This document shows, piece by piece, positions 1 through 29,998 of a stretch of 29,998 nucleotides of DNA (position 1 is the first letter of the stretch; each line of letters starts with the position of its first letter). A program made the position numbers and the translations under genes. Source of the stretch: a virus; the IMG/VR virus record IMGVR_UViG_3300009285_004373, positions 1-29,998 of that record; one strand, 5' to 3'. The notes under the pieces are model-generated. The model searched no databases, was not told where the DNA came from, and was given only the letters and a program-made list of their open reading frames with translations.

Positions 1-996
1 ACCTTCAGGTCTTGGAGCATTAACCACAAACGGACACACTTCAACAGCTTCTTGAGCAATAAGCCCAGTCCAGCGACCCCTTGAATTGCGGTTGTTTATA
101 GCCTTGTCTGATGGGTCGTTCCAAGTAAAGTCTTTTACAGAAAACTTTTTAACAATAGCGAGTGCCTTTATCTTTGTATCTTCAATATCTTTTTTGAGGC
201 GAATATCCGAAGTAACATTTATTGAAGCGTTCCCAATATACAATGTAGTTGTGCCAGAACCTGTGCCTGCTTGTCCTATCGAGTAATCAGTCGATGACCC
301 ACCACCGACATATATCCTGTCACCAGCACTTTGCGAAATATTGCCATTCACAGCAACACCCGTTGCAACTAGTTCAAGCAAATCCGCAACCCCACCTACG
401 CAGAATTTTATCGTGTTAGCTGCCGTTTCGGAAAAATACGTGTCCCCCGTGCAGGCAATACCGTCTAAGTAAATTTTAGTTGTGGCCGTCATGCCTATGT
501 TGCAATTATTAACTGCTAAATTGCCGTCTGATACCTCGGACAAATATGTAGTTCCGTTACACGCGGAGCCATCAAGGTATAGTTTTGTGGTTGCGTCTAT
601 CCCGAAATTGGCTACACCCAGCCCGACATTACCATCTGAAACCTCTGATAAAACCGTCGTAAGACCGCCGTCAAGGTATAATTTTTTTGCCGCATCAATT
701 TCTAAATCGGCACCCTTTATTTCCACCTTGTCTGATGCATCTTCTGTGACTTTAATTATATTCGTACCACCAACATATAAATCCCAAATATCTGCTGCAC
801 TTTCAAGCATATAAGTGTCGCCTGCAAATATAAGTTTTTTTGTTGCCGCCATTGTTATGTCTGCACCTGTGTTTATTGCTGCTGTGTTTACTCCGTCGTG
901 GGTATGTGCCTTATCATTCTCCCCAAGCTGGTTTAAGTCTTGATAAGTGACTAAATCCTTATAAGCCCAATGTGCCGACATGTCTGTATATGCCAT
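1..996 (-). CDS. Tail fibre/spike with C-terminal S74-type intramolecular chaperone (3' end outside window)
   Basis: The frame is open without a stop from the ATG at 996 to the left edge (332 codons), so the gene is partial. The start has a good ribosome binding site (AGGAGA, 6 nt upstream) and lies 13 nt after the preceding tail-tip gene. Residues about 49-202 hold four related repeats of roughly 30-40 residues built around TKLYLDG, which suggests a beta-rich trimeric shaft. From residue about 260 the sequence VTSDIRLKKDIE begins a domain like the endosialidase-type chaperone (peptidase S74). In that family a Ser/Lys dyad self-cleaves after helping the trimer fold; S263 and K268 have the right spacing. 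The later LIAQEAVEVCP segment fits the same domain. Role: receptor binding at the tail tip. The host receptor cannot be read from this sequence, and an S74 domain alone does not imply sialidase activity. Confidence 0.85.
   Translation of the reverse strand, partial: MAYTDMSAHWAYKDLVTYQDLNQLGENDKAHTHDGVNTAAINTGADITMAATKKLIFAGDTYMLESAADIWDLYVGGTNIIKVTEDASDKVEIKGADLEIDAAKKLYLDGGLTTVLSEVSDGNVGLGVANFGIDATTKLYLDGSACNGTTYLSEVSDGNLAVNNCNIGMTATTKIYLDGIACTGDTYFSETAANTIKFCVGGVADLLELVATGVAVNGNISQSAGDRIYVGGGSSTDYSIGQAGTGSGTTTLYIGNASINVTSDIRLKKDIEDTKIKALAIVKKFSVKDFTWNDPSDKAINNRNSRGRWTGLIAQEAVEVCPFVVNAPRPEG
391..852 (-). repeat. Four imperfect repeats inside the tail-fibre shaft
   Basis: Four imperfect coding repeats, centred on KKLIFAG, KKLYLDG, TKLYLDG and TKIYLDG, recur every 30-40 codons. 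The second and third also share LSEVSDGN. They are diverged at the DNA level and are best explained as structural repeats of a fibrous beta protein. Confidence 0.6.
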
Positions 997-1009
997 AAGT
1001 TATCTCCTA

Positions 1010-2683
1010 TTACCACGTATAGTATTCGGGGTCTGTGCCCTCTCCGCCATTTTGCGAAGCATAGCAAAATTGCTTTTCAAAGGTGTCGGCAGTATCAAAA
1101 TCTTGCGATGCAGCAACACTCCAATTGTGTTCGGTTTCGTTTATTGACGAACCGCAAAAAGCCCACGGCCAGTTAGTTGTTCCGGTGTCGATGCATGAAA
1201 TACTTATCTGTGTGGGTTTTTTGGAAAAATCTTTACTTAAGCGAAACACTTCCATAATTTGCTGTTCTATTTGTGATTTGGTATCGGTAACAGATATCCT
1301 ATTTCCAAGAGTTGTTTGGAGGCCATCTGTTCCGGTAATAAATTCAAGAATAAGAGGTGGTGATGAAAACTTGCCAATAATTCTATCAACCGCCCAGATA
1401 ATAGCGTAATTATTTACCGATATCCAGTTAGTTGATATACTATGAGTTCTTTCTCCGTACGAGGTGATTGACGTTGCATTAGTTTTTGTATAGCTGCCAT
1501 CAAGTGTTTCAGCATCTCTTGACCATGCCCAGGAAGCGGTTTTTTTAAAATTGGCTGTGCACGAATTGATTATATCGTCAAATCCTTTTTCATATTTAAG
1601 CTCAGTAATCTTTTTTGTACCGCTAAATTCACGAGGGCTCGCTTCTCCTAATGACGGCGTATAGGTACCAATAGATATTTTGCCGTCTTCGTCAGCATAT
1701 ACCGCACCAAGAAAATGTGTTATTATTTCAGAAATAATAGTTGAGCAGTTTTGGTTAATACCAATATAACCGGTAAGATTAAATGATGAACCAAGATTAG
1801 TTACTGCCGTGGTAAACGATGCGAAATCCAGATCGGTATTCCCTGCGCCTTGTGTATGGTCAAGTTTCGGCGTTGAGTTATACCATGCCTCTTGCGTATC
1901 AGTGTCATAATTGTATCCTGTAAGTATTGACCAGATAATTTTTATTGGGTCAGTGTTAGTCCACTCAGGATTTTTTCTCGTTGAAAATGTATACGTATCA
2001 CCTATAACCCAATTAGTGCCACCTGCGTATATGGTAAACTTAACCATGCTACCTGCAGTATATTCAGTGTTGCTGGTAGCTGTACCTATGGTACCTGATA
2101 CCGAACCAACCACAGAAAATGTAGCCACGCCACTACCACCACCCAACGTGCATGTTATCGTCCAGTTTTCTGTAACTGTTCCAAAAGGTTTAGTTTGCAC
2201 CTCAGTTATATAGCCATTACCGGTATTGCTTCCTGCTACAGGGACAATAGCGTTAGACGGAACATTAAGCACAAACTTATTTAAACGTTCAATATTGTCA
2301 CGGCCTACGATATGGCATTCGGACGATTTTGAAGCACAATACACATCAATAATCTTGAAAACGGCCTGGTCTTCATACTCTATGGTCCCATCGTCTTTTT
2401 TAAATCCAAAGTCTATGTCTATTTTTCCACCGATATAGGTTACGCCATACAATACTGAACCATTATCCAGTTCAGTAAATTTATCGTTATAATTGCTAAA
2501 TACAAACATCATGTCGCCAGCTGCAACGAGTGCGTATTCGCCTGTCCTGCTCTTTTCCATATCAAGCATTCCGCAACTTTTCATGTACGATGTGATGTCC
2601 GTAGTAGCACCGGAAGTAGTTATTTGAACTCGCAAGATAGGTTTCGTGCCTATCTTTTGATCCATTTCTGTAGTTATTGACAA
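1010..2683 (-). CDS. Tail-tip / baseplate hub-like protein
   Basis: 557 residues, placed between a distal-tail-like gene and the fibre, the usual position of the tail-associated hub protein. I see no lysozyme or peptidase motif. The first 155 residues look like a beta-rich hub core. Residues about 157-236 form a Gly/Thr/Ser-rich beta segment (FSVVGSVSG, later FTIYAGG and GDTYTF) that reads like an inserted immunoglobulin- or carbohydrate-binding-like module, after which the hub-like sequence resumes at NTDPIKIIWSIL. The start is taken as TTG at 2683 because AGGAGA lies 6 nt upstream; the ATG six codons later has no ribosome binding site. The site overlaps the end of the upstream gene. The assignment rests mainly on position and overall character. 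Confidence 0.6.
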   Translation of the reverse strand: MSITTEMDQKIGTKPILRVQITTSGATTDITSYMKSCGMLDMEKSRTGEYALVAAGDMMFVFSNYNDKFTELDNGSVLYGVTYIGGKIDIDFGFKKDDGTIEYEDQAVFKIIDVYCASKSSECHIVGRDNIERLNKFVLNVPSNAIVPVAGSNTGNGYITEVQTKPFGTVTENWTITCTLGGGSGVATFSVVGSVSGTIGTATSNTEYTAGSMVKFTIYAGGTNWVIGDTYTFSTRKNPEWTNTDPIKIIWSILTGYNYDTDTQEAWYNSTPKLDHTQGAGNTDLDFASFTTAVTNLGSSFNLTGYIGINQNCSTIISEIITHFLGAVYADEDGKISIGTYTPSLGEASPREFSGTKKITELKYEKGFDDIINSCTANFKKTASWAWSRDAETLDGSYTKTNATSITSYGERTHSISTNWISVNNYAIIWAVDRIIGKFSSPPLILEFITGTDGLQTTLGNRISVTDTKSQIEQQIMEVFRLSKDFSKKPTQISISCIDTGTTNWPWAFCGSSINETEHNWSVAASQDFDTADTFEKQFCYASQNGGEGTDPEYYTW

Positions 2684-2684
2684 A

Positions 2685-3356
2685 TTATCTCTCCTCTAAA
2701 ACTAACGAAACAATAAAGCGTTCTTCGTTTCCGTCGAGCGGTTGAATTTGAGGCTCCTCAACAAAGTAAACTTTCCAGATATTCCGGTAATAAGTTGTGC
2801 CGGTTGCGGGAGCACATGCAAGATAAATATCGTTGCTTGACATAGCATAGTATCTCATTAACTGATTTTTTTCCGTCGCTGAAATGGAATTGGTTTCTCC
2901 GAAGTTTAAAGTTATCTTACCTTTCGTAGTCCAAAACTCTGAGAGGATATCTCCTGCAAGATTTCTTTCTATAGTCCGAAACATCTGACTCTCTGTAAAA
3001 GAATACTGTGGAGCGTTCTCAAATTCTAAAGTATAAGTAGCCCTCTCGGACGCTTCAAACATTAACCATTTTGCATTAGAGATAGCGAGATCTGCACCAC
3101 TGGCAATATAGTGCATTGAATTAACTTCGTTCCATTTTTTCCAATTAGTCGCATAATGACGCCATTGATAATAATATTTCCCTACGCCTTTTGTTAATAC
3201 GCAAGTGAATATAGGGCTGGCAACATTTGTATTTTCATGGTCAATAATGGAAAAATCAAAATATCTACTAACTCTCGCGTGGTACTTAGTTGCACTTGCT
3301 TGTGTTAAAAAAACCGTTGTAAATGTAGTTGATGATGTTATAATTTCATTAGACAT
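2685..3356 (-). CDS. Distal-tail-like structural protein (putative)
   Basis: 223 residues, starting at ATG 3356 after AGAGGAT. It follows the tape measure and precedes the hub-like gene, the position of the distal tail (Dit-like) protein that links the tube end to the hub. The sequence is beta-rich with many aromatic residues (KYYYQWRHY, KWLMFEASERATYTLEF) and shows no enzymatic motif or signal peptide. Its last codons provide the ribosome binding site of the next gene. I do not recognise the family from sequence alone; the role is inferred from gene order. Confidence 0.5.
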   Translation of the reverse strand: MSNEIITSSTTFTTVFLTQASATKYHARVSRYFDFSIIDHENTNVASPIFTCVLTKGVGKYYYQWRHYATNWKKWNEVNSMHYIASGADLAISNAKWLMFEASERATYTLEFENAPQYSFTESQMFRTIERNLAGDILSEFWTTKGKITLNFGETNSISATEKNQLMRYYAMSSNDIYLACAPATGTTYYRNIWKVYFVEEPQIQPLDGNEERFIVSLVLEER

Positions 3357-3367
3357 AATTTATCCTC

Positions 3368-5443
3368 TTAAGCAAAAGGTGAATTTGCTGTCTTTTTCAT
3401 GTAACGATTTAAAGCCGGAATAATCTTGCCTCTGGTTACTTTCTCCCAGTCTTCGTCACTACGCACTTGAGCGTTGATTACAATACTGATATTTTGACCC
3501 CCGCCACTGCTTCGAGCTTGAGAAAATAAACTTTTAGTATTAGCATTTGAGACCACGTCACTACCTTGTGGAAGGTTCACAAGTTCGGGGCCTGCTTCTC
3601 CGACAACGGCAAGACCACCTTGAAAATTACGAACACCTCCTGCAAACTTTATACTAACGATATCAGATATATCGTCAATAAGATTTTGCGTGTCTTTTTG
3701 TGCTTGCTCTGCAATATCAGTAGCACCTTTTTTAATATCTTCCCAAGCATTGCCTGGTATGTTTTTAATTTTATCAATCATTTCTTGTATCTTATCAATT
3801 AGTTTTTGAACAACCTCTAAAATTTCATTAAACCATTTAACTAACCAAGACAATGGGTTGTCTGCTGTTCCTGAAAAAGTATCTAAAACCGTTTGCCAAT
3901 TATTTTTCAAAATTAAAAAAGCAGCTGCAATTGCAACAATTACAATCAATAACGGAGCTGCGGCGGTTTCGAATAGAACAACTGTGGTGGTCAGCGATTC
4001 GGTCGCTGCAACCATTAAAACATGAGTAGCAACCCACTGAGCTCCCATCGCTATAACCTTTACAATCCATTGAGCAGCCATATCGGTAATAACTCCAACG
4101 ACAGAAACTTTCATAGCTTCCCAAAGCGTACCCATCGCGTCACCGAAGTTTTGACCTTCTAAAACCATCGAAGCTAAAGCTGTAGAGAGAGAAGATTGCA
4201 GCGCACTATGTATAGAAAGAAAAGCAGCCTTCCAATCAAGTGCAGAATTCTTAATATCTTGAAAAGCAAGCTTCCAACCGCCAGCTATTGATTTTTGAGA
4301 GACTTGATTGGAGACTTCCGCGAGTTCTTTGAGAAGAGCAATTTCTTCTTTAGAACCCTTAGCAACATTCCGAAGCTGAGACTCAAGCAATCTTTTTTTG
4401 TCTTCCAGCGTTTTAGTGCCGATATAGATCTCGTAATCCATTCTGGATTTTGCAAGGGCTTCTTCTTCTTTCTTTTGTTTTTTAATGATATCCAGTTCAG
4501 CGTTGCTTTGTGTCTTCTTTGCTGAGACTATTTTGTCGGCGTTCGTTTTTACCGAAGCAACTGTTGCAACATTATTCTTTTCAATTGCCTTTGCAGTATT
4601 CGCAGAAAATTGGTTTATCTTATTAAACATATCTAAAAATGGTTTAACCGCAGCAGATTCTGCCATCTTTTTAAACGCACTTTTCACTCCGTCAATCGCT
4701 CCCGGTAGTTCTTGCTTCATGCTTATAGTGAGTTGTTTAATGTTCTTGTTAAAATCTGTCATTGCATCAAGCACACCACCACTATTCCCGATTACCTCAG
4801 CAAGCTCTCCGAACTCGTTTTTCATTTGCTGCATACTACCAACATATGTGTCCGCTTCACCGGCTGCCGTTCCACCGAAGTTTTCCCGCACCTTTCGCAT
4901 CACCTCACCAAACTCCTTAGACTTTGGTATGTTATCGTCAAGTTGGATTCCTACCATCGCCAGGCGTCCTGTTTCTCCTTGAAACGCTTTTCCAAGCAAA
5001 GTGGCCGCGGAGTCAAGAGAACCTGTCCTGGTGGCTAAATCAAGCGTGCTCTTCGTCACTTCACGAAGCTGTTCGTCGTGTAAACCGAAGTTGGTAAGAA
5101 GCTTCATTGTAGAGGCTATTTGTTCATCAGTGTATTTGGTTGTTTGAGATAAAGAGGTAGCGTAGTCAAGGTTCAATTGCAAAGCTTCGTCTGTGTAAAT
5201 GTTTTGAGCTTTCATTGCGTCGGATAATTGTTTAGTGACAAGTTCCGACTCGCCCGCAGCTTCGACAATAGATTTAAAAACCGAAGCTAGTTTATTCCCA
5301 ACATTCATTAAGTCGTTTAAGGTAATAACAAAACCTGCGAACAAGCTGTCTGTTGTAGAAACTTTACTCGCTGCTTTTACTAAACCTTCGTTCATTTTAC
5401 TTGTATCAACTTCCACGCCAACACTAACGTTTCCTATATTCAT
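3368..5443 (-). CDS. Tail tape measure protein
   Basis: 691 residues, by far the longest tail gene. It fixes tail length and is threaded through the tube. The N-terminal 230 residues are like the tape-measure domain (VSVGVEVDTSKM, then helices with LGKAFQGETGRLAMVGI). A long charged helical region follows at about 280-390 (KKQKKEEEALAKSRMDYE), then hydrophobic, membrane-capable stretches at about 455-515 (VVLFETAAAPLLIVIVAIAA). The C-terminus carries a Gly-rich GGLAVVGEAGPELVNLP motif typical of these proteins. With the rule of about 1.5 angstrom per residue, the tail would be near 100 nm. The start (AAGGTG upstream) overlaps the end of the frameshifted chaperone by ATGA. Confidence 0.92.
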   Translation of the reverse strand: MNIGNVSVGVEVDTSKMNEGLVKAASKVSTTDSLFAGFVITLNDLMNVGNKLASVFKSIVEAAGESELVTKQLSDAMKAQNIYTDEALQLNLDYATSLSQTTKYTDEQIASTMKLLTNFGLHDEQLREVTKSTLDLATRTGSLDSAATLLGKAFQGETGRLAMVGIQLDDNIPKSKEFGEVMRKVRENFGGTAAGEADTYVGSMQQMKNEFGELAEVIGNSGGVLDAMTDFNKNIKQLTISMKQELPGAIDGVKSAFKKMAESAAVKPFLDMFNKINQFSANTAKAIEKNNVATVASVKTNADKIVSAKKTQSNAELDIIKKQKKEEEALAKSRMDYEIYIGTKTLEDKKRLLESQLRNVAKGSKEEIALLKELAEVSNQVSQKSIAGGWKLAFQDIKNSALDWKAAFLSIHSALQSSLSTALASMVLEGQNFGDAMGTLWEAMKVSVVGVITDMAAQWIVKVIAMGAQWVATHVLMVAATESLTTTVVLFETAAAPLLIVIVAIAAAFLILKNNWQTVLDTFSGTADNPLSWLVKWFNEILEVVQKLIDKIQEMIDKIKNIPGNAWEDIKKGATDIAEQAQKDTQNLIDDISDIVSIKFAGGVRNFQGGLAVVGEAGPELVNLPQGSDVVSNANTKSLFSQARSSGGGQNISIVINAQVRSDEDWEKVTRGKIIPALNRYMKKTANSPFA

Positions 5444-6134
5444 TTTAGCACCTTATTATCTTTCAGCCTTGTAACGGATTTCACATTAGGTTTGTTTATC
5501 CATTTATCGACCTTCACTTTGTCTCCTAAAGTATCGATTTGTGTCAAAAGCTTTTTCTCTTGTATTTTAGTCTTATTCTTCTCCCCCATACCGAACCCTA
5601 GAATCGAAGTGGGAGGATTATCTTTCATGACTTCTAACAAATATATAATTTGTGGTATTGTCACGCTGTCATTGATATAGTCTATCGTCCAGCCATACGC
5701 CGACATTAAAACATGGTAGACGTACGGTATAATTAATTCGCTTCCGGCTTCGTCAGATTCTGGACTGCTTTTATCTTGACAGCGTCCCGAAAAAAAGGCG
5801 TTATGCCTTCCAGACGGTTAATCTTTACAAATTGTTCCCAGATCTCCATACAAAGAGGGATTGACATATTATCGTCTATGAAATCCTGTGTGACGGTATC
5901 CCCAAAAACAATCGGGAATATATCAACCATCTTACTTAAGACGTATCCAATGGAAGCATTGAAATCCGAAAGATTCGGGATCTCTTTACCGCTCGACTCA
6001 ATTATCGCTACCAGCTCACGAAGCTTGCGCGGGACGAGAGGTTTCATTTTGAATTGCCTCTCTCCGATGCTAAATGTTGCTTCCGCTTTTGTGAACGTCT
6101 TTAAAGCCAAAAAATTGTCAAGTTTTACTTCCAT
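5440..6134 (-). CDS. Tail assembly chaperone, long form by predicted -1 frameshift (gpGT-like)
   Basis: This product is read as 6134-5790, then in the -1 frame from 5790 to the stop at 5440. The first 115 residues equal the short form, and a further 116 follow. The -1 frame is open from the slippery run onward and reads SGRCQDKSSPESDEAG, then IIPYVYHVLMSAYGWTIDY, which resembles the T part of phage gpGT chaperones. By analogy with lambda, the long form would bind the tape measure and recruit tail tube subunits. The ATG at 5706 is an alternative start for a separate 88-residue protein, but it has no clear ribosome binding site and the open frame continues well upstream of it. Confidence 0.8.
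5733..6134 (-). CDS. Tail assembly chaperone, short form (gpG-like)
   Basis: 133 residues, located between the major tail protein and the tape measure, the standard position of this chaperone. The ribosome binding site is very strong (AAACGGAGG, ATG at 6134) and resembles the leader of the major capsid gene. The sequence starts with a short beta region (ATFSIGERQFKMKPLVPRKLREL), followed by helices. Codons 113-115 (CCT TTT TTT) contain the slippery run used for the long form. The protein is expected in the infected cell during tail assembly and to be absent from the finished virion. Confidence 0.85.
   Translation of the reverse strand: MEVKLDNFLALKTFTKAEATFSIGERQFKMKPLVPRKLRELVAIIESSGKEIPNLSDFNASIGYVLSKMVDIFPIVFGDTVTQDFIDDNMSIPLCMEIWEQFVKINRLEGITPFFRDAVKIKAVQNLTKPEAN
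5790..5796 (-). promoter_or_regulatory. Programmed -1 ribosomal frameshift site, T TTT TTT
   Basis: Seven consecutive T on the coding strand, in phase as T TTT TTT with the zero-frame codons of the short chaperone (codons 114 and 115). This is the canonical X XXY YYZ heptamer. The downstream -1 frame is open for 116 codons. I did not identify a convincing downstream stimulatory structure by eye. Confidence 0.8.
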
Positions 6135-6163
6135 TGGATACCTCCGTTTATTTTTACTTCAAT

Positions 6164-6910
6164 TTATCCTTCTTTGATTATTGTAAACAACCTCTGGCCT
6201 TTTGCAAGTGTGTAATCCCCGACCGCCGTAAAGCTTACCGGTATGGTCATATGAGCATCTTCCTTGAACGGCATACTAAATTCGCCAGTCAACTGAGCTT
6301 TCGGGATTGTAATCTGGAGCTTTTTCCCGTTGCTCATTGTATGAACAAATTTAAGTTTCAGCTCTTCGTGTGTTAACTTACCGCCCACGTGTGCGTGTAA
6401 GGCGGACTTGTCTGCGTAGTCGTAAACTACAAGAACATACTTGCTCTTGAAAGTTGTAGACTTTGCTTTGATCTTTGTTCTCAAAGTTCCTGAAGTAGTC
6501 AACGAAAAATCTGTTCCGTCAAGATACTTACTCTGATAGTCCAGAGAGTAAATTACTGGATTAGTTGTAGATACAGCATGCTCTGCAAGCGTTTTCCAAG
6601 TGGTTGTAGAAGCACCAAGCTGCAACTCTTCCACGACCCTGAGAGTAGTTGTCCCAGTTAACTGCGTTGTTGACATTGTCAAACCCATCAACATCGGTAT
6701 TCTCTCAATTGCTATATCGCAAAGAGTACCGGTAAGGATTGCACTCTCTTTTGTCAAATCTCTCCTGACTATATTAACACCATCACCAGGCTTCGCTTCC
6801 ACGAATTCTTTAGTATAAGCAAAGCTGGCGTCTTTCAAGTTCCCTATTCTCACATTTCCGAGATAGAGTTCTCCGACTCCAAATAGCATGTTTTCTTTTT
6901 GTACACTCAT
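6164..6910 (-). CDS. Major tail (tube) protein
   Basis: 248 residues with AGGAGG upstream of ATG 6910, a high-expression signal. It lies between the tail completion genes and the tail assembly chaperone, where the tube protein is expected. The sequence is beta-rich and typical of tube proteins: GVGELYLGNVRIGNLKDASF at the start, then TLTGTLCDIAIERIPMLMG, and a late stretch ending GDYTLAKGQRLFTI. Many Ser and Thr residues occur at about 80-150, which could offer sites for O-linked sugar. The third DUF115 gene sits directly upstream with only 4 nt between. The function is inferred from gene order and composition. Confidence 0.75.
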   Translation of the reverse strand: MSVQKENMLFGVGELYLGNVRIGNLKDASFAYTKEFVEAKPGDGVNIVRRDLTKESAILTGTLCDIAIERIPMLMGLTMSTTQLTGTTTLRVVEELQLGASTTTWKTLAEHAVSTTNPVIYSLDYQSKYLDGTDFSLTTSGTLRTKIKAKSTTFKSKYVLVVYDYADKSALHAHVGGKLTHEELKLKFVHTMSNGKKLQITIPKAQLTGEFSMPFKEDAHMTIPVSFTAVGDYTLAKGQRLFTIIKEG

Positions 6911-6914
6911 TTTA

Positions 6915-8156
6915 TTAATCCTCCTGTTTTAAATTAAGCCTCGCAACTTCAACGCCGAATTGACAGTATTTTTGCTTCGCTTCTTTTAGCGTCATAATCG
7001 GAAATTTATCAATGATACCACCTTCAGTAGCATTTATAATATTGTAGTCTTGAGTCTCAGCTAATACCTTCATTGTTTTTTCATAGTCCATAAAAGGCGG
7101 GTATGTGTAAATGCCATTTTTTTGTATTTTACCAGACCTCTTAACAAACCGTGCTAATTCGTCTACTTCAATTTTCTGAAACGCTCCATCTACCCAATCG
7201 TATTTGTCGCAGGACATTTTCTGGCCAGGATAAGAGAAATCACAGCCAGCTAAAATTAAATCCTTGCAACCAATCCAGTGAGCTACTATCAGGGCTGTGT
7301 TGACAACACAGCCAACGTTTGCTATGGCCATAAAATGTGAAAACAAGTATGGTAGCACGCGATCGCAAAATTGCATACCGGCGTGCCCCATATTAAAATA
7401 CAAAATACGGCCTTTCCAAATCTTTGCAATTTGATAGTCTGCTGCCGCGTTCAAAACTAGTGTATGTTTTGAGCTGTCCACTTTATCTAAATAACCTAAA
7501 ATTAAATCATCGTGACAGTCTACGCTTACCACAAGATCAGGCTCAATACCTCTTGCAAGTAGTGGTTTGTATGCTCTATCCGTTGCAATTATCAAAGCGT
7601 TAATATCTTTCAGCTCGTCGATATTCTTATCCAAAGAGGGACCGGCTCCTACAATAACTGCCGGCTTATCTTTGCAAACGTCTTTCAAGTCTTTTATCGA
7701 TTTGCCTTTCTTTAAAAGCTGATAATTCTCGCAGATATTTCTTGTCCAAACTCCGCACCATTGATCCACAAAATGAACATCTTCTGTAGAAAGAACCTGA
7801 TTGACTGGTACTTTTATACCTTTTTCAATAGATACACCCATGTCTTGAAACTTTAAAAGACTGCTTTCAAGAGAGTCAAAGCAAACCTTTAAAGCATTCC
7901 CATCTACTACCTCTTCAACAACAAATATACTTCTCTCCAGCACTACTCTGTCGTTAGGAGACACCGTAGTTGTAAGGTGGTTGATTTGAATCCATTTTAC
8001 GATGTTTGTATTTTTCTCAATAAAAACGTTGCACATGAAATCACCGAAATCTCGATGCTCACCATCTTGAAAGAGTTGTAACGAACAAACCTCGTACCTG
8101 GAATCTAAATCCTCATCAGCTTTTAATCTCCGACAATCGTGCAGTCCTGTAGCCAT
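6915..8156 (-). CDS. DUF115 (Maf/MptE-like) protein C, candidate virion glycosyltransferase
   Basis: 413 residues. The DUF115 core spans about 164-350 and has PAVIVGAGPSLDKNI (GAGPSL at 170-175), IIATDRAYKPLLARGIEPDLVVSVDC (VDCHDD at 212-217) and late TEGGII. This family includes archaeal 6-hydroxymethylpterin diphosphokinase MptE and the bacterial flagellar Maf proteins, which transfer CMP-activated nonulosonic acids to flagellin Ser/Thr. The first 135 residues are a separate, mostly beta region not seen in the other two copies. The gene starts inside the upstream tail completion gene (33-nt overlap, GAGG upstream) and ends 4 nt before the major tail gene. Together with the sugar genes, the simplest reading is a transferase acting on a tail protein; this is inference. 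Confidence 0.8.
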   Translation of the reverse strand: MATGLHDCRRLKADEDLDSRYEVCSLQLFQDGEHRDFGDFMCNVFIEKNTNIVKWIQINHLTTTVSPNDRVVLERSIFVVEEVVDGNALKVCFDSLESSLLKFQDMGVSIEKGIKVPVNQVLSTEDVHFVDQWCGVWTRNICENYQLLKKGKSIKDLKDVCKDKPAVIVGAGPSLDKNIDELKDINALIIATDRAYKPLLARGIEPDLVVSVDCHDDLILGYLDKVDSSKHTLVLNAAADYQIAKIWKGRILYFNMGHAGMQFCDRVLPYLFSHFMAIANVGCVVNTALIVAHWIGCKDLILAGCDFSYPGQKMSCDKYDWVDGAFQKIEVDELARFVKRSGKIQKNGIYTYPPFMDYEKTMKVLAETQDYNIINATEGGIIDKFPIMTLKEAKQKYCQFGVEVARLNLKQED

Positions 8157-8596
8157 ACTCTAAACCTCGCTGTTTTGTGAAAGATTTTGTAAAGGTCGTG
8201 CCATTGGTCAGGACCTTCCCATTCACATTTTATATTAAAAACCATTGCTGCTGTTGTTGGGTTCGTAGTCTTGTGTTTTCCTTCTAAAAGACAACGAACA
8301 CGGTCTAAAATTTTATCGCAACTATTAGTGTTGTCACCACCCCAAACGGTAATCTGATAAGTCTCTTGCTTCGCAATGGTTGAGAAATTATTCCGAGGCA
8401 TCGACGTATCAAATTCACCAGTTAACTGGTAATAGGTGATATATTTTTTACTACTCGAAAAATCAAAATTATCGGGTAAATTTGCGTGATAAACTCCGTA
8501 AGGACTTACGGTCTGCCCGAGTAAAGCCCGAATCCCTATCGTCGCCACTGCATCGTCTCTTATAACTTTATAAATCATTGATTTAATTACGTCCAT
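8123..8596 (-). CDS. Tail completion / tail terminator-like protein
   Basis: 157 residues from the ATG at 8596, which overlaps the previous stop as TAATG and has AAGGTGG 8 nt upstream. A longer reading from GTG 8608 would place the start inside that ribosome binding site. Gene order (adaptor, gp10-like, this gene, major tail) matches tail terminator or completion proteins, which cap the tube. The sequence has the usual pattern of a helix, then VYHANLPDNF, mixed alpha/beta around QETYQITVWGGD and a C-terminal RFRVWLQDC strand. No enzymatic motif is visible. Confidence 0.6.
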   Translation of the reverse strand: MDVIKSMIYKVIRDDAVATIGIRALLGQTVSPYGVYHANLPDNFDFSSSKKYITYYQLTGEFDTSMPRNNFSTIAKQETYQITVWGGDNTNSCDKILDRVRCLLEGKHKTTNPTTAAMVFNIKCEWEGPDQWHDLYKIFHKTARFRVWLQDCTIVGD

Positions 8597-9018
8597 TATT
8601 TTATCCACCTTATACTTTTCAATAAGCTCGTCACTGATTCGACAATTACGTTCCGGGATTTTTCTAAAGCCGGAAACATAAAAGGATATGGTTTAGTCTG
8701 CCAGGTTTTTCCTGATTTAGAAGTATGGGTACCACCGAGTTCTACTACTGCAGCGTATTCGATTCCGGCTACCGTTTCACAACGTATTCTTGTGCCTGAA
8801 ATTTTAGGCTTTTGAGCTTGAATAGAATTTGTTAAATTAGTTGTACGGTCTTGATAGCGTCCGCTGGAGTGAGCTTCAAAGCCGTGTCCTTCCTTCGCAT
8901 CGTTTTGTACCAACACACAACCATTAAAGACAGCTCGAGCTAATAAGGCCGCAGCTTCTTGTTTGAAGATTTCTAAATTCTTATTCAGTTCTTCCACGCC
9001 TTTAATTTCAATACCCAT
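8596..9018 (-). CDS. HK97 gp10-like neck/tail component
   Basis: 140 residues. It opens with IEIKGVEELNKNLEIF and a long helix, includes a GHGFEAHSSGRYQDRT segment with LTNSI, and ends with VELGGTHTSKSGKTWQTKPYPFMFPALE, a pattern typical of the HK97 gp10 / phage minor tail family (Gly followed by the P-Y/P-F-M-x-P-A motif). It connects head and tail. It overlaps both neighbours by a TAATG junction, so translation is coupled. Confidence 0.8.
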   Translation of the reverse strand: MGIEIKGVEELNKNLEIFKQEAAALLARAVFNGCVLVQNDAKEGHGFEAHSSGRYQDRTTNLTNSIQAQKPKISGTRIRCETVAGIEYAAVVELGGTHTSKSGKTWQTKPYPFMFPALEKSRNVIVESVTSLLKSIRWIK

Positions 9019-9389
9019 TAAGCTTTTCCTTTCACCAGAACACAGTGAATTTCTTGATGTGCAAAATCGTATTCAGTCACTTGTTTTACTTCGTAAAAAT
9101 CCGTTCCAACATAAAATCGGTCTCCTACCAAGACTGATAAAACACCACCCGAAACATTGTAGCAAGCGTAAATTATATGAGAGTAATATTCAACCTTACC
9201 TTCTTCTCCGATAAAGCTTTCCTTACCCATATCTACAGGTTGAATTGAAACATTTGCTGTGATGACGGTGGTAAAAGTTGGAGTTGCCTCACCTCTGTCG
9301 TTGTAAGATTCCGCAGGACGCTTTTGCGTTGCAAGAACCTTGAAGTCATCCATTATAGTTTCCAAATCTTCTCTGTAGTCTATGCTCAT
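9018..9389 (-). CDS. Head-tail adaptor/joining protein
   Basis: 123 residues. The middle is beta-rich and the C-terminal part reads VLVGDRFYVGTDFYEVKQVTEYDFAH, like the barrel of SPP1 gp16-type head-tail joining proteins. These form the stopper ring under the portal. Start at ATG 9389 with GAAGGTG upstream; ATGA overlap with the gpW-like gene. The assignment agrees with order and size. Confidence 0.7.
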   Translation of the reverse strand: MSIDYREDLETIMDDFKVLATQKRPAESYNDRGEATPTFTTVITANVSIQPVDMGKESFIGEEGKVEYYSHIIYACYNVSGGVLSVLVGDRFYVGTDFYEVKQVTEYDFAHQEIHCVLVKGKA

Positions 9390-9652
9390 ATATTTGAATC
9401 ACCTTCGTATTCGGTGTTATCTGTTCCAACGGCGGTTATTTCCGAATCGAAATCCCTCACAATTTCTGAAGGAGAACTCGACTGCAACTCTACTAACTTC
9501 GTTAAGTTTTCTTGAAGGGTATTGATGTAGTCTGCGAAACTTACCGTTCTTGCACCAATCCCATAGTTAGGTTTAGGGTTGTCGAGAGCGCTTTGTAAAG
9601 CAACCCTTGCTGACTCTATTAATGTATCAAGTTGTGCTGTGGTTAGTGCCAT
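9386..9652 (-). CDS. Small gpW-like head-completion/connector protein
   Basis: 88 residues. It opens with helical MALTTAQLDTLIESARVALQSAL, has a short beta-turn (YGIGARTVSFADYINTLQENL), and ends with an acidic tail. This resembles gpW-type connector proteins in size and layout. The start at 9652 overlaps the stop of the HNH gene as TAATG, and its AGGAG site lies in the last codons of that HNH gene. It is the first connector gene after the sugar block. Confidence 0.55.
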   Translation of the reverse strand: MALTTAQLDTLIESARVALQSALDNPKPNYGIGARTVSFADYINTLQENLTKLVELQSSSPSEIVRDFDSEITAVGTDNTEYEGDSNI

Positions 9653-10203
9653 TATTTTCTCCTATGTAATTCTTTGTGGCATTTTTTACACAAAGTAATC
9701 CCATTATTTATTGCAAATCTTAATTCAGGAAATTTATTAAAACTATAAATATGATGTGCATTTAATTCTTTACCTTTTTGAAAACACATTCTACAAGTAT
9801 AATTATCTCTTTCAAATACCGACTTATGCCATAATTTATAATTTAAAGAATCCATAATATTATTTCTAATACTTTGATTTATTTTATTAACGCCACCTTT
9901 CCATTGAGGGTTTTTTGAGCTTGATTTTGAAATACTCATTTTTATATAATGCTTACCTTTTCTTGACATACTCATTTTTTTTCTAATTTCATCAGTCATA
10001 GCATAAGGTTTTTTTCCTTTATGTGCTATACTTATTTTCTTTTTCGTATCTTCTGGCCGTGTTTTTCCTTTCCAATATTTTGCATTATTCAATCTAATTT
10101 TTTCGCAAGTTTCTTTAGGCAATTTTCTTCCTTTCAATGCAATAGCATTTGCAAGTCCTATTTTTCTTTTGGTTTCTTCTGAATGTTTATAATTTATTCT
10201 CAT
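9652..10203 (-). CDS. NUMOD3-HNH homing endonuclease
   Basis: 183 residues. The N-terminal half has four NUMOD3-like DNA-binding repeats (SEETKRKIGLANA, KETCEKIRLNNA, EDTKKKISIAHKGKK, DEIRKKMSMSRKGKH). The C-terminal half is an HNH domain: WHKSVFERDNYTCRMC, then LNAHHIYSF (HH pair), NNGITLCKKCHKELH, with the C-x2-C pairs that bind zinc. This is a selfish mobile gene that cuts a homologous site and copies itself by repair. The DNA looks more AT-rich than its neighbours, and there is no clear ribosome binding site at ATG 10203, which overlaps the previous stop as ATGA. It appears to have landed exactly between two genes without breaking either. Confidence 0.9.
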   Translation of the reverse strand: MRINYKHSEETKRKIGLANAIALKGRKLPKETCEKIRLNNAKYWKGKTRPEDTKKKISIAHKGKKPYAMTDEIRKKMSMSRKGKHYIKMSISKSSSKNPQWKGGVNKINQSIRNNIMDSLNYKLWHKSVFERDNYTCRMCFQKGKELNAHHIYSFNKFPELRFAINNGITLCKKCHKELHRRK

Positions 10204-11063
10204 AGATATTGACTACACACTTTAATTACTTGTTTAAATCCTGCAAATTCTGATTTATGACCCCACATTGTTTCAGGAATTACTGCTACATTCAAGTCTT
10301 TGAGTTCTTGCATTACAGATTCAAAATCAATATTGCCTTCTCCAATTGAGGCTCCTTCTCCATCCGTTCCCGAAGCGTCGGCAATATGTATTTGACGAAC
10401 ATAAGGTTTCAGTAATTTTACCGACTCAATTAAATCTTGACCGGTGTAGTTGCAGTATAAACCTAAATGTGAAATGTCGAGACAAAAACCAACAACGTAC
10501 TTTTTACAATATTCAACTATCTCTTTCGGGTCGCAAAATATATTACTATAGTATTGACCACCATAAAACCAGGGAAGCGGTGGCATATTTTCTACCAGAA
10601 TTTCAATACTGTCTTTAAATGCTGGTATCATCATCAAGTAAGTTGTGAAAGAACGAAACTTTAAATAAAGATCGTTGACGTAAAACTTTTTAGGGTATTC
10701 AATATCTCCTTGATGAAACATCTCAGGTAAAGGGTCAACCGTGGAAGCTCCTGGATGTAATATAACTTTCAACTTACCGCTGCAGACGAAATTGTTTTTT
10801 ATATTCAAACCCTTTTCAATGCAAGCTTTGTAAATTTCCATATTCTTTTTAAGCTCATCTAAGTTGCAAGGATCAATCATTACCTGCTCCCAATATTCTG
10901 GGAGATGAATGGAGTAATCAATAGGATAGGTTTTGCTGCAGACATCCAGGTCTGAAACCTTTTTAACGTCTTCATCAGTAAGGTGAAACTCAACAGCCTT
11001 TGGATTCAAAGCTGCGATTACCTGGTCTAAATCGTGGAACCTTCCTTTTGCTCCCCATTCCAT
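10200..11063 (-). CDS. Xylose-isomerase-like TIM barrel (sugar isomerase/epimerase family)
   Basis: 287 residues from ATG 11063 (AAAGGAG upstream). The sequence follows the AP-endonuclease-2 / xylose-isomerase-like barrel. Likely metal ligands are E158 in ILVENMPP, D196 and H199 in LDISHLGLY, H226 in QIHIADASG and E264 in IPETMWGH. Early strands include AVEFHLTDED and YSIHLPE. These enzymes isomerise or epimerise sugars or act as related aldolases. Position after a NeuB-like synthase suggests a step in making or supplying the precursor sugar, but the substrate cannot be read from sequence. The possibility that it is a DNA repair endonuclease is less likely from context. Confidence 0.75.
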   Translation of the reverse strand: MEWGAKGRFHDLDQVIAALNPKAVEFHLTDEDVKKVSDLDVCSKTYPIDYSIHLPEYWEQVMIDPCNLDELKKNMEIYKACIEKGLNIKNNFVCSGKLKVILHPGASTVDPLPEMFHQGDIEYPKKFYVNDLYLKFRSFTTYLMMIPAFKDSIEILVENMPPLPWFYGGQYYSNIFCDPKEIVEYCKKYVVGFCLDISHLGLYCNYTGQDLIESVKLLKPYVRQIHIADASGTDGEGASIGEGNIDFESVMQELKDLNVAVIPETMWGHKSEFAGFKQVIKVCSQYL

Positions 11064-11125
11064 ACAATCTCTCCTTTTACTACAAAATTACGTTGTTTCA
11101 GCCTCCGCTTTGACCATTCTAGCTC

Positions 11126-12025
11126 TTATTCTAGGTTCGGCAAGGCACTTGTACCCTTGTCTAAAGGGTTGCGTCCCAGACTCTCCCGAACTATCTGTTC
11201 TCCTCGAGTGATGCGCTTAACACCGTCCCCCCGCGCAAGCTCGAATGCCCTGATGTGCTCTACCATCTTCTTTAAGCCTGTAGGTTCAAGACTGGCAGCG
11301 TGGTCTGGGCCCACCATTGTTCTGTCAAATGTAAAGTGCCGTTCTACAATTGAGGCTCCCATCGCAACAGCGCAAACCGAAATCTCCACCCCGCGTTCAT
11401 GTCCGCTATAACCTACTGGAATCCGAAGCTCTTTGAGTTTATCCAACATCTTTAAATTACAATCTTTAAAGTCCACTGGATAAGTTGAAACGCAATGCAT
11501 GAAAGCGTATTCAACGCCCGAGTTTTTCAAAAACTCGTTGACTTCTAAAATATCTTCCCATGACGACATACCGGTTGAAATGATTATCGGCTTTTTAAAG
11601 CTCACCAATTTCTGAAGAAGATGAAAGTTTTTTAAATCAATCGAGCCAACTTTATAAGAGTGTACTCCGATACCTTCTATCTCTTCAGCAGATTGTACAT
11701 CGAACGGAGTACAGAGATAATCTAACCCTTGCATTTCCGCATAAGCTTTAAGCTCGCCGTGTTGCTCTCTGGTAAATTCGCATTTCCTGAGAATAGGAAT
11801 ATAAACCCCCAGCCCGATAGAATGTAAGTGCGGGTTTTCGAGGACTTCGGGATGGTAGATTTGTTCCAGGTTTCGTTTCTGGAACTTCACACAATCTACT
11901 CCGCAATCTTTCGCAGCGTTAATCAACTTGTGTGCTAAATCGAAATCACCGTTATGGTTGATTCCAATTTCTGCGATAATGTAAGCTGGTTTTCCTTCTC
12001 CGATTTTCTTTCTACCTAAATTCAT
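11126..12025 (-). CDS. NeuB-like nonulosonic acid synthase lacking most of the C-terminal SAF domain
   Basis: 299 residues. Family members condense phosphoenolpyruvate with an N-acetylated sugar to give sialic, legionaminic or pseudaminic acid. Visible motifs are AYIIAEIGINHNGD (E19), VKFQK, STGM, GYSGHE (H209) and VERHFTFDRTMVGPDHAASL (H230). The two His are 21 residues apart, as are the metal ligands H215 and H236 of meningococcal NeuB. That enzyme has about 349 residues; here the chain ends about 16 residues into the C-terminal antifreeze/SAF domain, which normally reaches over the partner subunit's active site. Start at 12025 with GCGAGG upstream, 2 nt after the methyltransferase. Which nonulosonate is made is unknown. 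A 62-nt gap follows. Confidence 0.88.
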   Translation of the reverse strand: MNLGRKKIGEGKPAYIIAEIGINHNGDFDLAHKLINAAKDCGVDCVKFQKRNLEQIYHPEVLENPHLHSIGLGVYIPILRKCEFTREQHGELKAYAEMQGLDYLCTPFDVQSAEEIEGIGVHSYKVGSIDLKNFHLLQKLVSFKKPIIISTGMSSWEDILEVNEFLKNSGVEYAFMHCVSTYPVDFKDCNLKMLDKLKELRIPVGYSGHERGVEISVCAVAMGASIVERHFTFDRTMVGPDHAASLEPTGLKKMVEHIRAFELARGDGVKRITRGEQIVRESLGRNPLDKGTSALPNLE

Positions 12026-12027
12026 TT

Positions 12028-12627
12028 TTACCTCGCAACAATGTAAATAAAGTTGTTCTCGACTTTAATTTCATCTATATTAAAATAACGACGGATTAAA
12101 TTCTTAAGTTCAAAAGCTGTGTATTCTTTAACATGAAATTCGTTTTTACTTTCTGAGTTTTCTTTGTCAGGAGTAGAGATTATAATCCGTCCTCCCGGAA
12201 GAAGCATCTTGCTCAAGACTTGCAACATCACTACAGCTTGTAAATCGGTAAAATGTTCAATAGCTTCGATCCAAACAATAGCGTTGAACTTTAAGTTTAA
12301 AGCGTACTTCCAAAAGTTAGGGTTAGACAAATCTTCTGGTTCGTATTGTAGGTTATCCTTCTTGTAATGTTGTTTTGCGTAGGCGATAGCGTCTTTACTT
12401 TTATCTAAAGCTAAAACCTTTTTGCATTTTTCCGCAATCATTTTACTTCCGTATCCCGAACCACAACAAAGTTCTAGCACATCGTCATCAGCGTTGAGTT
12501 TAGACAAAGTCCAATCATATCTTTTGACATGGCGTTCAATCATCTCCTTCCCATAAAACTCTGGGTGTTCGATGTAGATCCTTTCCATGTCTAGCTTCAC
12601 GTCTTGTTTCTTTTCTTTCTGGTTCAT
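12028..12627 (-). CDS. Class I SAM-dependent methyltransferase
   Basis: 199 residues. Motif I is VLELCCGSGYG at 50-60, followed by VLALDKS (acidic residue that binds the ribose), NAIVWIEAIEHFTD and LLPGGRIIISTPDK, the order of UbiE/type-11 methyltransferases. A short N-terminal extension carries HPEFYGKEMIERH. AAGGAG is 7 nt upstream of ATG 12627 and the start overlaps the radical SAM stop by ATGA. Context suggests it methylates the sugar or a sugar-linked product. Target unknown. Confidence 0.85.
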   Translation of the reverse strand: MNQKEKKQDVKLDMERIYIEHPEFYGKEMIERHVKRYDWTLSKLNADDDVLELCCGSGYGSKMIAEKCKKVLALDKSKDAIAYAKQHYKKDNLQYEPEDLSNPNFWKYALNLKFNAIVWIEAIEHFTDLQAVVMLQVLSKMLLPGGRIIISTPDKENSESKNEFHVKEYTAFELKNLIRRYFNIDEIKVENNFIYIVAR

Positions 12628-13874
12628 TGCAAGACTCCTTTATCAAGATATTCTTTCAACTTAAAAAACTTACTATCGGGCATGTCTGTTAAGTTCACTA
12701 CAAAGTTTTTTGCGTCTCCCAGCTTTTCTACAAAGTTTTCAAAGCCACCGAACTTTGAAATTATCTTCAACTCATTATCTTTGTACAACTTCGATCCTGG
12801 ATAAGGTATTGCGTAAAAGAAACTAGGTTTGATACCAGCTGCACGGCAGAAGTTGAGAGTCTCATCTACCGTCTTTTTAGTCTCTCCAGGGTATCCATAA
12901 ATAAAAGATGTGTTTGGATAGATATTATTTTTCTTTGTCAACTCAATCGCTAAGCTTCCTTGTTGCACCGTCGCTTTTTTATTCATTAAGTTCAGTATCG
13001 TCTGCGATCCGCTTTCAACTCCGTACCCAATCCAACGACAACCGGCTTTGTAAGCTGCGGAGAGGACTTCGTTGTTTACTTCGTTCACTCTCGCATGGCA
13101 ACCCCAGAGAAGATTTAAAGATTGCATTTGACTACAAAATTCTAAAACCCATATTTTATTAACCATCATGTTATCGTCTACAAATCCAACAAAGTCAACG
13201 TTGTATGTTTTCTTTAAGTGAGTTAGTTCTACGATAACGCTTTCAACGGAACGTTGTTGATAGTTGCAACCGAACAAGTCGTGGCAAAAGTTGCAATTAA
13301 ATGGGCATCCTCTGGAAGTAATAACGTTGACGCTTCGTTTAACGTTTTCTATATCGGGATGAATTCCGACGTTACTACTGTTGCCTGTATTCGCTCCCCA
13401 TATCGGGTTCACTAAATATGTTTCCATATTCATACTCCCCCAATCGGGAGAAGGTATTTCGTCTATGGTTTTATATTTCAAAGAACTATTTAAATATTTC
13501 AACAAAGGATTTTCACCGGCTCCTGAGATAACTTCAGTTGCACCGGCTTTTAAAAGTAAACTCCCAATCACTGAAGCACATCCGCCTCCGCAGATTATTG
13601 GTTTACTTGAGTATTTTTTTAAAGTTTCAATGAGCCATTTTTGATAACCGTAAGTTGTCAAAATTCCTGAGATACCGAACAAGTCAAATGCGTGTGCTAC
13701 TTGTCTCAAATATTCTTCAACGTACGCTTTATCACTACGCCTAGCGTTAAGGTCTAAGACAATAACACTATGTCCTGCTTGTTTCAAAGTGCTCGCTATG
13801 TAGCCTACTCCAAGAGGTACAAGATTCGGCTTCGCTGATTCCCTCACTGGACAATTGATTAACAAGACGTTCAT
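12624..13874 (-). CDS. Radical SAM enzyme with N-terminal B12-binding-type domain
   Basis: 416 residues from the ATG at 13874, chosen because GAGAGGAAAC lies just upstream; a longer reading from 13904 covers that site. Residues 1-130 look like the cobalamin-binding fold of this class (VPLGVGYIASTLKQAGHSVIVLDLN, then ICGGGCASVIGSLLLKAGATEVISGAGE). The 4Fe-4S cluster motif CPFNCNFC is at 190-197 (C190, C194, C197). Later IGYGVESGSQTIL and FIYGYPGETKKT match the SAM barrel. Known members methylate or rearrange unreactive carbons in antibiotics, lipids and sugars. In this cluster it may modify the nonulosonic acid. The gene overlaps the CMP-sugar synthetase by 107 nt, an unusually long overlap. 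Confidence 0.88.
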   Translation of the reverse strand: MNVLLINCPVRESAKPNLVPLGVGYIASTLKQAGHSVIVLDLNARRSDKAYVEEYLRQVAHAFDLFGISGILTTYGYQKWLIETLKKYSSKPIICGGGCASVIGSLLLKAGATEVISGAGENPLLKYLNSSLKYKTIDEIPSPDWGSMNMETYLVNPIWGANTGNSSNVGIHPDIENVKRSVNVITSRGCPFNCNFCHDLFGCNYQQRSVESVIVELTHLKKTYNVDFVGFVDDNMMVNKIWVLEFCSQMQSLNLLWGCHARVNEVNNEVLSAAYKAGCRWIGYGVESGSQTILNLMNKKATVQQGSLAIELTKKNNIYPNTSFIYGYPGETKKTVDETLNFCRAAGIKPSFFYAIPYPGSKLYKDNELKIISKFGGFENFVEKLGDAKNFVVNLTDMPDSKFFKLKEYLDKGVLQ

Positions 13875-14547
13875 TTTGTTTCCTCTCCAATATTTTTTCA
13901 GCAAACATGAAATCTAATTCAGTGTCAATGTCTAAACTTTCAATAGGATTTAACTTACACCCTACCGTCCATGCATTAAACATTTGATTATTCAGGTTTT
14001 TGAGCTCAGACACTTTAAATATGTAAATTGCACCGTTTGCTTTGTATAATGTTGGTGTGTTTTGCTGCTGGTAAAAATCTTGTTGATCTCTTAAGCACGT
14101 AAATTTATAATCACAATTACCGTCTTGTTGCATCAACCCAAATGGCCTGTAGTCTACGGCGTTAACCGACTGCAAACTCGAAGCACCAGATTTTTGGAAT
14201 AATTCCAGAGCTTTCTTAAGGTTTTCTGATGTCCGAAAAGGACATGTTAAATACGTTAAGAGGATTATATCGTCTTGTTTAATTCCGAGCTTTTCAACGA
14301 ACGCTGCTACTACTGATTTCATTGTTGATTGAGGAGTACAAGTTTCAGAGCTTCTAGAAACAATAATCGAACCGAAATTGTCTTTGATATCCTCTTCGTT
14401 TGTGAAAACGTTAGGCTGAATAACCGCAGCTTTCACGGCCTCAATCGTATAAGCAATTAAAGGTTTTCCGTCCAGTAGAAACTTAAAAGTGTTTTTACCT
14501 GGTAGCCGAGAAGAATTAACCTTAGCCGGTATCAAAGAAAAAATCAT
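13768..14547 (-). CDS. CMP-sugar synthetase (NeuA/PseF/LegF-like cytidylyltransferase)
   Basis: 259 residues. This enzyme would activate the nonulosonic acid with CTP to give the CMP-sugar donor. Visible motifs are LIPAKVNSSRLPGKN (nucleotide-binding, residues 5-19), GKPLIAYTIEAV, YLTCPFRTSENL, NGAIYIF and SLDIDTELDFMFAEKIL (metal-binding Asp). The family core ends near residue 220; residues 225-259 exist only because the frame continues into the radical SAM gene and resemble no family tail. Start at 14547 with GAGGTGG upstream and ATGA overlap with the membrane protein gene. It is the first gene of the sugar block. Confidence 0.88.
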   Translation of the reverse strand: MIFSLIPAKVNSSRLPGKNTFKFLLDGKPLIAYTIEAVKAAVIQPNVFTNEEDIKDNFGSIIVSRSSETCTPQSTMKSVVAAFVEKLGIKQDDIILLTYLTCPFRTSENLKKALELFQKSGASSLQSVNAVDYRPFGLMQQDGNCDYKFTCLRDQQDFYQQQNTPTLYKANGAIYIFKVSELKNLNNQMFNAWTVGCKLNPIESLDIDTELDFMFAEKILERKQNERLVNQLSSEGISEAESCTSWSRLHSEHFETSRT

Positions 14548-14807
14548 TTATCCACCTCGTTTTTTGGAACAACTAAACCCCATTTACAAGCCATCACTTC
14601 CATTATCCAACGTATATCTTTTTGCATGCCTCTTACAGCAGGTGAGCCATTGTTTTGAATTTCTTCAATTTGACAACCTTGATACCTTACAGTCGCTGCG
14701 AGAGTTGTATAAGTTATCAAACAACTTGCTAGTGTTACGATTATCAACCAATTTTTAGTTATAAAATTTATACTGTCTTCTTGTCTCCACTTCGATTCGT
14801 CAACCAT
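14544..14807 (-). CDS. Small single-span membrane protein
   Basis: 87 residues from the ATG at 14807 (AGAGAGGAC upstream); a longer in-frame reading to 14879 lacks such a site and overlaps the previous gene. Residues about 15-37 (NWLIIVTLASCLITYTTLAATV) form one membrane segment after a short polar N-terminus, followed by an amphipathic part with IEEIQNNGSPAVRGMQKDIRWI. The layout resembles small phage inner-membrane or holin-like proteins, but no lysis gene is nearby. It could also anchor the sugar enzymes at the membrane. I do not recognise the family. Confidence 0.6.
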   Translation of the reverse strand: MVDESKWRQEDSINFITKNWLIIVTLASCLITYTTLAATVRYQGCQIEEIQNNGSPAVRGMQKDIRWIMEVMACKWGLVVPKNEVDK

Positions 14808-14818
14808 GATGTCCTCTC

Positions 14819-15139
14819 TTATGTCAACATTTCTTTTAAATGGATAGTACGCCTTGCCAGCCCACGCACCTGTACGCACTGCACGTGCCAGCCCGTGAGC
14901 TTCGCGTGTGTCTTTAAAAAGAACATGTTCCCACCGCCGATGAAAACCCTTACATCTTCAGCTTTAATTTTCTCAATGTTGGTAGTCACGTTCTTAAACT
15001 CTTCAGGGAAAAAATTATCTTTGCTCCGTCCAATCGAAACATCAAACGCAATAATTTTATTGATATAGTTAACCATAAAATTTTCCATATCAAGCTTTTT
15101 AGTATCTGCGTTTAAATCTAACGAAGGTGTAGGTATCAT
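14819..15139 (-). CDS. Hypothetical protein in head block
   Basis: 106 residues, ATG 15139 preceded by AAAGGT; it starts 1 nt after the upstream gene stops. Mixed alpha/beta composition, no membrane segment or signal peptide, one stretch VRVFIGGGNMFFLKTHAKLTGW that may be a beta hairpin. It lies two genes after the major capsid gene and is probably a minor head or neck component by position. Not recognised. Confidence 0.6.
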   Translation of the reverse strand: MIPTPSLDLNADTKKLDMENFMVNYINKIIAFDVSIGRSKDNFFPEEFKNVTTNIEKIKAEDVRVFIGGGNMFFLKTHAKLTGWHVQCVQVRGLARRTIHLKEMLT

Positions 15140-15140
15140 T

Positions 15141-15524
15141 TTATTTACCTTTTTCTTTTTCTCTCGCTGCCAGTTCTCTCTCTAGAGGAGACGGATTCAA
15201 ACATTTACTGTTTTCATCGTAGATACCAGGTACCGTAATCCTGCTTTGAGCGTTCTGTTTTGCTTTCGCTTCTACAAGAGGGCTTCTTTCAGGGTGGTCA
15301 ACAATATCGGGAAGTTCCGAGCCTGAATGCCGAGCTGAGCTGTCCACTTCGATACCCTTCGGATTCGCAGCGTCAAGGCCCTTCCAGCCTTGCATCTTTG
15401 TGACATGCGCTTTGCTCAAGATCTCTCCTGCGTTAACTTTAATGTCTCCCTTTTTCCCAAGCACCGGCTTTACAACCCTCATCCCTACTTGCAAACCAGA
15501 CGTCTTTACAATATGACTACTCAT
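15141..15524 (-). CDS. Hypothetical protein following the major capsid gene
   Basis: 127 residues. ATG 15524 has a strong site (AAAAACGGAGG) almost identical to the leader of the major capsid gene, so high expression is likely. The N-terminal 45 residues look like a small beta domain (LQVGMRVVKPVLGKKGDIKV, GEILSKAHV); the rest is polar and charged, rich in Pro, Ser and Glu, with a basic C-terminus (ERELAAREKEKGK). It could be a capsid accessory or decoration protein. Not recognised. Confidence 0.65.
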   Translation of the reverse strand: MSSHIVKTSGLQVGMRVVKPVLGKKGDIKVNAGEILSKAHVTKMQGWKGLDAANPKGIEVDSSARHSGSELPDIVDHPERSPLVEAKAKQNAQSRITVPGIYDENSKCLNPSPLERELAAREKEKGK

Positions 15525-15549
15525 TTGATGCCTCCGTTTTTAACTAGTA

Positions 15550-15583
15550 TGGGAGACGGAATCCGCGCAGATACCGCCTCCCA
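15550..15583 (-). promoter_or_regulatory. GC-rich hairpin between the major capsid gene and the next gene
   Basis: The arms TGGGAGGCGG and CCGTCTCCCA (coding strand) pair over 10 bp with one G-T pair and a 14-nt loop. It lies 12 nt after the capsid stop. There is no T run directly after it, so it may be a partial terminator or an mRNA-stabilising or processing element. Confidence 0.6.
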
Positions 15584-15595
15584 AACCGTTCCTTA

Positions 15596-16573
15596 TTAGC
15601 TTATTTTCATTGAAGCACGCCAATCTATACAGTCAAAACCAAACCGTATCCTTGATTTCCAGCGCATGACATCTCTCTCAAAATAGGAAGCGGAAAGATT
15701 ACCCTCTTCCAATAATTCAAGAGCGTCTCTGGTCTGGAATACCCAGCCAGGTATGTCTGTCCATATGTACCAGTCAAGTGCGGTACCGCCTACTTTCGTT
15801 AACCATTTGCACGGTATAACTTTCAGCAACGGCATCACCATATTTCCTGCGGAAGCAGACGCATTTGCGGGACCAAAAACACCAGCTGCAAAAGTCGGTA
15901 TGATAGTTCCTGACATTAAATACTTTGCTGTGTAAGAAAGCCTCGCTGAACAAACAATCGCTATCGGGTTGACTGAAATTTCATCATCGTCAAGTCCTTT
16001 CCAAAGATTGATCATTTCACAAGCAACAACAATCGCACCCGCGGACATGGTCACGTTGGTGTAAATATTGTCGTTATTAGCCTGTGCAGCTCCGCCTTTA
16101 CGGTTTAAATGGTTGGTTGTGTAAATTGCCAATCCATCGTAGCATGTCGCAGCGGTTCCGCCACCAACAATTGCCGAGAAAACAACCTTGTTCTCGTAAT
16201 CTTTGTGTGCTTGCCCGAGTCTGCCAGGTTGATTTTTAACCATTTTTGTCTGGTCATCGTCAACCATTTCTCTGGTAATAGCAAGTATTCTTCCAAACTT
16301 GTAGTTGGTGATGGTAGTTGCTTGCAACGCACCAATACCCGCTTCCTTGTAAGGTTCACCTTCCAACACTTTCTCTGGCATACCAATGCCGGAAAGAGCA
16401 GGATAGTCTTCCTTGTCTTTGGTGCTGGTTTCAAAGCTTACCAGCTGTTCATATTCACTTGCAGCTTTTTCGTAAGCATCCATCATCTTCGTTTTCATCC
16501 CCGAGCTCATCAGCTTGATGAAATCAGGCCTCGTTGCGGCTTCTTTTATACTTGTAAATTCTAGTTCACTCAT
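15596..16573 (-). CDS. Major capsid protein (Mu gpT-like, HK97 fold)
   Basis: 325 residues with the strongest leader in the window (AAAAAACGGAGG, ATG 16573). The sequence resembles the Mu gpT major head subunit: FETSTKDKEDYPALSGIGMP, then TITNYKFGRILAITREMVDDDQ, the AHKDYENKVVFSAIVGG helix, a SARLSY strand, and a late LDWYIWTD / GFQTRDALELL-type beta region. It forms the icosahedral shell after cleavage by the protease encoded upstream, though the mature start cannot be seen with certainty. Two DUF115 genes lie directly upstream (29 nt gap), which makes it a candidate glycosylation target. Confidence 0.82.
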   Translation of the reverse strand: MSELEFTSIKEAATRPDFIKLMSSGMKTKMMDAYEKAASEYEQLVSFETSTKDKEDYPALSGIGMPEKVLEGEPYKEAGIGALQATTITNYKFGRILAITREMVDDDQTKMVKNQPGRLGQAHKDYENKVVFSAIVGGGTAATCYDGLAIYTTNHLNRKGGAAQANNDNIYTNVTMSAGAIVVACEMINLWKGLDDDEISVNPIAIVCSARLSYTAKYLMSGTIIPTFAAGVFGPANASASAGNMVMPLLKVIPCKWLTKVGGTALDWYIWTDIPGWVFQTRDALELLEEGNLSASYFERDVMRWKSRIRFGFDCIDWRASMKIS

Positions 16574-16602
16574 TTTTGTATCCTCCGTTTTTTAATTTGA
16601 TT

Positions 16603-17427
16603 CTAAAATAACAATCCAGCAGCTGTATGATTTATAATAACATCTGGATAAAGTTTCATGACGTCCTTATACCAATCTAAAAATGTTAACAAGCTCATAT
16701 TGGTATAAATAACGTTTCCATTCATGTCTTTTTTCTCATACAAAGTGCCCGATCGTTTTTCTGTTAGAATTCTTTTTTCTGCCATATCTTTATGAATCCC
16801 ACCACAATAAAAATCACCATCTTTCTGCCAGGAAAATTCGTGTCCATATAAATGAACTCTCCGACAGTTTCTAACCGACAACAAAAACGATAATCCAGCC
16901 GAGCCCACATTACCCCCAACAACTAAGGATGTTGAAACTCCGCTCAAGCTTTTATGCCTTTCTACAAAAGTTTTATTTTCATTATCCAAGTCAATACAAG
17001 GATTGTTAATTATGAAAAAATAAATCGGTCCCTTCCAGTTTTTAACAATTTCAGGGTTTGTTGCAACGTCGCAGATTAGTGGTATTCCAGTCGAGTCAAA
17101 GTTGAACATCTTCGCAGCCTCTCCTCTTCCTTCACAGCAAATCACATAATCTGGTTTGATACCATTGTCAATCAAATACTTCGCAGCCATATCCACGGCA
17201 CACACTTCCGTAGGAATTGAAGACCGGCTCCTCTCTTTTAAAGCCGTCAAAGTTTGAGACAAGTTAGGGCTGGCAGCTACCAAACAACCTTCGATTTTCT
17301 GAAAGTCATTCCAGAGTAAACTGACGTCTTTCTTGATTAAAGGTTTGTTGGTTATAATGTTTTGTTCCCACAAATCCTTAAGCCTTGCTAACGTCCTAAT
17401 TGTCCTTGCTTCCATTGTGTCATTCAT
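16603..17427 (-). CDS. DUF115 (Maf/MptE-like) protein B, divergent
   Basis: 274 residues. The family order is kept: GCLVAASPNLSQTL (51-56 in place of GAGPSL), VDMAAKYLIDNGIKPDYVICCEGRGE, then LVVGGNVGSAGLSFLLSVRNCRRVHLYGHEFSW and a C-terminal INHTAAG. The changes in the first glycine motif and the Asp-to-Glu change in the second suggest altered or weakened nucleotide-sugar binding, or a helper role for the neighbouring copy. It starts inside the 62-aa gene (8-nt overlap, AAAGGAA upstream) and ends 29 nt before the major capsid gene. A glycosyltransferase role is inferred from family and context. Confidence 0.72.
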   Translation of the reverse strand: MNDTMEARTIRTLARLKDLWEQNIITNKPLIKKDVSLLWNDFQKIEGCLVAASPNLSQTLTALKERSRSSIPTEVCAVDMAAKYLIDNGIKPDYVICCEGRGEAAKMFNFDSTGIPLICDVATNPEIVKNWKGPIYFFIINNPCIDLDNENKTFVERHKSLSGVSTSLVVGGNVGSAGLSFLLSVRNCRRVHLYGHEFSWQKDGDFYCGGIHKDMAEKRILTEKRSGTLYEKKDMNGNVIYTNMSLLTFLDWYKDVMKLYPDVIINHTAAGLLF

Positions 17428-17608
17428 GTTTTATCAATTCCTTTAGTTGACATATTACCGAGTGAGCTGGTAAATAATTAATATTTTCTATCCTCATCTC
17501 TTCCTTAATACAACTTTGCAAAAAAGCTGCGTCATTCAAATTTAAAAAAACTACGATCTCGTCACCATGTGAAAAAGTATTATTATTCCTGTCCTTTAGT
17601 AAGTACAT
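17420..17608 (-). CDS. Small protein between two DUF115 genes
   Basis: 62 residues. It overlaps the end of the upstream DUF115 gene by 26 nt and the start of the downstream one by 8 nt, and GGTGG lies just before ATG 17608, so it is probably translated by coupling. The N-terminal part looks like two beta strands (NTFSHGDEIVVFLNL), the rest is helical. It could be a helper of the DUF115 proteins. Not recognised. Confidence 0.55.
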   Translation of the reverse strand: MYLLKDRNNNTFSHGDEIVVFLNLNDAAFLQSCIKEEMRIENINYLPAHSVICQLKELIKHE

Positions 17609-18644
17609 TTTCCACCGCCTGTGCAGTCTGCTTTTCCTTTTTAGGTTTCGGGAATTTGTTTTCTCTTTTAATCTTATCTTCGCGAGGAGAGTAGTTTGCG
17701 ATCACCTCTTTTAAAGTTGCAAATCCCATGAAAGGTTCTTTTTCACCTTTATCGTCTATTCCAACAATGCCGCCTTCGGTCGCATTAATACACGTATAAG
17801 GATGCTGCAAAGCTACTTGCTCGTGCCAAGACTTAAACGAGTGCATAGAAAAATTAGTACGCACTCTCTTTTTATTAATATCTAAATGTGTAAGAAGCTG
17901 TTCATTTAAAACTCTTGCTCTTATATTTTGCCCATGTTCTTTTCCAGCATAAAAATGACTGTCAGATTCCCAAGAGCAATCCATCCCTACCAATGCAATC
18001 GTATTAGCTTTCAAACATTGCAAGCAAAAAGCATGGGCAGTTGTAGTTACGTTTCCTCCGCAAGGGAGCTCAAGCAGCACTCCGGGGAAAACAATCTTGT
18101 AATTATTGTTCATCCTCAGCTCTTCACCTTTTTTTACATTCTTCTTTGCAATTGCGTACCGGGAACCTGCAAAAAACTCTTCCGTCTTAGAACCAAAACG
18201 AGGATGCATTGAATTAAAAAAGAATTTGGGCCCGAGCCAATGTTTGATTACTTTTGGGTTTGAAGCAATGTTAACAACGAGAGTGATATCTTTGGTATAT
18301 TTAATCACCGGCTTCACCATCGTCCACATCTTGTCGGACGCATCCAAGCTCACGCAGTATTCTGGTTTAACACCGTGTTCCAACATGAACTTTAAATTAG
18401 CGTCTATTCCGACAATAATTCCTCTTGATCCGACGTTCTTGAGTTCGTTAATATTCTTTTCTAAAGAAGGCCCAGCGCCTACCAGATAAGCAATTAATCC
18501 CTTCGGTAAAGGATTACCTAAAATGTAGAGAGGTTTGTTTGCTTGAATATTCTTATTCCATTTCTTCTCATTACCTTCTCTAGTTTTACGGTTAACAACT
18601 CTACCGATATACTCTGCTGTTCTGTTTTGTCTGTCCGTCAACAT
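17583..18644 (-). CDS. DUF115 (Maf/MptE-like) protein A, candidate virion glycosyltransferase
   Basis: 353 residues. Core motifs are IAYLVGAGPSLEKNINELKN (GAGPSL 56-61), GIIVGIDANLKFMLEHGVKPEYCVSLDASDK and ALVGMDCSW, then CINATEGG near the end of the core; the last 40 residues are a Lys-rich tail (PKPKKEKQ). This is the same family as flagellar Maf transferases that attach nonulosonic acids to flagellin. GAGG lies 7 nt upstream of ATG 18644. It follows the decoration gene after a hairpin and precedes the second DUF115 and the capsid gene. The likely target is the capsid or decoration protein, which is inference. Confidence 0.82.
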   Translation of the reverse strand: MLTDRQNRTAEYIGRVVNRKTREGNEKKWNKNIQANKPLYILGNPLPKGLIAYLVGAGPSLEKNINELKNVGSRGIIVGIDANLKFMLEHGVKPEYCVSLDASDKMWTMVKPVIKYTKDITLVVNIASNPKVIKHWLGPKFFFNSMHPRFGSKTEEFFAGSRYAIAKKNVKKGEELRMNNNYKIVFPGVLLELPCGGNVTTTAHAFCLQCLKANTIALVGMDCSWESDSHFYAGKEHGQNIRARVLNEQLLTHLDINKKRVRTNFSMHSFKSWHEQVALQHPYTCINATEGGIVGIDDKGEKEPFMGFATLKEVIANYSPREDKIKRENKFPKPKKEKQTAQAVENVLTKGQE

Positions 18645-18675
18645 TTCATGCTCCTCTTTTATAAGATTTTAAGGT

Positions 18676-18714
18676 ATGGTGTGCTGAGTAAAAAGGATAA
18701 ACCCAGCACACCAT
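18676..18714 (-). promoter_or_regulatory. Strong hairpin after the decoration-like gene
   Basis: Perfect 11-bp inverted repeat (ATGGTGTGCTG / CAGCACACCAT) with a 17-nt loop, 31 nt after the decoration stop. The following coding-strand sequence is A/T-rich but has no clean T run, so it is either a leaky terminator or an RNA processing/stability element that lowers expression of the DUF115 genes relative to the structural gene. Confidence 0.65.
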
Positions 18715-18744
18715 CACCTCATTACCTACGCCGATCCAACTAGA

Positions 18745-19701
18745 TTATAACGCCCAATGGCAATAGCCAACAGGAAGTCTTGCTATCCCGTGAAGCTGGA
18801 ACAACATACCTGCCGTTGCTTTAGTTACAGCTGAGCCAAACACAACATACCCAATTGCAATTTCACCGGAAGTCTGGGTTGTGGGCGTAAAATACGCTGC
18901 ACTGAAACCGGTCTTAGTGAAAGTAGCAAGTGTGGTTTTTGTACCGGAACAAGTTCTGTAAGCGAATCCGCCTGACCTTGCAACAATCATTCTTGCTTTC
19001 CAAGCAGACGCTGCACCGCCGGTAAGTTTACCGACTGCAAGATTTGTGTCTCTTGTAATACGGCAGAATTTACCTTTGATGACAACTAAATTACCCTGGC
19101 GATTGCCTGTGTAGGTTGTCCCAACATCAACAAATGACTGAGAATTTCCCGAAATAGGGAGCACACGACAATCGTTGATGATACGGTTTTCAAGAAAGAA
19201 AGCTATGTCAAGTCCGACTTCGTCTTTCTCAATTAATCGAACATACTGAGCATCGTTTGCAGTTGCACCAGAGAAGGTTTTTTCGATTTTCCCGATTGCT
19301 TCTGAAACTTTAACGTTCGCCCTGGTGAAAAGCTGAGCACCAGAAGCACCTGAAGAGAATTTAACCAAGTCTCCAGCGTTTCCTGATGTTTCAACAATTG
19401 CCAGTTTAAACACTCCCTTTTTGTAAACAGGAATAGCCTGATTAGCAGTAGCAGCAGCGTACAGAGTTGTACCGACGGTGTCGGCACTAAAATCTGCGTC
19501 TGCTACACCAACCACCCATGGAGCGTAGCTTGCGGAAGCGATAGGAGATATTCTTCCTAAAGCACCGAGCGTTGCTCTTGAGCGAGGGTCTGCTTTCCTG
19601 GGCATTACAACAACGTCACCACTTGAAATACCAGTAGAGTTTTTTGGGATATATACCTGAAAGTCTCCATTGTGTGCAAAATTTTCTTTTATCTGAGCCA
19701 T
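18745..19701 (-). CDS. Decoration-like head protein (putative)
   Basis: 318 residues from ATG 19701, preceded by GGAGG; a longer frame from a TTG at 19716 overlaps that site and is rejected. The N-terminal half has the small-barrel pattern of phage head decoration proteins (GISSGDVVVMP, SYAPWVVGVADADF, IPVYKKGVFKLAI, GDLVKFSSGA). The C-terminal half is another beta-rich region rich in Thr, Ala, Ser and Gly. It sits between protease/scaffold and the major capsid gene, the usual place for a decoration protein. The many surface-type Ser/Thr residues make it a candidate sugar acceptor. Exact family not certain. Confidence 0.6.
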   Translation of the reverse strand: MAQIKENFAHNGDFQVYIPKNSTGISSGDVVVMPRKADPRSRATLGALGRISPIASASYAPWVVGVADADFSADTVGTTLYAAATANQAIPVYKKGVFKLAIVETSGNAGDLVKFSSGASGAQLFTRANVKVSEAIGKIEKTFSGATANDAQYVRLIEKDEVGLDIAFFLENRIINDCRVLPISGNSQSFVDVGTTYTGNRQGNLVVIKGKFCRITRDTNLAVGKLTGGAASAWKARMIVARSGGFAYRTCSGTKTTLATFTKTGFSAAYFTPTTQTSGEIAIGYVVFGSAVTKATAGMLFQLHGIARLPVGYCHWAL

Positions 19702-19738
19702 ATGAGTATCCTCCAATGTTTAATTTTAACATCAACAG

Positions 19739-20230
19739 CTATTTATCTTTCTTCTCTTCTTTGATTCCAAATATTCCTTCGTTGAACTTCTTCTGATCTT
19801 CCGCGATCACTTCGGTTTTCTTTTCAACATCGCCCATGCCTTTTACTGGACTAACTTTTCCGACGATAGATTCTCTATCAACGATTAAGTTTTTTACCTG
19901 CTCTTCAACAGTGACAACTTTGTCTCCGTTTTTATATTCTGAGCAATTCATGAGCAGGCCCTTGAATATTTCTGTTTTAGCTTCAACCGGAAGTTTGCTT
20001 TCCGCTAAAGCTTTTTCAACAACTTTCTCTTTGAGTTGAAGCTGTTCTTTAACTTGCATCTCGTCAAGTTTTTTCTTCAAGTCTTGCTGAGAAGCTTCCT
20101 GCTCTTTCAGCTTCGCTTCAAGTTCACTAATCTTTTTATCCTTCTCAACTATCGCTACTTTCTCAATTTCGGATATAAGATCCTGCCTTGATTCTTTTAA
20201 CATGCCCAACGTAATCTCAGTTATCTGCAT
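19739..20230 (-). CDS. Free scaffold protein from an internal start (163 aa)
   Basis: An in-frame ATG (codon 266 of the protease gene) at 20230 is preceded by a perfect AGGAGG at 20244-20239, with 8 nt spacing. Translation from it gives only the coiled-coil scaffold region and C-terminus, without the protease. This is the arrangement of lambda C/Nu3, where the scaffold is made in excess from a nested start. Peptide evidence would be needed, but the site is as strong as those of real genes here. Confidence 0.7.
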   Translation of the reverse strand: MQITEITLGMLKESRQDLISEIEKVAIVEKDKKISELEAKLKEQEASQQDLKKKLDEMQVKEQLQLKEKVVEKALAESKLPVEAKTEIFKGLLMNCSEYKNGDKVVTVEEQVKNLIVDRESIVGKVSPVKGMGDVEKKTEVIAEDQKKFNEGIFGIKEEKKDK

Positions 20231-21025
20231 TTCACTTGCCTCCTGTGTATTTTTATCTTGCTTATCGTTTTCTATAAACGAAACCATTCCGAAAGGAACA
20301 TTCCCACCATAGTCAACAAAATCGCAAGACTTTACGTATTCAATACTCTCAACAATGTTGCCTGAACGCCCGTTCACGTCTCCCTTCCTTGCTTTTCCGC
20401 GGCCTATAATCGAATCTGCAATTTCATCAGGAGCCAATTTGCAACGTTCCCAGAGCCAATTGTCAAGTATTTTTACTCTACCCATCGCTACTTTCCTACC
20501 GTCCGAAAGCGTATCTACCCATGTTTCCTGGATTGAGCCAGCCCAATCTCTTAAATCACGAGAATCAGTTTCAACTTTCGGATGGTTAAGGTACATCTTC
20601 CGTCTTGACTGGAGATAAGAGGCAGATTCAATTACTGCCTTCGGTTTGTAGTAATTGTTGTCTACCTCGTTCCCCCATCCTTCCACTAACAAAGGGATTG
20701 CAATTTCACGCTTTTCATCGTTAGGTTTGTGCTTTACATTATCCTTAAACTGCTCCCTCAATGCAGTCATTTGCACTTGCGCGGTGAAAAAACCTTCTCC
20801 GCCTTTAAAGCTTTCAGAGTACTCGTCGACTTTCATTTTTTTCGCTGCTTGCTTTAATTTCGGCATCGCTTTTTCCCCAAACTCGTGCGATATAGCTTTA
20901 TTTAAAGAATCACGAAGTAACGGTAAATTTATTTGACCGTCTTTTTCTTTAAAGGGAAAGTGACGGCTTCCGTCTTTTGCGATGTACGCGAAACTAGAAT
21001 CTGGTAATTCATTAATATTAATCAT
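19739..21025 (-). CDS. Capsid maturation protease fused to scaffold
   Basis: 428 residues. Residues 1-65 form a small domain (LPDSSFAYIAKDGSRHFPF) found at the start of some phage protease proteins. The protease domain, about 105-255, has IAIPLLVEGWGNEVDNNYY, YLNHP (likely catalytic H148), GSIQETW, and ADSIIGRG (likely catalytic S205) followed by VESIEYVKSCDFVDYGG, matching prohead serine proteases. Residues 275-340 are a charged coiled coil (KKISELEAKLKEQEASQQDL), the scaffold part, and the tail is Lys/Glu-rich. The start has GGAGATAAC upstream and overlaps the 52-aa ORF. The protease would process scaffold and capsid protein during head maturation. Confidence 0.85.
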   Translation of the reverse strand: MININELPDSSFAYIAKDGSRHFPFKEKDGQINLPLLRDSLNKAISHEFGEKAMPKLKQAAKKMKVDEYSESFKGGEGFFTAQVQMTALREQFKDNVKHKPNDEKREIAIPLLVEGWGNEVDNNYYKPKAVIESASYLQSRRKMYLNHPKVETDSRDLRDWAGSIQETWVDTLSDGRKVAMGRVKILDNWLWERCKLAPDEIADSIIGRGKARKGDVNGRSGNIVESIEYVKSCDFVDYGGNVPFGMVSFIENDKQDKNTQEASEMQITEITLGMLKESRQDLISEIEKVAIVEKDKKISELEAKLKEQEASQQDLKKKLDEMQVKEQLQLKEKVVEKALAESKLPVEAKTEIFKGLLMNCSEYKNGDKVVTVEEQVKNLIVDRESIVGKVSPVKGMGDVEKKTEVIAEDQKKFNEGIFGIKEEKKDK

Positions 21026-21176
21026 TGTTATCTCCTGAATTCGAATTTCTTAAATAACTGTAATTGCGTCTATCGAAATTTAATTCTTTACGGTGTTCCT
21101 TCTCTTGCATTTGCTTCTTAATCTTATTTCTTAAATGCTTATTCTTCTGTTCTCGTAAATATTCTTTATCCAACAC
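21018..21176 (-). CDS. Small basic ORF, 52 aa
   Basis: It begins at GTG 21176 (or TTG 21173) with AGGAGG formed by the stop of the preceding gene, and ends inside the start of the protease gene (8-nt overlap). The product is mostly Lys/Arg/Glu helix (KNKHLRNKIKKQMQEKEHRKEL). Position and ribosome binding site support translation; the function is unknown. It fills what would otherwise be a 160-nt gap. Confidence 0.5.
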   Translation of the reverse strand: MLDKEYLREQKNKHLRNKIKKQMQEKEHRKELNFDRRNYSYLRNSNSGDNND

Positions 21177-21185
21177 AATGTCCTC

Positions 21186-22001
21186 CTAAGAAGGTAAAAC
21201 CGTTAGCCCGTAACACATACAATTAGGATGCACTGGAGCAGGAAAATCGTCAGGGTCAAATATCTGACCATCATACGGATCACATATGTCGTATTCAGGA
21301 TGTGCGCCCGAAAGCTTAAACTGTAATTTATAGCCCATTGCTTTGGCCGTATCCGCTTGCCCATCAATATAAGCACGGTTTGTCTCTGTCCGGGCCACAC
21401 GTAAAGCGTTCTTGTAGGCTGATTTGTAGGTTCCGGTACCTGGTCTAAGCAAGTCCCGTAACTTTCCACGTACGGTGTCAGGTTGGTTCAAGAAGCCTCT
21501 TAAATCACGGCTTATCCGGCCTGCCGATGCTCCCTGCAAAATGTCACCTGCAAGAATACGTTTAAGCTCGAATTCGTTATCTCGTGTCAACTTCCAAACT
21601 CTCTCTGAAAGTGTTAGCCCATCAACACCTCTTAGGTTAACAATATCGTTTCGGATTGCTTTGGTAATATTGGTTAACAGATCGCTGGTAACTTTACGAT
21701 GAGGAGCCACCGCGCCCATTATCGACTTCATCCCGAGCGTTGCGGAATCTGCTACTCCAACTTTGAGCTGCCGCGCAAGTTGAATGCGATAATCTTTGAG
21801 TGCATTCCTCATATATTTATCGACAATAAGTTTTATCTTTGCTTTGTCAATTGTTCCAGAAGAGTTAACGTTCCTATTGATAATATTTGAAAGAACAATC
21901 TCCGTATTCTTATGCAAGTCAGCAAGAGCCCCCTCAAGTTGTATTTGATATTTAAGAAAATCCTTGTGTGCTCGCTCTTCGCTGCGAAACGGTATAGCCA
22001 T
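21186..22001 (-). CDS. MuF / SPP1 gp7-type minor head protein
   Basis: 271 residues. The first 190 are helical. The C-terminal domain has ARTETNRAYIDGQADTAKAM, then HPEYDICDPYDGQIF and APVHPNCMCYGLTVL, the Cys/His signature of the Mu F / SPP1 gp7 head morphogenesis family. These proteins bind the portal inside the head and are ejected in some phages. The start overlaps the portal stop as TAATG; the gene is close to the usual size. Confidence 0.9.
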   Translation of the reverse strand: MAIPFRSEERAHKDFLKYQIQLEGALADLHKNTEIVLSNIINRNVNSSGTIDKAKIKLIVDKYMRNALKDYRIQLARQLKVGVADSATLGMKSIMGAVAPHRKVTSDLLTNITKAIRNDIVNLRGVDGLTLSERVWKLTRDNEFELKRILAGDILQGASAGRISRDLRGFLNQPDTVRGKLRDLLRPGTGTYKSAYKNALRVARTETNRAYIDGQADTAKAMGYKLQFKLSGAHPEYDICDPYDGQIFDPDDFPAPVHPNCMCYGLTVLPS

Positions 22002-23479
22002 TATTCAGGCTCCTGATTTTTAGCATCCAACTCCGCTTGTCTTTCGGCGTCGTAGTTCGGGTCTTCTGCTTGTGCTTGTTTGCTTCTTGCGATCTTCTCT
22101 TGTTCCTTCACAAAATCATAGCCAAGTTTACCGGCTATTGTTTCGTCAGAAGCCCAACCCATCGTTGAGTGAATTTGATAAGCTTCGGTATCCGTCTTAA
22201 GCTCCTTGTGTATCATCTGAGGAAATTCGATGCTTGTACTTGTCTTCGTCAGTACAACGGTTTTAGTTTCTGTTTGGAGAGCCTGGTCAATTGCCTCTCT
22301 GATCGCTTTGAGTTTCTTCGGTATTAACTTTATAACCCAACTTTCATACAACTTAGTTTCAGTCGAAGTCGCTGGGATAACTTTCTTAACAAGCAACCGC
22401 TCAATTACTTTTCTAAAGATGGCTTGAAAGTAAATTGCAAATGTATCTTGTAGATCCTCGATGCTTTTAACGTATGGGTTTTCTGAGACTAAAGTACTGG
22501 AATAATTTGCATTGGATGCGTCTGCTAAGAGAAATTCAGGAGCATTTAATCCAGAACAAATCGAAAGCTTAATCAGTCTTGCGTCTTCCTTGCAATCGTC
22601 CGCTCTTATCTCAGGGTTGCACCATTTATATTCAATTGATTCATTATGTACAATTACTGAACCAAGTTTCGGCATCTTCTTTGAAGCGGTAGAAACACCC
22701 GCATCGATTTTTGCATCACTCATTCCATCAGAAACGGATTGAACCTTATCCGCTCCTGCCATTTTACCTTTCACAATCTTCTCAAGAATGTGGCCTGCTG
22801 CGATACGATTCTTACGGGTGCGTCCTTCTATAAAGTCGTCCAACTGCACTAGCCTTTTAATCACCGGCTCCATATACGAGCGGCCTCGCTTCATGTTCAT
22901 GTCTACATTTAATTTTATATGTATAACGTCCGCTGAAGGTATTGATTCATTTGAAACGGTTGTTGCGCCAAGAGCAGTCCATTGTCTTTCATACGATTCA
23001 ATTGTCTCGTTATCTTCAGGGTCTCTCTTAATGTCAACAATTTGTTCAGGCTCAACAAAACGAATCTGGCAAGTTCCTGAAGAAGACTCAAAGAAACGTA
23101 TGAAGACCTCGCCGTCTCTTAAAGCCCGACGGACAATCTCTTTCTGCCTGAGTTCCATATTATTTGAGGGATTATTCCAAAACTGGTCCAGAGATTCTTG
23201 TACAATTGGATTTTCGTCTTCAGAGTGATAAACAATTCCCGAACCAATAATATAATGTACGGCGGATTCAACCAAGCAACGTCCCTCGGGAGTCTTCCAA
23301 TACCGGTCACGGCTATTGGTTAAAAGTTGTATGCGTTCTTCGGTTGTTAATTCCTTCTCAGCTTTCGGATCACCAATCTTATTCCAGGGGCCGTCTTTAT
23401 TAAAATCTCTGTATGTTTCGGAGAGCATCATCTCTACTCCGTTTTCCACTATCTTCTCGCTAAATTTATTTATTGCCAT
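22001..23479 (-). CDS. Portal protein
   Basis: 492 residues. It forms the ring through which DNA enters and leaves the head. Order (large terminase, portal, MuF) and sequence agree: YWKTPEGRCLVESAVHYIIGSGI, a RRALRDGEVFIRFFES strand, FVEPEQIVDI, the VIHIKLNVDMNMKRGRSYMEPVIKRL segment and a long stem helix near 375-400. The C-terminus is polar and disordered. ATG 23479 has GGAG upstream and overlaps the terminase by 10 nt. Confidence 0.88.
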   Translation of the reverse strand: MAINKFSEKIVENGVEMMLSETYRDFNKDGPWNKIGDPKAEKELTTEERIQLLTNSRDRYWKTPEGRCLVESAVHYIIGSGIVYHSEDENPIVQESLDQFWNNPSNNMELRQKEIVRRALRDGEVFIRFFESSSGTCQIRFVEPEQIVDIKRDPEDNETIESYERQWTALGATTVSNESIPSADVIHIKLNVDMNMKRGRSYMEPVIKRLVQLDDFIEGRTRKNRIAAGHILEKIVKGKMAGADKVQSVSDGMSDAKIDAGVSTASKKMPKLGSVIVHNESIEYKWCNPEIRADDCKEDARLIKLSICSGLNAPEFLLADASNANYSSTLVSENPYVKSIEDLQDTFAIYFQAIFRKVIERLLVKKVIPATSTETKLYESWVIKLIPKKLKAIREAIDQALQTETKTVVLTKTSTSIEFPQMIHKELKTDTEAYQIHSTMGWASDETIAGKLGYDFVKEQEKIARSKQAQAEDPNYDAERQAELDAKNQEPE

Positions 23480-25521
23480 ATATTATCCACTCCATTTTCG
23501 AAGACCTCTTCTTGAGGCTCCTCTTTCACTTCACCTGTCATCAATTCCGTTATCGCCCAAACCAACGCATCTAACTTGTTCGGGCTTTGTCCTTCTCCTG
23601 GCTTCCAAGTACAGTTATGCACTAATATTCCGTTTGCAAAAAATTCATTGTCATCTTCAACTGTTAAATCATAGACTGGCAGCAGCAAGTTCTTTTTTTG
23701 AATACTTTTTATAAAATGCTTTTCTACATTTGGGTGTACAGAACATAGAACATTGCCCGAAAGAACTGTATTCTTTTTCACAGTTTTTGCATATATGTAT
23801 TTTTGATACTTTGTTTTTCCATTGATTAGTTGATTTCTTGCTGTGTTGTTCTTTCGACCAAACAGCAATTCCGCTAAGCAAATGTTTTGCACGATGTTCT
23901 TTTCGTGTAAGACTTTCAAGATTTTCAATTTTGTTGTTTGACCTGTTTTCATCTTTGTGATGTATGTCATATCCTTTAATAATTTGTCCGTTATGATATT
24001 CCCAAACATCTCTGTGCATACAGGTTGCACCACACGACCTTGACAATTTATAATATCCGTCATTAGCTTTGTAATATTTATTATGGTTGAATTTCTGACA
24101 CAATCTAATTGGCTTTTGCGACATAACAACACCTCGCTATTTTTATTAAGTTTGTCTGCTCTTATATATCCGTATTGTGTATATACTTTATGATTACCTG
24201 TTAAATATAAAACACGATTTGCTACTTTCAATTCATAAACTTCTTTTATTCCTGTTAAACCTGCTTTAATGACTTTTTTAAATCCATTTCTTGTTAGGAC
24301 ATAATCACCTTCACAAATGTTCTCTATTTTTTTTATACCTTGTAATACTGAAACTTCTGTTCCTTGTGCTAAACAAAGTTCGTCTTCAAGAGCTATGAAT
24401 TGTTCACAATGAAACACGTTGCCGTTCGCGTACATCGCTGAAATCGGTTCTGCTCGCACTGCCTTTCCTCGAGAAGCGTTAACCAAAATAACGTTAATGT
24501 TCTTTTCACCGAACTTCGTTATCGTTGCTTCTACCATATCCCCGCCGAAGTTCTTTTCAGCAGCGACAGCGTCCGCTTTCACCAAGTCGTAAACGTCCGC
24601 CACTTCATCTCCCCATTCTTTGGGAGACCCGTTCAGGCTACGTTCAGCAATAACATAAATCTTCTTTTCTTTATCGATGCCAGCTGCTACAATACCAACT
24701 TCGTCGCCGTCAATCGAGCCTGAAGGGTCAACCCCAACCACAACCCTGACCAAGTCTTTAGGAGCCGGTTTATAATGTATCCACTTCCGCTTCCAAAGTG
24801 ACCCGTCATCACTGGAGTAACCACCTTCGAGGAATCGTATTCGCTTCACACCGCTGAGGTTCTTTAACGTATCAAAGAGCGTTGAACTAATATTTTCTTT
24901 ATTGTCAAAAGGATTAATCTTAATCCATTTATAATCGTCGTCAGGCACCGCTCTTCCGTCTGGGAATCTGCGGTCGTGAAATACTTTGTATCCCCAATGC
25001 TGCTTCGAAGGAGGATTGTAATCAATCCAAAACCTAGGAGCCACACCTCGAGGCGGATTCAAACGAGTCATTAGAGTTTCGATTGAGTCAAAAGCAATCT
25101 GACTTGCCTCATTTACAAAGATCGTTGCGAACTCATTACCAAGTATCTTTTCTACCCTATCTTTATCGTCCAGCCCTCCTACAATTAACACCGAATGTAG
25201 TATTTTACCGTTGGGCTGTTTGATATTATATGTGACCGTTAAGTCCGATTTATTAAGCTCGTAATGCACATGCTCCCGAAAACCCAACATCCGATGAACT
25301 TTCGGCAACGTCTGCACCCACAAACTTTGACGAGCATGCTTGAACCGTAATCTCAAAGCAACGTGCCATGTTTCTGGATAGTGTAGTGCCCGTATAATCA
25401 TGTTTCGAATAATGAGTACAGTTTTTCCTGACCGTGTTCCACCTTCGAGTAAAACTGTTTTATACCTACCCATCAACCGAGAAGCTTCTCTTTGCTTCGG
25501 TGTTAAAATCAAAGAACTCAT
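23470..25521 (-). CDS. Terminase large subunit interrupted by an intein
   Basis: 683 residues before splicing, 429 after, the usual size. The ATPase has Walker A GGTRSGKT (27-34), a Walker B-type strand ATIFVNEAS (132-140) and the coupling segment FWIDYNPPS. The nuclease has VVGVDPSGS (D265), AVAAEKNFGGD (E322, D329) and KLDALVWAITEL (D651, which becomes D397 after splicing). The intein splits the conserved LEDEL/CTW segment just before the last catalytic Asp, so the protein cannot be a complete nuclease until it splices. It overlaps terS by ATGA and the portal by 10 nt. It drives DNA packaging and cuts the concatemer. Confidence 0.95.
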   Translation of the reverse strand: MSSLILTPKQREASRLMGRYKTVLLEGGTRSGKTVLIIRNMIIRALHYPETWHVALRLRFKHARQSLWVQTLPKVHRMLGFREHVHYELNKSDLTVTYNIKQPNGKILHSVLIVGGLDDKDRVEKILGNEFATIFVNEASQIAFDSIETLMTRLNPPRGVAPRFWIDYNPPSKQHWGYKVFHDRRFPDGRAVPDDDYKWIKINPFDNKENISSTLFDTLKNLSGVKRIRFLEGGYSSDDGSLWKRKWIHYKPAPKDLVRVVVGVDPSGSIDGDEVGIVAAGIDKEKKIYVIAERSLNGSPKEWGDEVADVYDLVKADAVAAEKNFGGDMVEATITKFGEKNINVILVNASRGKAVRAEPISAMYANGNVFHCEQFIALEDELCLAQGTEVSVLQGIKKIENICEGDYVLTRNGFKKVIKAGLTGIKEVYELKVANRVLYLTGNHKVYTQYGYIRADKLNKNSEVLLCRKSQLDCVRNSTIINITKLMTDIINCQGRVVQPVCTEMFGNIITDKLLKDMTYITKMKTGQTTKLKILKVLHEKNIVQNICLAELLFGRKNNTARNQLINGKTKYQKYIYAKTVKKNTVLSGNVLCSVHPNVEKHFIKSIQKKNLLLPVYDLTVEDDNEFFANGILVHNCTWKPGEGQSPNKLDALVWAITELMTGEVKEEPQEEVFENGVDNIWQ
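23614..24375 (-). mobile_element. Intein in the terminase nuclease domain (254 residues)
   Basis: It runs from C383 to N636, followed by extein C637. Block A is CLAQGTEVSVLQGIKKIENI with EGDYVLTRNG; block B is LYLTGNHKVYT (Thr441 and His444); block F/G is VYDLTVEDDNEFFANGILVHN, then Cys. These are all the residues needed for Cys1/Asn/Cys+1 splicing. The penultimate residue is His. No in-frame LAGLIDADG or HNH domain is present between blocks B and F; that stretch is read in another frame as an HNH gene. Insertion at the LEDEL/CTW joint is in a highly conserved site, as is typical for inteins. Confidence 0.93.
23669..24124 (-). CDS. HNH homing endonuclease nested out of frame inside the intein
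   Basis: 151 residues in a different frame of the same strand as the terminase. The HNH motif reads CMHRDVWEYHNGQIIKGYDI, HH at 55-56, ENRSNNKIENLESLTRKEH (N64, H77), which is the standard HNH_3-type active site. The C-terminus has a Cys-rich zinc-binding segment (CKNCEKEYSSFGQC, CTPKC). ATG 24124 has its own GAGGTG site 6 nt upstream. The gene starts right after splicing block B and its stop lies inside block F, so it fills exactly the interval where in-frame inteins carry their endonuclease. The terminase frame is open all along it, so 455 nt are read in two frames. Confidence 0.88.
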   Translation of the reverse strand: MSQKPIRLCQKFNHNKYYKANDGYYKLSRSCGATCMHRDVWEYHNGQIIKGYDIHHKDENRSNNKIENLESLTRKEHRAKHLLSGIAVWSKEQHSKKSTNQWKNKVSKIHICKNCEKEYSSFGQCSMFCTPKCRKAFYKKYSKKELAAASL

Positions 25522-25910
25522 AATTTCTCGTCGTCTTTATTAAAATCTAATATTATTGCGCCGCCATCCTCTCCTGTGTGTTCAAGTTTAACCTTTACGG
25601 GCCCAATAATTCTGTTCAGCATTTTATCAAGCGTGTCATAGTTAAAAGATTTTATTCCACCAAGGATACAAGTACAGATATAAACATCAAGCGACGTAGA
25701 TTTACCATCTGTCACAATATTCTCTAACTTATCTTTCGGCGCATGAAAGTATTTTGTAACACGTTTTATAAACTCATCAGTGGTTAGCTTCCTTAGCTGC
25801 CTGGCTTCTGATGACATTCTACATCCCATACTTTTAGGCGGCGGATTACCCGGGCCCCAGTCGCGGCCGCCCGTCTTTTTACATCCTGGCTTTCTGCCTC
25901 TCGTTGCCAT
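25518..25910 (-). CDS. Terminase small subunit (putative)
   Basis: 130 residues directly upstream of the large terminase with an ATGA overlap. The N-terminus is basic and Gly-rich (GRKPGCKKTGGRDWGPGNPPP), a common feature of small terminase-type proteins; the rest is mainly helical. It should bind the packaging site and load the large subunit. ATG 25910 has GAGG 10 nt upstream, just after a transcription terminator. The family call rests on position and N-terminal pattern. Confidence 0.72.
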   Translation of the reverse strand: MATRGRKPGCKKTGGRDWGPGNPPPKSMGCRMSSEARQLRKLTTDEFIKRVTKYFHAPKDKLENIVTDGKSTSLDVYICTCILGGIKSFNYDTLDKMLNRIIGPVKVKLEHTGEDGGAIILDFNKDDEKL

Positions 25911-25933
25911 AAGTTATTGCCTCATAAAAGAAA

Positions 25934-25974
25934 AAACCTCATACGAATAAATGCTCTCTATCCGTATCAGGTTT
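25934..25974 (-). terminator. Rho-independent terminator upstream of the terminase genes
   Basis: On the coding strand, AAACCTGATACG pairs with CGTATGAGGTTT (11 of 12), with a 17-nt loop and a T-rich run (TTTTTTCTTTT) directly after. It lies 24 nt before the small terminase start. It would stop transcripts from the early-side genes or, with the promoter-like site upstream, act as an attenuator for the late genes. Confidence 0.8.
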
Positions 25975-26056
25975 ATAGTTAAATTATTTAATAGCTTATT
26001 AAAAATGAAAATGCTCCAACCACCGAGCTTGCGCTCTGTTATTTGGCTTCAATTAT

Positions 26057-26084
26057 ATTATACTGCAAAAAAAGCTGATTTTAA
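26057..26084 (-). promoter_or_regulatory. Promoter-like site upstream of the late gene block
   Basis: TATAAT (26062-26057) with TTAAAA 16 nt upstream (26084-26079). The -10 box is perfect, the -35 box is 4 of 6. It lies in the 183-nt gap before the small terminase and upstream of the terminator, which would give a leader of about 70-80 nt before that terminator. Confidence 0.4.
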
Positions 26085-26093
26085 GATTTTGCC

Positions 26094-26321
26094 CTATTTT
26101 GCCCTATTTTGCTTTTTAGGTGCTTTTTTACCGTGCATAGTATCGAGTAACAAAATGTATTTAACGATCCACCGCTCAATTGTGTCTATGTGCCTATTGT
26201 ATTGACGGGAAAGAAGCGACACTGTTTGCTTATGCTCACACTTTTGAACGCGCGTATAATGCATGTACGCGTTTACAGCCTCTTTGCGTTTCTCTTCATT
26301 CCAAGCACTTACATAGCCCAT
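26094..26321 (-). CDS. Small helix-turn-helix-like protein
   Basis: 75 residues, mostly helical and basic. Residues about 35-60 (VSLLSRQYNRHIDTIERWIVKYI) have the spacing of a homeodomain-like helix-turn-helix, and the C-terminus is Lys-rich. It lies last in the early-side group, just before the promoter/terminator leader of the late genes, so it may be a late-gene regulator. The start ATG 26321 has only a weak site and overlaps the upstream end region. The role is inference. Confidence 0.5.
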   Translation of the reverse strand: MGYVSAWNEEKRKEAVNAYMHYTRVQKCEHKQTVSLLSRQYNRHIDTIERWIVKYILLLDTMHGKKAPKKQNRAK

Positions 26322-26330
26322 TTCATCATC

Positions 26331-26567
26331 TCACTTTTCCAGTTTCTTAAACTTTTTATCGAGCAAATCTACCAATTTGTTAAATTTAATAAAACGGTCT
26401 ATTTCGTTTTCCCCAAAAAAGCGAGTGCCGCATCCTTTGTCCTTGGCATCAATTATAGATGCAAAATATGTTTTAATGCCTAAAATCTCAAAACGAGTTA
26501 ATCCATTACGCATAGTCGCCTTAAATTTCAAATCAAAACTATCTTCCCACGTTTCTTTCTCTTTCAT
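26331..26567 (-). CDS. Hypothetical small protein
   Basis: 78 residues, strongly charged with a Lys-rich helical C-terminus (DLLDKKFKKLEK) and an aromatic N-terminal half (ETWEDSFDLKFKA). ATG 26567 is preceded by AAGGAG, which sits over the stop of the upstream gene. No recognised domain, membrane segment or motif. Confidence 0.6.
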   Translation of the reverse strand: MKEKETWEDSFDLKFKATMRNGLTRFEILGIKTYFASIIDAKDKGCGTRFFGENEIDRFIKFNKLVDLLDKKFKKLEK

Positions 26568-26576
26568 GGTCGCTCC

Positions 26577-27332
26577 TTATACTTTCTTAAATTTTCCTTT
26601 TTCTAGCTTGTACCATGTATTTTCTTTAATTTTCTTTCCGTCTATTTTGGCGGATTTTACGCACACACATTCGTATAGGTCGTTGTATTCGGCAAGTGTT
26701 ATCCAACTTCCTTTTATTCCTTTAATAGTTCCCCTTATTCCTATATTGGCACCAACGTTATGTTCGCCTTTCATTTCTATTGACGAGTTATCGCCGGAGC
26801 TTGCGTTCTTCGAGTTATAGCCGAAGCTTGCGTTCTGCGAGTTATAGCCGAAGCTTGCGTTCTTCGAGTTATAGCCGAAGCTTGCGTTCTTCGAGTTATT
26901 TCCGGAGCTTGCGTTCTGCGAGTTATCGCCGGAGCTTGCGTTCTGCGAGTTATCGCCGGAGCTTGCGTTCTGCGAGTTATAGCCGGAGCTTGCGTTCTGC
27001 GAGTTATCGCCGGAGCTTTTTACTTTACATAATGTTTGTACATAAGCAACGGCACTCTCGATAAACTCGTTAAGAGCAAGTTTTTTTACGATTTTGATAT
27101 GATTAGTGACTGACTTATTACCATCTTTTTTATTGTCACCTATTGCTTCAATCTCACAAAAAACATTATCATCTTCTAGTCCGTAATACTCCCAAACATC
27201 TAACGGATTTTCACAATAATGGAACCCCTTCTCACACACGATAGGTTCTTGGTCGATTTTATACTCGTTACTCTCTTTGTATTTAAAGCCATTGCAAGTA
27301 AAATCACTCTTAAATCCTTTGTAACCTTTCAT
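26577..27332 (-). CDS. DUF7666-like phage protein with nine-residue repeats
   Basis: 251 residues. The N-terminal 100 residues (MKGYKGFKSDFTCNGFKY, CEKGFHYCENPLDVWEYYG, FCEIEAIGDN) match a domain found in phage and prophage proteins that is often followed by short tandem repeats; I recall it as DUF7666 but could not check. Residues about 106-186 are nine copies of S-[SF]-G-[DYN]-N-S-[QK]-N-A, probably a beta-solenoid. The C-terminal part (KGIKGSWITLAEYND) is a small strand-rich end. ATG 27332 has AAAGGAG upstream. Function unknown; binding to a ligand or another protein is possible. Confidence 0.75.
   Translation of the reverse strand: MKGYKGFKSDFTCNGFKYKESNEYKIDQEPIVCEKGFHYCENPLDVWEYYGLEDDNVFCEIEAIGDNKKDGNKSVTNHIKIVKKLALNEFIESAVAYVQTLCKVKSSGDNSQNASSGYNSQNASSGDNSQNASSGDNSQNASSGNNSKNASFGYNSKNASFGYNSQNASFGYNSKNASSGDNSSIEMKGEHNVGANIGIRGTIKGIKGSWITLAEYNDLYECVCVKSAKIDGKKIKENTWYKLEKGKFKKV
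26785..27017 (-). repeat. 27-bp tandem repeats (nine units, last partial) in the repeat protein
   Basis: Units begin every 27 bp (26785, 26812, 26839 and so on to 27001) and differ at a few positions (TATCGCCGG versus TATAGCCGA; TTC versus TGC). The period is nine codons, so unit number can change by slippage without breaking the frame. Confidence 0.9.
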
Positions 27333-27388
27333 TTTTCACACTCCTTTAAATCCTTTGAAGCACGGGCAGTTGGTCTGCAATAATTCCC

Positions 27389-27643
27389 CTATGCTTGCAC
27401 AGCTGCTTTTTCAGGATGCACTTTATCGTAGAACTTCAGGGCCCAGCTACCCTTCACACAGAGAAGCAAAAAGAAAAATACAACCTTGAACCTGTTCGCC
27501 GTAAATACAAATTCATGCATACGGTTTATGTACGCCCCCTGCTTGTTTGCTACGTCGAATACTTTTAAGAAATTAGCTGAGAAGAACTTCTCAACTTTCT
27601 TCTGATGATCATCGAGCATTTTATATACTTCTGATTCTCGCAT
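27389..27643 (-). CDS. Small membrane protein
   Basis: 84 residues from ATG 27643, preceded by AAAGGAAGG; a longer reading from GTG 27652 overlaps that site. Residues about 49-65 (RFKVVFFFLLLCVKGSWAL) are a membrane segment, preceded by a charged helical N-terminus and followed by a short polar tail. It lies between two small genes in the early-side block. No family recognised. Confidence 0.6.
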   Translation of the reverse strand: MRESEVYKMLDDHQKKVEKFFSANFLKVFDVANKQGAYINRMHEFVFTANRFKVVFFFLLLCVKGSWALKFYDKVHPEKAAVQA

Positions 27644-27677
27644 ACTTTGCACCTTCCTTTTTAAGAGGGTAAGAATA

Positions 27678-27974
27678 CTACGCAGCCTTTACCTTCGACA
27701 TTACGTGCCTAAAACGGATACTCTTACCACCGCACTTATCGTACACGCGCATTACAGCGTAAATTGTTTTCCGCTCATCCGCAGTAAATGCCTTATACAA
27801 CTCATGAAGCGGGTACGCTACGTTATCACAAAAGTCAAGCGCATCCTTTCGCGTGGCCAGGCCGCTTTCCTTGCGGTCGCTGAGCCACTTATTACCTGCC
27901 ACAAACATGGGGTAAAGCTTCGCGAACTTTTCACCGCGGTTTTCGCCATTTTTTCGGCTTTCTTGGGCTAACAT
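27678..27974 (-). CDS. Hypothetical small protein
   Basis: 98 residues from ATG 27974, with AAGGAG 7 nt upstream; the TTG two codons earlier is too close to that site. The sequence is helical and charged (ALDFCDNVAYPLHELYKAFTADERKTIYAVMRVYDKCGG), with a basic C-terminus (RFRHVMSKVKAA). No recognised domain. It follows the repeat-rich intergenic region. Confidence 0.65.
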   Translation of the reverse strand: MLAQESRKNGENRGEKFAKLYPMFVAGNKWLSDRKESGLATRKDALDFCDNVAYPLHELYKAFTADERKTIYAVMRVYDKCGGKSIRFRHVMSKVKAA

Positions 27975-27995
27975 TTTCAAGCTCCTTTTTTGGAA

Positions 27996-28096
27996 AGTAG
28001 TAGAGTAGAGATTACTTTTTTTACTATCCTTAAATATATCTATTTTCTATTTTCTCATTATGTAAGGGGTTATAAAAATATCTCTACTTCACTACT
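27996..28096. repeat. Inverted repeat pair of the AGTAGAGA family
   Basis: The arms AGTAGTAGAGTAGAGA (27996-28011) and TCTCTACTTCACTACT (28081-28096) match over 14 of 16 bases in opposite orientation, 69 nt apart around an AT-rich core. They share AGTAGAGA with the hairpin at 28158-28185. The region between the primase and the small genes (27975-28199, no gene) otherwise contains only AT-rich sequence. Confidence 0.7.
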
Positions 28097-28157
28097 TTTT
28101 TAAAAACTCAATGATTTTTCAAGTACTTCTTAGTATTGTTTTGAGGTAGAGTTTTTT

Positions 28158-28185
28158 AAAAGTAGAGAAATGAATCTCTACTTTT
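28158..28185. repeat. Perfect 11-bp inverted repeat just after the primase-helicase stop
   Basis: AAAAGTAGAGA and TCTCTACTTTT are perfect complements with a 6-nt loop. It begins 14 nt after the stop of the primase gene in transcription order. Its right arm and loop share the 13-mer GTAGAGATTCATT with 28244-28256 inside the primase gene, in opposite orientation. It could be a terminator, a regulator site or part of an origin. Confidence 0.7.
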
Positions 28186-28199
28186 GCACTTATCCACAA

Positions 28200-29996
28200 C
28201 TAATACGGTCTTTCATCAGCCTGGGTTTCTTCAAAAAGTGCCGGTAGAGATTCATTACCGAACGCTTCTCTACTCTTTTTAATGCCAATTCCGTGCCAAA
28301 ACATACTGCCCTTTTGAGGTCCGAAAGTCATCATCTTTTTTTCATACTTTTTGCTTTCCAAATATTCAATTAATTTGCTCCGGGAAATACGATATAATCC
28401 GTTCTCTTTACACCATTCAGAAAGCTCTTTGCATATTAAACTTGACTGCACAAAGCATTCAGATTTAACTTCACATCTGTCAGCAATAAATTCCTGTAAT
28501 ATATCGGATTCCTCACGGTATTCAAGCGTTGCCTTGTCAATCTCAGCGCAACTGCCAAGCCCCTCAGCTTGCCACAGTTTAAAGCCTTCTACCGCCCAGC
28601 TTAGAATGCCGTCGTGTTCAGCTAAAAGCCTCTCAGGAAGGCTCCTGTCGCGCTCTTCAACCGTTATAACCTTCTTAAACGGAATATATCTGATCCGTCG
28701 CCAAATACCGTTATCAGTACCCGAGATGCGCGGTTTGTGATTAGTAGCCAGGAAGATTTTAAATGTCGCGTGAAACTCAAAAAACTCTTTATTTAAGAAG
28801 CGAGCCACGATCTTGTCGCCGCCAGTCAGCGTTTTAATTATTGATTCCGCTATTTTCTTATTTTCTTCCGTCTCAATAGCGTTTACAAACCTTGCGCCTT
28901 TGAGCCGGGCAATATCGTTCGGGATAGAATTATTATTTTTTTCCATAATCGTTGACGAAAGAGTACTCATCGCATAATCGCCTAAAACTTTTGAGATAGT
29001 TTCAAGGAAAGTAGATTTTCCATTACTCCCGACACCGTAAAGAATAAACAGACACTGCTCCGCAATAGATCCCGAAAGAGCGTAGCCGATAGCTTTATGC
29101 ACGAAATGAATAGTTTCGGCGTTACTCATAAATATGCTCTCAATAAACTTTTCCCAGGTGGGGCATTGCGCTTGCGCATCATATGCGAGTGCGACTTGTT
29201 TAGTGATATGATTTTCTTTTAGATGCGGCATCATTTTACCGGTAGACAAATCAAGTGTGCCATTAAGGCAGTTGACCAAATAGAGATTATTATCGAATTG
29301 GTCGGAATTAAGATTGATACCGTCGTGGTCGCGGACAAGGTTTATCATACTGCGCAACTTGCTTTCCGCTTCGCTTTTTTCAGCGTGTTTGAAAAGTTCT
29401 TTTTCGCTGTTCACTGTTGCCATATCGTACATCTGCTTGACGGTGCTCTTAGCCAAAGAAACAATTTTAAAATCATCCTTTACCCAGTGTGTGCCGTTGT
29501 AAACAAACCAGCCTCCGAGAGCGTTGCAATAGCATATAGAATCGCCGTATTTCTCGTAAAAGAGTTTAGCGTTCCAAACATCGGTGTAAGGCTCTTTTGC
29601 ATAATTGAGAGGTTTTTTCTTTTCAGGTTCATAGCGTGCTGCGCTTTGCGCGATTGTTGCAATTTCTTTTTCAGTAAGATGGGGGAAGCATTTTAAACGG
29701 TTAAGCTCTTCAAGGCCCTGGAGTATGTTTTTATAAGGCAAGCCCATTTTACGCAAAGCAATGCCTTTGCGAAACAACTTGTCATTGCGTGAACCGGATG
29801 TGTACTTATCTTCATCCGGTACTTCCTGCGCTCCCGGGGCAGGCGCTGGAGAGCGTTCAGAATTGAGTAGGTTAAGCAACCACTCAGGTGCATCAACAAT
29901 CTCGGTATCATCAGGATGATGTGCAGCTTCCCAAACATACTGCTTGCCCTCAATAATGCTTGGCGCAGCAATAATATAACCGCCGTCGCCTCGAAC
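28200..29996 (-). CDS. Primase-polymerase / D5-type primase-helicase (5' end outside window)
   Basis: The frame is open to the right edge, 598 residues visible. An internal TTG at 29879 is not the start, because the 39 residues before it (VRGDGGYIIAAPSIIEGKQY) are the end of a PrimPol domain. Next is a PriCT-type domain (GSRNDKLFRKGIALRKMG ... LTEKEIATIAQSA), then a D5_N-type segment (NLYLVNCLNGTLDL) and the SF3-like helicase with Walker A GVGSNGKST at 29036-29010, an ETEENK strand, LTGGDKI and FLATNHKPRI plus GIWRRIRYIPF. It would make primers and unwind phage DNA. It is the only replication gene visible. Confidence 0.93.
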   Translation of the reverse strand, partial: VRGDGGYIIAAPSIIEGKQYVWEAAHHPDDTEIVDAPEWLLNLLNSERSPAPAPGAQEVPDEDKYTSGSRNDKLFRKGIALRKMGLPYKNILQGLEELNRLKCFPHLTEKEIATIAQSAARYEPEKKKPLNYAKEPYTDVWNAKLFYEKYGDSICYCNALGGWFVYNGTHWVKDDFKIVSLAKSTVKQMYDMATVNSEKELFKHAEKSEAESKLRSMINLVRDHDGINLNSDQFDNNLYLVNCLNGTLDLSTGKMMPHLKENHITKQVALAYDAQAQCPTWEKFIESIFMSNAETIHFVHKAIGYALSGSIAEQCLFILYGVGSNGKSTFLETISKVLGDYAMSTLSSTIMEKNNNSIPNDIARLKGARFVNAIETEENKKIAESIIKTLTGGDKIVARFLNKEFFEFHATFKIFLATNHKPRISGTDNGIWRRIRYIPFKKVITVEERDRSLPERLLAEHDGILSWAVEGFKLWQAEGLGSCAEIDKATLEYREESDILQEFIADRCEVKSECFVQSSLICKELSEWCKENGLYRISRSKLIEYLESKKYEKKMMTFGPQKGSMFWHGIGIKKSREAFGNESLPALFEETQADERPY

Positions 29997-29998
29997 AT

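Follow-up and report, generated by a model that had tools for sequence, protein, structure and literature searches.

In textbook inteins, the homing endonuclease is an in-frame domain of the intein itself. The inteins described so far in the terminase large subunit (TerL) of mycobacteriophages carry in-frame LAGLIDADG nucleases (PMC5050341). A different arrangement is found in the ShiLan element, where an HNH endonuclease, presumed to act in homing, is encoded out of frame within a methylase gene (Arsenault et al. 2025, PMC11855218); in the account of its authors, intein splicing motifs and an intein fold are absent, a ribosome binding site could not be detected and the start codon is GTG (PMC11855218). 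In ‘fractured’ genes, a free-standing endonuclease gene reportedly lies between the two halves of a split intein (Dassa et al. 2009, cited in PMC10448857). A search of the open-licence literature for out-of-frame, nested or overlapping intein endonucleases returned only the ShiLan paper (PMC11855218) and a phage announcement (PMC12613952), and no description of a contiguous intein with an out-of-frame nuclease was found in that literature; an earlier description elsewhere remains possible.

The window analysed here, a stretch of viral DNA of 29,998 nucleotides (IMG/VR record IMGVR_UViG_3300009285_004373), encodes on its minus strand a TerL that is interrupted by an intein, within which an HNH endonuclease is encoded in a second frame. 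We consider it highly probable that this is a mobile TerL intein in which a gene nested in another frame, and not an in-frame domain, supplies the homing endonuclease. The features of the locus are as follows:

23470-25521, minus strand: TerL precursor, a contiguous ORF of 683 aa, intein included
24376-25521, minus strand: TerL N-extein, 382 aa, last residues ...ALEDEL
23614-24375, minus strand: intein, 254 aa, C1 to N254, between ...ALEDEL and CTWKPG
24190-24201, minus strand: block B, TGNH (T59-H62), placed by an alignment of 29 inteins
24137-24139, minus strand: TAG, in frame with the HNH and 12 nt ahead of its ATG, limiting entry by frameshift
24130-24135, minus strand: Shine-Dalgarno (SD)-like GAGGTG, 5 nt ahead of the HNH ATG
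23669-24124, minus strand: nested HNH endonuclease ORF, 151 aa, at +2 relative to the TerL frame
23894-23962, minus strand: HNH catalytic motif, HHKDENRSNNKIENLESLTRKEH, identified by invariant columns
23726-23791, minus strand: C-terminal four-cysteine zinc-finger motif (C112, C115, C129 and C133), identified by invariant columns
23638-23676, minus strand: block F, VYDLTVEDDNEFF, placed by alignment; its TATGAT codons supply the TGA stop of the HNH ORF
23611-23637, minus strand: block G, ANGILVHN, with the +1 Cys of the C-extein, placed by alignment and TIGR01443
23470-23610, minus strand: remainder of the TerL C-extein, beginning TWKPGEGQSPNKLDALVWAI

The interrupted ORF matches Terminase_3, Terminase_6N and Terminase_6C in profile searches, and the lambda-type portal and Mu F-like protein genes that come after it indicate a phage packaging module. 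Used alone as a query against IMG/VR, the window TerL gave no matches; an intein-free homologue, from Synechococcus phage Ssp-JY42, reads LEDQM/LNM across the site at which the window has LEDEL, intein and CTW. The insert meets the sequence criteria for a Hint-type cis-splicing intein (N-terminal Cys, TxxH, block F, terminal Asn and +1 Cys), matching both PF14890 Intein_splicing (E=1.2e-11) and the intein C-terminal model TIGR01443 of NCBIfam (E=3.9e-9) above cut-off, and the splicing residues C1, T59xxH62, VYDL and HN/C are all present and conserved among the 29 aligned inteins. It also meets the criterion of a Hint fold, with both intein halves modelled by AlphaFold at a pLDDT of ~95 and the linker mostly at 40-75; the best Foldseek matches of the model are the Ssp DnaB and Mtu RecA mini-inteins, with E down to 1.5e-7. 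From these intact residues and this fold we infer splicing, and removal of the insert is expected to occur at the protein level; a search of Rfam over positions 23300-25600 gave no significant match to a group I or II intron. The locus does not qualify as a split intein or fractured gene, in which the host is broken into two ORFs: the 683-aa ORF runs through without a stop.

The initial annotation had pointed to an HNH endonuclease encoded out of frame in this intein, with a ribosome binding site, ATG and stop of its own, and to an interval between blocks B and F that is open in the TerL frame with no recognisable endonuclease. Both parts of that description are borne out by the ORFs and profiles. 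In the TerL frame, profile searches between blocks B and F found no recognisable domain and no nuclease; the HNH lies at +2, and the definition of a bifunctional intein, a nuclease domain in the intein’s own frame, is therefore not met. The nested ORF fulfils the motif and profile criterion for HNH_3 (PF13392, E=1.6e-15), matches PHROG 15471 (E=8e-21) and retains the invariant HNH (H/N) and zinc-finger residues. Its start, GAGGTG and ATG after block B, and its stop inside block F, where the TGA arises from the Y-D codons TATGAT, are likewise where they had first been placed. The AlphaFold model of the protein has a pLDDT of 86, and its best solved match is the intron-encoded HNH endonuclease I-HmuI (E=3.4e-3, prob 1.00). 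Within its family the window HNH is a divergent member, without a well-supported sister in the HNH tree. Most likely, it is a homing enzyme that cuts the empty allele, cleavage and homing both being inferred.

The two-frame anatomy, which is directly observed, leads us to propose the following course of events, for which there are no expression, splicing, cleavage or homing data. A ribosome that starts at TerL would translate the HNH region as a meaningless, stop-free linker of ~125 residues, and the flanking Hint halves, to judge from their splicing residues and fold, would then excise the intein and leave mature TerL. A second ribosome, entering at the internal ATG after block B, may produce a free HNH endonuclease that ends at the block F stop; such free expression is an inference, as is the homing step, in which the HNH would cut the intein-free terL of co-infecting relatives, such that repair copies the intein and the HNH together.

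The arrangement recurs in other phages. With the window HNH as query, out-of-frame HNHs were found inside the annotated terminases of the cultured Acinetobacter phage Highwayman and Rhodobacteraceae phage LS06-2018-MD07, with Tetrasphaera phage TJE1 as a further cultured example; the window, Highwayman and the Rhodobacteraceae phage have their inteins at three different TerL sites. Two scans, one with an alignment of five nested HNHs against IMG/VR and GTDB contigs and the other with an intein N-block alignment against IMG/VR, yielded between them, after removal of redundancy, 103 contiguous inteins in which an HNH is located between the splicing blocks: 95 share the frame relation of the window, seven use the other frame and one is in frame. 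Of these 102 out-of-frame inteins, at least 96 are tied to TerL by their exteins, the others having short or divergent exteins. Hosts among the genome contigs include Bacteroidota, Bacillota, Pseudomonadota, Nitrospira-type bacteria, Gemmatimonadota, Patescibacteria and two archaeal lineages. The N-block-seeded scan of IMG/VR by itself recovered 57 non-redundant inteins (40 with an out-of-frame HNH, nine with an out-of-frame Vsr-like nuclease, five mini-inteins, one with an in-frame nuclease and two truncated), and in alignment the mini-inteins differ by the absence of exactly the insert. That 49 of 50 nuclease-bearing inteins in this sample are out of frame cannot be taken as a prevalence for inteins at large, since the sample was seeded from relatives of nested-HNH inteins.

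Some individual loci depart from this common form. The sole in-frame HNH in the HNH set, on an Armatimonadetes contig (L162:818-2083), is perhaps a fused derivative. Two genes (L114:1331-4732 and L184:1422-4748) hold two inteins apiece, each with its own out-of-frame HNH, and on a Nitrosotalea contig (L138:1-4284) a single ORF has both an in-frame LAGLIDADG match and an intein whose HNH is out of frame.

Other nucleases occupy the same position. The nine non-HNH cases are helicase inteins, in which an out-of-frame ORF of 200-235 aa takes the opposite relative frame and has, as its C-terminal part, DUF559/MTES_1575, a Vsr-like endonuclease family, and a phmmer search of this ORF against the PDB gave no match. 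Vsr-like nucleases also occur in fractured genes. A scan with the Vsr-like ORF, taken together with those nine loci, gave 53 non-redundant contiguous helicase inteins with the nuclease out of frame and none with it in frame, cultured carriers being Pseudomonas phage MR14 and Vibrio phages 103E44.1 and 1.194.O (the Vsr-like helicase intein loci are L226, L229, L233-L238, L240, L249-L251 and L263-L345). In two terminases, the out-of-frame ORF of a second intein consists of NUMOD4 and HNH_3; these inteins sit near the TerL start (L199:1608-2513 and L241:1284-2168). The HNH_3, NUMOD4-HNH_3 and Vsr-like cases together mean that the layout arose for no fewer than three nuclease architectures, and that it did so in two host genes and both alternative frames. 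In total, more than 150 distinct phage inteins carry an out-of-frame nuclease, of three kinds.

When 163 HNHs are placed on a tree, the nested ones cluster but have free-standing and split ones interleaved among them; there are 27 state changes in all, at least four of them forced for the nested label, and the deep branches are weak. Full-length free-standing relatives usually adjoin TerL directly, which is consistent with terL as the target. Terminase inteins that are split (fractured), and whose halves flank an HNH or are overlapped by it, were found in Vibrio N4-like phages and at two further loci (L039 and L125), and look like a related state. We infer an origin in which an HNH gene beside terL entered a mini-intein out of frame, after which it may have persisted by homing or, through a break in the linker frame, given rise to a split intein.

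Among the split forms, Vibrio phages 1.238.A and 1.245.O (L016:146-3874 and L017:146-3874) have an intein-split terminase in which an unannotated HNH ORF overlaps both half-ends. In Brochothrix phage BL3 (L018:727-2607), gp2 ends in an intein N-half and gp3 consists of an intein C-half and the TerL end, the two being annotated as terminase and unknown protein; only a zinc-finger remnant of an HNH lies between the halves, and the terminase is apparently split. In Campylobacter phage CP20, the ribonucleotide reductase gene nrdA (L174:1187-5254) is broken inside an intein N-half, with small ORFs ahead of the second half, and is a possible fractured gene.

The repeated changes between nested, free and split labels on the HNH tree, along with the mini-inteins at similar sites that lack just the insert, could also be read as the trace of a second-tier parasite, i.e. 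an HNH that homes into HNH-less mini-inteins and does not move the whole intein to an empty terL. The full-length free-standing relatives beside TerL genes point instead to terL as the target, although one nuclease could also act on both; we regard the second-tier reading as unlikely, but as one to be kept in mind. Adjacency to TerL can itself be turned to a different account, in which the HNH is a packaging nuclease that works with the terminase, in the manner of HNH proteins of the HK97 gp74 type, and the intein is merely an incidental host: free HNH relatives adjoin TerL, and terminase-adjacent HNH genes are common, some of them acting in packaging (Kala et al. 2014, as cited in PMC12613952). 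Set against such a role are the sporadic occurrence of the HNH, its nesting in inteins at several different TerL sites, its HNH_3 and zinc-finger architecture with I-HmuI as the best solved match, and the parallel presence of a Vsr-like nuclease in helicase inteins, which have nothing to do with packaging; we find this account improbable.

For a nested homing endonuclease, the means of expression has to be considered. Independent internal initiation appears the likeliest route, as inferred from SD-like sites, the positions of starts and stops, and purifying selection. With few exceptions, nested HNH starts lie at +218 to +307 nt of the intein, within block B or directly behind it, and the stops mostly fall 37-94 nt before the intein end (most commonly 61 nt), at conserved Y-D codons that give the TGA. 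SD-like sites precede 44% of nested starts as against 26% of control sites, and for sites of at least 5 nt the figures are 32% and 8%; many of the nested-HNH matches come from Bacteroidota, a group that makes little use of SD sequences.

The absence of a clear SD from many nested ORFs would also suit programmed ribosomal frameshifting, by which the HNH would be made, without internal initiation, as a fusion to TerL and the intein N-half, and the two frames do overlap on one mRNA. The shift would, however, be confined to a tiny and unconserved interval: the TAG 12 nt upstream of the window ATG means that the HNH ORF is unable to reach far upstream, and for most relatives, too, one need go back only 0-39 nt from the start to meet a stop in the HNH frame, a closeness that argues against frameshifting. 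There is no slippery heptamer in the interval upstream of the window HNH ATG, the window HNH has both an ATG and a 6-nt SD, and the starts of its relatives are nearly all in or just after block B. We therefore doubt strongly that frameshifting produces the nuclease, and retain internal initiation.

The initial annotation had further supposed that both frames are under constraint. For the window alone the support is modest, synonymous shuffling of its HNH giving an open TerL frame at P=0.008 with its own codons and P=0.034 with TerL codon usage. Across the family, the intein frame is open in 95 of 95 sequences, where shuffling leads one to expect 5.6 with own codons or 1.8 with TerL codon usage, and none of the 95 is open in the third frame; openness of the intein frame was, it should be said, an entry condition of this set. 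In the intein-seeded scan the intein frame is open in all 54 inteins with an HNH, the corresponding frame of free-standing HNH relatives is open in only one of 57, and the Vsr-like helicase inteins are open in nine of nine against essentially none expected. Comparison of close relatives in eight independent pairs gives an omega of 0.24 for the HNH frame (p=4e-42) and 0.26 for the intein N-block, as compared with 1.78 for the intein frame across the overlap and 1.84 for the unused third frame; 12 overlapping pairs give the same pattern, and six Vsr-like pairs give 0.25 for the nuclease, 0.46 for the N-block, 1.5 for the intein frame across the overlap and 1.1 for the unused frame. Taken with the openness, these values indicate that the nuclease and the splicing domain are selected as proteins, and that the linker is constrained against stops only and not in its amino acids. 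The supposition of a double constraint thus holds for the HNH protein and for the lack of stops in the intein frame, but not for the amino acids of that frame.

It is true that, where an HNH is rich in lysine and asparagine, its coding sequence has relatively few stops in one of the alternative frames, and the ORF could in principle be a decaying passenger whose openness reflects amino-acid composition alone; the 95 open frames where 5.6 of 95 were expected, the HNH omega of 0.24 and the absence, among those examined, of any nested HNH broken over two frames make this very hard to sustain. A case in which the HNH frame is full of stops and the intein frame is kept, which would have counted against the arrangement as first described, was not seen, the nuclease-less inteins being without the insert. 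That missed indels displaced an ordinary in-frame endonuclease, a concern raised at the outset and one that a single contig without reads cannot by itself dispel, can practically be discounted, since it needs two compensating errors in a linker frame that is open throughout, and the search for the same layout found over 100 independent sequences with this frame relation, some of them finished genomes from cultured phages.

Apparently, then, we are dealing with a widespread, recurrent and mechanistically coherent layout for a mobile intein that is undescribed as far as we could find. We think it likely, with less assurance than for the window itself, that out-of-frame nesting represents a major type of mobile phage intein which has so far escaped notice, that it was arrived at independently for no fewer than three nuclease architectures, and that it is also a missing link among free-standing homing endonucleases, bifunctional inteins and the fractured genes of split inteins. 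One stretch of DNA here has two roles, a selected nuclease in one frame and mere avoidance of stops in the other. Nesting uncouples nuclease production from protein splicing, and allows a free-standing endonuclease gene to enter an intein whose frame and fold it need not match. It also offers a simple route to split inteins, in that a single stop codon or shift of frame within the linker is enough to separate the two intein halves, with a nuclease gene in between, as is seen in relatives. Such genes are easily passed over: at this site, the annotations of Highwayman, LS06-2018-MD07, TJE1, MR14, 103E44.1 and 1.194.O show nothing but the host gene, and annotation has thus missed the nested nucleases in the cultured phages looked at.

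Each of the described systems shares part of this anatomy. I-HmuI has the HNH fold in common with the window nuclease, but there is no group I intron at the window locus, where removal is expected at the protein level. Fractured genes likewise have a separate endonuclease gene at the position between blocks B and F, whereas in the window a single uninterrupted intein ORF spans the nuclease gene, and splicing is expected in cis. The mycobacteriophage TerL inteins reside in the same gene, with a Hint domain and a place for the nuclease between blocks B and F; the window nuclease differs from theirs in being an HNH gene (Vsr-like elsewhere) that has a frame, a start and a stop of its own. The ShiLan element, finally, also has an HNH in a second frame of an insertion that is open in the frame of the host gene. 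The definition of a ShiLan-type element, an out-of-frame HNH without splicing motifs, is nevertheless not met by the window, where those motifs are present: its nested gene is surrounded by a complete Hint splicing domain, for which reason the linker is expected to be spliced out.
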